In this document: one piece after another, positions 1 to 64,000 of the stretch
Layout: the number at the start of each line of letters is the position of its first letter
Position numbering within the stretch: the stretch's first letter is position 1
DNA from: Bacteroidales bacterium
Lineage (GTDB): Bacteria > Bacteroidota > Bacteroidia > Bacteroidales > UBA932
DNA length: 64,000 nt
Direction: 5' to 3'
Assembly (NCBI GenBank): GCA_024401695.1
Contig: JAKSKN010000001.1
Location: 310,001-374,000 of the forward strand
The notes under the pieces: generated by a model
What the model saw: the letters and a program-made list of their open reading frames with translations, nothing else
What the model was told of the DNA's origin: nothing
Databases searched by the model: none
Translations under genes and position numbers: made by a program

Positions 1-73
1 AAAAATCTCGATTTCGAGCTAAAATCCTTCAAATATACAATTTTTTTTAAAAAGATTAATAAATAAAAATCAC

Positions 74-81
74 TACCTTTG
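74..81 (+). promoter_or_regulatory. -7 promoter element of gmk-nadD
   Basis: TACCTTTG matches the Bacteroidota housekeeping -7 consensus TAnnTTTG and ends 16 bases before the gmk ATG at 98. The upstream flank is AT-rich with a T-run at 41-48. No clear -33 TTTG was found at the usual spacing. Confidence 0.6.
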
Positions 82-97
82 CATAAATAATCAGGAA

Positions 98-667
98 ATG
101 TCGGGAAAAGTATTGATATTCTCCGCTCCTTCAGGAGCCGGCAAAAGCACGGTGGTGAACCATCTGCTCAGCTTGTATCCGGAGTTCGAGTTCTCTGTTT
201 CAGCCACTTCCAGAGCCCCTCGCGGCGAAGAAAAAGATGGCGTGGAATACTATTTCATCGATGCCGCGCGCTTTCGCGAACTCATAGCGGCTGACGCATT
301 CGTCGAATACGAAGAAGTCTACGAGGACCGTTTCTACGGTACCCTGAAGTCCGAGGTCGAGCGCATCTGGGCCAAAGGCCACGTCATTCTCTTCGACGTC
401 GATGTCAAGGGAGGCGTAAACCTCAAGAAATACTTCGGTGAGTCGGCATTCTCAATGCTTATACTCCCACCATCCTTTGAAGTCCTTGAGCAGCGTCTCC
501 GCAGTCGCGGGACCGACTCCGAAGAAGCAATAAAGGAAAGGCTCGCCAAGGCGGAATGGGAGATAGGATTCGCCAGAGGCAAATTCGATTATGAACTTGT
601 CAACGACAAGCTTGAAGACACTTTCGCCGAATCAGAACGCGTGGTCGGCAATTTCCTGGACAAATAA
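98..667 (+). CDS. gmk: Guanylate kinase
   Basis: Phosphorylates GMP to GDP with ATP in the cytosol, an essential step of guanine nucleotide synthesis. The 189 residues match the usual family length. The P-loop APSGAGKST lies at residues 10-18, and the GMP-binding stretch with TSRAPRGEEKDGVEYYF follows at about 37-53. The lid and C-terminal helices look complete. The ATG at 98 follows a -7 promoter element. nadD starts 8 bases after the stop, so the two are probably cotranscribed. A gmk-nadD pair is common in Bacteroidales. The identification is secure. Confidence 0.97.
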   Translation: MSGKVLIFSAPSGAGKSTVVNHLLSLYPEFEFSVSATSRAPRGEEKDGVEYYFIDAARFRELIAADAFVEYEEVYEDRFYGTLKSEVERIWAKGHVILFDVDVKGGVNLKKYFGESAFSMLILPPSFEVLEQRLRSRGTDSEEAIKERLAKAEWEIGFARGKFDYELVNDKLEDTFAESERVVGNFLDK

Positions 668-675
668 CGGCAATT

Positions 676-1314
676 ATGAGAATCGCAGTCTACTCCGGAA
701 GTTTCGATCCGCTCCATATCGGTCATCAGGCCATAATGGAATACCTTACGAACGTCCGCGAGTTCGACTGGGTATATCTGGTGATTTCGCCCCAGAACCC
801 CCTCAAGGGGAAAGAAAAGGCCCTGAATGCCGAAGAAAGGTACCAGGCCGCAATCCGTGCCGTCCGGCGTCATCCCGAGCTGCACGTGTGGGTGGACAAC
901 ATCGAGCTCGAAATGCCCGCACCGCACTATACGATAAAGACACTCGACGCATTGAAGAAGCGCGAGCCCGAGAACGACTTCACACTTGTCATCGGTGCCG
1001 ACAATCTGTACGATATCCACAAATGGCGCGATGCACCGCGCATCCTGAGTGAGTTCGGGGTTGCGGTCTATCCTCGCAGCGGTTACGATCTGGAATATAT
1101 CCGAGGGCAGCTCTACGAAGAATGCCGCCACTTCCCCGCCCCGTACGTAATGGACGCATACTCGCTCCATTCCACTCCCGGCACGGTGGGTCTGGAGGAT
1201 TTTGAAAGCCTCTACAACATCCAGATCATAGACGCACCCATCGTTGACATATCATCGACTGAAATCCGCGAAGCCCAGGCCCGCGGAATCGATATGTCTG
1301 AATTCCTGATGTAA
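676..1314 (+). CDS. nadD: Nicotinate-nucleotide adenylyltransferase
   Basis: Transfers AMP from ATP to nicotinate mononucleotide, giving deamido-NAD in NAD biosynthesis. The nucleotidyltransferase signature GSFDPLHIGH sits at residues 8-17, with the HIGH-type ATP-binding motif. The C-terminal ISSTEIR motif is present near residue 200, so the protein is complete at 212 residues, slightly above the usual 190-200. It follows gmk by 8 bases and shares its promoter. The stop at 1314 is almost contiguous with the end of a convergent gene at 1316, and no terminator hairpin is visible between them. Confidence 0.95.
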   Translation: MRIAVYSGSFDPLHIGHQAIMEYLTNVREFDWVYLVISPQNPLKGKEKALNAEERYQAAIRAVRRHPELHVWVDNIELEMPAPHYTIKTLDALKKREPENDFTLVIGADNLYDIHKWRDAPRILSEFGVAVYPRSGYDLEYIRGQLYEECRHFPAPYVMDAYSLHSTPGTVGLEDFESLYNIQIIDAPIVDISSTEIREAQARGIDMSEFLM

Positions 1315-1315
1315 G

Positions 1316-2977
1316 CTATCTGCCCGCGACACGGGCGATTTCCTCATACGCAAGCGACAGCCTGATGAAATCGGCGAGAGCCTTCGTGTCCATTGACTCA
1401 AGCATACGCGCATCGGCATACGTACTTTCCCCATACACAGCCGGCAGGCATCCCAGGACCAAATCAGGGTCTATGGAATTCGGGAAATCCCGCCACAGGG
1501 CAAATATCTCCAGCGCCCACTCGAGCTTCGCTTCAATGCCTTCGGGCATCCCGTAAGGGCTGGCATCAGCAACGGAAACCAGATGCCCGGCGAAAGCCTC
1601 CACTCCATCCTTCACTTTCTGCTGGAAGCTTGGATCCATCAGCCTGTACATTTCAAGCTGCTCACCGAATGACCTGGTTGCAGAAGCGGTCCTCTTATAT
1701 CTGCTGTCAGCAGTAGCGAACCAAAGCTGCATCGAGGCAGCCGGGTCCTTCGAGCCCTGAGCCCTGGAAATCGCAAGGGCAGCCTCGGACGGGCAGCGAT
1801 CCTTCAACACACGGCCGGCAGCAGCCAATGCCTGCGCGCCCGCAACATCTTCATTGGCAAGAAGGATATCAAGACATCTTTGCAGCAAGACAAGCACATC
1901 CGGGGCTCCGTCACCATCCGTATCATCTTCAGGCCGGAATGTTTCCCAAAGGCGCACAAGAGACATAGCCACTCCAGACGCAGAGCCGGCATCGATGTCA
2001 CGGTGCAGAAGTACCGGCAGCGCCTTGCGCCACTCACCCCGGCAGAGCTCGGTGTCAACAGGGAATGCATCTGACAGGACGTCGCCGAATTCGACACAAT
2101 AAAGGCCCGTTTCCCGGATTCCGCTGAAATCCGCGACAGCATATGCGCAGCCGTCTTCCCTCTCCGGCCAGACCTTCACGTCCGCACGCATAACGAGCTG
2201 CCTGTAGCCTTCCGAATTGATCCGATAGACATTTGCCTGGTCCGGCAACTTGCCTTCGGCTGCCTTGAGCACCGCCCTCTTGGTCTGGGCGCAAAGGTAT
2301 CCGATACGGGAGACGACCGGAGACGAGGCGCGGGCCCGGAATGATTCGCCGGACGGCACAATGAGCCATTCAACCACATTGCCTGTCCTGCCGGATGGGA
2401 TCGGCGACTCCAGCAGCACCCCGTCATCCCCGCCAGAAAGCGAAAAACCGCCGGCAGAAGTGATATTGACAAGCATTTCCGGATTCTCAGGAAGCAAAAC
2501 AAGGGAATTTCCGGTATATTTTCGGTCCGAGACCGTGCGCGGACGGCCATCTATGAAGCAATTCCTGCCAAGGAACAGATCCGGACGCAACAGGATGGCG
2601 AATGATATCCTGCCCTCAAGAGACTGCGGCAAAGCTTCTGTCAGGAACACGGACACGGACACACCCGGGCCCCTGGATTCTCCCTTGACAAAGAGGGAAT
2701 ACCCACCGTCACCCAAACGGATCTCAATCCTGTCCCCGGCCAGGTCAGGATGGCGCGCCTCCACCTTGAATGCAGTCATATCCCCTGATACGGACAGCCC
2801 GCCGATCTTTGACAGCAGCGTACTGCCCTGGGTGATGCTGGAGCCGTTGTCACCGTCGTACAGGTGAACCTCAGAACCGCGGGACTCGAAGAAGAGGCTG
2901 TTGTTCAGCTTCAGGCTCTGGGCAGACAGCGTCAGAACAGATAACAGGGCAGCGGACAGGAGGAGGAATCTTCTCAT
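1316..2977 (-). CDS. Secreted degenerate GH9-like protein with cellulase-N Ig-like domain
   Basis: The 553-residue product starts with a signal peptide ending near Ala19-Gln20. Residues about 20-215 form a beta-rich region I do not recognise. Residues about 218-307 resemble the Ig-like domain that precedes GH9 catalytic domains. The remaining 245 residues recall GH9 pieces: DGDGAPDVL near 354-362 for the usual GNGIPDLLDE helix, an Ala-rich helix, and ASPYGMPEG near 472-480. A GH9 barrel normally needs about 430 residues, and I cannot find the DAGD catalytic motif or the late catalytic Glu. It is probably not a working glycosidase; carbohydrate binding is an inference. Its ATG overlaps the stop of the upstream haem-propeller gene, so it is the third gene of an operon. 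Confidence 0.6.
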   Translation of the reverse strand: MRRFLLLSAALLSVLTLSAQSLKLNNSLFFESRGSEVHLYDGDNGSSITQGSTLLSKIGGLSVSGDMTAFKVEARHPDLAGDRIEIRLGDGGYSLFVKGESRGPGVSVSVFLTEALPQSLEGRISFAILLRPDLFLGRNCFIDGRPRTVSDRKYTGNSLVLLPENPEMLVNITSAGGFSLSGGDDGVLLESPIPSGRTGNVVEWLIVPSGESFRARASSPVVSRIGYLCAQTKRAVLKAAEGKLPDQANVYRINSEGYRQLVMRADVKVWPEREDGCAYAVADFSGIRETGLYCVEFGDVLSDAFPVDTELCRGEWRKALPVLLHRDIDAGSASGVAMSLVRLWETFRPEDDTDGDGAPDVLVLLQRCLDILLANEDVAGAQALAAAGRVLKDRCPSEAALAISRAQGSKDPAASMQLWFATADSRYKRTASATRSFGEQLEMYRLMDPSFQQKVKDGVEAFAGHLVSVADASPYGMPEGIEAKLEWALEIFALWRDFPNSIDPDLVLGCLPAVYGESTYADARMLESMDTKALADFIRLSLAYEEIARVAGR

Positions 2978-4443
2978 TCAAACACTTCGCTTTGAGCGTC
3001 GAACATAGCCTTCGAATCCTTGACAGTAATCCCCGTTGAACTGCTGCCAAGGTCAGGGACGTTGAATGATTTCAGATTGAGTTCGTAGAACCTTGATGAC
3101 TTCTGCGGAAGGACAAAAGGCTTTGACGGATTCCCTTCCGAATCAAGATGGCAGAAATACGGCTTGGCAAATTGTCCGTCACCTCTCTTGCTGGCAAACA
3201 CGAACCATTTCCCGTCCGATGACCAGCTGTGATAGGTGTCAGAACCGGATTCATCCTTTTTCACACCGGCCAGCGCATTGAGTTCCCCTGTTTCAAGATC
3301 GATCATCTGAATGGTACTTTCACCGTGGTCAATCGGGAACGTTCCATATTCCGCGACCGTGAACATCAGCCATCTGCCGTCAGGCGACGTCTTCGGATGG
3401 CATACGGATCCATTGTGAGCTGACGCACTCCAGACAGTGTCAATCTGATCCGAAATCTCACCGCTTTCGCTGTTGAATGCGGCACGTACGAGGGAGTATC
3501 TGAGTTTTCCTATGTCATCCGGAAGTGAAACGCTATCTGCCACACAATAGAATACGGACTCCCCGTCTGCAGAGAAACAAGGGAAGGTTTCGAGCTTGCT
3601 GGGAGCAGCGACGTGCGGGAGGTTGATCATCCTGTTGTTGTCAAAATCGGCCACAGTCAGATCCGACTCGGAGTCATATACCTCCATCCTGTTCCTGCTG
3701 GTAGTGTGGAAGCTCGGGAGAATGATATTCGTCGAAAATACACCGAAACGGCCGGAAGGATGGATCTCGCCATAGACAGTTCCCGACAGCATACCCGGAG
3801 CGTTAAGCGTCAATTTCCGGAGTTTTCCGTCACGGTTAAGGATTGTACCTCCGTGCGGGCCGCGGATATAGAAGAAAGACAGGTCGCCCCGCTGCTGCAC
3901 GTGTGTGTGGCAGTTCATACAGGCGTTGTCGGTATGCTTGTAGTCACAAATGGTTGTCTCGTCAAAATTTTCGATGCACCGCTCCATTATGCTCACCTCG
4001 TGCCACATCTGGAAGGATGGTTCGATGAGCCTGTATGTCAGATAGGCGTCTACCGGGTCTTCGCTTACGTAAATATTCCAGCTGTCAGTCACAACCTGCC
4101 CGCTGACCCGCGCTTCCGCACTGACCGAAATGGTCTTGCCTTCCGCACCGGCGATGAATGATTTCCATTTTCCAAGCGGCCATTCCACTTCTGTGCCCTT
4201 TATTATAACCGTCTTGTCTCCGACAGTGAAGCTTGTGCTGGCCTTCTTCGCGTCCTTGATGGCATAGTGAAAGTTCAGCGGCGCTACATTGGCCGGCACC
4301 GTCACTTCTTTGTAATCGGGATATATCGTAAGCGGGCCGCAGCTCCCGTCAACGGCAGTATATGCACTTCCCTTTCCGCAGCACGAAACTGCGAGGCAGA
4401 CTGTCGCTGCAAGCAATATCAATCCTAAAGTCTTGCGAATCAT
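2974..4443 (-). CDS. PD40-type beta-propeller lipoprotein with a haem c motif
   Basis: The 489-residue protein has a lipoprotein signal peptide with Cys at 21-22, so it is probably anchored in a membrane facing the periplasm or the surface. Residues about 30-130 look beta-rich. A single CMNCH motif at 175-179 fits the CxxCH site for covalent haem c. The C-terminal 300 residues hold repeated PD40/TolB-like blades, for example SPDGRWLMFTV and SSDGKWFVFASKR. The reading frame overlaps both neighbours by four bases (ATGA type), giving a translationally coupled trio. Similar haem-propeller proteins occur in Bacteroides; the substrate is unknown. Electron transfer or surface sensing is only a guess. 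Confidence 0.7.
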   Translation of the reverse strand: MIRKTLGLILLAATVCLAVSCCGKGSAYTAVDGSCGPLTIYPDYKEVTVPANVAPLNFHYAIKDAKKASTSFTVGDKTVIIKGTEVEWPLGKWKSFIAGAEGKTISVSAEARVSGQVVTDSWNIYVSEDPVDAYLTYRLIEPSFQMWHEVSIMERCIENFDETTICDYKHTDNACMNCHTHVQQRGDLSFFYIRGPHGGTILNRDGKLRKLTLNAPGMLSGTVYGEIHPSGRFGVFSTNIILPSFHTTSRNRMEVYDSESDLTVADFDNNRMINLPHVAAPSKLETFPCFSADGESVFYCVADSVSLPDDIGKLRYSLVRAAFNSESGEISDQIDTVWSASAHNGSVCHPKTSPDGRWLMFTVAEYGTFPIDHGESTIQMIDLETGELNALAGVKKDESGSDTYHSWSSDGKWFVFASKRGDGQFAKPYFCHLDSEGNPSKPFVLPQKSSRFYELNLKSFNVPDLGSSSTGITVKDSKAMFDAQSEVFE

Positions 4444-5849
4444 TGTGCAGAAGCATTAAGGGCTTTCATATAATAATACCAGTAAGTATTCCTGTATCTT
4501 TCAGGGAAGCGGAAGAAGGAGCTCATCTTCTTTACAGTCGTCAGTTCGATGCCATATTCGGCCGCAGCCCTTTCTGTCATCAAATCTTTCTGGCTGAGCC
4601 AGATGAGCACAGCCTGGTGGTAAAGTTCAGCATCTACCCTGTCCGGAGAATAGTCCTCAATGAACTGATCCAGGTCATATCGCATAAGGTCGTAGCACAA
4701 AAGATAGTTTCTGGCCAGCCTGTTATCCGGATTGGCCTCAAGAAGGCCGAGCAATATGGCGCGGGGCCTGTCTGAGAGGTGGACGAAATCATTGGCGGCA
4801 AGATTGGCGCGAGCAGCATTCAATACGGCCTGCGTGGCTTCATCCTGATTGCCGGGCATCATACTTTCAGCCCATTTTCCATAAAACAGGGTTTTACTGA
4901 GCAGGTTGAGATACTTATGGGCGGCCGCATCCTCGCCGGTGATCAGGGCCACATTCGCAAGGCGCTTGATATATCTGACTCCCGTATGGTTCGGAGAGGT
5001 CTGCAGGGCCGTCATAGCACTCTGCTCGGCAATATTCATACTACCCAGCTGGTACCACGCTTCGCCTGCGAGGCAGTTCGTGAACGTGCTCTGACCGCCG
5101 ACGACACGAAACAGCAGATCATAAGCCTCGCCTTGAGAGTGGTCGAACAACTTGTTGCCGAGCTGCCCTTTCATCGCCTGCGCAAGATTGTAGCAGTAGC
5201 TTGCCTCGGCCATATGCAGGTCCTTGCGGGAGAGCTTGATCACCTTGTCCCAATTCTCCCTCGACAATTCGTCGTCAAGTCCTATCAGACGCTCGTAGTC
5301 GAACTTGGGCACACTCCAAAGCTTTCCGTAATTGTCGTTGGCAGGGGCACCAAAAGCCCAGACACCTGCAACAAGAAGGATGATAACGGCGGCGGCTTTT
5401 AACCATATACGTTTGAACTGCAATGCAAGCAGGACAAGCGAAAGATAGCACAATACAACAATCGTATATCTGGTGACATACAGATTGCCGGTCTCGCGCA
5501 TGAAGGACCAGATAAATAATGCGGCAGCGACAGCAAGCGAAGGCCATTTCCCTACAAATTTACGGCAGATCCGGTATGTCACCACGCCTATGGCGGTCAA
5601 AAGCAGTGCGACAATCAGCGGGCCGGCTACGGGAAGCAGGAAGAACTGCTCCAGGAAATCGCCAATAAGTCTCGAAAGCCATCCGATACCTTTATAAGTC
5701 TGGCAAATATAATTCCAGTCATAGAGGAACAGGCTCATCTGTTCCCTTCTTATCAAGTGATATGGATATGCGATCTGAAAGAATCCGAAAGAGGCCAGGA
5801 ATGCCACGGAAGCCGCAATTTCTCCAATGTATCTGTTAATTGCATTCAT
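4440..5849 (-). CDS. DUF6057-like membrane protein with TPR-like C-terminus
   Basis: About five hydrophobic segments occupy the N-terminal 175 residues, followed by some 290 residues of helical, TPR-like repeats expected in the periplasm. It resembles the Bacteroidota family DUF6057, whose function is unknown. The frame is open upstream to a GTG at 5876. I prefer the ATG at 5849 (469 residues) because a -7 element, TAAGTTTG, lies at 5856-5863 and would be inside the coding region if the GTG were used. It leads a three-gene operon with the haem-propeller lipoprotein and the GH9-like protein. It starts just past the susCD terminator, so it is transcribed separately from susCD. Confidence 0.7.
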   Translation of the reverse strand: MNAINRYIGEIAASVAFLASFGFFQIAYPYHLIRREQMSLFLYDWNYICQTYKGIGWLSRLIGDFLEQFFLLPVAGPLIVALLLTAIGVVTYRICRKFVGKWPSLAVAAALFIWSFMRETGNLYVTRYTIVVLCYLSLVLLALQFKRIWLKAAAVIILLVAGVWAFGAPANDNYGKLWSVPKFDYERLIGLDDELSRENWDKVIKLSRKDLHMAEASYCYNLAQAMKGQLGNKLFDHSQGEAYDLLFRVVGGQSTFTNCLAGEAWYQLGSMNIAEQSAMTALQTSPNHTGVRYIKRLANVALITGEDAAAHKYLNLLSKTLFYGKWAESMMPGNQDEATQAVLNAARANLAANDFVHLSDRPRAILLGLLEANPDNRLARNYLLCYDLMRYDLDQFIEDYSPDRVDAELYHQAVLIWLSQKDLMTERAAAEYGIELTTVKKMSSFFRFPERYRNTYWYYYMKALNASAQ

Positions 5850-5855
5850 CTCCCG

Positions 5856-5863
5856 CAAACTTA
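5856..5863 (-). promoter_or_regulatory. -7 element of the DUF6057-like operon
   Basis: On the minus strand this reads TAAGTTTG, a full match to TAnnTTTG. It ends 6 bases before the ATG at 5849, so the message would be leaderless or nearly so. It lies just downstream of the susD terminator. Confidence 0.55.
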
Positions 5864-5881
5864 CGAAATTCTTCACTCAAA

Positions 5882-5911
5882 TAAAAAAAAGAAGGGGCTC
5901 GAAAGCCCCTT
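5882..5911 (-). terminator. Rho-independent terminator of susCD
   Basis: AAGGGGCT at 5892-5899 pairs with AGCCCCTT at 5904-5911 around a CGAA loop. On the minus strand the 8-bp stem is followed by C and then eight T (5883-5890). It lies 30 bases past the susD stop. Confidence 0.9.
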
Positions 5912-5940
5912 CAATTCATATTGAGTCTTGGATATGACTA

Positions 5941-7758
5941 CTAGTTGTTGGTGGTCCAACCGAGAACATCCTGGATATTAGGGTTACCAACCTTGACGTC
6001 ACGTGGGAATGGCAGGTACTCGTGCTTGCCAGTCTGGAACTTCTCATAGTGAGCCTTGACGTAGTTAACAGTGAGTTTGTGCTCTGAACCGCCATTGAAG
6101 AATTCATCGGTGGAAACAGGGATTCTGTCGTGGAAACCTGAGCCGTTGAAAATCTGGTCAAGGTTGACCTTGCCCTGAGCGCCCCAGCGAACGAGGTCGT
6201 GGAAGCGGCAGCCTTCGAACCAGAGCTCGTACTGCTTCTCATCCATTACGTCCTGGAGTGTGAGGCTTGAGCTGATCTTGCCTGAACCTGAACGCTTCTG
6301 AACTTCGTTGAGAGCTGCGAGACCCTTTGCCTCATCGCTTGAGCCGATGCAAGCCTCAGCGTAGAGAAGGAGAGCTTCAGCATAGCGGGCCATGCAGAGG
6401 TTAGAGGTGTTGGAGTTAGGACCGAGGCTAGAGAGGTCATCACCCTTGTAGCTTGCAGGGGCTGGAGCAATCATCCTAGGGATGTTGTGCCATACCATTC
6501 TCTTCCACTCGAAGAATTCGTGGCTGTAAACACCTGATGTGTTTGCAATACCGCGCTTAGGGTCAACCTTCTTCTGATCCATAGTACCGTCGTTGCAAGC
6601 GGAACCGCTCCAGTCCATCTCGAAGAGGAACTCGTCAGGAGTGAGGAATGTAGCGAGACGGCGAGGTGAGTCACCATCGTGCTCGAGGAACTTCTTTGCG
6701 AAGTCCTGCTGGATAGCACCACCGTTCCAGCCGCCACCGCCACCAGGGAGGTTTTCGCAAACTGAAGGAGTGGAAGCCAATGCATCAGTACGCCAGCAGA
6801 GAACGTCGGCGACCATCCAACGGCCGCGCTGGATAGGAGTACCTGAACCCCAGCCATTGGCTGTGAAGTTAGGATCCTCCTGGAAGTTAGGAGCGAAGAT
6901 AACCTCAGAGTTACCGTCACCGGCAGCGTGGGTGAGCTTCCAGAAATCCTGTGAAGGGACGAGGGAGTAGCTTCCTTCGCTGATGAGGGCGCCGAGATAC
7001 TTGCGTGCGGTAGCTGCGTCGTTGTTGAACATAGCGGCCTTACCTGCTACGAACTGGGCGAAACCCTTGGTCATACGAGCGGTAGCATCCTTGTCAGTTG
7101 CGCCTGCACGTACTGGAAGAGAACCTGAAGCGATTGCCTTTTCGCACTCTGCGATAACCCAGTCGAGAACCTGCTTCTGATTCTCAGCCTGAACTGGGAG
7201 TTCATCACCGAGAAGGAGGCGGTCAACGATGCAAGGAGTGTTCCAGGCGAGAGCTTCCATCAAATGCATATATGCACGGAATACGCGGGCCTCAGCTACG
7301 CACTGGTTGGTGAAAGCGCTGGTGAACTTAGGCTCTGCACCGTCCTTGTTCTCATTCGTGAAGTTTGAGATTACGAGGTTGGCAGTATAGATGGAGTTTG
7401 CATAACCGCTGTAGAGGTTGTTCAGCGGACCGTTGGCGTTATCATAACGGAATTCGTCGAATACACGGAAGTCACCGTGGTCCTCAGCGTCACCACCTGC
7501 AGCGAGGATATCGTCTGAAGAGTAGTTGAAGATCATAAGCTGGTTGTTGTAGATACCTTCTGTACCTGCAATACCGTGACCGCCGAAGCAGCTTACGTAC
7601 ATATTGGTAAGGAGGGCCTCTGCATCAGCGTCAGACTGATAGAATGTCTCCTCGCTTACGACACCCTTCTGAGGAATATCAAGATTCTTCTCACAAGAAG
7701 CTGTTGCGAAGATGGCTGCAATAGCAAGGATGGAGTAAATTATCTTTTTCATATTCAT
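5941..7758 (-). CDS. susD: SusD/RagB family surface glycan-binding lipoprotein
   Basis: Surface lipoprotein that caps the SusC pore and delivers ligand to it. The signal peptide ends in a lipobox with Cys22, followed by EKN, compatible with surface export. The N-terminal segment (GVVSEETFYQSDADAEALLTN), the TPR-like helices and the C-terminal FRLVRW-like stretch (CRFHDLVRWGAQGK) with a closing YLPFPRDV are standard SusD features. Its 605 residues fall within the family range. It lies 14 bases after susC and is followed by a strong terminator. Ligand specificity cannot be read from sequence; no intact polysaccharide-degrading enzyme lies in the same transcript. Confidence 0.93.
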   Translation of the reverse strand: MNMKKIIYSILAIAAIFATASCEKNLDIPQKGVVSEETFYQSDADAEALLTNMYVSCFGGHGIAGTEGIYNNQLMIFNYSSDDILAAGGDAEDHGDFRVFDEFRYDNANGPLNNLYSGYANSIYTANLVISNFTNENKDGAEPKFTSAFTNQCVAEARVFRAYMHLMEALAWNTPCIVDRLLLGDELPVQAENQKQVLDWVIAECEKAIASGSLPVRAGATDKDATARMTKGFAQFVAGKAAMFNNDAATARKYLGALISEGSYSLVPSQDFWKLTHAAGDGNSEVIFAPNFQEDPNFTANGWGSGTPIQRGRWMVADVLCWRTDALASTPSVCENLPGGGGGWNGGAIQQDFAKKFLEHDGDSPRRLATFLTPDEFLFEMDWSGSACNDGTMDQKKVDPKRGIANTSGVYSHEFFEWKRMVWHNIPRMIAPAPASYKGDDLSSLGPNSNTSNLCMARYAEALLLYAEACIGSSDEAKGLAALNEVQKRSGSGKISSSLTLQDVMDEKQYELWFEGCRFHDLVRWGAQGKVNLDQIFNGSGFHDRIPVSTDEFFNGGSEHKLTVNYVKAHYEKFQTGKHEYLPFPRDVKVGNPNIQDVLGWTTNN

Positions 7759-7772
7759 TGTCCTTTACGAGA

Positions 7773-10700
7773 TTAGAATGTAAGATTTACACCAAGGATG
7801 AGCTTCTGCATTGTAGGATATGAACCCCAGTCGAGGCCGGCACCTGAAGTGTTGTTGGTAGAAGCGGTGGCAGGATCGAATCCCGGATACTTGGTGATGG
7901 TGAAGAAGTCATCAAGAGATACGTAGAAGCGGAGGTTGCTGATAGCGATCTTCTTGGTAAGATTTGAAGGAAGGGTGTAACCCAACTGGAGAGTCTGGAT
8001 GCGGAAGTAGTCGCCCTTGAAGCAGTTGCCGCTTGATGACCAGAATGGGTTATCAGCTGCGAGAACCTTTGAAGGAGCAGGAAGCTTGGCGTTCTTGTTC
8101 TCAGCAGTCCAAGAGTTCTCAAGATAGTACTTGAAGTTGTTCTTGACACCAGTACGGTGGGTAACAGGAACGATATAGTTGCCGCCCTGTCCGTAACCGT
8201 TGAGAGTGAAGTCGAAGCCCTTCCAAGCAAGGTTGATGTTGATACCGTAGGTGAAGGTAGGAGTTGTAGAACCGATGAAGGTCTTGTCGTTGTCGACAAC
8301 GTTCTCGGTCTTCTCACCTGCAGCATTGTAGAAGAGAGGCTGGCCCTCTGAGCCTACACCTGCATACTTGTAACCGAGGAGGTACCAGATAGGGTAACCA
8401 GGCTCGAATGCGGTCTGAATCTTATAGTTGGTAGAAGATGCGTCTGAGTTGACGATACGTGCGGCACGTGCAGCAAGTCCGAGAACCTCGTTGTGGAGGG
8501 TTGAGAAGTTGCCGTTTACGCTGTATGAGAAGTCACCGATCTGATCTCTCCAACCGAGTTCAACCTCGACACCCTCGTTGAGAACGGTACCACCGTTGAC
8601 GGTAGTGGTGCTTGCACCAAGCTCTACAGGAACGTTGATGTTGAAGAGGAGGTCCTTGGTCTTCTTGTTGTAGTAGTCGATAGCGAAGGTCAAGCGGCTG
8701 TTGAGGAAGCGTGCGTCGAGACCGAGGTCGAGCTGCTCAGAGGTTTCCCACTTGAGGTCAGGGTTAGGAAGACCGCCGCCCATGTTAGGAGCTGATGAGA
8801 AGATAACTTTCTGCTGGTCAAGATTGTACTGATACCAGTTGTTACCTGCTGAGATGGTGGTTGCGTAACGGTATCCACCGAGGACGTCGATGTTACCATT
8901 GCGGCCCCAAGAAGCGCGGAGCTTCAAGAATGAGAGGGCGTCACGGCTTACGTTGTCCTTGATCCAGCGCTCGTTGCTGATGGTCCAACCTGCTGAGAAT
9001 GAAGGGAAGTAGCCCCAACGGTTCTTTGCAGAAAGCTTTGAAGAGTCGAATGCGTCAGCACGGAAGTTTGCCTGGATGCTGTAACGGTTGTCATAGCTGT
9101 AGATCAAACGGCCGAAGTATGCGAGGGAAGCTGACTTGCCGGGAGCATTGCTTACGTTCTTTGAAACGTCACCCTTTACATAGCTGATGTACTGGAATGC
9201 AGGATCGTATGCAGAGAGGATGTCGCCACCGCTTGCGCTTGCGCTGATGTTATCGTTGTTGCTCTCGCGATAAGACATACCGACCATTGCGGTGAGGTTG
9301 TGCTTCTGAGCGATTGTAACGTTGTAGTTCGCGAAGTTTTCCCACTGATAGTACCAGCCTGTGTTGACACCAGCTGAGATTGAGTAGTTGTCAGTAGAAC
9401 CACGACCGATATAATAAGGAGCGGTGTAGCTGTGGCTTGAGCTCTGGTTGAGTCTGTAGCCGAGGCGTGAGGTGATCACGAGGCCCTTGACAGGGGTGAA
9501 GTTGGCGAACATCGTACCGTTGATGTTGAAACCGCCGTTGGTGCCATCAGAAGTGAGAATCTTGGAGAGAGGGTTACCTTCAACGTCTGCATATACAGCC
9601 TGTGCGTAAAGGCCCTTGTCATCGCCAATAAGACGATGGTTGTCTTCACCTGCCATAATCTTGTTGTAGACACCCAGGAAGTCCGGATCGGTAATCTCTT
9701 TGGCAGAGTGCCAGTAAACCGGCTCAAGAGGTGAGAAGTTGATAACAGACTCGAATGAAGAAGAGTAACCGCGCTGTGAAACGCTCTTGGTTGACCACTT
9801 CTCGATTGAGTTGGTGGTACCTACCTGCAACCATTTGAAGAGCTGGTAGTCTGCATTGACCTGAGCGGTGAGACGCTGATAAACGTCCCTGTCACCCTTT
9901 ACAACACCATTGTTGTTGACGTAGTTGAGAGAGAGGAAGAAGTGGCCGCTCTTGTTACCGCCTGAAACGGTAAGGGAGTGCTGCTGGCTCCAGGTCGGCT
10001 CGATGTATGCGCCGATCCAGTCTGTATCGATTACACCATTTGCATAGTCAGGATGCTCGTAGTCGTGGTCTTTGATACGGGAACTCATAAAGTTAGGGTC
10101 GTCGATGTACTCAAGACCTACATACTTGATGTTCTCTTCGCGATTCATCAAAGGACGTCTTGTGTAGTTCTGACGGGTGAACTTGCCTGTATAGGTGACA
10201 GTTGCCTTGCCGTCTGTACCGCTCTTGGTGGTTACGAGGACGACACCGTTACCTGCCCTAGCACCGTAGATAGCTGCAGAAGCCGCGTCCTTGAGGATCT
10301 CGATTGATTCGATCATTGAAGGATCGAGGTACTGGATGCCGCTTACCTCAAGACCGTCGACAATGTAGAGAGGTTGAATGTTGCCACCGTTTGAAGAATA
10401 ACCGCGTACACGGATCTCAGCGCCTGAACCAGGAGCACCGTTGGAGAGGATGTTGATACCTGCAACTTTACCCTGGAGAGCCTGTGCTGCGTCGGTGGTT
10501 GACAGAGCCTTGAGAGCATCTGAACCTACTGATGCAACTGAACCTGTGAGGTCGCTCTTCTTCTGCACACCGTAACCGATGACGACAGTTTCTTCGAGCA
10601 TTTCAGCGTCTTCTTCGAGGACTACGTTGATGGTAGAGCGTCCGGCGACTGCGATGGACTGCTCAACGTAACCTACTGAGGAGAAATTAAGAGTAGAGGA

Positions 10701-10901
10701 AGCAGGAACGGTGATGAGGTAGTTACCGTCAACGTCGGTAATCGTACCATTCGATGTACCCTGCTGCACAACGCCAGCGCCGATGACAGGAACGCCTGCT
10801 GCATCCCTAACGTTACCCTTTACGGTAACGTTCTGTGCGCTCACGTAGAGAGGCATAGCTGCAAGCAGCATAATGCCGAGCAATTTTGAAAAAATTTTCA
10901 T
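7773..10901 (-). CDS. susC: SusC/RagA family TonB-dependent outer-membrane transporter
   Basis: TonB-driven outer-membrane channel of 1042 residues, working with SusD. A signal peptide ends at SAQ (about residue 22). A carboxypeptidase-regulatory-like beta-sandwich follows at about 25-100, with GTSNGTITDVDGNY. The plug domain runs from about 110 to 235, with VRGYSSNGG, PLYIVDGL and SIEILKDAASAAIYGARAGNGVVLVTTK. The rest is the 22-strand barrel, ending in LILGVNLTF with a terminal Phe. No STN domain is present, so it is not expected to signal to an anti-sigma factor. No ECF sigma, anti-sigma or hybrid two-component gene lies nearby. Upstream is an AT-rich gap holding an invertase remnant; no consensus -7 element was found for this gene. 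Confidence 0.95.
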   Translation of the reverse strand: MKIFSKLLGIMLLAAMPLYVSAQNVTVKGNVRDAAGVPVIGAGVVQQGTSNGTITDVDGNYLITVPASSTLNFSSVGYVEQSIAVAGRSTINVVLEEDAEMLEETVVIGYGVQKKSDLTGSVASVGSDALKALSTTDAAQALQGKVAGINILSNGAPGSGAEIRVRGYSSNGGNIQPLYIVDGLEVSGIQYLDPSMIESIEILKDAASAAIYGARAGNGVVLVTTKSGTDGKATVTYTGKFTRQNYTRRPLMNREENIKYVGLEYIDDPNFMSSRIKDHDYEHPDYANGVIDTDWIGAYIEPTWSQQHSLTVSGGNKSGHFFLSLNYVNNNGVVKGDRDVYQRLTAQVNADYQLFKWLQVGTTNSIEKWSTKSVSQRGYSSSFESVINFSPLEPVYWHSAKEITDPDFLGVYNKIMAGEDNHRLIGDDKGLYAQAVYADVEGNPLSKILTSDGTNGGFNINGTMFANFTPVKGLVITSRLGYRLNQSSSHSYTAPYYIGRGSTDNYSISAGVNTGWYYQWENFANYNVTIAQKHNLTAMVGMSYRESNNDNISASASGGDILSAYDPAFQYISYVKGDVSKNVSNAPGKSASLAYFGRLIYSYDNRYSIQANFRADAFDSSKLSAKNRWGYFPSFSAGWTISNERWIKDNVSRDALSFLKLRASWGRNGNIDVLGGYRYATTISAGNNWYQYNLDQQKVIFSSAPNMGGGLPNPDLKWETSEQLDLGLDARFLNSRLTFAIDYYNKKTKDLLFNINVPVELGASTTTVNGGTVLNEGVEVELGWRDQIGDFSYSVNGNFSTLHNEVLGLAARAARIVNSDASSTNYKIQTAFEPGYPIWYLLGYKYAGVGSEGQPLFYNAAGEKTENVVDNDKTFIGSTTPTFTYGININLAWKGFDFTLNGYGQGGNYIVPVTHRTGVKNNFKYYLENSWTAENKNAKLPAPSKVLAADNPFWSSSGNCFKGDYFRIQTLQLGYTLPSNLTKKIAISNLRFYVSLDDFFTITKYPGFDPATASTNNTSGAGLDWGSYPTMQKLILGVNLTF

Positions 10902-11150
10902 AGGTAATAATTAAAATGGTTTAAATTATTAATGAATGAAATTGGTGTCTTTAATAACAATTTGTCCGTAATCAGTTGCAGTAATGACTGACTCTGTGGT
11001 TTGAAAATCAACGAATAGCTACCTTAGTTTTACCGCTCATACTAATCGAACGTTTTTATATTGCTCACAAAAATGCACATTTTTTCGGTAACGAGCAAGC
11101 CTTATTAAAGATTTTTTCGATTTGTGGAACATATTAAAAAAATTTAAAAA
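10902..11150. other. AT-rich gap upstream of susC
   Basis: About 250 bases without a credible gene. This is the expected leader and promoter region of susC, but no TAnnTTTG was found on the minus strand. A 6-bp inverted repeat (TTGCTC at 11061-11066, GAGCAA at 11093-11098) was the only dyad noticed. It is too short to be called a recombination site. Confidence 0.4.
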
Positions 11151-11228
11151 ATGATTTTCGGGTATATCAGAGTTAGCAGTGACAAGCAGACAGTTGAAAA
11201 CCAGAGGTTTGAAATTGCAAAATTCTGC
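11151..11228 (+). pseudogene. Truncated N-terminus of a serine recombinase (Mpi-like DNA invertase)
   Basis: The first 26 codons read GYIRVSSDKQTVENQRFE and then AKFC. This is the N-terminal beta strand and catalytic-serine region of Bacteroides master DNA invertases and other small serine recombinases, with the Ser expected in RVSS. Similarity stops near 11228, and the frame then runs through unrelated sequence to a stop at 11351. The rest of the catalytic domain and the DNA-binding HTH are missing. Promoter inverters of this family control surface loci in Bacteroides, so its place just above susC is notable. I read it as a remnant left by deletion or recombination, not a functional enzyme. 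Confidence 0.7.
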
Positions 11229-11263
11229 ACGCCAAGGAGCAGGCCGCCTGACACAGAAGACGA

Positions 11264-11292
11264 GCAGGGCGTTCCGGTCCGGAACGCCCTGC
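11264..11292 (-). terminator. Strong hairpin after the small barrel gene
   Basis: GCAGGGCGTTCC at 11264-11275 pairs perfectly with GGAACGCCCTGC at 11281-11292 around a 5-base loop. It lies 22 bases past the stop of the minus-strand barrel gene. The following bases are pyrimidine-rich but lack a long T-run, so termination may be weak or may act in both directions. Confidence 0.6.
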
Positions 11293-11314
11293 ATCTTTAT
11301 CCCATAAATGACGG

Positions 11315-11770
11315 CTACCAGCGGTACTTGATACCGAGACCTACGTTGTAGGCGCTGTGAAGCCACTGTGAGCCGATCTGGTAGTGGATACCCGGTCGAT
11401 AGTCAAGAGACAGGGCGAAATGCTCACCGAGATTCCACTGCGCGCCGATGTTTCCCACAATGCCTGGAGCGAAGAAACCGCCCTCGCCGGCGAAGAAAAT
11501 GACACTGACGCCGGGACCGGCGTAAAAATCAAAGGCACCTGCGTGACCAATCGTAAAGTCGTAAATACCTGTGACGGCCATACCGAATCCGTTGCCGAAC
11601 AGAAGGTCTGCGCCGAAATTGAGGAAGTTCTCGTTAGCGACATAGTGCTCATACTCAACTTCAACACCAAAACCAAGAAGTCCGTTGATACGACCGCCGA
11701 GGGTCTTGGACTGTGCGTTTGCAACAAGGCATGCCGCCGCAAGCGCGATAACAAGCATTAGTTTTTTCAT
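11315..11770 (-). CDS. Small outer-membrane beta-barrel protein
   Basis: The 151-residue product has a signal peptide ending at ANAQ (about residue 20). It continues with alternating hydrophobic and polar strands rich in Gly and aromatics, closing in GLGIKYRW, as expected for a small OmpW/OmpA-like barrel. No catalytic motif is seen. It has its own -7 element 7 bases upstream and a hairpin downstream, so it appears monocistronic. Its function is unknown; pore, adhesin or structural roles are all possible. Confidence 0.65.
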   Translation of the reverse strand: MKKLMLVIALAAACLVANAQSKTLGGRINGLLGFGVEVEYEHYVANENFLNFGADLLFGNGFGMAVTGIYDFTIGHAGAFDFYAGPGVSVIFFAGEGGFFAPGIVGNIGAQWNLGEHFALSLDYRPGIHYQIGSQWLHSAYNVGLGIKYRW

Positions 11771-11777
11771 AATGATG

Positions 11778-11785
11778 CAAAATTA
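11778..11785 (-). promoter_or_regulatory. -7 element of the small barrel gene
   Basis: The minus strand reads TAATTTTG, matching TAnnTTTG, and ends 7 bases before the ATG at 11770. A leaderless or very short leader is predicted. Confidence 0.55.
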
Positions 11786-11835
11786 ATACGTTTTTTTCGT
11801 AATAAATAGTACCGATCACAAGCAGTGGCGTTTCT

Positions 11836-11873
11836 AAAAAACAGGGGAGAGGCCTTGGAAGCCCCTCCCCTGT
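11836..11873 (-). terminator. Rho-independent terminator of dnaK
   Basis: ACAGGGGAGaGGC at 11841-11853 pairs with GCCcCTCCCCTGT at 11861-11873, with one mismatch and a 7-base loop. On the minus strand it is followed by a run of six T. It lies 20 bases past the dnaK stop. Confidence 0.9.
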
Positions 11874-11893
11874 CTGCCATATAGAATAAAAAA

Positions 11894-13813
11894 CTACTGC
11901 TCGTCAGGAGTATTGCCGTAATCAGGCTGAGGACCGCCCTGAGGACCGCCCTGACCGGCGTTAGGATCGAAGCCGCCCTGAGGGCCCTGCGGGCCTGCCT
12001 GGCCGGCCTGTGCAGCCTTCGCCATATCCTCTGATGCAGCGTGCCATGCAGCCTCGAGTTCGGAATTGTATTTATCAATTGCAGCAAGGTCCTTTGCTTC
12101 TACAGCCTTCTTGAGCTCTGCGCAGGCAGACTCGATTGCAGTCTTCTTCTCGGCAGGGATCTTGTCACCATATTCCTTGAGGTTCTTCTCGGTCTGGAAC
12201 ACCATACCGTCGGCGTTGTTGATCTTGTCAACCTTTTCCTTCTCAGCCTTGTCGGCCTCCTCGTTTGCCTTTGCCTCGTCACGCATACGCTGGATCTCGT
12301 CATCAGAAAGGCCTGAAGAAGCCTCGATGCGGATGTGCTGCTCCTTGCCCGTTGACTTGTCCTTGGCGCTGACTGAAAGGATACCGTTGGTGTCGATGTC
12401 GAAGCTGACCTCGATCTGAGGTATTCCGCGAGGAGCAGGTGCAATGCCGTCGAGATGGAAGACACCGATCTGCTTGTTGTCCTTTGCCATCGGGCGCTCA
12501 CCCTGGAGGACACGGATCTCAACTGAAGGCTGGTTGTCGGCTGCGGTTGAGAACACCTGCTCCTTATGTACAGGGATGGTGGTGTTGCTTTCGATGAGTT
12601 TTGTCATAACGCCGCCGAGGGTCTCGATACCGAGAGAAAGCGGAGTGACGTCGAGCAGAAGGACATCCTTGACGTCGCCTGCGAGCACGCCGCCCTGGAT
12701 TGATGCGCCGATGGCGACGACTTCGTCTGGGTTGACGCTCTTGTTAGGCTCCTTGCCGAAGAAATCCTTGACAAGCTCCTGAACCTTCGGAATACGGGTT
12801 GAACCGCCGACGAGAAGCACCTCGTCAATTTCTGAGGCGCGCAGGTGAGCATCCTCGAGGGCCTTGCGGCAAGGCTCGATGGAGCGGCGGAAAAGATCGT
12901 CGCAGAGAGCCTCGAACTTTGCGCGGCTGAGGGACTTTACAAGATGCTTAGGCATACCGTCGACAGCAGTGATATATGGAAGGTTGATCTCTGCGCTGGC
13001 GGCGTTTGAAAGCTCGATCTTTGCCTTCTCGGCAGCCTCCTTGAGACGCTGGAGTGCCATAGGGTCCTTCTTGAGGTCCATTCCGCCGTTCTCTGACGCG
13101 AACTCGCCTGCAAGCCAGTCGATGATGGCCTGGTCGAAGTCGTCACCGCCGAGGTGGGTGTCACCGTTGGTGGACTTGACCTCGAAGACGCCGTCGCCGA
13201 GTTCAAGGATGGAGATATCGAAAGTACCGCCGCCAAGGTCATAGACGGCGACCTTCATATTCTTGTTCTTCTTGTCAAGACCGTATGCGAGCGCTGCTGC
13301 GGTAGGCTCGTTGATGATGCGCTTGACATCGAGGCCTGCGATCTTGCCGGCTTCCTTGGTAGCCTGACGCTGGGAGTCGGAGAAGTATGCAGGTACAGTG
13401 ATGACAGCCTCTGTGACATCCTGACGGAGATAGTCCTCAGCGACCTTCTTCATCTTCTGAAGGATGATGGCGGAGATCTCCTGCGGAGAATACATACGGC
13501 CATTGATGTCGACGCGTGGAGTGTTGTTCTCTCCGCGGGCTACCTTATAAGGCACGCGTGAAACTTCCTTCTCTACCTGGTCATAAGTCTCACCCATAAA
13601 TCTCTTGATGGAGAAAATGGTGTTGTGAGGGTTTGTGATGGCCTGGCGCTTGGCAGGAGAGCCTACCTTGCGCTCGCCATTGTCGGTAAAGCCGACTACG
13701 GACGGAGTGGTGCGTGCACCCTCGTCATTGATGATAACGGTTGGCTGGTTGCCTTCCATAACGGCTACACAAGAGTTTGTGGTACCGAGGTCAATTCCTA
13801 TGATCTTTCCCAT
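11894..13813 (-). CDS. dnaK: Chaperone protein DnaK (Hsp70)
   Basis: ATP-driven chaperone for protein folding, working with DnaJ and GrpE. The nucleotide-binding domain opens with [16 protein letters not shown] (residues 5-20) and contains [16 protein letters not shown]. The linker, substrate-binding domain and helical lid follow. The Gly/Gln-rich tail ends in NTPDEQ. The open frame extends 30 codons further upstream, but the family start is [10 protein letters not shown] at 13813, giving 639 residues. Neither dnaJ nor grpE is adjacent. A strong terminator follows. A dyad at 13883-13903, in the region shared with the divergent rluA-type gene, could be an operator, but it is not a CIRCE element. 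Confidence 0.97.
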
Positions 13814-13882
13814 AATATTTGATATTTTATAGTTTCTTGAAAATGTTTCTGAAAGCACACCAACCAATCCTGTGCCACGAGA

Positions 13883-13903
13883 ACAATTGTGACAATTTGT
13901 CAC
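13883..13903. promoter_or_regulatory. Dyad in the dnaK / pseudouridine synthase intergenic region
   Basis: A perfect 5-bp-arm dyad, GTGACAATTTGTCAC, lies at 13889-13903. It is preceded by the palindrome ACAATTGT at 13883-13890, which together give two near-direct copies of ACAATT(T)GT. It abuts the -7 element of the plus-strand gene and sits about 70 bases upstream of dnaK, so it could be an operator for either. No regulator is identified. Confidence 0.4.
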
Positions 13904-13911
13904 TATCTTTG
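13904..13911 (+). promoter_or_regulatory. -7 element of the RluA-type gene
   Basis: TATCTTTG matches TAnnTTTG and ends 4 bases before the ATG at 13916. This argues for that start over the upstream in-frame GTG at 13889 and predicts a leaderless message. Confidence 0.6.
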
Positions 13912-13915
13912 CATT

Positions 13916-14632
13916 ATGGAATATAGAGAACTGACAGCCGAAGAGTATCAGGACCTTGAATCAAGGATCCTGTACGAAGACAATCATCTGATGGTCGTCA
14001 ACAAGAAGGTGGGAGAAATCACGCAGGGCGACAAGACAGGCGACGAATGCCTTGCTGAGGCATACAAGGCCTTTATCGCCCGACGCGACGGCAAGCCCGG
14101 CAAAGTATTCTTGGGCATCCCGCACAGACTCGACAGGCCTGTCAGCGGAATCTGCATCCTTGCAAAGACATCCAAGGCGCTGGAACGGCTGACGGCAATG
14201 TTCCGCGACGGCGAAGTCCACAAGACATACTGGGCCCTGTGCTGCGCAAAGCCAGAACCGGAAGAGGGGCATCTGGAAGACTGGATGACACGCAACGAGA
14301 AGCAGAACAAGTCCTTCGTCGTTGACGGCAGGCGCGAGGGGGCCAAGCTTGCGAAGCTCAATTTCCGCTACCTGATGAGCACCGAGCGCTACCACCTGGT
14401 GGAAGTCGAGCTGCTCACCGGCCGCCACCACCAGATACGCTGCCAGCTGAGCCATATGGGATGCATCATCAAGGGTGACCTGAAGTACGGTGCGCCGCGT
14501 TCAAACCCCGACGGAGGCATCTGCCTGCATGCACGCAAGGTCAACTTCGTCCATCCTGTAAAGAAGACGGGAATTGAGGTTCTGGCCCCCCTGCCTCACA
14601 GCTGGAAGGGTGTTCCCGAGGCTCAAGCCTGA
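13916..14632 (+). CDS. RluA-family pseudouridine synthase
   Basis: Isomerises uridine to pseudouridine in rRNA or tRNA. The signature HRLDRPVSG carries the catalytic Asp near residue 71-75. The family motif with [13 protein letters not shown] follows near 170-182, then GDLKYG. There is no S4 RNA-binding domain, which fits the short RluA subgroup. The exact target base is not readable. The start at 13916 (238 residues) is chosen over GTG 13889 because a -7 element lies at 13904-13911. Its last 92 bases overlap the convergent end of the AraC-type gene. Confidence 0.9.
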
Positions 14633-15593
14633 TTTTTGCGAGCAGTTCACTCGGAGTGAGGTTCATATTCAATTTGAACGCCATGTTGAATGTGACCACC
14701 GTATGGAAGCCGCTCATCGTCGCCAGTTCCGCCACCCTTAGATGAGGGTCATTCTTCATCAAATCGACGGAATACTTCACTCTGTAATAGTTGACAAACT
14801 GACAGAAATTCCGGCCCGAAAAGACATTGATTGTCTTCGACAGATACGACTTGTTGGTATATACCGACGCCGCCATATCCGCAAGGCTGAACTCGTCGTC
14901 AAGGAACGGCTTCTTGTTTTCCATCAGAGACACCACCTTTTCGTAGAGACGGTTCATCCGCAATGTTTCGTCCTCTGATTCTTCGGGCAGCGTCACAGCC
15001 GGCATCATCCCGCGGATGGCATTCTTGATCTTTTTCTCCTTCCCGGGGTGGAGGAAAGCCGTAGTTCCGAAGAAAGAGCGCAGCAGCAGAACGCAATACA
15101 GAAAAGCCAGAAGCGTCGTCACCGCCACCACAAGCGTAATGTCCGCAATGGAATCCGCCACGATCAGGAACGAGCAGAAAACAAAAAACAGCAGAAGATA
15201 TACCCAGCGTGCGTCAGCCTCCACCATCTTCCAGGTCTGTTCCGGCTGGAATATGTCGCGTACGCTCCTATACTTCACGAACAGCCCCGCGGCAAACACG
15301 GCGGCAAGCATCAGGATGATGAATGGAACGATAATGATAGTCCTGCTGAGAAAAACGCCTGCAATGACCGGAAGGACAGAGCCCAGGAACGCACATTGAA
15401 GCGACATTTTGACATTCTCCCCCTGCACAGGCAGAAGGAATACCACGGCATCAGCCGCAGCCAGCCCCACACCGATGTCCGATGCCGTGAGCGACATATG
15501 TGAAACAAGCCAGCGGACAAGAAGAAACGCCGCCACCGATGCCCCGGAGAGCAGTTTGATGCAATAATGCTTTGACCAGATCAACCTTTTCAT
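14541..15593 (-). CDS. Membrane-bound AraC-family transcriptional regulator
   Basis: The N-terminal 170 residues contain five to six hydrophobic segments (for example LLVRWLVSH and IIIVPFIILMLAAVFAAGLF). A linker leads to an AraC HTH pair at about 240-325, with FSLADMAASVYTNKSYLSKTINVFSG and VAELATMSGFHTVVTFNMAFK. It is thus a DNA-binding domain on a membrane sensor, like other Bacteroidota AraC regulators; the signal is unknown. The last 30 or so residues (from about EPREHPSS) go beyond the usual AraC end and are encoded antisense to the 3' end of the pseudouridine synthase. The ATG at 15593 (350 residues) is preferred because a longer in-frame start at 15614 would lie inside the -7 element. 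Confidence 0.85.
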   Translation of the reverse strand: MKRLIWSKHYCIKLLSGASVAAFLLVRWLVSHMSLTASDIGVGLAAADAVVFLLPVQGENVKMSLQCAFLGSVLPVIAGVFLSRTIIIVPFIILMLAAVFAAGLFVKYRSVRDIFQPEQTWKMVEADARWVYLLLFFVFCSFLIVADSIADITLVVAVTTLLAFLYCVLLLRSFFGTTAFLHPGKEKKIKNAIRGMMPAVTLPEESEDETLRMNRLYEKVVSLMENKKPFLDDEFSLADMAASVYTNKSYLSKTINVFSGRNFCQFVNYYRVKYSVDLMKNDPHLRVAELATMSGFHTVVTFNMAFKLNMNLTPSELLAKIRLEPREHPSSCEAGGPEPQFPSSLQDGRS

Positions 15594-15611
15594 ACAATAG
15601 TACCTTTTTAG

Positions 15612-15619
15612 CAAATATA
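15612..15619 (-). promoter_or_regulatory. -7 element of the AraC-type regulator
   Basis: The minus strand reads TATATTTG, a full consensus match, 18 bases before the ATG at 15593. Just upstream lies a G-rich tandem repeat (15638-15662). Confidence 0.55.
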
Positions 15620-15637
15620 TGAAAAGGCCCCCATTGC

Positions 15638-15662
15638 CAGGGGGTCTGGCAGGGGGTCTAGG
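15638..15662. repeat. Two tandem copies of CAGGGGGTCTRG
   Basis: CAGGGGGTCTGG at 15638-15649 is followed at once by CAGGGGGTCTAGG at 15650-15662. The first copy can also pair with CCCCC at 15628-15632 to form a small hairpin. The repeat lies between the end of the YitT operon and the AraC-type promoter, so it may be a regulator site or part of a terminator. No T-run makes termination convincing. Confidence 0.5.
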
Positions 15663-15692
15663 ATGAAATTTAAAAAAAGTTTGTAAAATAAA

Positions 15693-16637
15693 CTATTGGT
15701 CAGCCTTTTTCCTTGCCTTGCCCTTGAACTGGTCAAAGCCTTTCCCATACACACCCGTGACGGAATTGATTGACAGGAAAGCATCAGGGTCGATGGATTT
15801 GATCCTGCGCAGGAGAATGTTCAGGTCGGTCTTCCTGGTGATGACCATTATGACTTCCGTGCTGCTCTTTGTGTACCAGCCCTTGCCATCAAGTACAGTC
15901 ACTCCCCTATGCAGTTCGTGCGTGATGGTGTCGGCGATCTCCTCATATTTGCGTGACAGCACAAACACCTGGACTGACTGTTTGGAGCCGGCAAGATAGT
16001 AGTCCAGGACTGTGCTGCACAATGCCACCAGGATAAAGCCATATACGACAGTCGTTATTTTCTCCGGCCATGGGACCAGTTCCCCGGCAGCAGTATACGA
16101 AGGCACCAGGAGGGATGACAGGATGATGACCACATCCATCATCAGAATCATCCGGCCGGGAGAGACGTTCCGGTATTTGTTCACGATGAGCGCGATTATG
16201 TCCGTACCGCCGGTACTGCCCCCCTGGGACATTGACATACCGATACCGATCCCTATGATTATGCCGCCCATTATGGTGCTCATCAGCTTTCCGTTGTCAA
16301 CGGCAAGGATCTGGGTTATTTCCGCAGGTATGATTATCTGGAAAAGGTTCAGGCCCAGAGAAGCCAGTATCGTCGCATATATGGTCTTGCCGCCGAAACT
16401 CTTGCCCAGAGTAAACATAGCGACGACCAGAAGCACGGCATTCACCGCAAAATACGTGTAACCTATCTTGACAGCTCCGTGCGTCGCATACTGCACAACG
16501 GCAGCGGCGCCTGAAACGCCCCCGCCCACAAGGTTGTTCGGGACAAGGAATATGCTCCATCCAAGAACGTAAAGAAGGATTCCAAGAGTAATCAGGGCAT
16601 ACTCCTTCAGAAAGACAAGGACCGATTTCCTATTCAT
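15693..16637 (-). CDS. YitT-family membrane protein (second paralogue)
   Basis: The 314-residue protein has about five transmembrane segments forming the DUF161 repeats, including GGSTGGTDIIALIVNKY. A cytosolic DUF2179 domain follows in the last 85 residues (VTVLDGKGWYTKSSTEVIMVITRK). The family is widespread in bacteria and its transport role is unproven. It overlaps the preceding paralogue by 8 bases and is the last gene of the leuS operon. The two copies are clearly homologous but diverged throughout, so the duplication is old. Confidence 0.88.
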   Translation of the reverse strand: MNRKSVLVFLKEYALITLGILLYVLGWSIFLVPNNLVGGGVSGAAAVVQYATHGAVKIGYTYFAVNAVLLVVAMFTLGKSFGGKTIYATILASLGLNLFQIIIPAEITQILAVDNGKLMSTIMGGIIIGIGIGMSMSQGGSTGGTDIIALIVNKYRNVSPGRMILMMDVVIILSSLLVPSYTAAGELVPWPEKITTVVYGFILVALCSTVLDYYLAGSKQSVQVFVLSRKYEEIADTITHELHRGVTVLDGKGWYTKSSTEVIMVITRKTDLNILLRRIKSIDPDAFLSINSVTGVYGKGFDQFKGKARKKADQ

Positions 16638-17553
16638 TCTTCTTTTTCTTCATTATCCTGACTCCGGCCTTGATTTCCTCAAAGCCTTCACCATAGACGC
16701 TGTTGGTCTGGGAGACTGACATGAATGCACTCGGATCGATATCCTTGACAGCCTTCGACAGAGAAGGGAACTGCTTCTGATTGATAATGATGAGAAGCAC
16801 GTTCTTATCCCTCTTCGTGTACCATCCCTGGGCTTTCAGCACGGTCACGCCGCGGTCCATCCTGGTGATGATGTAGTCTGCGATCTCTGCATATTTTTCC
16901 GAGAAGACCAGGAGCTGGTACGATGATTTCTTGCCACCGACCACCATATCGATCATCAGCGAGAAAGTGACAAGCTCGGCAAGACCGTAGCACATATCCG
17001 AGAAGCACTTTTCAGGAAGGAACAGCAGAAGGGAGCAGACGATGAGGTCTGATACGAGGAAAGCCGTGCTGAGCGATATCGGCCAGTATTTATTGACCAT
17101 AAGCGCCACTATATCGGTTCCTCCGGTACTGCCGCCGAAGCGGAGTACGAGGCCGATTCCCGTAGCCTCGAGCACACCTGCGATAATAGGGATAAGCACG
17201 GTCTCCTGCACGAAGAAGAACGATCCGTCGATGCAGTGAAGGACAGTGATTTTCTCAAGGACGCCCATCGCGACGGACGACATCACGATGCAGTATATGG
17301 TCTTGAAGCCGAACCCTATGCCCATTGCGACCACTGCAATGATCACAAGCAACGCATTCAGGACGAAATATGAATACTGTGCCTGAATGAATCCATTCGT
17401 GGCATATTGGATAACGGTGCAAAGACCCATCATACCGCCGGCGGACATCCCGTTCGGAATCATGAAGCCCTCCCACGCAAGGCCGAAGATAAAACAGGCC
17501 AGGGTGAGTATCAGATATTCCTTTATAAGTTTACCGGCTTTTGAAGTCAACAT
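16630..17553 (-). CDS. YitT-family membrane protein (first paralogue)
   Basis: This 307-residue protein has the same architecture as its downstream neighbour: DUF161 membrane repeats with GGSTGGTDIVALMVNKYW, then a C-terminal DUF2179 domain with GVTVLKAQGWYTKRDKNVLLIII. Its ATG at 17553 overlaps the leuS stop as TGATG, which suggests reinitiation; a GTG one codon upstream is less likely. The substrate is unknown. The tandem arrangement suggests the two may form a heteromer, which is an inference. Confidence 0.88.
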   Translation of the reverse strand: MLTSKAGKLIKEYLILTLACFIFGLAWEGFMIPNGMSAGGMMGLCTVIQYATNGFIQAQYSYFVLNALLVIIAVVAMGIGFGFKTIYCIVMSSVAMGVLEKITVLHCIDGSFFFVQETVLIPIIAGVLEATGIGLVLRFGGSTGGTDIVALMVNKYWPISLSTAFLVSDLIVCSLLLFLPEKCFSDMCYGLAELVTFSLMIDMVVGGKKSSYQLLVFSEKYAEIADYIITRMDRGVTVLKAQGWYTKRDKNVLLIIINQKQFPSLSKAVKDIDPSAFMSVSQTNSVYGEGFEEIKAGVRIMKKKKNE

Positions 17554-20282
17554 CACTTGAGCACTATATTGATGATTCTGCCTGGAACGACGATGACCTT
17601 GACGATGGTCTTTCCCTCTACGTACTTCGGGGTCTGCTCGTGGGCACGCACGGCAGCTTCGACGTCAGCGGGCGCAGCGCTCTTCGGCATATCGATGGTG
17701 AAACGCATCCTGCCATTGAACTGCACCGGATAGGTGACGTTGTCTTCAGCCGCAAAGGCAGCATTGAATTCAGGGAACCGGGCATAGGTGACGGTATCTT
17801 CGTGGCCGAGTCTGTGCCAGAGTTCCTCTGCGATATGAGGGGCAAACGGAGACAGAAGGACTACCAGCGGTTCGAGTATCTCTCTCTTGGAGCATCCGGC
17901 CGCGGTGAGATCGTTGACGGCTATCATAAACGCACTGATCGTGGTATTGTAAGAGAAGTTCTCGATATCGGCCTGTTCCTTGCCTATGAGCTTGTGCAGG
18001 ACCTTCAATTCTTCTGCAGAAGCCTTTTCGTCCGTCACAATCCATTCTTCACGGTCCCAGAACAGCCTCCAGAACTTCTTGAGGAAACGGTTCACGCCGT
18101 CAATTCCCTTGGTATCCCACGGCTTGCTCTGCTCGAGAGGTCCGAGGAACATCTCATACAGGCGAAGCGTATCAGCTCCGTAAGTGTCGCAGATGACATC
18201 AGGATTGACCACATTGAACATACTCTTGCTCATCTTCTCAACAGCCCATCCGCAGACATATTCACCATTTTCAAGGATGAACTCGGCATCGGCAAATTCA
18301 GGCCGCCAGGCCTTGAACGCCTCAAGGTCGAGCTTGTCATTGCGGACGATGTTGATATCGACGTGTATCTCGGTGGTGTCATAGTCTTTCTTGAGCCCGC
18401 AGGAAACGAACTTATTGGTGCCGACAATGCGATAGACAAAGTTTGAACGGCCCTGGATCATACCCTGGTTGATAAGTTTGCGGAACGGTTCGTCCTCGCA
18501 TATGTAGCCGAGGTCGAAGAGGAACTTGTTCCAGAAGCGCGAGTAGATGAGGTGTCCGGTGGCGTGTTCGGTACCGCCTATGTAGAGGTCGACGTCACGC
18601 CAGTATTCGTCGGCATCCCTGCTGACAAGCGCCTCTCCGTTATGGTTGTCCATATAGCGGAGATAATAGGCGGAGGACCCTGCGAAGCCAGGCATAGTGC
18701 TGGTCTCCAGCGGATATCCCTTGTAGGTCCAATCCTTTGCACGCGCAAGCGGAGCCTCACCGGTAGGCTTGTAGGAATCTATCTCCGGGAGTGTGAGAGG
18801 GAGGTCCTTCTCATCAACCGGATACGGGATGCCGTCCTTGTAGTAGATCGGGAACGGCTCACCCCAGTAGCGCTGACGTGAGAAGATGGCATCGCGAAGA
18901 CGATAGTTCGTCTTGCGGCGGCCGAGGCCGTGCGCCTCGACATAGTCCTTCGCGGTCTCGATGGCCTGCTTGACATCAAGTCCGTTCAGGAAGCCGGAGT
19001 TGCACATCTTTCCTTCCTTGGCGTCAAAGCTCTCTTCGGACACGTCGCAGCCCTCGATGATAGGCACGATAGGAAGGCCGAATTTCCTGGCGAAAGCATA
19101 GTCACGGCTGTCGTGTGCAGGCACCGCCATGATGGCGCCGGTGCCATATCCGGCAAGCACATATTCGGATATCCAGACAGGGACCTTCTCACCGGTCACG
19201 GGATTGATGCCGTATGAGCCGGAGAACACACCTGTGACGGTCTTGGTCTCGGCGATACGTTCGCGTTCCGTCTTTGTCTTGACATATTTGAGGTAGTTCT
19301 CAACCTCTTCCTTCTGCTCCGGGGTCGTAAGTTGTCCGACGAGGTCGCTTTCAGGGGCAAGAACCATAAAGGTCACACCATATATCGTGTCGACACGGGT
19401 CGTGAAGATGGTGACAGGCATCTCCCTGTCTCCGCAAATGGTGTTGAAGACCATTTCCGTACCTTCCGAGCGGCCTATCCAGTTGCGCTGCATCTCCTTG
19501 AGGGAGTCGGTCCAGTCCAGTTTCTCAAGGCTGTCCAGCAGGCGTCCTGCGTATGCCGACACACGCAGCTGCCACTGTGTCATCTTCTTCTGTTCTACAG
19601 GGAAGCCGCCGCGGACGCTCAAGCCGTCCTTGACCTCATCGTTTGCGAGGACGGTGCCGAGACCTTCGCACCAGTTGACGGAAGTCTCGCCCTGATACGC
19701 GATTCTGTATCGCATCAGGATATCTGATTTCTCCTTCTCGGAAGCCGCTTTCCAGGCAGCCGGGGTGATGTCCTCGTAGCCCTCGGTCTCAAAGCGGGCG
19801 ATGAGCTCGCTGATAGGACGGGCCTTGTCCTGTGCCGGGTCATACCAGCTGTCAAACATCTTCAGGAATGCCCACTGGGTCCATTTGTAAAATTCAGGGT
19901 CACAAGTGCGCACTTCCCTCTCCCAATCGTATGAAAAGCCAATGCGGTCCAGCTGCTGACGGTAACGGTTGATATTCGTCGTGGTCGTGACCTCAGGATG
20001 CTGGCCTGTCTGGATGGCATACTGCTCAGCTGGGAGGCCGAATGCGTCATAACCCATCGGATGCAGCACATTGAACCCCTTGAGACGCTTGTAGCGCGAA
20101 TAGATGTCGCTGGCAATGTAGCCGAGAGGATGGCCGACGTGAAGGCCTGCACCGGACGGATACGGGAACATATCCAGTACATAATACTTCGGTTTGGAAG
20201 CGTCTTCCTTAACTTTGAACGTCTTGTGCGAAGCCCAATACTCCTGCCACTTGCTTTCGATAGATTTAAAATCGTATTCCAT
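17553..20282 (-). CDS. leuS: Leucyl-tRNA synthetase
   Basis: Charges tRNA-Leu with leucine. The class I motif HVGH is at residues 48-51 and KMSKS near residue 680. The CP1 editing domain ([19 protein letters not shown] onward) and the C-terminal anticodon-binding region are present. The frame extends 20 codons upstream, but the family start [16 protein letters not shown] is at 20282, giving 909 residues. That ATG is 2 bases after the stop of the pseudo-peptidase gene, so leuS appears to be translated from a multicistronic message whose promoter lies before the SPOR gene. It is the only aminoacyl-tRNA synthetase in the window. Confidence 0.97.
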
Positions 20283-20284
20283 TT

Positions 20285-21616
20285 TTATCTTTTGTTTTTT
20301 CTCTTTTCCAATCTGAATTCCACGTATATCGACAACGAGCACTTGACTTTCTGCCCGCGGACCTTGGCCGGCTTCCAGTCAGGTGAAGCGTTCACGATGC
20401 GGAGCGCCTCCTCATCCAGGTCAGGGTCAACGCTTCGGGCAACCCTTGCGTCGCAGACCTTTCCTTTCTCGTCAATGACAAAGTCAACCTGAACACTGCC
20501 CTGAATACCCTCACGCAGCGCGTCCTCAGGGTATTTCAGGTAAACGTACACCCATCTGGAGAGGAAGGTCTTCGGATCCGGGGAGCCCAGGAAAAGCGGC
20601 TTGGTGTCACACTCGTGCCACGGCACGACTTCCCTGTCGAAGAGCCTCTTCTCAAGGATTTCCTCAGGTCTGAAAGCAAGCTTGCGGCCGTTGACCAGTT
20701 CGAGCGCCAGGTTGTAGATATATTCCATCTCACGCTCCATATCCTCGTACTGGATGATGGATGCGGTATCCTTGCTGCTGTTGTACTCCGGATACATGCC
20801 GGTGGTAAAAAATACCGACGGAATCTCCTTGTCATAGAAGCTTCTGTGGTCAGACATCACAGGCTCCCAAGCCACCACCTGGGGATGGATCGGCTGCAAT
20901 GTGCCTTTCATTGCGTCTATGACATTGTTGAGTTCAGCGTTCGATGCGGTATATGCATAGAAACCGTTGGAAGCGGTTCCGAGCATATCCAGGTTGATCA
21001 TCGCATCTATGTTTCCCACGTCATCGAAAGAGCGGTTTAGAAAATACCAGGAACCGGCGTTCAGCTCCAGGGATGAGCCGAAAGCAATGAGCAGCACGGA
21101 CCTCTTGAGCAGCACCTGATTCGTGGCGAGACGGCGGCCGAGCTCGATGAGCATTGCCAGACCGGAGGCATTGCCGTTGGCACCGTAATATGTGTGTTCG
21201 ACAGTCTCGCCATCGACCGTGGTACGGCCGGTGCCGAGGTTGTCAAGACGGGCGCCTATGACAATATATCTGTTTTTCTGATTTTTGTCATAACCGGGGA
21301 TATAACCGATGACATTACGGGATGTGAGCGTATCCCCTGACGGCTGTTTCATTCCGAAGAAATCCCCTTCGGAGCCGGACAGCACATCCACTCCGCAGGC
21401 TTTGAGCGCATCAGTGACATAGATCGCGGCCTCGCGTTCCCCCTCGGAGCCGGCCTTGCGTCCTTCCAGCGCAGCAGACGAAAGGAACCCTATATGCTCC
21501 TTGAAGCGGGTCACTGTCTCGCTTTCAAAGAGGTCAAGGTAGCTGTCATCCTTGTACTGCGCCTGAGCCTGGAAAGCTGTCAGCAGAAGGAGAGGCAGAA
21601 GGAGGATGCGCTTCAT
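20285..21616 (-). CDS. Inactive-looking M28 peptidase fused to a TonB C-terminal domain
   Basis: A 443-residue protein with a signal peptide ending near AQAQ (20). Residues about 30-310 have the M28 aminopeptidase fold, but the metal ligands are largely lost. The usual GAHYDH is GARLDN (Arg123), GADDNASG is GANGNASG (Gly148), and the EE pair before the GLxGS turn is Ser182-Leu183. Asp210 (NLDMLG) and His257 (SDHRSF) remain. Residues about 360-437 form a TonB_C domain ([33 protein letters not shown]). With three of five ligand positions changed, peptidase activity is unlikely; binding of peptide or peptidoglycan is an inference. It lies 2 bases after the SPOR gene and 2 before leuS. Confidence 0.8.
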
Positions 21617-21618
21617 AG

Positions 21619-22140
21619 TTATCGTTTAATGTCCAGGATCCAGACGTCTGCAGGGCAGAATTCCTCCTGCTTGATATTGACCAGCGACTCATAGACGTCC
21701 ACCAGTTTATCGGAAGGATTCAAGCCCACTGCCGTAAAGCCGTTCTTGTAGTTGATGAGAGTGGCATTGTAGCCCTTGTTCCTGGCGGCAGCGCAAAGCC
21801 TGTCAGCGTTTTCTTTAGTATAGAAAGAGCCTATGATGATGAAGTAGCGGTTGCCGAGGGTGCTCTTGACATCCTCGGAGACCTGGCGGCCTTCAAGTAT
21901 CGTGCTGTTGAGTTTTGCAAGCGAATCAAGTACGGCGAGGGAATCGGCCACACCTTTCTGCTGGACCGATTTCAGGGAATCGATGACCGCCTGTCTGGCG
22001 CCTTCCGCCTTTTCGACGAGCGCCCTTTTCGCCTCGATCTGGTCCGATGTCGGACGGCCTATGATCGAGCGCAGGAAATCACAACCGGTTACAAGAGTAA
22101 CCGCAAACGCGAAAACGAGTATTACAAGAGCCTTCTTCAT
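21619..22140 (-). CDS. SPOR-domain lipoprotein
   Basis: The 173-residue product has a lipobox with Cys20 (LVTGC). A charged, probably coiled helical stretch follows at about 35-90, then a C-terminal SPOR domain at about 97-170 (YFIIIGSFYTKENADRLCAAARNKG). SPOR domains bind glycan strands lacking stem peptides at division sites, so a cell-wall or septum role is likely. It is the first gene of a five-gene transcript with the pseudo-peptidase, leuS and two YitT genes. Its promoter is 7 bases upstream, back to back with that of the CapA-like gene. Confidence 0.85.
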   Translation of the reverse strand: MKKALVILVFAFAVTLVTGCDFLRSIIGRPTSDQIEAKRALVEKAEGARQAVIDSLKSVQQKGVADSLAVLDSLAKLNSTILEGRQVSEDVKSTLGNRYFIIIGSFYTKENADRLCAAARNKGYNATLINYKNGFTAVGLNPSDKLVDVYESLVNIKQEEFCPADVWILDIKR

Positions 22141-22147
22141 AGAAGTG

Positions 22148-22155
22148 CAAATTTA
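22148..22155 (-). promoter_or_regulatory. -7 element of the SPOR-leuS-YitT operon
   Basis: The minus strand reads TAAATTTG, 7 bases before the ATG at 22140. It faces away from the plus-strand element at 22166, forming a divergent pair only 10 bases apart. Confidence 0.6.
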
Positions 22156-22165
22156 ATAAAAGTTT

Positions 22166-22173
22166 TATATTTG
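22166..22173 (+). promoter_or_regulatory. -7 element of the CapA-like gene
   Basis: TATATTTG ends 9 bases before the ATG at 22183. This supports that ATG over the in-frame TTG at 22171, which falls inside the element. Confidence 0.6.
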
Positions 22174-22182
22174 CAGTCGATA

Positions 22183-23283
22183 ATGCGCAAGTCATTTTCC
22201 ATACTGGCACTTCTGCTTCTGGCCTTTTGCCCGAAGGCCTCGGCCCAGTGGCCGTCCGAGAATTACCGCGTTCCATTCCCGAAACCGATAAAGAACACAC
22301 CCGACACAGTCACGGTCTACATTATCGGCGACGTGATGATGCACTCCAAGCAATTCCCACGCGACCACAAGCTGTTCTTCAAAAATGTTGCCGGTCATAT
22401 GCGCGAGGCCGATATTTTCATCGCCAATATGGAATTCACGCTTGCCGGCCCGCCATACAGCGGCTACCCTGCCTTCTCCAGCCCCGAATACATCGCAGAC
22501 TATATGGCGGACGACTGCGGATGCGACGTGTTCCTGACGGCAAACAACCACGTTCTGGATAAAGGCTGCAAAGGTCTGGACAGGACTCTCGGCATATATG
22601 ACAGACTCTCGGAAAGTTTCGGCATCAGCTACACCGGTTGCGCCATCAACCAGAGCCAGCGTGACCTCAACTACCCGTTGATGCTCTCCAGGCACGGAAT
22701 CAATCTGGCGATCATAAACTGCACATACGGCAACAATCTCGGCCCCGACGCCGAATGGCCGGCCGTCAACAACCTTAAGGAGCCCGAAGTACACGATGCC
22801 TTCGAGAGGGCGAAAGAGCAAGGCGCAGACTTCATCATCGCAATCCCCCACTGGGGTGTCGAATACCAGCTCACGCATAGTGCATCCCAGGAGCGATGGG
22901 CACGATTCTTTGTCAACGAAGGCGCCGACGTGGTGGTTGGCGGCCACCCTCACGTCGTGCAGGACACCACCCATATCAAGGGTGTCCCGGTATTCTATTC
23001 CCTCGGCAACGCCGTATCCAATATGAGCATCATCAACAGCCGACTGGAACTGGCCGTAACCCTGCGTTTCGTACACGACGGCATCACCGGGAAGAAGACG
23101 ATGCTGGAGCCCCGGCTCGACTTCATGTGGTGCACCCTTCCGGGAATGCTGACAGACTCCTATGCAACCATCTATGTAAAAGAGTGGGCCAACCGCCGTG
23201 ACGATTGGCTCACTCCTTCAGATTTCGATAATATGATGGACACCTGGCGGCGCGTCAAGGCCGCCACAGGCATCGAGGATTAA
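22183..23283 (+). CDS. Secreted CapA/PgsA-type metallophosphatase
   Basis: A signal peptide (MRKSFSIL to ASAQ) precedes a calcineurin-like CapA fold of about 340 residues. Metal-site motifs appear in order: GDVMMH, NMEFTL, TANNHVLDKG, IPHWGVEY and GGHPHVVQ. CapA-family proteins take part in poly-gamma-glutamate synthesis or act as phosphodiesterases; no capB, capC or capE partner lies here, so the polymer role is not supported. The start at 22183 (366 residues) is set by the -7 element. The stop at 23283 directly abuts the end of the convergent TPR gene at 23284. Confidence 0.85.
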   Translation: MRKSFSILALLLLAFCPKASAQWPSENYRVPFPKPIKNTPDTVTVYIIGDVMMHSKQFPRDHKLFFKNVAGHMREADIFIANMEFTLAGPPYSGYPAFSSPEYIADYMADDCGCDVFLTANNHVLDKGCKGLDRTLGIYDRLSESFGISYTGCAINQSQRDLNYPLMLSRHGINLAIINCTYGNNLGPDAEWPAVNNLKEPEVHDAFERAKEQGADFIIAIPHWGVEYQLTHSASQERWARFFVNEGADVVVGGHPHVVQDTTHIKGVPVFYSLGNAVSNMSIINSRLELAVTLRFVHDGITGKKTMLEPRLDFMWCTLPGMLTDSYATIYVKEWANRRDDWLTPSDFDNMMDTWRRVKAATGIED

Positions 23284-24588
23284 CTATTTTCCAGAATACT
23301 TGTTGTATTTCTCAAGATACTCAGGACTTTCGTCGCGGAAGCGGAAGCAGGCATTCTTCAGGTACTCTGCAATACCAGCCTTCAGATTGTCGCTGGTGGT
23401 AACTTCATAAGCCTTCTCGAACGGAGCGATGCAAGCCTTGAGGCTCTTCTCGAAGTCAACCATCAATGCACGATACTTGGCGTCATCCAATTCAGCATTT
23501 GCCTTCTCCTGGATGTCAACTGCGTTGTCGTAGTAGAGAATACCAAGGCCGATATACCCGCGCTCGTAGCTAGGGTCGATCTCACCGCACTTTGTGTATG
23601 CTGCGATAGCCTCGTCAATCTGGCCGAGCTGCTTGTGGATGTCACCTTCAACATTGTAGAGAGAAGGGTTGTTCGGCTCGTTCTTCTTGGCATCATCGAG
23701 AAGCGTGAAGAGACGGTTGGAGTCCTCGCCGCTTTCGAGATAATAGTTGATGAGGCCGATGAGGATGCCCTGGCTCTGAGGGAACTTCTGGAAACCGGTC
23801 TCGAGATAGCTCTTTGCCTCAGGAAGGTTACCTTCTTCCTTTGCAATGGTTGAGAGCTTTGCATAGATGTCACCCATATCGCCTACATAGTTGTAGTCGG
23901 CGCATTTCTTGAAGATTTCCTTTGCACGGGCATAATCCTTTCCCCTGAAAGCGGTGAAACCGGCGTTGTAAAGCGTATTGGTGTCAAGCTGGCTGAGAGG
24001 GGCTGAGCCTACTGCATTGAATGCCTTTTCAAAAAGCTTTGATGAAAGGGCGTTGTCCTGCAATGTGTAAGCAGTATATGCGTCATCCACATAGCTGGTG
24101 CCGATCTTCTGGAGAGCGTCCTTGATCTCCTTTGACTTCTGGCCGTTAGGATCAAGCTCGTTGGCCTTCTTGAAAGCGTCCAGCGCCTTGTCGAGAGCAT
24201 CAGGGATGATAGGTGAAACCACCTGTATCAAAGCGACCTGGCCCGCCTGGTTGACGAAAACGTTCTTGTTGGAATAGGAGAGCTTGCGCATAGGCTTGCC
24301 GTCAAGGATGACCTGCTCTTCGGTAGCCGGCTTTTCAGCGCCGCCAAGGAGCATCATCTCCTGCTCGGTCATACCGACCCATACGTTTCCTGCAGGTGCA
24401 GCATAGGCATCAAGAAGCGCCTGACCATACTTGAGCCAGGTTGCCATCTTGGTATTCTGCTTAGGATTTTCAGCCGCTGCCGCAGCTTTCTCAAGTGCAG
24501 ACTTTGCAGCTGCAACACTCTTTGCGTTCTGGGCGTTTGCCACCTGCAGAGAAGCGGCGAGAGCCAAAACTAAAAAGATTCTTTTCAT
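23284..24588 (-). CDS. Secreted TPR-repeat protein
   Basis: A signal peptide ending at ANAQ (20) is followed by some 410 residues of helical repeats. Clear TPR units include AGFTAFRGKDYARAKEIFKKC, EGNLPEAKSYLETGFQKFP and LGQIDEAIAAYTKCGEIDPSYERGYIGLGILYYD. It is predicted to be a periplasmic scaffold; similar proteins are common in Bacteroidota and uncharacterised. It starts 30 bases after gyrA and may be read through from it, since no terminator is seen in the gap. Confidence 0.8.
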   Translation of the reverse strand: MKRIFLVLALAASLQVANAQNAKSVAAAKSALEKAAAAAENPKQNTKMATWLKYGQALLDAYAAPAGNVWVGMTEQEMMLLGGAEKPATEEQVILDGKPMRKLSYSNKNVFVNQAGQVALIQVVSPIIPDALDKALDAFKKANELDPNGQKSKEIKDALQKIGTSYVDDAYTAYTLQDNALSSKLFEKAFNAVGSAPLSQLDTNTLYNAGFTAFRGKDYARAKEIFKKCADYNYVGDMGDIYAKLSTIAKEEGNLPEAKSYLETGFQKFPQSQGILIGLINYYLESGEDSNRLFTLLDDAKKNEPNNPSLYNVEGDIHKQLGQIDEAIAAYTKCGEIDPSYERGYIGLGILYYDNAVDIQEKANAELDDAKYRALMVDFEKSLKACIAPFEKAYEVTTSDNLKAGIAEYLKNACFRFRDESPEYLEKYNKYSGK

Positions 24589-24618
24589 AATGTTTTCTTT
24601 AGATTATTGTTAATAATT

Positions 24619-27126
24619 TTACTCTGTCACGGTCTCAGCTGCCTCCTCATCCTCATCTTCAGCCTTTGCCACCGGCGATACGGCTGCGATTGAGTCTCCC
24701 TCACGGATATTGATGAGCTTGACGCCCTGAGTTGCACGGCCGGCGACCCTGATGTCCTCAACGGTCATACGGATTGTAAGTCCTGACTTGGTTATGATCA
24801 TAAGGTCGTTATCCTCCGTTACGTTCTTTATTGCAACAAGCGGGCCAGTCTTGTCGGTGATGTTGATCGTCTTCACACCCTTGGCACCTCTTGATGTCAG
24901 CCTGTACTCATCGGTATCGGAACGCTTGCCATAACCGTTCTCACTGACTACCAATACAGTATGAGCAGCGGCATCCTCTGTGTTCACATCGCAGGCGATA
25001 GCTCCGATGACCTCGTCATCGTCCTCGATATTTATTCCGCGCACACCGGAGGAATTGCGTCCGAGAGCACGGACCTCCTCCTCGTTGAAGCGGCAGCAGC
25101 GTCCGTTGCGGGCCGCGATCATAATCTCGTGCGTGCCGTCGGTAAGGAGGGCGTCGAGGAGTTCGTCTCCCTCGCGGATATTGATGGCTATGATACCCTT
25201 GTTACGGCTGCGCCTGTTGGAATATTCCGTAAGATTGGTCTTCTTTATCACACCGCGCTTGGTGATGAGGGTTACGAAATGGCTGTCGGTATATTCCTGA
25301 TCTTCAATGCTTCTGGCGTTGAGATACGTCTTTATGCAATCCTCGGACTCGATCGAGAGGAGATTCTGCACGGCACGCCCCTTGGATGTACGTGAGCCTT
25401 CAGGAAGTTCGAACACCTTGAGTCTGTAGCACATGCCCTTGTCGGTGAAGAAAAGCATCGTCGAGTGCATATTGGCGACATAGATGTGTTCGATGAAGTC
25501 CTCGTCGCGTGTTGCGCTGGCCTTCTTACCCACACCGCCACGTGCCTGGGTATGGAACTCGGCAAGCGGAGTGCGCTTGATGTAGCCCAGATGCGATATG
25601 GTGATGACGACGTCTTCGTCGGCATAGAAGTCTTCAGGGTTGAACTCCTCGGCGCTGAGGGTGATCTCGGAGCGGCGGGGATCGCCGAACTTCTCCTTGA
25701 GGTCACGGCATTCCTGCTTGACTATCTCGAGCTGTTCGTGGTCGCTGGCGAGGATCTCAAGACAGCGGGCGATGAATTTCTCAAGGTCGGAATATTCCGC
25801 CTGGAGCTTGTCCTTTTCGAGGCCTGTGAGCTGGCGCAGACGCATCTCGACGATTGCGGCCGCCTGGATGTCATCGAAACCGAAGGTGCTCATAAGTGTC
25901 GCCTTGGCATCGTCTACGGTCTTGGAAGCCTTGATGATCGCAATGATTTCGTCGATCACGTCGATCGCCTTGAGAAGGCCTTCAAGGATATGGGCGCGCT
26001 TCTGAGCCTTGTCAAGTTCGAACTTCGTCCTGCGGACCACGACTTCGTGGCGGAATTCCACGAACACCTCAAGCATTTCCTTGAGCGAGAGGGTGCGGGG
26101 GCGTCCCTTCACGAGGGCGACGTTGTTTATTGCAAAGCTGCTCTGAAGCGGAGTGAACTTGAAAAGAGTGTTGAGGACGACATTCGCATTGGCTTCCTTC
26201 TTGACGAGGAACTCGATGCGGATACCGTCGCGGTTGGTAAGTTCGCGTATCTCGGAGATGCCTTCGATCTTCTTGTCACGGACCATCTCGCTGATTCGTG
26301 CGAGCATCTCGGCCTTGTTGACCATATACGGGACTTCGGTGACGACGATGGTCTCGCGGCCGTTCTCAGACTCCTCGATGTCAGCCTTGGCGCGGATCAC
26401 GACACGGCCGCGGCCGGTCGTATACGCATCGATGATGCCCTGGCGGCCCATGATGATGCCTCCGGTCGGGAAGTCAGGTCCCTTGATATATTCCATCAGG
26501 CCATCCACCGTGATGTCAGGATTGTCGATGTAGGCGCAGATCGCGTCACAGCACTCACCGAGATTGTGAGGAGCCATATTGGTGGCCATACCCACGGCAA
26601 TACCGCTGGAGCCGTTGAGCAGCAGGAGCGGAGCCTTTGTAGGAAGCACGGTAGGTTCTTCGATGGAGTCATCGAAGTTGAGCATCATATCGACAGTATT
26701 CTTGTCGAGATCCCCGAGGACCTCTTCCGTGAGCTTTTCAAGCTTGGCTTCAGTGTATCGCATCGCAGCGACAGGGTCACCGTCCATGGATCCGAAGTTA
26801 CCCTGGCCATATACAAGCGGATAGCGCTGGTTCCAGTTCTGGGCGAGGCGCGCCATCGCGTCATAGACGCTGGAGTCGCCGTGCGGATGGAACTTACCGA
26901 GCACCTCACCGACGATACGGGCCGACTTCTTGGTCTGTCCGCCGTAGTTAAGGCCGAGCCCCTGCATTCCGAACAGGACGCGGCGCTGTACCGGTTTAAG
27001 GCCGTCACGCGCATCCGGCAACGCTCTGGAAACAATGACCGACATCGAATAGTCGATGTAGGCGGTTCTCATCTCATGGTCTATTTCAACGGGTTCGATA
27101 AAGCCGATTTTTGCTTCTTCTTCCAT
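24619..27126 (-). CDS. gyrA: DNA gyrase subunit A
   Basis: The breakage-reunion subunit of gyrase, introducing negative supercoils with GyrB. The 835 residues include the N-terminal winged-helix/tower region with the catalytic Tyr in [13 protein letters not shown]. The C-terminal pinwheel carries the GyrA box QARGGVGK, which separates it from ParC. The quinolone region reads GDSSVYD, with Ser and Asp at the positions equivalent to E. coli Ser83 and Asp87, that is, the susceptible type. gyrB is not adjacent. A -7 element lies 38 bases upstream, divergent from the Clp_N gene. Confidence 0.97.
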
Positions 27127-27164
27127 AAAAAATTATCTCGTGAATACTTGTTCTTATAAACGTG

Positions 27165-27172
27165 CAAATTTA
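27165..27172 (-). promoter_or_regulatory. -7 element of gyrA
   Basis: The minus strand reads TAAATTTG, 38 bases before the gyrA ATG. This is the longest predicted leader among the promoters called in this window. It is paired divergently with the element at 27196. Confidence 0.5.
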
Positions 27173-27195
27173 AGCAAAATTTCCGATTATTTTGC

Positions 27196-27203
27196 TATTT
27201 TTG
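27196..27203 (+). promoter_or_regulatory. -7 element of the Clp_N-esterase pair
   Basis: TATTTTTG matches TAnnTTTG and ends 17 bases before the ATG at 27221. Confidence 0.55.
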
Positions 27204-27220
27204 TATAGATAATTCCTTCT

Positions 27221-27769
27221 ATGAAGATACGTTTCTCAGACGATGTAATGACCATCGCGGAGTACGCCCGCGAGGAGGCTATGCGCACCGGCTGGCGCGG
27301 CATAGGAGCTGACCATCTTATGCTCGGCATCCTCCGCCACGCCGACAACGAAGCCTGCCGCGTGCTCAGCGCGCTCGGCCTGAGCCTGTCCGCCCTGAAG
27401 GACTTCATAGACTCACGCATCTTCGAAGACTCTCCCGTCCCATACAACGAAATGTCCAGCGTAAAGCTGAGCAACGGCGCACGCAGCATCCTCAATATGT
27501 CGGCATTCGAGGCGCTCAAGGCAGGGACCGGGGAGGTTCTGCCGGCACACCTTCTGCTGGCCCTCAGCCGCACAAGCGGCAACGCGACAGCCGACTTTCT
27601 GCTCACAAGCAAGATAACTCCGCAGGCTCTGTCGGAGCGCATCGCAGCGGCAGGCTCCAAGGCTGCGCCCGAAGTCCTTCCGAAATTCGAAGACATCGCC
27701 GGCGCGCTGGGCGAGCAGCTGTCCAACCTGTTCGGATCCAAAAACAACAACACTCATTTCTTCAGCTGA
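27221..27769 (+). CDS. Stand-alone Clp N-terminal (R) domain protein
   Basis: The 182-residue product consists of two Clp_N repeats like the N-domain of ClpC/ClpA (first: GIGADHLMLGILRHADNEACRVL; second: VLPAHLLLALSRTSGNATADFLL). No AAA+ ATPase follows. Such free N-domains can bind substrates or an adaptor, or modulate a Clp unfoldase encoded elsewhere; this is an inference from the fold. The stop shares a base with the start of the esterase gene, so the two are translationally coupled. Confidence 0.78.
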   Translation: MKIRFSDDVMTIAEYAREEAMRTGWRGIGADHLMLGILRHADNEACRVLSALGLSLSALKDFIDSRIFEDSPVPYNEMSSVKLSNGARSILNMSAFEALKAGTGEVLPAHLLLALSRTSGNATADFLLTSKITPQALSERIAAAGSKAAPEVLPKFEDIAGALGEQLSNLFGSKNNNTHFFS

Positions 27770-28719
27770 TGAACCGCATCATTTCAACGATCATTGCAAT
27801 GCTCGCCGCATCGATATGTCTTGCACAGACATCAGGCGAGCCTTCCGGAACATACCTCTACTGCCAGCGCGAATCCGGAGACCTTTATCTCGACGTCTAC
27901 GATCCGGCGCCGGGCAGCGTCACCGAAATCGACGGCATCCGCAAACCGACGATAATATACTTGTTCGGAGGCGGTTTCAAGGGAGGCAACCGTTCGTCAA
28001 AGTACAATTTCAACTGGTTCCAGCACCTTTCCGACGCCGGCTACAGCGTGGTTGCCATCGACTACCGCCTCGGGCTCCAGGGCGTCACTGAAATGGGCAT
28101 CAACGCGAAATCAGCCGACCTCCTGTATAACGCGATACATCTGGCCGTGGAAGATCTGTTCGCAGCCACGAAGTTTCTGCTCGAGAATGCCGACCAGCTC
28201 GGAATCAACGCCTCCAGCCTGGTCGTCAGCGGCAGTTCCGCCGGAGCAATGGCAGCCCTTCAGGCCGAATGGGAGATATGCAACGGCAGCGCCGGCACCG
28301 ACATTCTCCCGGACGGGTTCAACTATTCCGGCGTAATCGCATTTTCAGGTGCCATATACTCCCGGAGCGGAGCAATCAGGTATGCCAGGACCCCCTGTCC
28401 TCATTTCTTATGCCACGGCACTGAGGACAAGACGGTCCCTTACACCCAGATAGCGCTGCTGAAGCAGCGTCTTGCCGGCTCCGATGCCATTGCCAAGATA
28501 TTCGCACAGAATGGGTACGACTGTCAGATATGGCGGTTTGACGGCAACCGCCACGAAATAGCCAACACCCAGGTCCGCAATCTTCCTGAGGAGTTGCAAT
28601 TCCTTGAACTCAATGTAACCAAAGGCATCAGACGAAACATCGACGCCACCGTCGTTGACGAAGGCATCGATATTCCGGCCTGGGCCCTGGGCGACTTCAG
28701 GCAAATCTACGAAAAATAG
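27769..28719 (+). CDS. Secreted alpha/beta-hydrolase (esterase)
   Basis: A signal peptide (SICLAQ, about 1-20) precedes an alpha/beta-hydrolase of about 295 residues. The oxyanion stretch IYLFGGGFKGG replaces the common HGGG. The nucleophile elbow GSSAG places the Ser at 157, with probable Asp220 (GTEDKTVP) and His262 (GNRHE). The fold is close to acetyl-xylan or feruloyl esterase-like BD-FAE proteins, but the substrate is not readable. It is cotranscribed with the Clp_N gene (TGATG overlap), an unexpected pairing of a cytosolic and an exported protein. Confidence 0.8.
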   Translation: MNRIISTIIAMLAASICLAQTSGEPSGTYLYCQRESGDLYLDVYDPAPGSVTEIDGIRKPTIIYLFGGGFKGGNRSSKYNFNWFQHLSDAGYSVVAIDYRLGLQGVTEMGINAKSADLLYNAIHLAVEDLFAATKFLLENADQLGINASSLVVSGSSAGAMAALQAEWEICNGSAGTDILPDGFNYSGVIAFSGAIYSRSGAIRYARTPCPHFLCHGTEDKTVPYTQIALLKQRLAGSDAIAKIFAQNGYDCQIWRFDGNRHEIANTQVRNLPEELQFLELNVTKGIRRNIDATVVDEGIDIPAWALGDFRQIYEK

Positions 28720-28722
28720 GTT

Positions 28723-29592
28723 CTAGGCAGTCAGCCTGTCCATTACGAGTTCTACAAGTTCCTTGACACGGGCCTTGTAGTCTGTGTTCGCATCCTTGAG
28801 GTATCGGTGCGCGATGGCGCAGCACACGGTGCCGGCATCGTGACCAAGTTTTGCAGCCATTCCGGCAAGAGCCGAGCCTTCCATCTCGAAGTTGGTGATC
28901 TTGTAGCCCTTGAATTCGAATGACTCGAAATCCTCGAGCATATCCGGCATAGCCAGGCCCTGACGGACGACACGCCCCTGCGGGCCGTAGAAGCCGGATG
29001 CAGAGATGGTCATACCCTTGAAGGTACAGTCCTCGAACATCTTTATCAGTTTCTCGCTGGCGCGGACAAAATATGGGTCCGGCAGGTGCCTGTTCCATTT
29101 CACGTGTTTCTTGAAGGCTTCTTCAAAGTCGAGGAGCGCGATGGAGTCGCGGTTTTCATACCAGTTCAGAAGGCCGTCACATCCGACGGAGATATGCGAG
29201 AAGATGAATCCGCCGAGAGGGATCTCCGGCTGGATGGCGCCGCAGGTGCCAAGACGCAGTATCGTCAGCCTGCGATGTTCGGGCTTGATCTCGCGGGTGT
29301 TGAAATCGATGTTAGCAAGAGCATCAAGTTCAGTCATCACGATATCGATGTTGTCACAGCCGATACCGGTTGAGAGCACGGTGATGCGCTTGCCGTTGTG
29401 AAGACCCGTCGCCCACACGAATTCGCGTGACGCGCCCTCACATTCCACCTCGGACATAAATTCCTTGAAAAATGCAATGCGGCCCGGATCGCCGGCAAGG
29501 ATCACGATGTCGGCAAGCTGCTCCGGCTTGATGTGAAGATGGAATATCGATCCATCCGAATTGATTATCAGTTCTGATTCAGGGATTCTCAT
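28723..29592 (-). CDS. Nucleoside phosphorylase (uridine phosphorylase type)
   Basis: Cleaves nucleosides with phosphate to free base and ribose-1-phosphate. The phosphate-binding loop AGDPGRIAFF is at about residues 34-43, a second loop LRLGTCGAIQPEIP near 112-125, and the ribose-binding NFEMEGSALAGMA near 205-217. The 289 residues exceed the roughly 250 of E. coli Udp, as is usual for the Bacteroidota version. The base preference cannot be told, so no symbol is given. It is the third gene after the LytTR regulator and DUF4293 genes, with an 18-base gap. Confidence 0.85.
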   Translation of the reverse strand: MRIPESELIINSDGSIFHLHIKPEQLADIVILAGDPGRIAFFKEFMSEVECEGASREFVWATGLHNGKRITVLSTGIGCDNIDIVMTELDALANIDFNTREIKPEHRRLTILRLGTCGAIQPEIPLGGFIFSHISVGCDGLLNWYENRDSIALLDFEEAFKKHVKWNRHLPDPYFVRASEKLIKMFEDCTFKGMTISASGFYGPQGRVVRQGLAMPDMLEDFESFEFKGYKITNFEMEGSALAGMAAKLGHDAGTVCCAIAHRYLKDANTDYKARVKELVELVMDRLTA

Positions 29593-29610
29593 AATTATGC
29601 GGTTGTTTGG

Positions 29611-30018
29611 TTATTTCTTCTTGTTTCGGACTGCCGGACGCAGGCGTGATGCACTGCGGACCATCAGTTCATCGGCCATTATGTTCCTCGCCGCCAGGAA
29701 ATTCAGTATAACGCTGACGATAGGGAAAACCGCCGGCACACGGAACATCACGTCGTGATATGTAGCAATGAAATCAACGACAAGCCAGGCCTGGAGAGCG
29801 ATCGTTATGATGGCCGCAAATACAGCGGTACGCATCTGGAATATCCTGTGCTTGTAGGTTGTGAGCGCGAGGAAGTCCAGCAGGACTATGATTATCAGCA
29901 GGATCAGATACGGGATGTATTTGATGAAAGGGATGCCCTCAGCCTTGTCACAGAAGAAGAGAGAAGCCATCAGGGCCGTTGAGAGAAAAAGGTAAAGTGT
30001 CTGTATTCTTTGCCACAT
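29611..30018 (-). CDS. DUF4293 family membrane protein
   Basis: The 135-residue protein begins MWQRIQTLYLFLS, typical of the Bacteroidota family DUF4293, and has four predicted transmembrane helices with a basic C-terminal tail. Its function is unknown. It starts 3 bases after the LytTR regulator gene, so it is part of that operon. Confidence 0.82.
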   Translation of the reverse strand: MWQRIQTLYLFLSTALMASLFFCDKAEGIPFIKYIPYLILLIIIVLLDFLALTTYKHRIFQMRTAVFAAIITIALQAWLVVDFIATYHDVMFRVPAVFPIVSVILNFLAARNIMADELMVRSASRLRPAVRNKKK

Positions 30019-30021
30019 AGT

Positions 30022-30903
30022 CTATCTTGAATTGAATCTGGCGAGCACTGCCGCCTCGTATGTTTTCGTAACCGGAATCGGGTTCACGCCTTCGATTCCG
30101 AGGTCAATGTAGTAGCCGTCCCTTTCGCTGGTCAGAAGGCTCACCTTCCCCATATTGACGACGTACTTGCGGTGGCAGCGTACCAGGTCGCTGTCCGCGA
30201 AGCTGTCTTCGATGGTCTTTAGACGGCATCGGAGCATATACTGTTTCATCTCGCCGGCGCTGTCACGGTACCAGACCTGGATATAATTGTCGTCGGATTC
30301 GATGAAATACAGGTTTTCGATGTTGATGGCGAACTTGAGGACGCCGTTGTTGTCGAAGAGCGTAATGCGCTTTTCCTCGTGCGGTTCCAGGTTTACGTCG
30401 GTGACCGCCGCACCAAGGTTCATCAGCCGGATGGTGTTGTTCTTGTCTTCGATGGCGAAATACAGCGCCGCTATGATATACGGGACCCCAAGGGAGATAA
30501 GGCAGTTCAGCAGCGCATCTCCGAACACCTCGCCGATGGTCATGCTTTCAAGGTCGATGATCCCCATCTCCTCGCCTTCTACCGTGAAGAAAGTGTAAAG
30601 AAGCGCAATGACGACAATCTCAAGGGCACACCAGACGATGTAATGGAGATACGTCAGAGACTTGGCGTTCCTCACCGAATAAAGCATTCTCTTGCTGATG
30701 ATGACCAGTACAAGGGCTATCAGGAAAAAAGCGACCGTAAAGCCGAAGACCTGATTTTCGCCAAGCTTGAACCAGGCATTGTGGGCGAACGGAATGCTGC
30801 ACAGAAGGAACACCAGCGAGAAGAGGGCCGCGAAGGTCACCGTGGCCATAAGCTGGTATTTTCCAGTGAGATATTTCGGCAACGGGTCGTAAATCGAGAA
30901 CAT
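30022..30903 (-). CDS. Membrane-anchored LytTR-family transcriptional regulator
   Basis: The 293-residue protein has four to five transmembrane helices in the first 165 residues. A LytTR DNA-binding domain follows at about 185-290 (FIESDDNYIQVWY, LRCRLKTIEDSF, LVRCHRKYVVNM). There is no receiver domain, so it may sense a membrane signal directly or need a partner kinase not found here. It leads an operon with DUF4293 and the nucleoside phosphorylase. Its promoter is divergent from that of the FabF-like gene. Confidence 0.85.
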   Translation of the reverse strand: MFSIYDPLPKYLTGKYQLMATVTFAALFSLVFLLCSIPFAHNAWFKLGENQVFGFTVAFFLIALVLVIISKRMLYSVRNAKSLTYLHYIVWCALEIVVIALLYTFFTVEGEEMGIIDLESMTIGEVFGDALLNCLISLGVPYIIAALYFAIEDKNNTIRLMNLGAAVTDVNLEPHEEKRITLFDNNGVLKFAINIENLYFIESDDNYIQVWYRDSAGEMKQYMLRCRLKTIEDSFADSDLVRCHRKYVVNMGKVSLLTSERDGYYIDLGIEGVNPIPVTKTYEAAVLARFNSR

Positions 30904-30925
30904 TGCAACAACTCCTATTTGATTA

Positions 30926-30933
30926 CAAATATA
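30926..30933 (-). promoter_or_regulatory. -7 element of the LytTR operon
   Basis: The minus strand reads TATATTTG, 22 bases before the ATG at 30903. The plus-strand element for the FabF-like gene starts 14 bases away. Confidence 0.6.
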
Positions 30934-30946
30934 CTATATTTTTTAT

Positions 30947-30954
30947 TACCTTTG
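30947..30954 (+). promoter_or_regulatory. -7 element of the FabF-like gene
   Basis: TACCTTTG, 22 bases before the ATG at 30977. Confidence 0.6.
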
Positions 30955-30976
30955 TGAATTGTATGATTGCTAATCT

Positions 30977-32218
30977 ATGGACAAACGAGTAGTAGTAACA
31001 GGTCTTGGAGTACTCTCCTGTATCGGTAACGATGTTGAAACCTTCTGGAAGAATCTGACGGACGGAGTCTGCGGAATCGATTATATCACCGATTTCCCGG
31101 TCGAGAAACTTGCCGTGAAGATCGGCGGTATGATTCACGATTTCAATCCGGAAGACTATGGTATGGACCGCCCGTTCATTCGGAAATGGGACCTGTTCAC
31201 CATTTACGGAATGGCATCTGCCTGGCAGGCGATGAACGATTCCGGCCTCGTGTCCGGAGAGAACATTGACCCGTTCCGTCTCGCAACGTACGTAGGTTCG
31301 GGTATCGGAGGGTTCAACACCATCGAGCGCGAAGTGCTCAAGATGGCGGACGACCCTAGCGGCCAGTGGGTTTCACCTATGTTCGTACCGGCAATGATCA
31401 GCGATATGGCGGCAGGCCAGATTGCAATCAAGTTCGGCGCCAAGGGGTCCTGCATCGACATCGTGACCGCCTGCGCCACCTCCACGCACTCCATAGGCGA
31501 AGCATACCGGGCAATCAGACACGGCTATGCCGATGCCATCATTGCCGGCGGCGCCGACAACTGCACTATACCAATAGGCATCTCAGGCTTCGCAAACGCC
31601 AAGGCCCTCACCCGCGAAAACGATCCGAAGCACGCATCCCTCCCATTCAACCTCAACCGTGGCGGATTCGTGATGGCAAACGGCTCCGGAATACTCATCC
31701 TCGAAGAATATGAGCACGCCAAGGCCCGCGGGGCAAAGATCTACGCAGAGATCGTCGGCTACGGCAGCACCTGCGACGCTTACCACGCCACGGCACCTCG
31801 GCCCGACGCCACCACCCAGGCTGAATGCATCGGCATCGCTCTGAAAGAAGCCGGTTTCACCGAGTCTGACAGCGTGTATATCAACGCCCACGGCACGGGG
31901 ACCCGTCTCAACGACACCACGGAGACCCAGGCTTACAAGCTCGCCTTAGGCGACTTCGCATACAAGTGCCACATCAGTTCCACAAAGTCAATGCACGGAC
32001 ATATGTTCGGTGCCGCAGGCGCGGTGGAGTCCATCGCAACGATATTCGCATTGCGTGAAGGCATCATCCCTCCTACCATAAACCTCGATACTCCGGACCC
32101 TGAATGCGACCTTGACTATACCCCGAACAACGCAATAAAGGCCGAAGTTTCCCTCGGCCTCTGCACTTCTTTCGGTTTCGGAGGTCACAATGCCTGCCTC
32201 GCCTTCAGAAAGATATAA
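30977..32218 (+). CDS. fabF: Beta-ketoacyl-ACP synthase II (FabF-like)
   Basis: Condenses malonyl-ACP with acyl-ACP in fatty-acid elongation. The thiolase-fold protein of 413 residues keeps the whole active site: Cys166 in VTACATSTH, His305 in NAHGTGT, Lys337 and His342 in STKSMHGHMFGAAG. No acpP or other fab genes are next to it, so it may be a second KAS serving a special lipid or an aryl-polyene-like pathway rather than the main fabF. Divergent from the LytTR operon; convergent with a barrel gene 4 bases after the stop. Confidence 0.87.
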   Translation: MDKRVVVTGLGVLSCIGNDVETFWKNLTDGVCGIDYITDFPVEKLAVKIGGMIHDFNPEDYGMDRPFIRKWDLFTIYGMASAWQAMNDSGLVSGENIDPFRLATYVGSGIGGFNTIEREVLKMADDPSGQWVSPMFVPAMISDMAAGQIAIKFGAKGSCIDIVTACATSTHSIGEAYRAIRHGYADAIIAGGADNCTIPIGISGFANAKALTRENDPKHASLPFNLNRGGFVMANGSGILILEEYEHAKARGAKIYAEIVGYGSTCDAYHATAPRPDATTQAECIGIALKEAGFTESDSVYINAHGTGTRLNDTTETQAYKLALGDFAYKCHISSTKSMHGHMFGAAGAVESIATIFALREGIIPPTINLDTPDPECDLDYTPNNAIKAEVSLGLCTSFGFGGHNACLAFRKI

Positions 32219-32221
32219 TCT

Positions 32222-32881
32222 CTAGAAACGGTATCTCAAGCCGCCAAGCACACTGCCCTGGGTGCCGATACCAAGCTCGACGTAGCCTCTCAGGGCTTCG
32301 CCGCCAAAGTCGATACATACAGGAGACGCCTGGACTGCAGGCAATACGGACATCGTGGAGAACACCTTGTCCATCTCGTTCTTGACTTCGGGCGAAGTTG
32401 AGGAGACAGTCGGATTCATAACGAAAGAGACACCTCCGGCAAGCTTGGAATACATTGAAACGTGAGGCTTGTTGAACCAGAAGAGTCTGAGGTTCAACAT
32501 AGCTGAGAGCGTCTGCATGCTGACATCGGCGGTGCCGCTCGCTGACAGTCCGAAAGCCGAGCCGGTGCCGTCTATGTGGGCATCACCTTTCTCATAAGCG
32601 GCAGCGAGACCGAGGGAGAACACCTTTGTAAAACGACGGTTATACTCGAAATTGATCGAGCCGGTGCTCTTCATTGCTATCTTGTCGACTGTAAAGGTAA
32701 CGTTGGAAATGTTCGGGAGCATTGAACTGATGAGACTGGTGCTCGTGAGAGCGACCTGTGTGAAGGTGTAATAACCATAACCCAATGAAATGTCATTGGA
32801 TTTCCAATTTTCGCCCTGGGCAGATACTGCTTGAAGGCCAAGTGTCAAGATGATGACAACTGCTGACAATAGTCTTTTCAT
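32222..32881 (-). CDS. Outer-membrane beta-barrel protein
   Basis: A signal peptide ending near VSAQ (22) is followed by about 195 residues of amphipathic strands closing in LGGLRYRF, as for an OmpA/OmpW-like barrel. The length is 219 residues. Function is unknown. It starts 28 bases after prfA. The gap has only a weak -7 match (TACTTTTA), so it may be read through from prfA. Confidence 0.65.
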   Translation of the reverse strand: MKRLLSAVVIILTLGLQAVSAQGENWKSNDISLGYGYYTFTQVALTSTSLISSMLPNISNVTFTVDKIAMKSTGSINFEYNRRFTKVFSLGLAAAYEKGDAHIDGTGSAFGLSASGTADVSMQTLSAMLNLRLFWFNKPHVSMYSKLAGGVSFVMNPTVSSTSPEVKNEMDKVFSTMSVLPAVQASPVCIDFGGEALRGYVELGIGTQGSVLGGLRYRF

Positions 32882-32908
32882 ATAATTGAGATAAAAGTAA
32901 CAGAATGT

Positions 32909-33997
32909 TTATTCGCCGGCTTCCTTGAGACGCTCCGCATTCTCGGCAATCTGAAGCTGCTCTATGCATTCCTGGATGTCGCCATCCATAAATACCGGAA
33001 GGTTGTACATTGACCAGTTGATACGGTGGTCGGTCACACGGCCCTGCGGGTAATTGTAGGTACGGATCTTGGCGGAACGGTCACCGGTCGAAACCATTGT
33101 CTTGCGCTTTGCGGCGATGCCGTCCAGATATTTCTGGTGCTCGAGATTGTACAGACGGGTACGGAGTTCCTCGAACGCACGGTCCTTGTTCTTGAGCTGT
33201 GAGCGTTCCTCCTGGCACTGTACTACAAGTCCTGAAGGGATATGGGTGAGGCGGACTGCGGAATAAGTGGTGTTCACGCCCTGGCCGCCCGGGCCTGATG
33301 AGCAGAAGAGGTCGAGACGGATGTCATCCCAGCTGAGGTCCACGTCAAATTCGCCTGCTTCAGGGAACACGGCGACGGAAGCGGCAGAAGTCTGGATACG
33401 GCCCTGAGTCTCGGTCTGAGGCACACGCTGGACGCGGTGTACGCCGGACTCATATTTCATCACGCCATAGACTCCGTCATTGCCGGAGAGTTTGAACACA
33501 ATCTGCTTGTATCCGCCTGATGTACCAGGAGCCTGATCCGTGATCTCGAGTTTCCAGCCGCGTGATTCGGCAAAATGCTGATACATACGGAACAGGTCGC
33601 CGGCAAAGATGGCAGCTTCGTCACCGCCGGTACCGCCTCGGATTTCAACCATCGCATTCTTGGAGTCATCCGGATCGGCCGGAATGAGAAGAAGCTTGAT
33701 GTTCTGCTCCATTGCAGGGATCTTGTCCTCAAGCTCTGATATCTCCTCTTTAGCCATATCGCGGAGTTCCTCGTCCTTTTCAGTGGCGAGAACCTCCTTG
33801 GCGGAAGCGATATTGTCCATAACCTTCTTATACTCAAGCCCGGCTGCAATGATAGGCTCGAGTTCCTTGTAGTCCTTGTTGAGCTGGACGAATTTCTTCA
33901 TATCCGACATCACGTCGGGGCTTGCGAGCTGGTCCTGAAGAGCCTGGAATTTGTCCTGAAGCGCAAGGACCTTGTCGAGGAGAGATGTATCTGCCAT
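32909..33997 (-). CDS. prfA: Peptide chain release factor 1
   Basis: Recognises UAA and UAG stop codons and triggers release of the peptide. The 362 residues match RF1. The GGQ motif ([10 protein letters not shown]) is near residue 236, and the C-terminal domain includes [16 protein letters not shown]. No programmed frameshift is seen, unlike in many prfB genes. A -7 element overlaps the stop codon of tcdA upstream, so it can be expressed separately from that operon. Note that prmC is not adjacent. Confidence 0.95.
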
Positions 33998-34020
33998 AAA
34001 TCGTCTTTATTACAATTCTG

Positions 34021-34028
34021 CAAATTTA
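34021..34028 (-). promoter_or_regulatory. -7 element of prfA, overlapping the tcdA stop
   Basis: The minus strand reads TAAATTTG. Its first three bases are the TAA stop of tcdA. It ends 23 bases before the prfA ATG. Confidence 0.5.
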
Positions 34029-34883
34029 GCAATTTCCTTCGATTCCCACAATCCGGGAAATCACGGCCTGTGCACAGACGCAGCCGAACACCGTCGGCAG
34101 GTATGAGATCGTCCCCACCTGGGACTTCTTGTTGCGGCTTTCCTCTATCACGGTCGATTCTTTCCGCGGTGCCTCTTCCGAATACACCGCCAGGAATCCG
34201 GTGGTGATGCCGAGATGGTGAAGCCTCTTGCGGAGCATATGTGCAAGAGGGCACATTTTCGTCTTCGAGATATCAGCAATCCTGACTTTTGTCGCGTCAA
34301 GCTTGGCTCCGCTGCCCATCGAACTGACCAGTTTTATCCCGTTCTTCAGGCAATACTGTATCAGCGCTATCTTCGGGCTCAGTGTATCAATCGCATCAAC
34401 GACGAAATAGCACCTCTCCCCTGGCAACCTTCCGCTTCGCTCCATCCCTCCCACTGTCTCCTGCGTCCCTTCGGAACTTGTATCCAGCGGGTCCCTCCCT
34501 CTGACGTGTCCGAGGGTGGACACGGGTTGCTCAGGGGAGAGTGCTATTCCGTCCAATGTCGATGCGATTGATCTTTCATCCAAAAAAGCAGCAATTGCTT
34601 TCACATCGAGAGACGGGTTTATGTCGAGAAGACGGGCCCTGACGGTTTCGACCTTTGACTTGCCGACCGTAGAATGCAAGGCGGGCAGCTGGCGGTTGAT
34701 ATTGGTTTCGGAGAAGGTATCGGAATCGATGAGGACAAGATGACCCACACCCGCACGGGCGAGCATCTCGGCAGCAGCGGCGCCCACACCGCCGACTCCC
34801 ACGACGACTACCTTCGCACCGGCCAGTCTGGCAACGCCTTCCGCGCCCAGAAGCATTTCAGTCCTTTCCTGCCACTTCTCCAT
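34026..34883 (-). CDS. tcdA: tRNA threonylcarbamoyladenosine dehydratase with an in-frame insert
   Basis: An E1-like enzyme that cyclises t6A37 of tRNA to ct6A using ATP. The nucleotide-binding GVGGVGAAAAEMLARAGVGH (about 29-48), the NINRQLPAL region (61-69), VDAIDTLSPKIALI (162-175) and SSMGSGAKLDATKV are all typical of TcdA/CsdL. Between the strand ending near residue 113 and VVDAID lies an extra segment of about 45 residues (114-158), rich in Gly, Pro, Ser and Thr, that I do not know from the family. The DNA coding for it is a palindromic element (34410-34544). It lies in a surface loop by position, so the enzyme may still work. Third gene after the CoA-transferase and YqaA. Confidence 0.88.
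   Translation of the reverse strand: MEKWQERTEMLLGAEGVARLAGAKVVVVGVGGVGAAAAEMLARAGVGHLVLIDSDTFSETNINRQLPALHSTVGKSKVETVRARLLDINPSLDVKAIAAFLDERSIASTLDGIALSPEQPVSTLGHVRGRDPLDTSSEGTQETVGGMERSGRLPGERCYFVVDAIDTLSPKIALIQYCLKNGIKLVSSMGSGAKLDATKVRIADISKTKMCPLAHMLRKRLHHLGITTGFLAVYSEEAPRKESTVIEESRNKKSQVGTISYLPTVFGCVCAQAVISRIVGIEGNC
34410..34544. repeat. Palindromic element inserted in frame in tcdA
   Basis: The ends are an imperfect inverted repeat: GCACCTCTCCCCTGGCAACC at 34410-34429, against the reverse complement of 34525-34544, which reads GCACTCTCCCCTGAGCAACC. The two arms agree apart from one indel on each side. Inside lies another dyad, CGTGTCC (34505-34511) with GGACACG (34518-34524). The element is 135 bp, a multiple of three, and has no stop in the tcdA frame. 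This is what one expects of a small mobile or MITE-like element tolerated inside a gene. No second full copy was noticed in the window. Confidence 0.6.
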
Positions 34884-34886
34884 AAC

Positions 34887-35318
34887 CTACATCAATATGA
34901 ACGTCCAGATTGCAAACCTCCCGAGTTTGCCCACAAGCATAAGGAGCAGCGACCAGCCGGCAGGAGCCCTGTAGAAGCCAAGGGCAATGGCGATCACGTC
35001 TCCGACAAAGGGTATCCAGGTCAGGAGGGCCACCCACACTCCGTATTTATCGATCAGACGCTTCTGCTTTTCAAGCGTCTCCTTCTTGACCTTGAATGTC
35101 TTCTCAATCCATTCCCACTTCGCAATACGGCCGAGGAAATACGTCGTCACGCCTCCGAGCCAATTGCCCAGCGAACCGACCACGAGACACGGCACAGGCG
35201 CCTTCGTGGCAAGAAGGATGGCAACATACAAGGCATCCGAACTGAAGGGCACGACCGTGGCGGCCAGAAACGTGCCGATGAAAAGGCCCAGCAGGCCAAG
35301 TTCCTCAAGTCCGAACAT
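34887..35318 (-). CDS. YqaA-family membrane protein (VTT/DedA-like)
   Basis: The 143-residue protein has four hydrophobic segments and the VTT-type stretch FLAATVVPFSSDALYVAILL, then GNWLGGVTTYFLGR and TWIPFVGDVIAIALGFYR. The family is thought to act in lipid scrambling or membrane homeostasis; this member is uncharacterised. The frame is open 30 codons further upstream into the CoA-transferase gene, but the family start is MFGLEELG at 35318. The gene starts 20 bases after the CoA-transferase stop and ends 3 bases before tcdA. Confidence 0.82.
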   Translation of the reverse strand: MFGLEELGLLGLFIGTFLAATVVPFSSDALYVAILLATKAPVPCLVVGSLGNWLGGVTTYFLGRIAKWEWIEKTFKVKKETLEKQKRLIDKYGVWVALLTWIPFVGDVIAIALGFYRAPAGWSLLLMLVGKLGRFAIWTFILM

Positions 35319-35337
35319 GACGGTCAGGTCCGCTTCG

Positions 35338-36639
35338 TCAGATGGAGAAGTTGTGATAATGAGGGCCGAAGCGTTCGAACGCCTGGCGGTCAAGCATTTC
35401 GCGATCATCAGGATGGGCGATGGATATCATAAGCTTGGCACGCTCCTGAAGGCTCTTGCCGTACAGATCCACCGCACCATATTCAGTCACCATCCAGTGC
35501 GCGTCGGCGCGAGGGGTCACGATACCGCCGCCGGGATTGATCTCAGCCACGATCTTGTTCTTGCCCTTGTTGGTGCGGGACGCGAAGGCGATGATGGACT
35601 TGCCGCCCTCGGACATCGAAGCGCCCTTCACGAATTCAAGCTGTCCGCCGGTGCCGCTGAAGATGCGGGTACCGATGGAATCGGCGCTGACCTGGCCCGT
35701 GAAATCCACTTCCGTTGCAGAATTGATTGCCTTCATATGAGGGTTCTGGCAGATCACCCACGGGTCATTGGTATATTTGATGTCCTTCATCAGGACGGCG
35801 GGATTATCATTAATGAAGCTGTAGACATCCTGGGAGCCGAGCAAGAAGGAAGCGACGACCTTACCGGTGTCGATCTTCTTGCTGGCGCCGTTGATGATGC
35901 CGGCCTTGATGAGCTTGAGAAGTCCGTCGGCGAACATCTCGGTGTGAAGACCCAGATTCTTGTGGCTGCCAAGCTGGGCTGCAAGCGCATTTGGCAGGGC
36001 ACCGATACCCATCTGGATGCAGTCACCGTCTTCGACGAGAGCCGCGCAGTTCTTTCCGATGATGACCTCGGTCGGAGTGGACTCCGCAAAATTGGCCGTC
36101 ACAAGCGGAGCATCGTCCTGGACAAGATAGTCGAAGCGATCCAGGCTCACGAGGTCGCCGTGGGCATACGGCACATTCGGGTTGACGACTCCGATCACGA
36201 TGTCAGCGCACTCCACTGCAGCGACAGAGCAGTCGACGGATGTGCCGAAGCTGACCATTCCGTTGGCGTCAGGCTGCGAGACATTGACCAGCGCCGCACC
36301 AAGCCTGATGGCTCCGCTGCGATAAAGCCTCGGGGTCTCACCCAGATGGACCGGAAGGTAGTCGGCATAGCCGGCATTGACGTTGGGGCGCACGTTCGGG
36401 CCTATGAAAAAGCCCTGGTCGAAGAAGATGCCTTCATAACGCGGTTCGCTGTACGGAGCCGGTCCCTCAGTATGGAAATGATGGAAGTGCAGGTCTGTGA
36501 CATCCCCGGCATCAGCGCGGCGGCACAGCGCCTGAATGAGACAATGGGGAACGCTAGCCACACTGCTGAGGTGAATGTGGCAGTGGGAAGGGATATGACT
36601 TACCGCTTCATCAGCCGAGACAAAATGGATAGGCTTCAT
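35338..36639 (-). CDS. Acetyl-CoA hydrolase/CoA-transferase family protein
   Basis: The 433-residue protein has both halves of the acetyl-CoA hydrolase/4-hydroxybutyrate CoA-transferase family. The N-terminal half includes YADYLPVHLGETPRLY and the GIGALPNALAAQL loop; the C-terminal half includes GTGGQLEFVKGASMSEGGKSIIAF and TEYGAVDLYGKSLQERAKLMISIAHP. It would move CoA between acetyl-CoA and an acyl acid such as butyrate, succinate or 4-hydroxybutyrate; the acid cannot be assigned. Together with ackA-pta elsewhere in the window it points to fermentative acetate and acyl-CoA turnover. It leads the operon with YqaA and tcdA. Confidence 0.88.
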   Translation of the reverse strand: MKPIHFVSADEAVSHIPSHCHIHLSSVASVPHCLIQALCRRADAGDVTDLHFHHFHTEGPAPYSEPRYEGIFFDQGFFIGPNVRPNVNAGYADYLPVHLGETPRLYRSGAIRLGAALVNVSQPDANGMVSFGTSVDCSVAAVECADIVIGVVNPNVPYAHGDLVSLDRFDYLVQDDAPLVTANFAESTPTEVIIGKNCAALVEDGDCIQMGIGALPNALAAQLGSHKNLGLHTEMFADGLLKLIKAGIINGASKKIDTGKVVASFLLGSQDVYSFINDNPAVLMKDIKYTNDPWVICQNPHMKAINSATEVDFTGQVSADSIGTRIFSGTGGQLEFVKGASMSEGGKSIIAFASRTNKGKNKIVAEINPGGGIVTPRADAHWMVTEYGAVDLYGKSLQERAKLMISIAHPDDREMLDRQAFERFGPHYHNFSI

Positions 36640-36649
36640 AATTATTTGC

Positions 36650-36657
36650 TATTTTTG
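36650..36657 (+). promoter_or_regulatory. -7 element of mazG
   Basis: TATTTTTG, 27 bases before the mazG ATG. It lies upstream of, and transcribes through, the minus-strand element at 36664, so the two divergent transcripts should overlap by several bases at their 5' ends. Confidence 0.55.
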
Positions 36658-36663
36658 TGGACG

Positions 36664-36671
36664 CAAATTTA
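36664..36671 (-). promoter_or_regulatory. -7 element of the CoA-transferase operon
   Basis: The minus strand reads TAAATTTG, 24 bases before the ATG at 36639. It is interlocked with the mazG element at 36650. Confidence 0.55.
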
Positions 36672-36684
36672 AGAAATATTCCCG

Positions 36685-37491
36685 ATGCACACAAAAGAAG
36701 AGAAGCTCGCCGCCTTCGGCAGGCTGCTGGACACTATGGATGCGCTGCGCGCAAAATGTCCCTGGAACGCCAGCCAGACAATGGAATCTATACGTCCGAT
36801 GACGGAAGAGGAAGTTTATGAACTCAGCGACGAGATTATGAAAGGCAACCGTACCGGTATCGCGAAGGAGATAGGCGACCTGCTTTACCATATGGTCTTC
36901 TATGCCTGCATCGGCGAAGAAGAAGGGTCTTTCGACATCGCGGACTGCATAGGCAGGATCTGCGACAAGATGGTATTCCGCCACCCTCACGTCTTCCGCG
37001 CAGACGGGTCGCTTGTCCCCGACGGGGAGGCTCCTTCCGCAAAGGAGATCGCCGACACCTGGGAGCTTGTGAAAGCCAGGGAAAAGGACGGCAACAAGAC
37101 CGTGATGTCAGGCATCCCGGATTCCATGCCGGCCATTCTCAAAGCACTTTCGATGCAGGAAAAAGCACGCGGATGCGGTTTCGACTGGGAAAAACGCGAG
37201 GATGTATGGGACAAGGTCCACGAAGAACTGGGAGAGGCAGAGGAAGCCTGCGGGGAAAATGACCGGGCCCATATGACAGAAGAATTCGGCGACCTGATGT
37301 TCGCCGCAATCAATGCGGCACGCCTCTATGGCATCGATCCGGAAGTTGCGCTCAGCAGCACCTGCAGCAAGTTCCGCCGCCGCTTCACCTACCTCGAGGA
37401 GAACACCCTCAAAAAGGGCATCCATCTCACGGACCTTACATTGGCGGAGATGGATGCGATATGGGACGAAGGCAAGGCCAGGGGCCTTTAG
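36685..37491 (+). CDS. mazG: Nucleoside triphosphate pyrophosphohydrolase MazG
   Basis: Hydrolyses NTPs and dNTPs to NMP and pyrophosphate, clearing abnormal nucleotides. The 268 residues contain two MazG folds: an N-terminal one with CPWNASQTMESIRPMTEEEVYEL and EIGDLLYHMVFYA, and a C-terminal one with KVHEELGEAEEA and EEFGDLMFAAINAARL. Each has the ExxE...ExxD-type Mg-binding helices. The length is that of full MazG. The stop overlaps the end of the convergent cstA by 4 bases. Confidence 0.93.
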   Translation: MHTKEEKLAAFGRLLDTMDALRAKCPWNASQTMESIRPMTEEEVYELSDEIMKGNRTGIAKEIGDLLYHMVFYACIGEEEGSFDIADCIGRICDKMVFRHPHVFRADGSLVPDGEAPSAKEIADTWELVKAREKDGNKTVMSGIPDSMPAILKALSMQEKARGCGFDWEKREDVWDKVHEELGEAEEACGENDRAHMTEEFGDLMFAAINAARLYGIDPEVALSSTCSKFRRRFTYLEENTLKKGIHLTDLTLAEMDAIWDEGKARGL

Positions 37492-38972
37492 TCGTTGATG
37501 TACAAGGTCTCGTACACGTCCTTGTTCTTTCTCTGAATATACAACCCAAGCACGATGCCGGCCACGAACACGGTTGTGGCTATGTATGGTGTGCTTGCTG
37601 CCGGGATATTGAAGCCTATCCTGTCTATGCAGATGTATGTTACGCATACCGCTGTCATAAAGGCGGCAGGGACAAGTGATACGATGAAATGCGGTTTCTT
37701 CGAATGTCGGGTCAGCCAGACGGTCAACGCCCAGAGGGTAAAGCAGGACAAGGTCTGGTTCATCCATCCGAAGTAGCGCCAGATGATGTTGAATCCGTTT
37801 TCGTCGGCGATGTTGAACCACAGGAGCAGTGCTGCGCCTGCAAAAAGCGGGATACTTACATAAAGTCTGTTGGCCTTCTTTTTCTGGTCAAGTTTAAAAT
37901 AGTCGGCAAGAATGATTCGCGCGCTGCGGAATGCCGTATCACCACTGGTAATAGGGGCGGCGACAACTCCGAGTATGGCAAGGACGCCGCCGAATACACC
38001 GAGCCAGGACCTCGCAACGGAAGTGACGACCTCAGGAGCCTGGGCTCCGTCCGCACCACACTCCGCCATTCCTCCGTCAAAGAAGAAATAGGAACTGACA
38101 GCTGCCCATATGAGAGCGACGATCCCTTCGGTGATCATTGACCCGTAGAAAATCGGACGCCCGTATCTTTCATTTTTGAGGCAGCGTGCCATAATCGGGC
38201 TCTGCGTAGCGTGGAAACCGCTTACAGCACCGCAGGCCACCGTTATGAAGAGACACGGGAAGATGCTCTGTCCCTCGACGCCGACTGACGGGCCCCTGTT
38301 CTGAAGTCCATCCCAGAATTCAGGGATGGACGGCCATTTGACGAACAGGCACGCCATCATCGCCAAAGCCATGAAGATAAGTGCGAAGGCGAAGAGCGGA
38401 TAAATCTTGCCGATGATCTTGTCGACAGGAAGAAGGGTCGCAATGATGTAATAGGCAAAGATGATGAATATCCAGAACATCGCCGAAGCGTTCTCCGTGC
38501 TGAAGAGGCCGGCGAGGTCGCCGAGGATCAACGCCGGGCTGTATACGAATACAGCCCCCACCAATATCATGAATACGGCAAGGAAGAAGGAGAGGAACAC
38601 CCTCATCTTGTCCCCAATATAGTGTCCGAGTATCTCGGGCAGCGAAGCTCCGAGATAACGGAGAGACAGCATACCGCTCAGATAATCGTGCACGGCGCCG
38701 GCGAAGATGCAGCCGAAAACGACCCACAGATAGCAGGACGGTCCGAACTTGGCACCCATTATGGCACCGAAGATCGGGCCGGTCCCCGCAATGTTCAGGA
38801 ACTGTATCATATAGACCTTCCAGGCCGGCATCGGGACGAAGTCGACACCGTCCTCCTTGGCTATTGCCGGTGTGATGCGGCGCGGGTTGGGCCCGAAGGC
38901 CTTCTCCACGAAGCGTCCATAAAAAATGTAGCCCAGAATCAGGGCTACTATGCTGATGATAAACGAATACAT
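37488..38972 (-). CDS. cstA: CstA-family carbon starvation/peptide transporter
   Basis: An inner-membrane transporter related to CstA/BtsT, which take up pyruvate or peptides. The 494 residues carry about 14 hydrophobic segments and typical CstA motifs: FVPMPAWKVYMIQFLNIAGTGPIFGAI and CGAVSGFHATQSPIMAR, then TSGDTAFRSARI. It is shorter than E. coli CstA (about 700), as is common in Bacteroidota. It is the last gene of the nrnA operon, 1 base after the cytidylate kinase-like gene. The substrate is not established. Confidence 0.88.
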   Translation of the reverse strand: MYSFIISIVALILGYIFYGRFVEKAFGPNPRRITPAIAKEDGVDFVPMPAWKVYMIQFLNIAGTGPIFGAIMGAKFGPSCYLWVVFGCIFAGAVHDYLSGMLSLRYLGASLPEILGHYIGDKMRVFLSFFLAVFMILVGAVFVYSPALILGDLAGLFSTENASAMFWIFIIFAYYIIATLLPVDKIIGKIYPLFAFALIFMALAMMACLFVKWPSIPEFWDGLQNRGPSVGVEGQSIFPCLFITVACGAVSGFHATQSPIMARCLKNERYGRPIFYGSMITEGIVALIWAAVSSYFFFDGGMAECGADGAQAPEVVTSVARSWLGVFGGVLAILGVVAAPITSGDTAFRSARIILADYFKLDQKKKANRLYVSIPLFAGAALLLWFNIADENGFNIIWRYFGWMNQTLSCFTLWALTVWLTRHSKKPHFIVSLVPAAFMTAVCVTYICIDRIGFNIPAASTPYIATTVFVAGIVLGLYIQRKNKDVYETLYIND

Positions 38973-38973
38973 T

Positions 38974-39579
38974 TTATTTCCTCCTCAGAAAATCAATGAT
39001 AAAATCCGACGTTCCCTCAATCCCAAGTATGGAGGAATCTATGCAGAGGTCATAATTCGAAGCCTTCCCCCAATGTCCGAACGTAAAGAAGTTATAGTAC
39101 TCGGCACGGGCCTTGTCGTTCTTTTCAATCAGGCGTTCCGCCTCGGCCGGAGTTATGCCCATACGTTCTGACACCCTCTTCCTGCGGTCCTCGACAGGTG
39201 CACAGATGAATACGTCGAGGCAATCCATATCACGGAGCACATAATCCGAGGCCCGGCCCACAAAGATCGCATCGCCGTTGGAGGCGATATCCCGTATCAC
39301 CTCGCTCTGTATCTTGAAAAGAGAACTTTCATTTATTGCGCTCTGGGTGTATGCCCCTTCGAACCTGTTCGAGCTGAACAGGTTGCTCAAGCTGAAATTG
39401 TGCTTCTTTTCGTCGCTCCGGCTGAAAAGTTCCGGGCTGATGCCGCTCTGTTCAGCAGCAGCCGAAAGCAGCTCGTCGTCATAAACCGGTATTCCGAGTT
39501 TCTCGCCAAGGCACACCGCCACGCTCTTTCCGCCACTTCCGAACTGCCTTCCGATATTGATTATTGTGTGCTTCTCCAT
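38974..39579 (-). CDS. Cytidylate kinase-like P-loop protein
   Basis: The 201-residue protein has a P-loop GRQFGSGGKSVA near residues 10-21 and matches the cytidylate-kinase-like family often found beside membrane transporters. Downstream motifs include FVGRASDYVL and the Arg-rich lid APVEDRRKRVSERMG. It is probably a small-molecule kinase, but the substrate is unknown and it is not the canonical cmk. It sits between the MATE and cstA genes with gaps of 6 and 1 bases. Confidence 0.8.
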   Translation of the reverse strand: MEKHTIINIGRQFGSGGKSVAVCLGEKLGIPVYDDELLSAAAEQSGISPELFSRSDEKKHNFSLSNLFSSNRFEGAYTQSAINESSLFKIQSEVIRDIASNGDAIFVGRASDYVLRDMDCLDVFICAPVEDRRKRVSERMGITPAEAERLIEKNDKARAEYYNFFTFGHWGKASNYDLCIDSSILGIEGTSDFIIDFLRRK

Positions 39580-39585
39580 ACTCGC

Positions 39586-40983
39586 CTATTGTATTGTACC
39601 ACCGAGGATGCTGGCATCGCCACCCTCCTCGAGTTTGTCAAATTTACGGAAAATATTGATAATGAGTATCGCGGCAACGATGATATTGAGTGTATCCGAA
39701 ATAGGGAAGCTCCACCAGACACCGCTTTGTCCGAAAAACAGCGGCAAGGTGTAGAGGAACGGCAGAAGGAAAAGCAGCTGCCTGGTGAGTGACAGGAATA
39801 TTGATTTCTTCACCATACCGAGACATTGGAAGAAATTGGAAGAGACCATACCGAAACCGGTCAGGGCGAATCCGCAGTTCATTATGCGCAGGCCGTGGGC
39901 CGCAAGGTCAATCATCTCCGGATCATTCGTGAACAGGCTGACTGCGGTACGGGGAATCAGCTCTGCGACAAGGAAACAGATGAACGTCACCAGGATCTCC
40001 CACTTCGCTGTCAGGAAGAATATCTCCTTGACCCTCTTGTACTGGCGGGCGCCGTAGTTATAGCCCGCGATAGGCTGCAGACCCTGGTTGAAGCCCATGC
40101 ATATCATTACGAAAAGCATTGTCAGGCGGTTGTTTATCCCATACGCGCCGATGGCAAGGTCTCCGCCGTATTTGCCGAGCTGCTGATTGATGAAGAGGGC
40201 TACAAGGCAGGCGGCGGTATTCATCATGAACGGGCCGATACCGATTGCAAGCGATTTCTTGGCAATGCGCTTGTCAAACTGGAAGAGCGGCCTCGGGAAA
40301 TGCAGGAAGCGCTTCTTGTCGGCGAGGAACCGCAGTGAATAGACCAATGCAAGCATCTGGCAGAGGACCGTGGCGAGGGCCGCTCCCTTGATGCCCAGAT
40401 GCAGGGCAAAAATGAATATCGGATCCAGGATCGCATTGGAGATCACCGTGAAGAGGATCAGGCCCATGGCTGTCCTGGGATGACCGGAACAGCGTATCAC
40501 TCCGTTGAAACCATGGTACAGATGCGTGAAGGCATTTCCAAGGAGGATGATGACCATATAGTCCCTGGCATAAGGGAGGGTTAACTCACTGGCACCGAAG
40601 AACACAAGGATAGGATCCAGAAAAGCCAGGGTGACTATCGTGAAAAGGATTCCGATCGCGACATTCATCGACAGGACGTTTGACAGGACCTTCTGCGCGG
40701 CGTCATAGTTCTTCTGCCCGAGGAGGACGGAAATGAGGGTCATTGCGCCGACACCCACCAGCGTGCCGATCGCAATGGAAAGGTTCATCAGAGGGAAAGT
40801 GACGGCAAGGCCGCTGATCGCTGCGGAACCGACACCGGGGATATGGCCGATATAGATGCTGTCGACCATATTGTATAAAGAAGCTGCAGTCTGGGCGATA
40901 ATGCCCGGGACTGCATACATCTTGAGGAGCTTGCTGATTTTTTGTGTTCCGAGTTCGGTAGGAGCCAATCCGATTACAGCCAT
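39586..40983 (-). CDS. MATE-family efflux transporter
   Basis: The 465-residue protein has twelve hydrophobic segments in two six-helix halves. MATE features include PGIIAQTAASLYNMVDSIYIGHIPG near residues 28-52, ALGI-type GTLVGVGAMTLISVLLGQ, and GFNQGLQPIAGYNYGARQYKRVKE in the second half. It exports drugs or metabolites with Na+ or H+; the substrate is unknown. Third gene of the nrnA operon, 7 bases after the FKBP lipoprotein. Confidence 0.9.
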   Translation of the reverse strand: MAVIGLAPTELGTQKISKLLKMYAVPGIIAQTAASLYNMVDSIYIGHIPGVGSAAISGLAVTFPLMNLSIAIGTLVGVGAMTLISVLLGQKNYDAAQKVLSNVLSMNVAIGILFTIVTLAFLDPILVFFGASELTLPYARDYMVIILLGNAFTHLYHGFNGVIRCSGHPRTAMGLILFTVISNAILDPIFIFALHLGIKGAALATVLCQMLALVYSLRFLADKKRFLHFPRPLFQFDKRIAKKSLAIGIGPFMMNTAACLVALFINQQLGKYGGDLAIGAYGINNRLTMLFVMICMGFNQGLQPIAGYNYGARQYKRVKEIFFLTAKWEILVTFICFLVAELIPRTAVSLFTNDPEMIDLAAHGLRIMNCGFALTGFGMVSSNFFQCLGMVKKSIFLSLTRQLLFLLPFLYTLPLFFGQSGVWWSFPISDTLNIIVAAILIINIFRKFDKLEEGGDASILGGTIQ

Positions 40984-40990
40984 ATCACCA

Positions 40991-42016
40991 CTATTTCTTT
41001 TCCACAGCCTCTATGTCAAACCTCAATGGTGAATAAGCCGGTATGGAACCCGTACCGTTGGCGCCATATCCATGGTTGGAGTAGAATATCGTGACGATTT
41101 TCTCGTTCTTGTGAATCTTCTTGAGCGCGTATGCAAATCCCGTGATAGGCGTGCTGCCACCGAAAGACACCGTCGTCTCATTTTCATCTTCGCTCGACTT
41201 TGACACTTTCACCGAAGTCGGGCCGTAAGTCCTTGATGAAGAGTAAAGGCCGTAAACCTTTGCCGTATCCTTGATGTTCGTATCAAAGACGGTCCCGTCG
41301 AGAAGCCTTCCGATATAGTTCACATAGAATGCCGTATCAAGAGGGATCTTTTCCTGTGAAGGTGTGTCAACAGGGATGATATAAAGTCCGTTGGCCGAGG
41401 AATCGGAGACACTCTTAAAAGGGAAGTTATGTGACAGGTAGCGTCCGATGCTGTCGACCTGCCATTTTGCGACATCGCTTATCCTGTTGACAAGCCTGAT
41501 GTTATAGATTGCCGTCGAAGAGGATGCATCGACGTTCTCGATATATTCCTTCGCCGTCTTGTATCTGGTCTTCGTTGCAAGCCAGCCGGGAATGAGGGCC
41601 GTCACTTCCCCGCCTTCATTCATCGAGGAGACGATCTCATCCAGGCCGACCATAAGATTGTCATTGGTCCTGAACCACATCGCAGGGCCGCAGAAGGTGG
41701 ACGTGCTGTACAGCCCGGTCTTCTTCATCAGATCGACGTCGGTGGAATAGATCAGCTGGCCGTCAAGGGTCCACGCCGAATAGTCCACATACAGGTACGG
41801 ATAGCTGTCGGCATCGCCTGCAGCGGGACCGCTGCCGGTCCTGGAATCAATGATATAAGAACCAAGAGCCGTAGCCCTGGCCGTCGGGTAATAGGTCTGG
41901 ACATACGCCTCTATGTATCTTTTGGCCGCATCATTGATGCCGGTTTTGACTCCCTTCGCGCATCCGCCGAGGAGAATAGTTGCCGCAGCAAGCCAGAATA
42001 ATACTACTTTCTTCAT
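40991..42016 (-). CDS. FKBP-type peptidyl-prolyl isomerase lipoprotein
   Basis: The product starts at the ATG at 42016 (341 residues), with a lipobox at Cys19 (LLGGC); an upstream in-frame ATG at 42076 lies inside nrnA and is not preferred. Two FKBP-like domains are visible: an early one around VDYSAWTLDGQLIYSTD to VSSMNEGGEVTALIPGWLA, and a later one around VNYIGRLLDGTVFDTN to FAYALKKIHKNEKIVTIFYSNHGYG. Proline isomerisation of exported proteins in the periplasm is the likely role, but key pocket residues were not checked. Second gene after nrnA, 10 bases away. Confidence 0.8.
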   Translation of the reverse strand: MKKVVLFWLAAATILLGGCAKGVKTGINDAAKRYIEAYVQTYYPTARATALGSYIIDSRTGSGPAAGDADSYPYLYVDYSAWTLDGQLIYSTDVDLMKKTGLYSTSTFCGPAMWFRTNDNLMVGLDEIVSSMNEGGEVTALIPGWLATKTRYKTAKEYIENVDASSSTAIYNIRLVNRISDVAKWQVDSIGRYLSHNFPFKSVSDSSANGLYIIPVDTPSQEKIPLDTAFYVNYIGRLLDGTVFDTNIKDTAKVYGLYSSSRTYGPTSVKVSKSSEDENETTVSFGGSTPITGFAYALKKIHKNEKIVTIFYSNHGYGANGTGSIPAYSPLRFDIEAVEKK

Positions 42017-42026
42017 TCTCTGTTCT

Positions 42027-43085
42027 TTATATTTCAGGCTTCCGGTTACACATAAACCGTGCCGTAACTGTTTCAATATATCCGGCCGCTTCTTCCGGCC
42101 CGGCTATGTCCTCCGGCCAGTAAAGCCGGCCGCCGGCAGCGCACTCGTGTCCGCCTCCGTTGAAATGCTCGCGGGCCAGCATATTCGCCGACCACCCTTT
42201 CTTGGAGCGTATCGACGTGCGATAATATCCGTCATCCTCCTTGAGGAAGATGGAGATTCTGACACGGTCGATTCCAAGCGGCAAATTTACAAAACCTTCC
42301 GTATCTCCTTCACAAATTTCGAATTTTCTTAAGAAAACGGAGTCCATAATGAAATATGCGACACCGTCCGATGTGATATGCATAAGCTCGGAAAGCACCG
42401 CCCCCATGGCGCGGAAACGGTTCTCGCCGTATCTGTTGTACAGATTGGCCAGTATATCGTCGCGGTCGACGCCCGCGGCGAGCAGCGCCGACGCCATCGC
42501 AAGTGTCGTCGGGAATACGGAATTCGCAAAATTGTTCGTGTCGGTGGTCATTCCGACCATAAGCGCACGGCGCGTTCCCTCCGGAAGGTTATCCACGGTC
42601 CCGATGCCCGGGAGTGCAAGGAGTATGTAGTGGAGGAGTTCGCTGGCCGACGAGGTCTCCGTCTCCGAAAAGACAAGGTCAAAGTCCTCGACCGCAGGAG
42701 ACAGATGATGGTCTATCAGCACTTTGGCCGCCCTTGACGAACGAACGGAAGCCTCCGCGCCGGCAGTGCGGGAAAGCACGTTGAGGTCGAGGCAGACGAC
42801 AAGATCTGCGGACCCGATGAAGGCCGCCGCCCCTGACGGATCGGCGGAAACGTCGAGCAGCGAATCTTCGGCAACGATGAATTGCAGATTTGACGCGACG
42901 GCATCCGGCACCAGGATGCGCGCTTTCCTGCCAAGCGTGAGGGTAAGAAAATACCAAAGTGCAGTGGTGCTGCCCAGGGCATCGCCGTCCGGGTGTGTGT
43001 GCGTAATGATCGCAACGGACCCGGCACCACGCAGGAGAGCGTCCAGACGCAATATTTTATCTGGCGGGAGCTGTTTCATTGTCAT
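42027..43085 (-). CDS. nrnA: DHH-family bifunctional oligoribonuclease/pAp phosphatase
   Basis: Degrades short oligoribonucleotides and 3'-phosphoadenosine 5'-phosphate with Mn2+. The DHH domain shows ITHTHPDGDALGS near 31-43, DLVVCLDLNVL and VLIDHHLSP, the signature His-His. The DHHA1 domain ends with HFNGGGHECAAGGRLYW. The length (352) fits NrnA. An alternative ATG two codons in (43079) is possible. It is the first of five closely packed minus-strand genes ending with cstA. Confidence 0.9.
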   Translation of the reverse strand: MTMKQLPPDKILRLDALLRGAGSVAIITHTHPDGDALGSTTALWYFLTLTLGRKARILVPDAVASNLQFIVAEDSLLDVSADPSGAAAFIGSADLVVCLDLNVLSRTAGAEASVRSSRAAKVLIDHHLSPAVEDFDLVFSETETSSASELLHYILLALPGIGTVDNLPEGTRRALMVGMTTDTNNFANSVFPTTLAMASALLAAGVDRDDILANLYNRYGENRFRAMGAVLSELMHITSDGVAYFIMDSVFLRKFEICEGDTEGFVNLPLGIDRVRISIFLKEDDGYYRTSIRSKKGWSANMLAREHFNGGGHECAAGGRLYWPEDIAGPEEAAGYIETVTARFMCNRKPEI

Positions 43086-43099
43086 CCTCCATAATGCTG

Positions 43100-43107
43100 C
43101 AAATTTA
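43100..43107 (-). promoter_or_regulatory. -7 element of the nrnA-cstA operon
   Basis: The minus strand reads TAAATTTG, 14 bases before the ATG at 43085; divergent from the element at 43140. Confidence 0.6.
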
Positions 43108-43139
43108 GTAAGAATATTGCATTTGATAAATCATTTTCA

Positions 43140-43147
43140 TAACTTTG
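43140..43147 (+). promoter_or_regulatory. -7 element of the hypothetical-DUF3822-rsmD operon
   Basis: TAACTTTG, 32 bases before the ATG at 43180. Confidence 0.6.
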
Positions 43148-43179
43148 TGGGGTTTTGAAAGTAAACAAAAACACATAAA

Positions 43180-43881
43180 ATGAAAAAGTCAGTAAAGATT
43201 ATCGTCGAAGTTGTTCTTCTGGTCGCTATCGTAGGCCTGGTATACGCCATCTACAACAGCATCACAAAGCCGGTCAACTTCAACAAGCAACTCGAAGCAC
43301 GTAAAACAGTAGCCGTTCAGAGACTCAAGGACATCCGTACCCTTGAAGTCGCCTACAAAGGCGAGAACAACAAGTTCACCGCCGACATCGACTCCCTCAT
43401 CGACTACTACAAGAACGGTCAGATGTCAATCGTGATGCAGATCGGTTCCGTGGACGACTCTCTCGCATGGGAGCACACCCAGAAGGTCAAGAAGGGTCTC
43501 AAGGGCAAGGGAGCTGAGATTGACAACCAGCTCAAGGCTCTCTATGAAAAGGGCGACAAGAATCTCGTGTTCTCTGCTGTCACCAAGATCCCTGTAAAGG
43601 ACACTCTCTTCCGCAGCCGCGAGGATTTCTGCGCTGACTCACTCGCCACCATTCCTTTCTCAGGCGGCAAGCCGGTCATTATGGACGCCGTAGTAAGGAT
43701 GGTATCAGGCGTGCCTGTTCCTCTGTTCGAGGCTAAGATGCCTTACAAACTTCTCTGCAAGGGTATGGACAACCAGCTCCGCATCAACCTCGATGCCGAC
43801 TGCAGGGACAAGAACAGGTTCGAAGGCCTTCAGGTCGGTTCAGTCGACACTCCTAACAACAACGCAGGTAACTGGGAGTAG
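43180..43881 (+). CDS. Hypothetical single-pass membrane protein
   Basis: The 233-residue protein has one N-terminal hydrophobic helix (about 8-26) after a basic start, then a soluble domain. The long N-terminal helix, followed by a region with ARKTVAVQRLKDIRTLEVAYKGENNKF, recalls the shape of type II pseudopilins or PilA-like proteins, but I do not see a prepilin peptidase site, so this is only a resemblance. Its codon use is strongly biased to a few preferred codons, suggesting high expression. It shares one base with the DUF3822-like gene and is part of the rsmD operon. I do not recognise a named family. Confidence 0.75.
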   Translation: MKKSVKIIVEVVLLVAIVGLVYAIYNSITKPVNFNKQLEARKTVAVQRLKDIRTLEVAYKGENNKFTADIDSLIDYYKNGQMSIVMQIGSVDDSLAWEHTQKVKKGLKGKGAEIDNQLKALYEKGDKNLVFSAVTKIPVKDTLFRSREDFCADSLATIPFSGGKPVIMDAVVRMVSGVPVPLFEAKMPYKLLCKGMDNQLRINLDADCRDKNRFEGLQVGSVDTPNNNAGNWE

Positions 43882-44342
43882 TGTTCACGCTTGTTCCTTC
43901 CAATTTTTTCGATGCTTCAGCAGAACGTGAGACACTTGCTGGAGTTGTTGAGCTGAGGGAAGGACAGCAGGTGAAGCATATTGAAATACCACAATACGAT
44001 GCTGTCCTCGTCTACGCCGTAGATGAGGACAGTGCCGTTTTGTATCCGGAGATCTATCACATACTGAACGATCTTCCGAAATGCCCTGAATACAACAAGA
44101 TACTCTGCAGTGTCAAGGACGGCATCCTGACGCTGGCCATAGCCCAGGGCAAATCCCTTCTTCTCGCCAACTGGTACAACGCACCGGATTTCACCACCGC
44201 CGAATATTACATATTCCTGGCTATGAAATCGCTGCAACTCAATCCGGAGGTCTCCACAATCTGCTGGAGAACGCCTGTCGACAAAGAGGACGAGATGTCC
44301 CTCTACCGCTATTTCAAAGCAGTCGATTACCTATGCGAATAA
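43881..44342 (+). CDS. DUF3822-like protein
   Basis: The 153-residue protein starts with GTG (FTLVPSNFFD) inside the stop of the preceding gene (TAGTG), and no better start is available. The sequence resembles the Bacteroidota family DUF3822, often found next to rsmD; it is shorter than most members, so it may be only part of the fold. The first part looks like an actin/ASKHA-like or mixed alpha/beta domain, with no catalytic residues seen. Function is unknown. It overlaps rsmD by 10 bases. Confidence 0.7.
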   Translation: MFTLVPSNFFDASAERETLAGVVELREGQQVKHIEIPQYDAVLVYAVDEDSAVLYPEIYHILNDLPKCPEYNKILCSVKDGILTLAIAQGKSLLLANWYNAPDFTTAEYYIFLAMKSLQLNPEVSTICWRTPVDKEDEMSLYRYFKAVDYLCE

Positions 44343-44863
44343 TAGGCGGCACCCTCAAAGGAAAGACCATCAATCCTCCAATGGGCTACAATGCCCGTCC
44401 TACGACAGATTTCGCCCGCGAAGGCCTTTTCAACGTCCTCAACAACGAATACGAATTCGAAGACCTGAAGGTCCTCGACCTTTTCGGAGGCACCGGCGCC
44501 GTGGCGTTTGAATTTGCATCACGTGGCGCTTCCCGCGTATATTCAATAGAGATGAATCGCGACAACGCCGCTTTCATCAAGCGGGAATCCGCCCGGCTCG
44601 GCCTCAGGAACGTTACGGCCGTACACGACAACGTCTTCGATTTCCTTCCGATCTGCCACGAGAAATTCGACATCATCTTTGCAGATCCCCCATATGCCCT
44701 GGAGGGCCTGGACACGATCCCGGACAAGATATTCGCAGCCGACATCCTTCATCCCGGCTGCTACTTCATTCTCGAGCACGGCGGTGAGTATTCATTTTCC
44801 GGACACCCCCGCTTTAAAAAAGAAAAAGTGTACGGTCGCGTACACTTCTCCTTCTTCGAATAA
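44333..44863 (+). CDS. rsmD: 16S rRNA m2G966 methyltransferase RsmD
   Basis: Methylates G966 of 16S rRNA with S-adenosylmethionine. The N-terminal MRIIGGTLKGKTI, the SAM-binding LDLFGGTGAVAFE near 48-60, and the catalytic DPPY at 118-121 are all present in 176 residues. It overlaps the DUF3822-like gene by 10 bases. The last 16 codons also form, on the other strand, the terminator of ackA-pta (44816-44847), so the protein C-terminus KVYGRVHFSFFE and a minus-strand hairpin share the same DNA. Confidence 0.93.
   Translation: MRIIGGTLKGKTINPPMGYNARPTTDFAREGLFNVLNNEYEFEDLKVLDLFGGTGAVAFEFASRGASRVYSIEMNRDNAAFIKRESARLGLRNVTAVHDNVFDFLPICHEKFDIIFADPPYALEGLDTIPDKIFAADILHPGCYFILEHGGEYSFSGHPRFKKEKVYGRVHFSFFE
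44816..44847 (-). terminator. Terminator of ackA-pta inside the rsmD coding sequence
   Basis: AAGTGTACG at 44826-44834 pairs perfectly with CGTACACTT at 44839-44847 around a GTCG loop. On the minus strand the stem is followed by TTTCTTTTTT. It lies 31 bases past the pta stop and wholly within rsmD. Confidence 0.85.
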
Positions 44864-44877
44864 TACAATTATCCGTT

Positions 44878-45885
44878 CTATTCCGCATCCATCGCCTGGC
44901 AGGCAGTGATGGCGACCATCTTGTAGATGTCATCAACTGAGCAGCCACGGCTGAGGTCGTTCACCGGACGGGCGATACCCTGAAGGATAGGCCCGATGGC
45001 ATCGGCACGTCCAAGGCGCTGGACAAGCTTGTAACCGATATTGCCCACCTCCAGGTTAGGGAACACAAGGACATTTGCCTTGCCTGCAATGTCGGAACCG
45101 GGAGCCTTCTTGCTGCCTACCGACGGCACAAGCGCTGCGTCCGCCTGCAGTTCACCATCGATCTTGAGCGTCGGGTCAAGCTGCTTCGCAAGCGCCGTGG
45201 CTTCTACGACCTTGTCAACGACTTCGTGCTTTGCGGAGCCCTTGGTTGAGAATGAGAGCATCGCGACCCGCGGCTCTGCGAATCCGGCGACACTTTTGGC
45301 GGTCTGAGCGGTGCAGACAGCTATCTGCGCGAGCTGGTTGGCATCAGGCATCGGGGTCACGGCTACGTCACCGATCACGAGAACCCCGTCTTCGCCGTAT
45401 TCCGGAGTCTGTGTGACCATAAGCATGGCACCGCTGACGCAGCTGATGCCCGGCGCGCACTTTATGATCTGCAAGGCAGGACGGAGAGTCTCGCCAGTTG
45501 TGGAAAGTGCGCCGCTGATCTGACCGTCAGCATCGCCGCTCTTGATGATGAGGCAGCCGAAATACAGAGGATTCTTAACGAGTTCCCGCGCCTGCTCCTC
45601 GGTCATACCCTTGCTCTTGCGAAGTTCGTAGAGAAGCTTAGCGTACTCTGCGGTCTTGCTTGAAGTTGCGGGATCTATTATCGTGGCTTTGTCGATATTC
45701 TTGAGGCCGAGCTTTGCCGCATAGGCAAGTATCTCGTCACGGTTGCCGATAAGGATTATCTCTGCGAGTCCGTCGGCAATAGCCTTGTCAGCGGCTGTGA
45801 TGGTACGTTCCTCAAGGGACTCCGGGAGGACAATGCGCTGCCTGTTTGACCTGGCGCGCGCGATGATCTGGTCAATAAGTGCCAT
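44878..45885 (-). CDS. pta: Phosphate acetyltransferase
   Basis: Converts acetyl-CoA and phosphate to acetyl phosphate. The 335 residues correspond to the short catalytic PTA type without the N-terminal DRTGG/P-loop regulatory domains. Typical stretches include RIVLPESLEERTI, the PTA-type SGDADGQISGALSTTGETLRPALQII, and GKANVLVFPNLEVGNIGYKLVQRL near the end. It follows ackA by 2 bases, so the two make an operon for acetate formation with ATP gain. A terminator follows inside the convergent rsmD gene. Confidence 0.95.
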   Translation of the reverse strand: MALIDQIIARARSNRQRIVLPESLEERTITAADKAIADGLAEIILIGNRDEILAYAAKLGLKNIDKATIIDPATSSKTAEYAKLLYELRKSKGMTEEQARELVKNPLYFGCLIIKSGDADGQISGALSTTGETLRPALQIIKCAPGISCVSGAMLMVTQTPEYGEDGVLVIGDVAVTPMPDANQLAQIAVCTAQTAKSVAGFAEPRVAMLSFSTKGSAKHEVVDKVVEATALAKQLDPTLKIDGELQADAALVPSVGSKKAPGSDIAGKANVLVFPNLEVGNIGYKLVQRLGRADAIGPILQGIARPVNDLSRGCSVDDIYKMVAITACQAMDAE

Positions 45886-45887
45886 AA

Positions 45888-47102
45888 TTATTTGTTCTGT
45901 AAAGCAATATGCATTGTGTCACGTGCAATCATCAGTTCCTCGTCCGTCGGGATGAGAGCGACCTTGACTGCTGAATCCGGGGTGGTGAGCATCGCCTCGA
46001 CTCCCCTGACGGTATCATTGAAAGCCTCGTCGAACTTGACGCCGAGGTATTTGAAATTATTGCTGACGTCACGGCGGAGCCAGGCGTTGTTTTCCGCGAT
46101 GCCCGCTGTGAAGATGATGAGGTCAACGCCGCCCATTTCCGCCACGAAACCACCGACGAGCTTGGTTATGTCAAGCACGAGCTTGTCCAGAACCATCTTG
46201 GCACGCTCATCGCCTGCTGCGCGGAGATCGCACATATCGCGGCAGTCCGAGGTCTTTCCTGAAAGTCCGAGGAATCCGCTTTTCTTGTTCATCACTTCTG
46301 TCATCTGCTCCGGAGTGAGATTCTCCTTTCTCATTATATACGGCACGATGCTGGCGTCGATGCTGCCGCAGCGGGTGCCCATAATCATTCCCTCCAGAGG
46401 CGTGAAGCCCATTGATGTGTCGACACACTTGCCGTTCCTGACAGCGGTGACAGAGGACCCGTTCCCGATATGGCAGGTGATGATCCTGGAATCATTGAGG
46501 TCGAGGCCGGCGAACTCCGCACCACGACGGCTTACATACTGGTGTGACGTACCGTGGGCACCATAACGGCGTACACGGTATTTCTGGTAATACTCGTAAG
46601 GGAGGGCATACATATAAGCCGGTGCTTCCATAGTCTGATGGAATGCCGTATCAAAGGTAGCGACCTGAGGCACTGACGGGAGCACCGCCTGCATGGCACG
46701 GATACCGAGGATATGTGCCGGATTGTGAAGAGGTGCGAAATCGCAGCAGAACCCGATCTTCTCCATAACGTCTTCGTCCACAAGCACGCTGCCTGAGAAG
46801 AAATCTGCGCCCTGCACGATGCGGTGTCCGACTGCATCGATGTCGCCGAAGCTCGAGAGTACGCCGTACTCAGGATCGACCAGGGCATCAAGGACGAACT
46901 TCATACCGACCTTATGGTCAGGTATCGGAGCCGTCTTTTCCATTTTCGCCTTGCCGGTAGGCTTGTGTGTGATATTGGAATCAGGGAGGCCGATTTTCTC
47001 AACGATACCCTTGGCCAGAAGGGAGAAATCGTTGTCGTTCTTCATATCAAGAAGCTGATATTTGATCGAAGAACTTCCGCAGTTGATTACGAGGATTATC
47101 AT
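45888..47102 (-). CDS. ackA: Acetate kinase
   Basis: Makes ATP and acetate from acetyl phosphate. The ASKHA fold shows the acetokinase signatures ILVINCGSSSIKYQL at the N-terminus and MGFTPLEGMIMGTRCGSID near 230-248, and the phosphate loop HIGNGSSVTAV. The length of 404 residues is normal. It is the first gene of the ackA-pta operon, with a -7 element 28 bases upstream. Confidence 0.96.
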   Translation of the reverse strand: MIILVINCGSSSIKYQLLDMKNDNDFSLLAKGIVEKIGLPDSNITHKPTGKAKMEKTAPIPDHKVGMKFVLDALVDPEYGVLSSFGDIDAVGHRIVQGADFFSGSVLVDEDVMEKIGFCCDFAPLHNPAHILGIRAMQAVLPSVPQVATFDTAFHQTMEAPAYMYALPYEYYQKYRVRRYGAHGTSHQYVSRRGAEFAGLDLNDSRIITCHIGNGSSVTAVRNGKCVDTSMGFTPLEGMIMGTRCGSIDASIVPYIMRKENLTPEQMTEVMNKKSGFLGLSGKTSDCRDMCDLRAAGDERAKMVLDKLVLDITKLVGGFVAEMGGVDLIIFTAGIAENNAWLRRDVSNNFKYLGVKFDEAFNDTVRGVEAMLTTPDSAVKVALIPTDEELMIARDTMHIALQNK

Positions 47103-47130
47103 AGTGAATCTTTAATTTCGAAATAGAATA

Positions 47131-47138
47131 CAAAATTA
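47131..47138 (-). promoter_or_regulatory. -7 element of ackA-pta
   Basis: The minus strand reads TAATTTTG, 28 bases before the ackA ATG at 47102. Confidence 0.55.
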
Positions 47139-47174
47139 AGAATTATTGTGTATTTTGTCAAAAATGAGATTGAA

Positions 47175-48257
47175 ATGATCGTGGCAGGAGGAATCGTGGC
47201 GTTTTCAATCCCCTTTGCAGCCGGAGTCGTTGTGGCGGCGCTTCTGCCGCCGGGAGAAGAGGGATCGACATATTGGTGGGTGTCGCTTGCAGGCAGCGCC
47301 TGTCTGGGGCTGGCCTGCGCTGTATTCTGCAGCAAAGGGCGGAGAAGCCGGACCGCATACGCGATGTGCTTCATTCTGGGGGCGTTGGCCTACAGCTGCG
47401 CCCGCCTGCGCGGTGCCGGGACATTCAGGCTGCCCGGACTGACCCTCGGCCGTTTTGCGGCATTCATCGATGCAACAGACTTTCACCACGAACAGACAGG
47501 AGCCCTGCTGAAAGCCTTCCTGACCGGAAGACGGGACGGCCTGGACGAAACGGTCGCAAACAGTTTCCGGGAGAGCGGAGCGTCTCACCTTCTCGCTCTT
47601 TCCGGCCTGCATCTCGGCATAGTCTACGGCATTCTTGCAAAAATGCTGGCTCTTCTGGGGCACTCGCGCACCGCCACCCTAGTACGCAGTCTCACGGCAA
47701 TCTCCGCCGCAAGCGCCTTCACCCTGCTCACCGGAGCATCACCGTCAGCCATCCGCGCCTTTCTATTCATCCTTCTGAACGAAATCAGCCGCCTGCAGCC
47801 AGGCAGGCACCGGTCCGCAATCAACATATACTGCACCGCACTGACCATACAGCTGGCCGCATATCCGCTTGCCATCGACTCCCTCGGATTCCAACTGTCA
47901 TACCTCGCGATGCTCGGCATATACCTGCTGTTCCCGAAGATGAATGCCTGGTATCCTGACGGGAGCCGGTTCAACCCGCTCAGGTACATATGGACATCAA
48001 TGGCAATGTCGATTTCCTGCCAGGTCTTCACGGCGCCTCTGGTATGGCTCAGATTCCACAGTTTCCCGCTGTTCTTCCTGCTTACCAACCTGCTTGCCCT
48101 GCCGCTCACCTCCGCGATGATGCTCTGCGGGCTGGCAGCACTGGCTCTGAGCGCCGCAGGCTGCTGTCCCGATATAATGAAAAGCCTGACCGATGCGATC
48201 GGCCAGGCCCTGATATTCTGTCTGGAAACGATTTCTACTCTCCGTCCAATTTCCTGA
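47175..48257 (+). CDS. Short ComEC/Rec2-family competence membrane protein
   Basis: The product has about eight to ten hydrophobic segments and the ComEC core: FLTGRRDGLDETVANSFRESG, then ASHLLALSGLHLGIVYGIL (the SGLHL motif), TGASPSAIRAFLFILL and DSLGFQLSYLAMLGIYLL. It ends at 360 residues, without the C-terminal metallo-beta-lactamase domain and with little of the N-terminal OB/DUF4131 domain that full ComEC proteins (about 700-800 residues) have. DNA uptake cannot be assumed. The ATG at 47175 is preferred over the in-frame GTG at 47148, which precedes a partial -7 match. Its last 23 bases overlap the end of the convergent FISUMP gene. Confidence 0.8.
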   Translation: MIVAGGIVAFSIPFAAGVVVAALLPPGEEGSTYWWVSLAGSACLGLACAVFCSKGRRSRTAYAMCFILGALAYSCARLRGAGTFRLPGLTLGRFAAFIDATDFHHEQTGALLKAFLTGRRDGLDETVANSFRESGASHLLALSGLHLGIVYGILAKMLALLGHSRTATLVRSLTAISAASAFTLLTGASPSAIRAFLFILLNEISRLQPGRHRSAINIYCTALTIQLAAYPLAIDSLGFQLSYLAMLGIYLLFPKMNAWYPDGSRFNPLRYIWTSMAMSISCQVFTAPLVWLRFHSFPLFFLLTNLLALPLTSAMMLCGLAALALSAAGCCPDIMKSLTDAIGQALIFCLETISTLRPIS

Positions 48258-49269
48258 CGCATCGGACAGGGAAAGCATTGCTCGCAGTATCGACCTCGAC
48301 GTAGTAAAGGTCTGGATTCTTGACATTGATATAGCGCACTCCGGCATTGCCGCCGTTGTTCTCGGAAGTCCAGTACATCGCGTAAAAGCCGAAATCGTGG
48401 AAAGAATAAGCGTCTTCGACAATGGACGCGCGACCTGTAGGAATGGCGGAGAAACGGGCTGCGTTGCTGATTTTGACCGACGGCCAGAACTCCCACATAG
48501 ATATGCCGTTGAAATGGATATTCTCCATCAGTGCACCGGCAGCACCCTGGATGTCGCTGAAAGGCTCGGCCGCATTGACATACTGTTCCGCAAGGGCGAC
48601 CCAGTCTTCCTCCGACGGGAGGGACCAGCCGGCCGGACAGGCTTCCACCGCCTCGGCAAAAGTGTAATATCTGCCGAAGACGTCACCGGCAGCTTCATCC
48701 TCATAGCAAGGCTTGCCGAGTTCGTCCCACTGGAGATTGGTACGCATCCACATAACATCTCCCATACGGGAAACCAGATAGCTTCTGCCATCGCGTTCAT
48801 CGACCAGAATCTCCTGATCCTCCTCCAGTTCGTAATTGGTCAGGGAAGCTCCTTCATTCCACCCTGGGAGAACCACGTCATACTCGCAGTCAAGATATGC
48901 CGGTGAATACCCCGTGGCCGCTGCCCTCAAAGTGATTCTGTACCTGCCAATCTCATCCGGGGCCGTGAAATCGTATTTGCTCAGCAGGACCTCACCCTTG
49001 GAGTTGATGAGCGTATCGGTCTTGCCTGTGGCCGAATTGATTATGCAGTATGAGATGGCGAGTTTCTCGTCGCCCGGCTGGGTCTCAAGAGTTGCAAGGT
49101 CCTCCGTGGCAAGCGTCCGGGAGTCTCCGGGGTGCAGGAATCTTGGGAAGTCGAGGTTGAAATAACCAGTCAGATATTTCTGGGTTGTATTCTGTTCCTG
49201 CTTTTTACAGCAGGTCAGAGACAGCACGGATAAGGCTATGCAGAGAATATTGAAAAGTCTTTTCTTCAT
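48235..49269 (-). CDS. FISUMP-domain lipoprotein
   Basis: The 344-residue protein has a lipobox ending in Cys20-Cys21. A beta-rich, Ig-like region follows at about 40-150, then a C-terminal Fibrobacter succinogenes major paralogous domain: DERDGRSYLVSRMGDVMWMRTNL, then YYTFAEAVEACPAGWSLPSEEDW, PTGRAS-type turns and a closing YVEVDTASNAFPVRCVRK. FISUMP proteins are surface or exported proteins of unknown role, possibly adhesive. It ends inside the 3' end of the short ComEC gene. The only promoter-like motif upstream, CATATTTG at 49290-49297, has one mismatch to the -7 consensus. Confidence 0.82.
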   Translation of the reverse strand: MKKRLFNILCIALSVLSLTCCKKQEQNTTQKYLTGYFNLDFPRFLHPGDSRTLATEDLATLETQPGDEKLAISYCIINSATGKTDTLINSKGEVLLSKYDFTAPDEIGRYRITLRAAATGYSPAYLDCEYDVVLPGWNEGASLTNYELEEDQEILVDERDGRSYLVSRMGDVMWMRTNLQWDELGKPCYEDEAAGDVFGRYYTFAEAVEACPAGWSLPSEEDWVALAEQYVNAAEPFSDIQGAAGALMENIHFNGISMWEFWPSVKISNAARFSAIPTGRASIVEDAYSFHDFGFYAMYWTSENNGGNAGVRYINVKNPDLYYVEVDTASNAFPVRCVRKLDGE

Positions 49270-49320
49270 ATAATCTTCCTAATAGTTTGCAAATATGAAC
49301 ATTTTTGCGCGAAAATCCAC

Positions 49321-49328
49321 TAACTTTG
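49321..49328 (+). promoter_or_regulatory. -7 element of apbE
   Basis: TAACTTTG, 21 bases before the apbE ATG at 49350. Confidence 0.55.
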
Positions 49329-49349
49329 TATAACAAATAGCTTGCCGAA

Positions 49350-50291
49350 ATGTCTCTCCGCAAAAGCCTCTTCATCCTGTTATGCCTTATGTCGCTGTCC
49401 AGCTGCAACGGCCCCCGTTATATCGAATTCAAGGGATTCGCACAAGGAGGGGCCTATAGCGTAAAAGCCGACCTGTCGGGCGTCAGGCTGCCGCAGCAGC
49501 AGATTGCGGCAGGGATAGACTCCATACTCAACCGGATAGATTTTTCGCTGTCAGGATACAACAGGAATTCGCTCCTGAGCCGCCGCAACGCCGGCGAAGA
49601 CATCGAGCCCGACCGCTATTTCACCGAAATATGCGCACTGGCTGAAAAATACAAGGAGCTGTCGGGGGGCGCCTTTGACGTCGCTTCCGCCCCTCTTTTC
49701 GACATATGGGGCTTCGGCTTCACCGCAGACTCGCTTCCTTCACCGGAGCGCATCGCTCTGGCCCTTGACGAATGCCGTGCGGGAAAGAAGCTCAATTTCA
49801 ACGCCATAGCTCAGGGTTACACCTGCGATGTCATAGCAGATTATCTCCACAGCTGCGGTGTAAAAGCGATGCTTGTGGATATCGGGGAGATCTACTGCGA
49901 AGGCTTCAACGCATCCGGACGTGGCTGGACGATAGGCATCGACACTCCGGAAGACGGGAACCAGACGCCCGGAGCATCGCTGAGCGGCATCTGGATTTCC
50001 GACGGACAGCCTCACGGCGTGGTGACGTCGGGCAATTATCGCAAATACTACATCAAGGACGGCAGGAAATATGCCCACACCATTGACCCCCGCACCGGCT
50101 ATCCGGTCGCGCACGACCTCCTCAGTGCGACCGTGGTTGCACCTTCTGCGGCAGAAGCTGACGCCCTTGCCACGATATGTATGGTCATAGGGCCTGAAGA
50201 GGCCAGGGACCTCGTGCTTTCACTCCCCGGGATCGAGGCCTGTCTGATCACGTCGGAGGACACCTGGACTTCCCAGGGTTTCAAAAATTGA
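49350..50291 (+). CDS. apbE: FAD:protein FMN transferase lipoprotein
   Basis: Attaches FMN to a Thr or Ser of membrane flavoproteins such as RnfG/NqrC-type subunits. The 313-residue protein has a lipobox at Cys19 and the ApbE core: SGYNRNSLLSRRNAG, GAFDVASAPLFDIWGFG, LDFNAIAQGYTCDV-like KLNFNAIAQGYTCDVI and the metal-site region DGRKYAHTIDPRTGYPV. No Nqr or Rnf genes are in the window. It starts a plus-strand stretch and is followed by DUF4290 after 28 bases with a separate promoter. Confidence 0.92.
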   Translation: MSLRKSLFILLCLMSLSSCNGPRYIEFKGFAQGGAYSVKADLSGVRLPQQQIAAGIDSILNRIDFSLSGYNRNSLLSRRNAGEDIEPDRYFTEICALAEKYKELSGGAFDVASAPLFDIWGFGFTADSLPSPERIALALDECRAGKKLNFNAIAQGYTCDVIADYLHSCGVKAMLVDIGEIYCEGFNASGRGWTIGIDTPEDGNQTPGASLSGIWISDGQPHGVVTSGNYRKYYIKDGRKYAHTIDPRTGYPVAHDLLSATVVAPSAAEADALATICMVIGPEEARDLVLSLPGIEACLITSEDTWTSQGFKN

Positions 50292-50292
50292 T

Positions 50293-50300
50293 TATATTTG
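50293..50300 (+). promoter_or_regulatory. -7 element of the DUF4290-ftsK-lolA operon
   Basis: TATATTTG, directly after the apbE stop and 19 bases before the ATG at 50320. Confidence 0.6.
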
Positions 50301-50319
50301 TAAGTTAATGAACTGATCT

Positions 50320-50976
50320 ATGATAGAAGGACTCGATTATAATACCGCCCGTGAAAAGCTTTCAATGCCGGAATACGGACGCAATGTGCTGAAAATGGTG
50401 GAGGAACTGCGCGCCATCGAAGACAGGGACAAACGAAGTGAACAGGCCCGCGCCATCATCAAGGTGATGGAGATACTCAACCCGCAGGTCCATTCCCAGG
50501 AAAATTTCGAGCAGAAGCTCTGGGATCACCTTTTTATGATAGCGGGGTTCGACCTTGACATCGATTCGCCATATCCTTGCCCCGTGGCCGAGGAATTTGC
50601 CACGAAGCCTATGAGCATCCCGATGAAGGACACAAAGATCAAAGCCACCCACTACGGACGCAACATTGAGAAGATCATCAACCTGCTGTGTGACGAGCCG
50701 GATGGCGAAGTGAAGACGGAGATGATACGCTCGCTTGCCATCTATATGCGCCAGCAATACCTCATCTGGAACAAGGACAGCGTGGCTGACGAGACCATTT
50801 TCAATGACATAGAGAAGCTCTCCGATTACCGGCTCAAGGTTCCGGAGGGAATCAATCTCAGCAAGATCGCCGGTGATGCCAACTTCTCCCGTCCGGGAAT
50901 GGGCATCAACGTCGGACAGGCGGCCAGCAAGAACCGCCAGCGTAAGAACAACCGCAAAGGCTTCAAGAAAAAATGA
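50320..50976 (+). CDS. DUF4290 family protein
   Basis: The 218-residue protein begins with IEGLDYNTAREKLSMPEYGRN, the hallmark of the Bacteroidota family DUF4290. It is mainly helical, contains KVMEILNPQVHSQENFEQKLWDHLF, and ends in a Lys/Arg/Asn-rich tail that may bind nucleic acid. Function is unknown. It overlaps ftsK by 4 bases, which is a common neighbourhood, suggesting a link to chromosome segregation or division. Confidence 0.85.
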   Translation: MIEGLDYNTAREKLSMPEYGRNVLKMVEELRAIEDRDKRSEQARAIIKVMEILNPQVHSQENFEQKLWDHLFMIAGFDLDIDSPYPCPVAEEFATKPMSIPMKDTKIKATHYGRNIEKIINLLCDEPDGEVKTEMIRSLAIYMRQQYLIWNKDSVADETIFNDIEKLSDYRLKVPEGINLSKIAGDANFSRPGMGINVGQAASKNRQRKNNRKGFKKK

Positions 50977-53528
50977 AACTCTGGAACTCCTGGGACGAAG
51001 ACGAACGCGCTTCCGCTGTCCGCATAGCCGGACTGGTTGTCGCGGCACTGACCATATTCATTCTCATCGCCACTGTATCATACCTGTTCCACTGGCAGGA
51101 GGATATGAGTATGCCTGAAGTGTACGGGAACGCTGCAGGAAAATTGGGACATCTGACAGGCAGGTTCCTTGTATGCGAGCTCTTCGGGCTCGGCAGCTTC
51201 GCTCTCCTGATCATCCTGACCGCCGTTTCAGTAAGGCTTCTTACCCAGAAGTGGCACGTCTCTCTTATCAAGACCGCCCTCATCGCAATATTCGGAGCAT
51301 TCATCACATCCCTCCTGCTGGCATATCTCAGCAAACTCTTCGGATGGACCGAAATGTTTGCAGGCGGCCTCGGCGGCCGTTGCGGAGCATTTGCTGTGAA
51401 CTGGTCAGACATACAGTTCGGCATCCCCGTTACCGGGATCTTCATTTTCCTTCTCATCCTTGCATTTCTTTTCTTCTCCTCAAAGCCGTTCACCCGCTGG
51501 TTCTCTTCACTCGGGAACCTGACACCGGAACAGAAAGAAGCCAAAGAGGCGGCCAGAATTGCAAAAAAGGAGGCGAAAGCTGAAGCCAGGAGGCTTGCAG
51601 AAGAAGAGAAGCTCCGCAAGAAAGAGGAGAAACAGCGCGCAAGGGAAGACAGGAAGAACGGAAAGAAAACAGACGAAGCCCCGGAGGAGAGCGTCGAGCC
51701 GATGGAGATTTCAGTTGAAGACCCGGGACAGATCGAGGCGGGTCCGGTCATCTCTGATGACATCGATATTGCGGAAGCAGCCGGCGTGGAAGCAGCCGCA
51801 GACGTTGAGGCGTCCGTTCCCGCTGTTGCAGGCAGTGTCGCGGATGACGTCGCAGTGGCCGAAGCCGCTGCAGCCGTTGCAGCCAAAGGCGGTTTCGAGA
51901 TTGTCGAGGATACAGGCCTCGACGCCGAGCCAGAAAAGGAACTTGAGCCTATCAACAACCGTATGGACCCTCCAGAGGGTCTGCCGAAATACAAGTTCCC
52001 TTCCCTCGACCTTCTGGAGAGCCACGCAGGCAACCGGCGCGAAGTATCCAACGAGGAACTTATCAGGAACAACAACAAGATACGTGCAGCCCTGGCCAAC
52101 TATAAGATCCAGATAAATGATGTCAAGGCAATAGTGGGCCCGACAGTCACACTGTACAAGGTATATCCTGCGCCTGGCGTCAAGATCGCCGATATCAAGA
52201 AGCTCCAGGAAGACATCGCCCTTTCCCTCAATGCCAAGGGCGTGCGCGTGGTGACGCTTTCCGACTCCGTCGGCATCGAAGTCGCCAATGATTATTCATC
52301 TATCGTCCCTCTCAAAGCCCTCCTCAACGACGAGGCGTTCCGCGAGAGCAAGGCCGACCTCCCTATAGCCATCGGCTATACCATCACCCAGAAGGTCAAG
52401 GTCTTCGACCTGGCCGACGCCCCTCACCTCCTCGTGGCAGGTGCCACAAAACAGGGAAAGTCCGTCGGACTCAACGTCATTGTTTCCTCCCTTCTCTATG
52501 CCAAGCATCCGTCAGAGCTTCGCTTCGTCTTCATAGATCCGAAGATGGTCGAGTTCTCTTCATACGCCAACCTTCTGAAACATTATCTCGCCGTCCTTCC
52601 GGATGCCGTCTCAGAAGAGGACGAGAAGGCCGCCGCCATCGTCAAGAAACCGAAAGATGCCGAAAAGATACTGCGTTCGCTCTGCACCGAGATGGACGAC
52701 CGCTACGAACTCCTCAGCAAGGCAGGGGTCAACAACCTCAAGAGTTACAACAACAAGTTCAAGGAACGCAGGTTGCGTCCTGACCACGGCCACAGGTTCC
52801 TGCCATACCTTGTAGTGGTAGTCGACGAGTATGCCGACCTCACAATGACCACCGGCGCATCGTCAGACTCACGCGCCGCAGCCCGCAGCATCACCAACTC
52901 GATCATCCGTCTCGCCCAGAAGGGACGCGCTGCCGGCCTGCACGTGATACTTGCTACCCAGCGTCCTTCAGTGGATGTCATATCCGGCATCATCAAGAGC
53001 AACTTCCCTATGCGCATCGCATTCCGCGTCGCATCCAGAATGGACTCTATGACAATCCTCGACAACCCGGGGGCCGAGAAGCTTATCGGCAAGGGCGATA
53101 TGCTCTTCAGCGCCGGCATTGACTCCGAGCGCATCCAGTGCGGCTACATCAGCAGCGAAGAAATAGATAAGATCACTGAATTCATCGGAAGTCAGGAAGG
53201 ATACGGCAGATGCTATAACACGCCATATTATCTGCCGTCACCGGCAGAGCCCGAGGCAGAAGGCGGTGGCAGTGGCAATGGGATGGTCGATATGAGCAAG
53301 CTCGACGACCGCTTTGAAGAAGCTGCCAAAATGGTGGTTCTCAGCCAGCGCGGTTCGACCTCCGACCTCCAGCGCAAGCTCGGTATGGGCTATGCCAAGG
53401 CGGGACGTGTGATGGACCAGCTCGAGTCGGCGGGAATAGTCGGCCCGCAGGAGGGCAGCAAGCCGCGTCAGGTTTTGGTACAGGATTTGAACAGTCTTCA
53501 GGAAATACTTGATGCGTTTATGAAATAG
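50973..53528 (+). CDS. ftsK: DNA translocase FtsK
   Basis: Pumps DNA at the septum so that chromosome dimers are resolved before division. The 851 residues include four N-terminal transmembrane helices within about 1-170, a highly charged Glu/Lys/Arg stretch and an acidic Ala/Val-rich linker to about 330, then the motor: Walker A GATKQGKS near 490 and Walker B VVVDEYADL near 617. A C-terminal gamma winged helix (LSQRGSTSDLQRKLGMGYAKAGRVMDQLE) follows, which reads KOPS. The Walker A has Lys where most family members have Gly, but the GxxxxGKS pattern is intact. Coupled to DUF4290 (4-base overlap) and followed 4 bases later by a LolA-like gene. Confidence 0.95.
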   Translation: MKLWNSWDEDERASAVRIAGLVVAALTIFILIATVSYLFHWQEDMSMPEVYGNAAGKLGHLTGRFLVCELFGLGSFALLIILTAVSVRLLTQKWHVSLIKTALIAIFGAFITSLLLAYLSKLFGWTEMFAGGLGGRCGAFAVNWSDIQFGIPVTGIFIFLLILAFLFFSSKPFTRWFSSLGNLTPEQKEAKEAARIAKKEAKAEARRLAEEEKLRKKEEKQRAREDRKNGKKTDEAPEESVEPMEISVEDPGQIEAGPVISDDIDIAEAAGVEAAADVEASVPAVAGSVADDVAVAEAAAAVAAKGGFEIVEDTGLDAEPEKELEPINNRMDPPEGLPKYKFPSLDLLESHAGNRREVSNEELIRNNNKIRAALANYKIQINDVKAIVGPTVTLYKVYPAPGVKIADIKKLQEDIALSLNAKGVRVVTLSDSVGIEVANDYSSIVPLKALLNDEAFRESKADLPIAIGYTITQKVKVFDLADAPHLLVAGATKQGKSVGLNVIVSSLLYAKHPSELRFVFIDPKMVEFSSYANLLKHYLAVLPDAVSEEDEKAAAIVKKPKDAEKILRSLCTEMDDRYELLSKAGVNNLKSYNNKFKERRLRPDHGHRFLPYLVVVVDEYADLTMTTGASSDSRAAARSITNSIIRLAQKGRAAGLHVILATQRPSVDVISGIIKSNFPMRIAFRVASRMDSMTILDNPGAEKLIGKGDMLFSAGIDSERIQCGYISSEEIDKITEFIGSQEGYGRCYNTPYYLPSPAEPEAEGGGSGNGMVDMSKLDDRFEEAAKMVVLSQRGSTSDLQRKLGMGYAKAGRVMDQLESAGIVGPQEGSKPRQVLVQDLNSLQEILDAFMK

Positions 53529-53532
53529 TGCT

Positions 53533-53973
53533 ATGAAAAGAGTCCTGATCATACTGGCTTCAATGCTTTCCTTCAGTCTGTTTTCTTTCGGTCAGACGGA
53601 GAAGGTCGATGCGCTGCTGCCTCTGCTTGAAAGCAACCGCATTGTACTTGACTACGACTGCATCATAACCGGCGACAACGGAGTCCCCATTACCTACAAG
53701 GGCACGCTCACGGCTCAGGAAGGGTGCTACACCCTGAAAGGCAACGGTGTGGAGATCTATTGCGACGGTGGCACCAGATGGACTGTGGACCCTAAATCAA
53801 AGGAAGTCTACATCGAATATGCCGAAGGGCTCGATGACATTCTCGCCAACAGAAAATATATCACGAAACTCGACATCGGGAACGTGCGGCGTCAGGCTCC
53901 CGCTGAAATGAGCGATTTCTCCTTCAGCACCGACGGCCTCGACTCATCCTGGGTCGTCACCGACCTGCGATGA
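53533..53973 (+). CDS. LolA-like periplasmic lipoprotein carrier
   Basis: A signal peptide (about 1-20) is followed by about 125 residues in the LolA half-barrel pattern: ITYKGTLTAQEGCYTLKGNGVEIYCDGGTRWTVDPKSKEVYIE. It is shorter than E. coli LolA (about 180 mature residues). A lolA homologue after ftsK is a common arrangement in Bacteroidota. It probably carries lipoproteins across the periplasm, though LolB-like or other LolA-fold roles are possible. Confidence 0.75.
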   Translation: MKRVLIILASMLSFSLFSFGQTEKVDALLPLLESNRIVLDYDCIITGDNGVPITYKGTLTAQEGCYTLKGNGVEIYCDGGTRWTVDPKSKEVYIEYAEGLDDILANRKYITKLDIGNVRRQAPAEMSDFSFSTDGLDSSWVVTDLR

Positions 53974-53976
53974 CTC

Positions 53977-56900
53977 CTAGATCAGCACGCAGTGGAGTTT
54001 CGTCGCCTGCCCGTCGCGGCTGACATTCACCTCACGGCACATTCCCTTCAGGATCGTAGCCTGAAGAGCATATTCCTCCGCATCCAGAATATCAGCATCA
54101 ACGCAACCCGGAACGGAGATTTCAACGTCCTTTGTCTTGTTCTTCTCGGAATATGACACCTTCACGGTCGCGCCGGAACCTGTACCCATCATAAGCAGAC
54201 CCTCTTCAACAGTCTGGTTGAAATGATAGATATCCGTGGCAGAAAGATTATATCTCTTGCAGAAGTTCGTGATTCCCGCCATCATCTCGTAGTAATCATA
54301 TTTGCTTGTACGGATATCATAGCGGTATTCACGTATCTGGTTGATGAAATTGCGCGTCTGTTCCTTCTGCGGATTCTCGAAGATCTCCTGCGGGGTCCCC
54401 TCCTCATAGATATAGCCGCCGTTCATAAAGAACACACGGTTGCATACCTCCCTGGCAAAGCTCATCTCGTGGGTGACGACCAGCATCGTTATGCCCTTGC
54501 TGGCAAGGGTCTTCATAACGCCCAGCACTTCACTGACCATCGTAGGGTCAAGTGCGGATGTAGGCTCGTCGAAAAGCAATATCTCCGGCTCCATTGCAAG
54601 CGCCCTGGCTATGGCCACACGCTGCTTCTGGCCTCCTGAAAGCTGCGCGGGAACCGCGTTCCACTTCTCCGCGAGGCCCACAAGTTCAAGCAGTTCCATC
54701 GCCCTGGCCTGCGCTTCCTTGCGGGATTTGCCCAGAAGTTTCATAGGGCAGAATGTGATGTTGTCCATTATGCTCATCCCATTGAACAGATTGAACGACT
54801 GGAACACCATAACCATCTTCCGCCTGAGACTCGGCACGTCAACCCCCGGATCCATAATATTGCTTCCATCTATCTCGATACGGCCTCCGGTAGGCTGTTC
54901 GAGCAGGTTCAGACAGCGGAGGAAGGTGCTTTTTCCGGTACCTGACGGGCCGATTATGCTTATGACCTCTCCTTTTCTGACCTCAGCGTTGACATCCTTC
55001 AGGACGCATACACCATCGTCGTATGTTTTCTTGAGATGTGAGACGCGGATGATGACATCCGAATCCGGTCCGGCAGACGAAGCTTCCGTTTTGGAAGACT
55101 TCCGGCGGCCACAACGTGCAATGCACAAGCCTGCTCCGGAAATGACAAGGAGCGACAGCACGGCGATCAACCATACAGGGAATCCTTCTTCCGGTTTATC
55201 GGCTATTCCATCTCTCATTACCAATGCCACTGTCCTGCCCTCATAGAAGGGGACCTGACGTATTATCTTCTGCCTCTCCTCGGTGACATTGATTGTCGCA
55301 ACGGCAGCATCTGTCCGGCCTGTAATCAGGCTCGGGATTATGCCGCCGAAATCCATATTGACAAATTCCACGGGTCTGCCGATATGGGCGGCAAAACGGC
55401 GCATCAGCTCAATTTCAAATCCGTCGGAGATGCCATTGAGCAACATATTCATAGGAGGTGAGCTCAGCATTGTGGCGACTTTGAGGACGGGACCGCTGGT
55501 GATTTCCGCCACATCCCTGTGTGCTTCCTGCATGTCGCCCCTGAACCATCTGTCACACATATCTTCATATTCGGCAGTCTGCTTGAATTCATCGAAGAAT
55601 TTCTCAAACTGAACCGGAAGATATTCGTCTTCCAGCCGGAAGCAGGCTGCAACCGGCAGCGGAGCCATATCTGTAGAGATCGAATCCAAAACGGGATATT
55701 CCCTCAACGGAGTGATTGCGTTGACGTTGTCCAGATAATAAGCCGCTATGTACCCTGAACGGAGGGCGATGATTCCGTCAACGTCATTGTTGTACGACTT
55801 GACGTTTGCCATTCCATACTTCTTGTGAAGATTTGCTTCGGCAAGCGTGCCAAGGAGCACCCCGACATCTTCCCCTTCCAAATCTTCTTCCCTGCTGATG
55901 ACGGTTTTCCGTTCCTGAGATTTTCTGACCAGGATATATGAACGGCTCGAATAGTACGGTATCTGGATAATCATTTTCTGCCGTTCCTCAGTGACATTGA
56001 TGCTGGATAAGGCAGCATCAACCTTATTGGATATCAGAGCCGGGATCATGGCGCCAAAGTCCATCACCTGGAACTCTACAGGTCTTTTCACGAAGAGGGC
56101 GAACCGGCGCATCAGTTCAATCTCATAACCGTCCAGCACTCCGTTCACCATTGAATTGAAAGGAGGGACCGTGCCCAGCACAGCCACCTTTACAGGTTCA
56201 CCGGATTCTACTGCGGGTATATCCCTGTGCCTTTCCGGATCATTGAAATTCATCCATCGTCCGAGGATATCCCTGTTCTCTCCGGATTCTTCCAGGAGTT
56301 CGATGAAACCCTTGAACTGCTGGGAGAGCTCCCTTTCCTCGAAACTGAAACATACTGCAATCGGAGTGGCCGGAATATCGGCAGGTATGGAATCAAGCTC
56401 CGGGTGGAGCATCAGAGGCTCAAGGATAAACGAATCATCTGTGTAGTACCCGTCGGACTTGCCACGCAGCACTGACTCCACGCCATCGGTGGTTGTGTTG
56501 AATGACATCACGTTGTCCATCCCCCTTCTGCTGTGGATATAATTTTCCTGAGTTGAACCGAGAAGGACCGATACAGGCCTTCCGTCCAGATCTTTTTCAG
56601 TCCTGATTCCGTTTGATGCCCTGTCATCGGATTTGCTGCACGCAGGCAGGACCAGCAACGCCGCAAGGAGCATAATCACAGCCTTTGGGCTGCGTGGTTT
56701 TGACAAAAGCTTCAGCAGAAGTCCTATGAGCCAGGCTATGATGAAATATATGACAGCCACGAGGATCAAAGGCAGGAAAGCCTCGAATGTCCTTGCTCGG
56801 ATGATGTCCGAGGCTTTTGTCATATCCATCACGGCGATGTACCCGACTATGGAAGTGCTTTTCAGAAGGCTGACCACCTCTCCCTGGTACACGGGGATCA

Positions 56901-57369
56901 CATTCCTTACCGCCTGAGGGAGCACTATGTAGAAGAAAGTCTGTGTCTTTGAGAGGCCGAGGGACAACCCGGCCTCGGTCTGTCCCCTGTCTATCCCCTC
57001 TATCGAAGTGCGCAGCATCTCGCTTATGTATGCCGCAGTGTTCATCGCAAAAGTCAGTATGGCCACGAAAATGCCGGAAGCATTGACGGGGGCGAGGATG
57101 ACATAATACATTATCATAAGCATCACCAGGACCGGTGTGCCCCGCATTATGTCAATGTACACGGTTGCGATGCTGCGGAGCCATTTGCGCCTGTTCATCC
57201 TCATCCAGCAGATACCGCCGCCAAGCAGAGTCCCGAGGAGAACCGCAAAGACAGTGATTATCAATGTGGTCTTAAGTCCGTCGACAATATGCATATACCT
57301 GTCTTCCACAATGAAATTGTTGTAGAAAGACTTGGATATCCCGTTCAATATGCTGGTGATATTTCCCAT
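53977..57369 (-). CDS. Single-chain amino-acid ABC importer: permease, binding-protein repeats, ATPase, RsbW-like tail
   Basis: An 1130-residue fusion. Residues 1-225 are a HisM/GlnP-type permease, with the EAA loop [22 protein letters not shown] at 132-153. Residues 230-244 form a hydrophobic stretch ending LPAC, a lipobox-like site. Periplasmic binding-protein (SBP_bac_3) sequence follows as half - full - half: a second-lobe unit at 256-375, a complete unit at 392-615, and a first-lobe unit at 627-717. A transmembrane helix at 731-752 returns to the cytosol. The ATPase (773-1010) has Walker [10 protein letters not shown] (807-815), LSGGQKQR (910-917) and FDEPTSALD (933-941), all intact. Residues 1020-1130 resemble an RsbW/anti-sigma-type HATPase domain. 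It imports a polar or charged amino acid by inference. A monocistronic gene with its own -7 element. Confidence 0.85.
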
Positions 57370-57388
57370 AACACAAAAGATTAGTCTG

Positions 57389-57396
57389 CAAAGGTA
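57389..57396 (-). promoter_or_regulatory. -7 element of the fused ABC importer
   Basis: The minus strand reads TACCTTTG, 19 bases before the ATG at 57369. It lies between the addA stop and the ABC gene. Confidence 0.6.
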
Positions 57397-57403
57397 CTGA
57401 ATT

Positions 57404-60160
57404 TTATATTACGACGACCTCGTCATCCGCGACATACCAGACGGCGCCCCTGGTTTTGAAACCCAGCTGGCGGTAAAGTTTCATATAGGAGCGGACCTGC
57501 CAGATGTACGACTCCCTGCGCTCCGTACCGAATTTATAATCCAGGACAAAGACCTCCGTCCCATTGAAAATGACACGGTCAGGGCGGTGCTCCCGACCAT
57601 CCGTACCGAATATCGTCACTTCATCGCGCACATCTCCGGACGAGAACCATTCAGGATGTGCAAGTATGCGTCCGGTAAGGAACGCGCGGCTTTCAGAATC
57701 AAGGTCGGCCGGCAGGTCTTCCGGCGAGCGGACACCTTCCAGGGCCTTGTGAAGTTCGATTCCGGACAGTCTCGCCGATGCTGCAGGGCCAGCGACCCCG
57801 TCAACGCCGAAATAATCAGCCGCGTCTTCCGACGGAGACAGGCGGCCGGCAAGAGGATATGAAGGGTATGTCGCCGGAAAGTCATCGGCCCTGCGCTTCT
57901 CCTCCCGTTTCATCCTGCTGAAATCATACGGTTCACCATAGAACTGATTCTCAAGCCCACCGCAGAAGGCATACAGAATATCCGTGAACCTGCCATACTC
58001 CTCCTTCCCCTTCTTCAAGGCTTCCCGGAACGTCTTTGAAGGATTCTTCGAGATCACGTGGAGGCATTTCCCGGCACGGGTCAGTGCGACGTAGAATACA
58101 TTGATATTGTCAACCTTCTGCAGGAAAGCCTCACGTTCAAGGTCCTTTGCGAACATTGTCTTCCGGCTGGCATCGGCTGTCAGGGTCACCGGATAATTGC
58201 CGGTGACGACATCGCCAAGAGGGGAACCCGCCGCGTCGAGGTGGCACCATTCGGTTGTTGTCCTGAAGAATTCCACCGTGTCGGCAAACGGGAATATGAC
58301 ATACGGGAACTCCAGCCCCTTCGACTTGTGGATCGTCATTATCCTGATGGAGTCGGAGTCCTCAGGAGAACCTATGTACGGATCCGCGTCGGCCCAATGC
58401 TTCAGGAAAGCGCGGAGGTTGTTCCCGTTCACGTCCACCCATTCTCTCAAGCCGTCCATAAATGCCTGTATGAACAGGGTTTCACCTTCGAAGGTGGAAG
58501 GGTCATTGTCCCGCAGGGAGCGCAGGAGATTCTCGCACAGATCCACCAGGGAATGGTAGCGGTCAGGGAATTCCACCCCAAGCTGACGGGCCAGATAACT
58601 GCCGACGGTGTTGTCGGGGGTTTCGATGGAACTGAGCAAAGACACCAGACGCCGCACGACAACGGAAGACTTCACTGCAAGCGAATCATCGGAAATCACC
58701 GGATACCCACGTCCGATGAGTTCTTCCGCGATATCGGAGCCGCAGGAATTCCTGCGGACCAGGACAGCGATGTCACTCCAGCGCGCTCCGGAGCTGCGGG
58801 CATACCTGACAGACTCGATGACAGCATCCATCTGATCGTCCGTAAAAGTAACCTGCACGCTGCCCTTCTGCTCCTCATCGGACATCTTTTCCTGCTTCAC
58901 ATCGGCATAGATATCCTTTGCTCCGATCACTTCAGCGGCCTTAGCGAAGAATCTGTTGTTGAAGTCCACCACCGTCTGCGAACTGCGCCAGTTGCAGTCC
59001 ATCGGCTCCGACTCCACGTTCGGGAAGGCTTCTTCGACCTCGTGTCCCAGAAGCTCCCAGTCTGAATTGCGCCAGCGGTAGATGCTCTGCTTGACATCGC
59101 CGACGATGAGGCTGCCCGCCCCACCGGCGGAAGAGTTCGCCTCACTCTCGCGCAGAAGCGGCAGGAAATTGTCCCACTGTATACGGGATGTATCCTGGAA
59201 TTCGTCCAGAAGGAAGTGTTCGAAACGAACGCCGAGCTTTTCATAGACAAACGGAGCATCAGAGCCGTCGATGATGTCGCGAAGTATCGTATTGGAGTCA
59301 TCCAGCGGCATCACGTTCTTCTCCTTCAGCAATGCATCGAACTCCTTGTAGAATTCGCCTGCGAGGCCAAGTGAGAACACAAGCCTGTCTATGCAGTATG
59401 CCGTGCAGTAATGATAATACGGCTTCTCGAAGAGCTGTGCAAGTGCCGGGTCGTTCTTCTTTGCCGTCTTGGTCGGTTCCTTGATCTTCCCGTCATCCGC
59501 GGCGGTTATGCCGAATGCCCCGGCCTTCCTGCCGAAGTCCGCAATAACGGCACGGCAAGCCTTGCGTATCTCGTCGAGACGCTCCTTCGAGAACTCTTCA
59601 GCATCCTTCAAGCCATATTTTTCCTGCAGCTGTCTGTGGCTCTCACTCTTCAGAAGCCTGCCTATCTCCTTCAGGCCATCATCAATGACGAACTTCTGGC
59701 CTTGCTCTATCCTGTCCATGGCGCTGCGGCGCAGCCAGTCGAGAAGGTCCTTCTTCTCCAGGGTCAGGCCGTCGAGGATGCGGTCCATGGATTCCTGGAT
59801 GAGTGAATCGCGGTCAAGCTCTATCTGGTATGAAACGAACTGGCCTATCTCGCGGGAGAAGGCTTTGAGCGCCTGCTGGAAGAATTTATCGATTGTGCTG
59901 ACGGCAAAGGCGCTGTAGTCGTGGAGGATGTTCACGAGAGCCGTCTTCGCACGTTCTCCACGCACCCCGCCTTTCTTTGCCTCATCCTTGAGGTCGCGGA
60001 GGATTCGAGCCTTCATCTCGGCCGTAGCCTTGTTCGTGAAAGTGACCGCAAGTATGTGGCGGTACGCGTACGGATCCCCTGATTCCAGGAGCATATCGAT
60101 GTATGTGTGCGAGAGTGCGTAAGTCTTGCCCGAGCCCGCAGATGCCTTGAGTACTTTCAT
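57404..60160 (-). CDS. addA: AddA-type UvrD helicase/RecB-family nuclease
   Basis: The helicase-nuclease subunit that resects double-strand breaks. The 918-residue protein has Walker A ASAGSGKT at 6-13, the UvrD motif [24 protein letters not shown], and the later helicase motifs [16 protein letters not shown] and [10 protein letters not shown]-terminal PD-(D/E)XK nuclease follows, with [18 protein letters not shown] near residue 875. It is shorter than Bacillus AddA (about 1230), as in other Bacteroidales. Its start overlaps the addB stop by 4 bases (ATGA). No recD is present. Confidence 0.9.
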
Positions 60161-63018
60161 CGTCCGCAGATCATTTTGAAGTCACAGTATTCGCAGGCCC
60201 TGGCATCCCCGGTACGCCTCCACGGCACGCCCGGATCGGCAAGTTCCTTCAGTTTCTCCTCGAGAGCCACATTCATAAGCTCCGTGAATTCCGGTACCAG
60301 GCACACCTCTTCGACCTCTTTCACGAAAAGCCTGGAGGTCTGGTAGATGGAATTGACTATGCCCTTCCCGGCGAACCTGCGGTCCTTCGCGACGAACCTG
60401 TCGTAGAGGTAGAGCTGCAGGGCGATCTTCGGACGCCCCTGTTCCTTTTCTCCGAAAAGTTTTTCCACTACCTGCTGTGCGTTGGCGGCGGTGATGTTGA
60501 AATCCTCATCCGTAACCCTGCCTGTCTTGTAATCGACGATGCGGACCTGGTCAGGAGTGAAGCTGTCGAGGCGGTCGAGGTAGCCGACGAACCTGAAGCC
60601 CCCGATCTCATCGTGCTTTGATTCCTCAAGCAGATGGATGTGGAATCTGTCAACTCCATACCTGTCCATCAGCTGCCTGTCGCGCTGAAGGACCTTATTG
60701 ACGTATTCGCAGACAACCTCCTGAAAAAGTATGTTGCGCCCTTCGATGTCGAAGGTCTTCAGTGTCTCACGGATCTGGCCCGCAACCGTATCGCGTATCG
60801 GCGTTCCATCCTTGAGGAGCGAGTCAAGGTATGATGCGGTGATATCTCCCTTCCCTTCGTAGAGCGCCTTCATCGAATTGTGGAACACCGTTCCCAGCGC
60901 TCCTGCATCCAATGATTCCGAAACCTCGTCGTCTTTTTTCAGTCCTTCTACCGATCCGTAGTAGAACTTTGCCGGGCAGCTCAGGTAGTTCTGCATCGAC
61001 GTGGCGGAAAGGTGTCCCTCCGCGCGGAGCCTGTCGATCTGCTCCCGTGTCTTCGGGATGCTCTCGTCGAGGCTGCCCCTTCCGATAGGCGACTTTACGA
61101 CAAAGCGGCGGACCGGAAGGCCGAAGTGCAGCTCAAGCTGCTTGATGTATCTGCTCTCCTCGCCTCCTCGAAGCCCCTCGGCACGCGAGTCGAAAAGCAT
61201 CCATACCTTGCCGGCACGCTGGATCAGACGATAGAAATAGTACGCCCACACGGCATCCTGATATTCGTAGGTCGGCAGGCCGAAACCCTTCCGGAGCTCC
61301 GGCGGGATGAATGACGAACTGACGCTGCGCCGCGGGAACATTCCTTCATTGCAGCTCAGCAGGATGACGTTGTCGAAGTCAAGGGCGCGGGTCTCCAGAG
61401 GGCCCATTATCTGCAGGCCCTTGAGCGGCTCGCCCTGGAACGGGACGGATGTGCCGCCGACAAGTTGGGAGAGAAGCCGGAAATATGTCGCCGGCAGCAT
61501 AGGCAGCCGGATCTTGCGAAGATGCCCGACAGTCTGGTGATAGACGCGCGCGAAGTCAAGTTCCACAGCCATATCGGCCACATCCTTGAGTCTGGGGCCT
61601 ATGCAGGTTACGATATCCTGCTGATAGCATTCGATTGCCTGAATGGCCTCAGGAGAATTGCCGGAGGGATCGGTCACGGCTGGCCGGAAGATTGCCTCAA
61701 GCACGGGGTCTCCCGCAAGCTCGTCCTGCGGGATGTAGTACTTGACACCTTTCTTGATGGCCCTGACAGTTTCACGGCCGGAGTCCGACAGTACAGACTT
61801 GAAAACGGAGTTGGAGAAAATGGCCCAGACCTGCTTGTGGTAGAAATACCACTCGCCATCTTTCTGCCGAAGGTGCATCTGCAGGGCGGCCACATCGTTC
61901 ATCAGGCACCAGAACTCACTTTCACCCATAGGGTAGCCCATCGTGACGTTAAGGTCGGTGACAGCCCCCGGTATGGAGTTGAGCACAGGGAGCAGCAGGC
62001 CTTCGTCGGGCAGGACGATCGCCGTCTCCATCCCCGGTGTGCCGCCCAGACGGGCCAGGATGTCCGGGAGCTGCTTGGCCATCCCTATGCTGCTCGGTAC
62101 GCTGAGGACATTGATCTCAGGGGTTGCGCAGCCCTCGGGATCGGGCTCGAACGCCTGAGGGAAGCGCACGGCGTTGTCGGCCATGAAAAAGGATGACTTG
62201 TTGGCGGGGTCCTTGATCATTGCGGTGCGATAGTCCCAGCAGAACTGGGCGATACCGGCATCACGCATTTTCCCCATCAGTTTCTTTTCGCACTCGGAAA
62301 GTGCATTCAGACCGACGAACACGAAGGATGAACAGTGCGGCAGATGTCCGGCAAGGACATCGACCACGGATTCGGAATCCAGACGGTCGGCTATCTCGCG
62401 GTACACCTTCCCTTCGTAGCTCATATGCTTTTCGGTAAGCGCAGCGTTGAAGTTGGCGTAGAGCTTGAACAGGATGTCCCAGATCTGCAGGAACTTGACC
62501 TTGTAGTTCTTGTCATCCCCGCTTTTCAGATCGACCGTGAGGGCCGAATCCCTGTCGCGGAAATGGTTCAGAAAACGCTCTATCGCATCAATCTGGCCCT
62601 GGGAGAGATAGGAATAGGTATCCTGTATGCTCTTGAAGTCCGCCACATTGGCAAAAAGGCCCTCCGCCCTGACCAGATACTTGTCCACGTCATCAAAGTC
62701 AGCGAGGAGCACATCGCCCCAGAAGATGAAGTCGTCGAGCGGTTCGGGCTTAGGCACAAGCTGCTTGTACTGGTCGAACAGTTCGAGCAGCAGCTGCACG
62801 CGGTCGGTCGGTTCCTCCGCAGTCAGGCGGTAGAAGAAATCGTTCATTGTGAACATAGCCGGCGCGACGACCGGTTTCGAGCCGTCCGCCGCCACGCATT
62901 CACCCAGCCATTTCTTGAAGAATGACCTTGCACGGCGGTTCGGGAAGATGAAGCATACGCTCTCGATGCTCCCCCGGGAGTAATAGTGTCTTGCTACCTG
63001 TTGCAGAAAAGGAGTCAT
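60157..63018 (-). CDS. addB: AddB-type PD-(D/E)XK nuclease with Fe-S cysteines
   Basis: Partner of addA in the double-strand-break resection complex. The 953-residue protein starts FLQQVARHYYSRG and contains an inactive-helicase-like N-terminal region (SVCFIFPNRRARSFFKKWL in place of Walker A). A C-terminal RecB-type nuclease carries VRIVDYKTGRV. Cys in the stretch YLSCPAKFYYG and the terminal cluster CEYCDFKMIC give the four-cysteine pattern of the AddB iron-sulphur staple. The ATG at 63018 is chosen over an in-frame TTG at 63024 because a -7 element covers 63022-63029. Confidence 0.88.
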   Translation of the reverse strand: MTPFLQQVARHYYSRGSIESVCFIFPNRRARSFFKKWLGECVAADGSKPVVAPAMFTMNDFFYRLTAEEPTDRVQLLLELFDQYKQLVPKPEPLDDFIFWGDVLLADFDDVDKYLVRAEGLFANVADFKSIQDTYSYLSQGQIDAIERFLNHFRDRDSALTVDLKSGDDKNYKVKFLQIWDILFKLYANFNAALTEKHMSYEGKVYREIADRLDSESVVDVLAGHLPHCSSFVFVGLNALSECEKKLMGKMRDAGIAQFCWDYRTAMIKDPANKSSFFMADNAVRFPQAFEPDPEGCATPEINVLSVPSSIGMAKQLPDILARLGGTPGMETAIVLPDEGLLLPVLNSIPGAVTDLNVTMGYPMGESEFWCLMNDVAALQMHLRQKDGEWYFYHKQVWAIFSNSVFKSVLSDSGRETVRAIKKGVKYYIPQDELAGDPVLEAIFRPAVTDPSGNSPEAIQAIECYQQDIVTCIGPRLKDVADMAVELDFARVYHQTVGHLRKIRLPMLPATYFRLLSQLVGGTSVPFQGEPLKGLQIMGPLETRALDFDNVILLSCNEGMFPRRSVSSSFIPPELRKGFGLPTYEYQDAVWAYYFYRLIQRAGKVWMLFDSRAEGLRGGEESRYIKQLELHFGLPVRRFVVKSPIGRGSLDESIPKTREQIDRLRAEGHLSATSMQNYLSCPAKFYYGSVEGLKKDDEVSESLDAGALGTVFHNSMKALYEGKGDITASYLDSLLKDGTPIRDTVAGQIRETLKTFDIEGRNILFQEVVCEYVNKVLQRDRQLMDRYGVDRFHIHLLEESKHDEIGGFRFVGYLDRLDSFTPDQVRIVDYKTGRVTDEDFNITAANAQQVVEKLFGEKEQGRPKIALQLYLYDRFVAKDRRFAGKGIVNSIYQTSRLFVKEVEEVCLVPEFTELMNVALEEKLKELADPGVPWRRTGDARACEYCDFKMICGR

Positions 63019-63021
63019 ATA

Positions 63022-63029
63022 CAAATATA
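63022..63029 (-). promoter_or_regulatory. -7 element of addB-addA
   Basis: The minus strand reads TATATTTG, just 3 bases before the addB ATG at 63018. Transcription should begin at or next to the start codon. Confidence 0.6.
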
Positions 63030-63049
63030 CCTAAATAGGACCATTTTAT

Positions 63050-63057
63050 TATATTTG
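63050..63057 (+). promoter_or_regulatory. -7 element of the lytic transglycosylase gene
   Basis: TATATTTG, 4 bases before the ATG at 63062. A leaderless message is predicted; it mirrors the divergent addB promoter. Confidence 0.6.
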
Positions 63058-63061
63058 TGAC

Positions 63062-63946
63062 ATGAAAAAATTTTTAACAGCCCCTGCACTGACTATATTC
63101 CTTTCCATCCTTGCATTCATCCCTGCCGGTGCGCAGACCCTCTTCCAGCCGGAAGAGCTCCACAAGCAGCCGCCGAAAGTCCCGTCATACGCCGTCTTTG
63201 CCGGCGACACCATACGCTTCACCCGCCAGGATTTCTATGAGAGCATGGACCGCGAGCTCATCGCATTCACATATATGCACAGCACCACCCTGCTGATGCT
63301 CAAGCGCGCTCCGCGATTCTTCGCGCAGGTCGAGCCCGTCCTCAGGGCAAATGGAGTCCCGGACGACCTGAAGTATCTGATGGTGATTGAAAGCAACCTG
63401 GATCCTACAGCCCTGTCAACGTCCAAGGCCGCAGGCCTGTGGCAGTTCACCAAGGCAACCGCACAGAAATACGGGCTGGAGGTTTCCGATGAGGTGGATG
63501 AGCGCTATCATATCGAAAAGGAGACAGAGGCTGCGTGCAGGTATCTTCTTGAAGCGCACGCCAAGTACGAAGACTGGTTCACCGTCGCCGCCAGCTACAA
63601 CGCCGGGCAGGCAGGCATTTCCAGAAGGCTGGAGAGCCAGCACCAGAGCACCGCGCTGGAGCTGTGGCTTCCGACCGAGACCGCCCGCTATATGTACCGC
63701 ATCCTCGCCGCAAAGATGCTTTTCGAGCATCCTGAATCGTTCGGATTCCACATCGACCCGTCTGAAGGCTACCCGTACATCCCGCCGAGGACATCGGTAA
63801 CCATAAGCGATCCGATTCCCGACCTTGCAGACTTCGCTGAAGAGCACGGCACCAATTACAACCAGCTCAAGAAAGCTAATCTGTGGCTCCGCGACAGCAA
63901 GCTGACCAACAAGAACCACAAATCCTATACTGTTCTGATTCCGTAA
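63062..63946 (+). CDS. Membrane or periplasmic lytic transglycosylase (SLT domain)
   Basis: Cleaves peptidoglycan glycan strands, forming 1,6-anhydro ends. A signal peptide ends near AGAQ (25). The SLT/lysozyme-like domain has the catalytic Glu110 in LMVIESNLDP, followed by TSKAAGLWQFTKATAQKYGL, VDERYHIEKETEAACRYL and AASYNAGQAGISRRL. The last 60 residues look like a degenerate LysM (SVTISDPIPDLADFAEEHGTNYNQLKKANLWL). It is shorter than MltD. No lipobox was found. Confidence 0.9.
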   Translation: MKKFLTAPALTIFLSILAFIPAGAQTLFQPEELHKQPPKVPSYAVFAGDTIRFTRQDFYESMDRELIAFTYMHSTTLLMLKRAPRFFAQVEPVLRANGVPDDLKYLMVIESNLDPTALSTSKAAGLWQFTKATAQKYGLEVSDEVDERYHIEKETEAACRYLLEAHAKYEDWFTVAASYNAGQAGISRRLESQHQSTALELWLPTETARYMYRILAAKMLFEHPESFGFHIDPSEGYPYIPPRTSVTISDPIPDLADFAEEHGTNYNQLKKANLWLRDSKLTNKNHKSYTVLIP

Positions 63947-63982
63947 CGTCAATCATTCCGTTTTTATTGTCATCTCCTGCGA

Positions 63983-63999
63983 TATATTTGTTATATTTG
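63983..63999 (+). promoter_or_regulatory. Two tandem -7 elements at the window end
   Basis: TATATTTG at 63983-63990 and again at 63992-63999. They presumably serve a plus-strand gene beyond the window; either could be the active one. Confidence 0.45.
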
Positions 64000-64000
64000 T

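Follow-up and report, generated by a model that had tools for sequence, protein, structure and literature searches.

The 64,000-nucleotide stretch of Bacteroidales DNA analysed here (the window) encodes, on its minus strand, a protein that we read, at a probability of roughly 0.8, as a self-contained amino-acid ABC importer with two tandem circularly permuted binding proteins (SBPs), each formed from adjacent halves of the chain. By its sequence matches, the protein is an importer of the polar amino acid type. Its relatives carry one to five copies of the same permuted module, arranged around a permease and, in many proteins, an ATPase in the same chain.

One reading frame for permease, binding modules and ATPase

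The reading frame at positions 53977-57369 (minus strand) starts with ATG, encodes 1130 amino acids, ends in a stop codon and has zero internal stops. Measured from stop to stop, as are all frame lengths of relatives given below, it spans 1143 residues, and the frame of its relative G183 spans 1141. Pfam domains of all three functional parts lie within it: BPD_transp_1 at residues 43-222 (6.3e-20, 72.1 bits against a cut-off of 26.4), SBP_bac_3 with its best stretch at residues 393-610 (2.8e-42) and ABC_tran at residues 790-938 (5.2e-36). An earlier note, made from the DNA letters alone, had placed permease, binding-protein repeats and ATPase in one 1130-residue chain, and the open frame and its domains bear this out. 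As judged from sequence, the gene order is probably permease, anchor helix, permuted SBP 1, permuted SBP 2, transmembrane helix, ATPase and C-terminal domain (Table 1).

Table 1. Predicted features of the importer gene, with residues of the 1130-residue protein and positions in the window
Feature	Residues	Positions	Strand	Basis
Amino-acid-type permease domain	~11-229	56683..57339	-	Pfam BPD_transp_1 43-222; profile match 11-229
Hydrophobic segment with LPAC at its end, probably anchor helix	227-245	56635..56691	-	Hydropathy scan, motif position
Circularly permuted SBP 1 (probable)	~252-487	55909..56616	-	HMM half-domains; order as in the single module of 58 all-in-one relatives
SBP 1, lobe 2 and C-terminal part of lobe 1	252-387		-	HMM half-domains
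SBP 1, N-terminal part of lobe 1	389-487		-	HMM half-domains
Intra-module linker [10 protein letters not shown]	381-390	56200..56229	-	Position; similar linkers in G183 and close single-module relatives
Circularly permuted SBP 2 (probable)	~488-721	55207..55908	-	HMM half-domains
SBP 2, lobe-2 half	to 623		-	HMM half-domains
SBP 2, lobe-1 half	626-721		-	HMM half-domains
Intra-module linker [10 protein letters not shown]	617-626	55492..55521	-	Position; linker comparison with relatives
Transmembrane helix, would bring the chain back to the cytoplasm	732-750	55120..55176	-	Hydropathy scan
ABC ATPase, motifs [14 protein letters not shown] and LLFDEP	770-1012	54334..55062	-	Pfam ABC_tran; motif positions
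C-terminal domain, perhaps a diverged HATPase_c_2 (GHKL fold) relative	1013-1130	53980..54333	-	9 of 20 chosen family members match

The binding region is repetitive. Aligned with each other, the two lobe-2 halves (36% identical) reach a score of 225, whereas 300 shuffles average 27.0 (z 43.8); for the two lobe-1 halves (54% identical), the score is 276 and the mean of 300 shuffles is 25.8 (z 53.6). The resemblance of the outer halves to the matching parts of the middle unit, pointed out earlier, is thereby upheld, and the motifs cited for it are present.

Spread and architectures of the family

Within the genus, 102 of 300 genomes (the window's own included) matched the permease-SBP part at 1e-20, some of them by the permease only. 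For the order and for a draw of phylum genomes, the search profile was built from permuted modules, which biases both searches towards them. At 1e-15, this profile matched 35 of 393 genomes of the order, 22 with full-length modules (from 14 families) and 13 with partial or weak ones; at 1e-25, it matched 43 of 395 genomes of the phylum draw, mostly from family f136. A further search used a permease profile, which is neutral on SBP order and was taken from the importer's own branch. Permuted modules were present in 79 of the 80 loci picked in this way (the best 80 of at least 583, from named genomes), and the 80th, L113, is cut by a contig end. Permease, module(s) and ATPase matched in one frame in 44 of these best 80 of at least 583 loci, the ATPase of L133 being split over two. 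Among the same best 80 of at least 583 loci, the records named outside Bacteroidota included Candidatus Formimonas warabiya (a complete genome), Sporomusa, Azonexus, Nitrotoga and an Aminicenantes MAG, and an Ignavibacteriaceae MAG was also among the permease-chosen records.

Across all fetched loci, 182 proteins carry both halves. These are open frames, some cut by locus ends, from which duplicates were dropped only if residues 101-260 were identical, and they form no neutral census because several of the searches used the permuted profile. The ordinary order of lobe-1 N-terminal part, lobe 2 and lobe-1 C-terminal part is reversed in 175 of the 182, which open with a lobe-2 half (D2) and alternate it with the N-terminal part of lobe 1 (D1N) through one to five modules; within the window chain, the ordinary order is shown by the middle stretch alone. 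The remaining seven comprise six ordinary SBPs, which have the D1N-D2 order and low lobe-2 scores and serve as controls, and L150, whose frame is cut by a contig start.

By architecture, the 175 proteins divide into permease-module-ATPase, the single-module all-in-one form (58), module-permease (44), modules alone (26), two-module-permease (24), three-module-permease (12), permease-module (5) and permease-two-module-ATPase (2, the window protein and G183). Four further forms occur once each: a three-module all-in-one protein (L099, a 1393-residue frame from a Candidatus Equicola faecalis MAG), four modules ahead of one permease (L166, 1245 residues), five modules ahead of one permease (L149, 1509 residues) and module-ATPase. 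The domain order of the window protein was found a second time, in G183, when other genomes were searched. Among the 26 module-only frames, 24 are 5'-complete, and 20 of these 24 have a lipobox-like motif.

Several loci have features of their own. In L115, L141 and L145, permease-module and ATPase occupy separate frames, possibly as steps before or after an all-in-one fusion. The permease-first frame of L013 (in G023) has only 460 residues, and its lobe-2 half lacks its last 32 or so residues; the gene is possibly decaying. On contig C1 of G765, a similar module set occurs twice, at about 977706-982158 and 1183470-1187922, some 206 kb apart; two module pairs score identically and the third slightly differently, which suggests a recent duplication.

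The repeating module as a circularly permuted SBP

An ordinary amino-acid SBP begins with the N-terminal part of lobe 1. In the relatives, the repeating module is, from its profile matches, lobe 2 followed by the C-terminal and then the N-terminal part of lobe 1, which makes it a circularly permuted SBP. Thirty-two permuted modules align over their full length with an invariant Arg in the lobe-1 TEER region, and Pfam SBP_bac_3 matched 32 of the 32 members of alignment A1. For a single module of the relative G035, AlphaFold2 predicted a whole SBP domain from 32 aligned rows (pLDDT 94.6, pTM 0.88). In this model, the permuted order alone forms the whole SBP fold from one module.

Comparison with structures showed that some ordinary SBPs likewise align over more than one lobe. 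Against the module profile, 4zv1 matched in two separate stretches in D1N-D2 order. Two other structures, 6h30 and 4q0c, cover the profile only across tandem domains; we take 4q0c to be BvgS, with its tandem domains. The matches listed (60 of 487 PDB matches) included no solved structure of a permuted module.

The window's own genome (G000) contains a second system on contig C18 (L002-L004), in which two module-permease genes are followed by an ATPase gene. In each module-permease gene, a lipoprotein-like signal is encoded together with one lobe-2 half, then one lobe-1 half, and a permease. Two different module-permease genes served by one ATPase gene suggest a heterodimeric permease.

Pairing of the halves in the two-module chain

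Family-level sequence evidence indicates that adjacent halves probably pair in the window chain. In the 58 single-module all-in-one proteins, no alternative pairing is possible within the chain. For multi-module proteins, we took 59 junctions, identified the single-module protein nearest to one half, and compared its other half with the preceding and the following candidates. When anchored on lobe 1, the preceding lobe-2 half was closer at 47 of 59 junctions and the following one at 12; with a margin of 0.05, the counts became 42 and 1, with 16 ties. When anchored on lobe 2, the module's own partner was closer in 44 cases and the other in 15, or 41 against 7 with 11 ties once the margin was applied (n=59). 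By this comparison, lobe-2/lobe-1 blocks are the units of module evolution, a result on descent that does not directly show which halves pair in folding. In addition, the linkers inside both modules of the window protein and of G183 read HRDI or HRDV, and an H-x-(D/E)-(I/V) variant occupies the intra-module linker in six of seven close single-module relatives (L009, L041, L043, L044, L098 and L116; not L042).

The length of the linkers was also considered as proof of pairing and was rejected. Linkers inside modules vary little (sd 0.77, 100 cases) compared with those between modules (sd 4.44, 59 cases), but this is not decisive because the profiles are cut inside that linker and ordinary SBP hinges (n=6, -7 to +6) vary as much as the between-module junctions. 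Adding the L150 junction to the hinge controls (n=7) left the conclusion on spread the same.

The earlier note had divided the binding region half-full-half, with the outer halves pairing into a second, circularly permuted SBP. Under this alternative, residues 389-623 would be an ordinary SBP, and residues 252-387 and 626-721 would join around it. Over its full length, the middle stretch is indeed collinear with ordinary SBPs for amino acids, 4zv1 (E 2.9e-25) among them; its best solved matches include the ancestral AncQR and arginine-, histidine- and glutamine-binding proteins. Its internal junction has about the length of an ordinary hinge, and in the module comparison the halves of the window protein and of G183 themselves gave ties, favouring neither pairing. 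However, single-module relatives show neighbouring halves making a domain, modules travel as lobe-2/lobe-1 blocks family-wide, and the linkers, which would be spacers in this arrangement, retain a motif resembling the one that close single-module relatives have inside the domain. We thus regard the alternative as unlikely and the half-full-half division as probably the wrong cut. That circular permutation is involved was correctly seen; the pairing of the outer halves is the part that probably does not hold, since adjacent halves form the module in relatives. The idea of a unique half-full-half protein was dropped in view of the serial modules found across relatives.

Considerably less probable is that one module is non-functional, or that the two-module chain folds in either register. 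Module number does differ among close relatives, the single-module G035 grouping with two-module proteins, and the junction fits both registers. Against this, Arg463, Arg699, Asp311 and Asp547 are all retained, and the lobe-2 halves hold their identity between the window protein and G183. That separate genes were joined into this frame by the assembly or by annotation is very hard to credit: the window genome is a draft of 71 contigs and the all-in-one relatives are largely MAGs, but G183 has the same domain order without interruption in a single frame (57% identity across query residues 3-758), L099 has the three-module form in one frame, and the complete genome NZ_CP017634.1 (L144) has the two-module form with its permease, the ATPase being separate.

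History of the two-module chain

Trees were made from rows picked for an ATPase identity of at least 64%. In the permease and ATPase tree (21 rows), the window protein, G183 and the single-module G035 fall together (86/79), with G183 nearer to G035 (98/96). The module tree (29 rows) makes sisters of the first modules of the window protein and G183 (96/88), leaves their second modules without firm placement, and puts the G035 module with neither window module. The lobe-2 halves of the window protein and G183 are 47% (D2a-D2a) and 45% (D2b-D2b) identical, against 36% and 34% crosswise. The second lobe-1 half of the window protein (D1b), by contrast, shares 59% identity with D1a of G183 and 51% with D1b of G183, which counts against our reading. 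The module may have been duplicated before the window protein, G183 and G035 split and then lost in G035, an order of events that these trees do not place firmly.

ATPase and C-terminal domain

The best PDB matches of the ATPase are to ArtP (7.7e-84 and 8.8e-84). Among NCBIfam models, EhuA scored 282.3 bits (equivalog cut-off 345.4) and GlnQ 274.6 bits (cut-off 379), and we give the ATPase no equivalog name because both scores lie below the cut-offs. From these matches, it is an ATPase of the ArtP/GlnQ/HisP type.

On 104 ATPases of the importer's branch, the ATPase is followed by a C-terminal extension of 110-139 residues. Residues 1013-1130 of the window protein had no Pfam match, and no PDB sequence match below E 0.07 was obtained for the C-terminal domain. 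We then chose the window protein and 19 of 34 C-terminal parts listed from the 104 (alignment A5), omitting 15, some of them strongly diverged. HATPase_c_2 matched 9 of these 20 members at E up to 0.1 (best 1.5e-6), which is no family rate because 15 of the 34 were left out, strongly diverged ones among them; the first member scored 17.4 bits against a cut-off of 27.4. The matches suggest that a diverged GHKL-type domain may be present on the ATPases of this branch, where it perhaps has a regulatory role. HATPase_c_2, with its GHKL fold, is an unexpected partner for an amino-acid importer ATPase.

Ligand residues, topology and a proposed mechanism

In the window protein, Arg463 and Arg699 lie in TEER motifs, and Asp311 and Asp547 lie in the lobe-2 halves. 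Across 234 modules, the lobe-1 Arg is present in 232, with gaps in the other two, and the lobe-2 position is D in 121 and E in 52. Presumably, as in known SBPs, the Arg and Asp positions bind the carboxylate and the amino group of the ligand, from which we infer an alpha-amino acid ligand for both window SBPs. Two ligand sites in one chain, as proposed earlier, are therefore likely, and their diverged lobe 2 suggests two ligands or two affinities.

A hydropathy scan found hydrophobic segments after the permease (227-245) and before the ATPase (732-750); therefore, both modules would lie on the outer side of the inner membrane and the ATPase on its cytoplasmic side. The segment at 227-245 is read as an anchor rather than a lipoprotein signal because the lipobox pattern used rejects its LPAC and, of the 58 single-module all-in-one relatives, only 6 contain that pattern. 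Its probable role, by parallel with the OpuA signal anchor of Lactococcus lactis, is to lead the chain out of the cytoplasm.

We then propose a model for the importer. Each chain would carry one permease domain, two periplasmic permuted SBPs in tandem and one ATPase. The chain of each SBP would run through lobe 2, the C-terminal part of lobe 1, the linker and the N-terminal part of lobe 1, so that both ends of the SBP would lie near the hinge. Since each chain has one permease and one ATPase, a transporter of two chains with four binding domains would be implied, GlnPQ being analogous. An alpha-amino acid would be trapped by closure of each SBP, with the conserved lobe-1 Arg and the lobe-2 Asp holding it, and both SBPs would pass it to the shared permease.

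It is tempting to go one step further, although what follows is speculation that we think more likely wrong than right by a wide measure. A branch found in several phyla would have rebuilt its SBP by permutation so that both ends sit at the hinge. With the permease attached at the lobe-2 end and the ATPase at the lobe-1 end, as in the all-in-one form, a closing trap could pull on the two sides alike, which would link ligand binding to ATP hydrolysis by mechanical means. The number of modules in an array, from one to five, would govern capacity or the range of ligands, and chains with several modules may fold in either register.

Comparison with known systems

The nearest parallels are each partial. 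GlnPQ of L. lactis has tandem SBD1-SBD2 domains linked to its permease and works as a homodimer with several binding domains per transporter, according to PMC8025302. Like the window protein, GlnPQ thus joins two tandem amino-acid SBPs to an amino-acid permease in one chain. Its SBDs differ in having the ordinary order (6h30 matches D1N-D2), and GlnQ is a separate subunit; in the window protein, the SBPs, probably permuted, come after the permease and share their chain with the ATPase. The L. lactis OpuA chain runs from permease through signal anchor to binding domain, and OpuAC is known as a permuted SBP and OpuA as a permease-SBP fusion (PMC2861598). OpuA and OpuAC differ from our system in belonging to the betaine family and in having a separate ATPase subunit and one binding domain per chain. 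TpMglB-2 of Treponema pallidum is a natural circularly permuted SBP that keeps ligand binding and probably serves an ABC importer (PMC4990184). It resembles the proposed window modules in its natural permutation and differs in being a type I sugar-binding protein of another fold class and permutation and a single lipoprotein.

Among SBP_bac_3 amino-acid SBPs (AncQR 4zv1, TmArgBP, GlnBP), both halves match by sequence, with the order of the halves reversed. A literature search of open-licence papers found no report of permuted SBP_bac_3 modules, of arrays of them, or of an amino-acid importer that unites permease, SBP and ATPase in a single polypeptide. Permuted SBPs, tandem SBP-permeases and permease-SBP fusions are known singly, and their combination was not found in the open-licence papers searched.

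With these proteins, one of the best-studied protein families gains a permuted branch. Members with one to five modules are natural experiments on why a binding domain is permuted and repeated. The all-in-one form would fix the ratio of permease, binding domain and ATPase, which would be useful for structural and single-molecule work. Domain annotation can misread chains of permuted modules as incomplete halves.

Neighbouring genes

The flanking intervals of the importer gene are 57404-63024 and 50973-53973. Its neighbours there include a UvrD-type helicase gene and a PD-(D/E)XK nuclease gene, which are AddAB-like, and it is convergent to an FtsK gene and to a gene of 146 amino acids that has no Pfam match.
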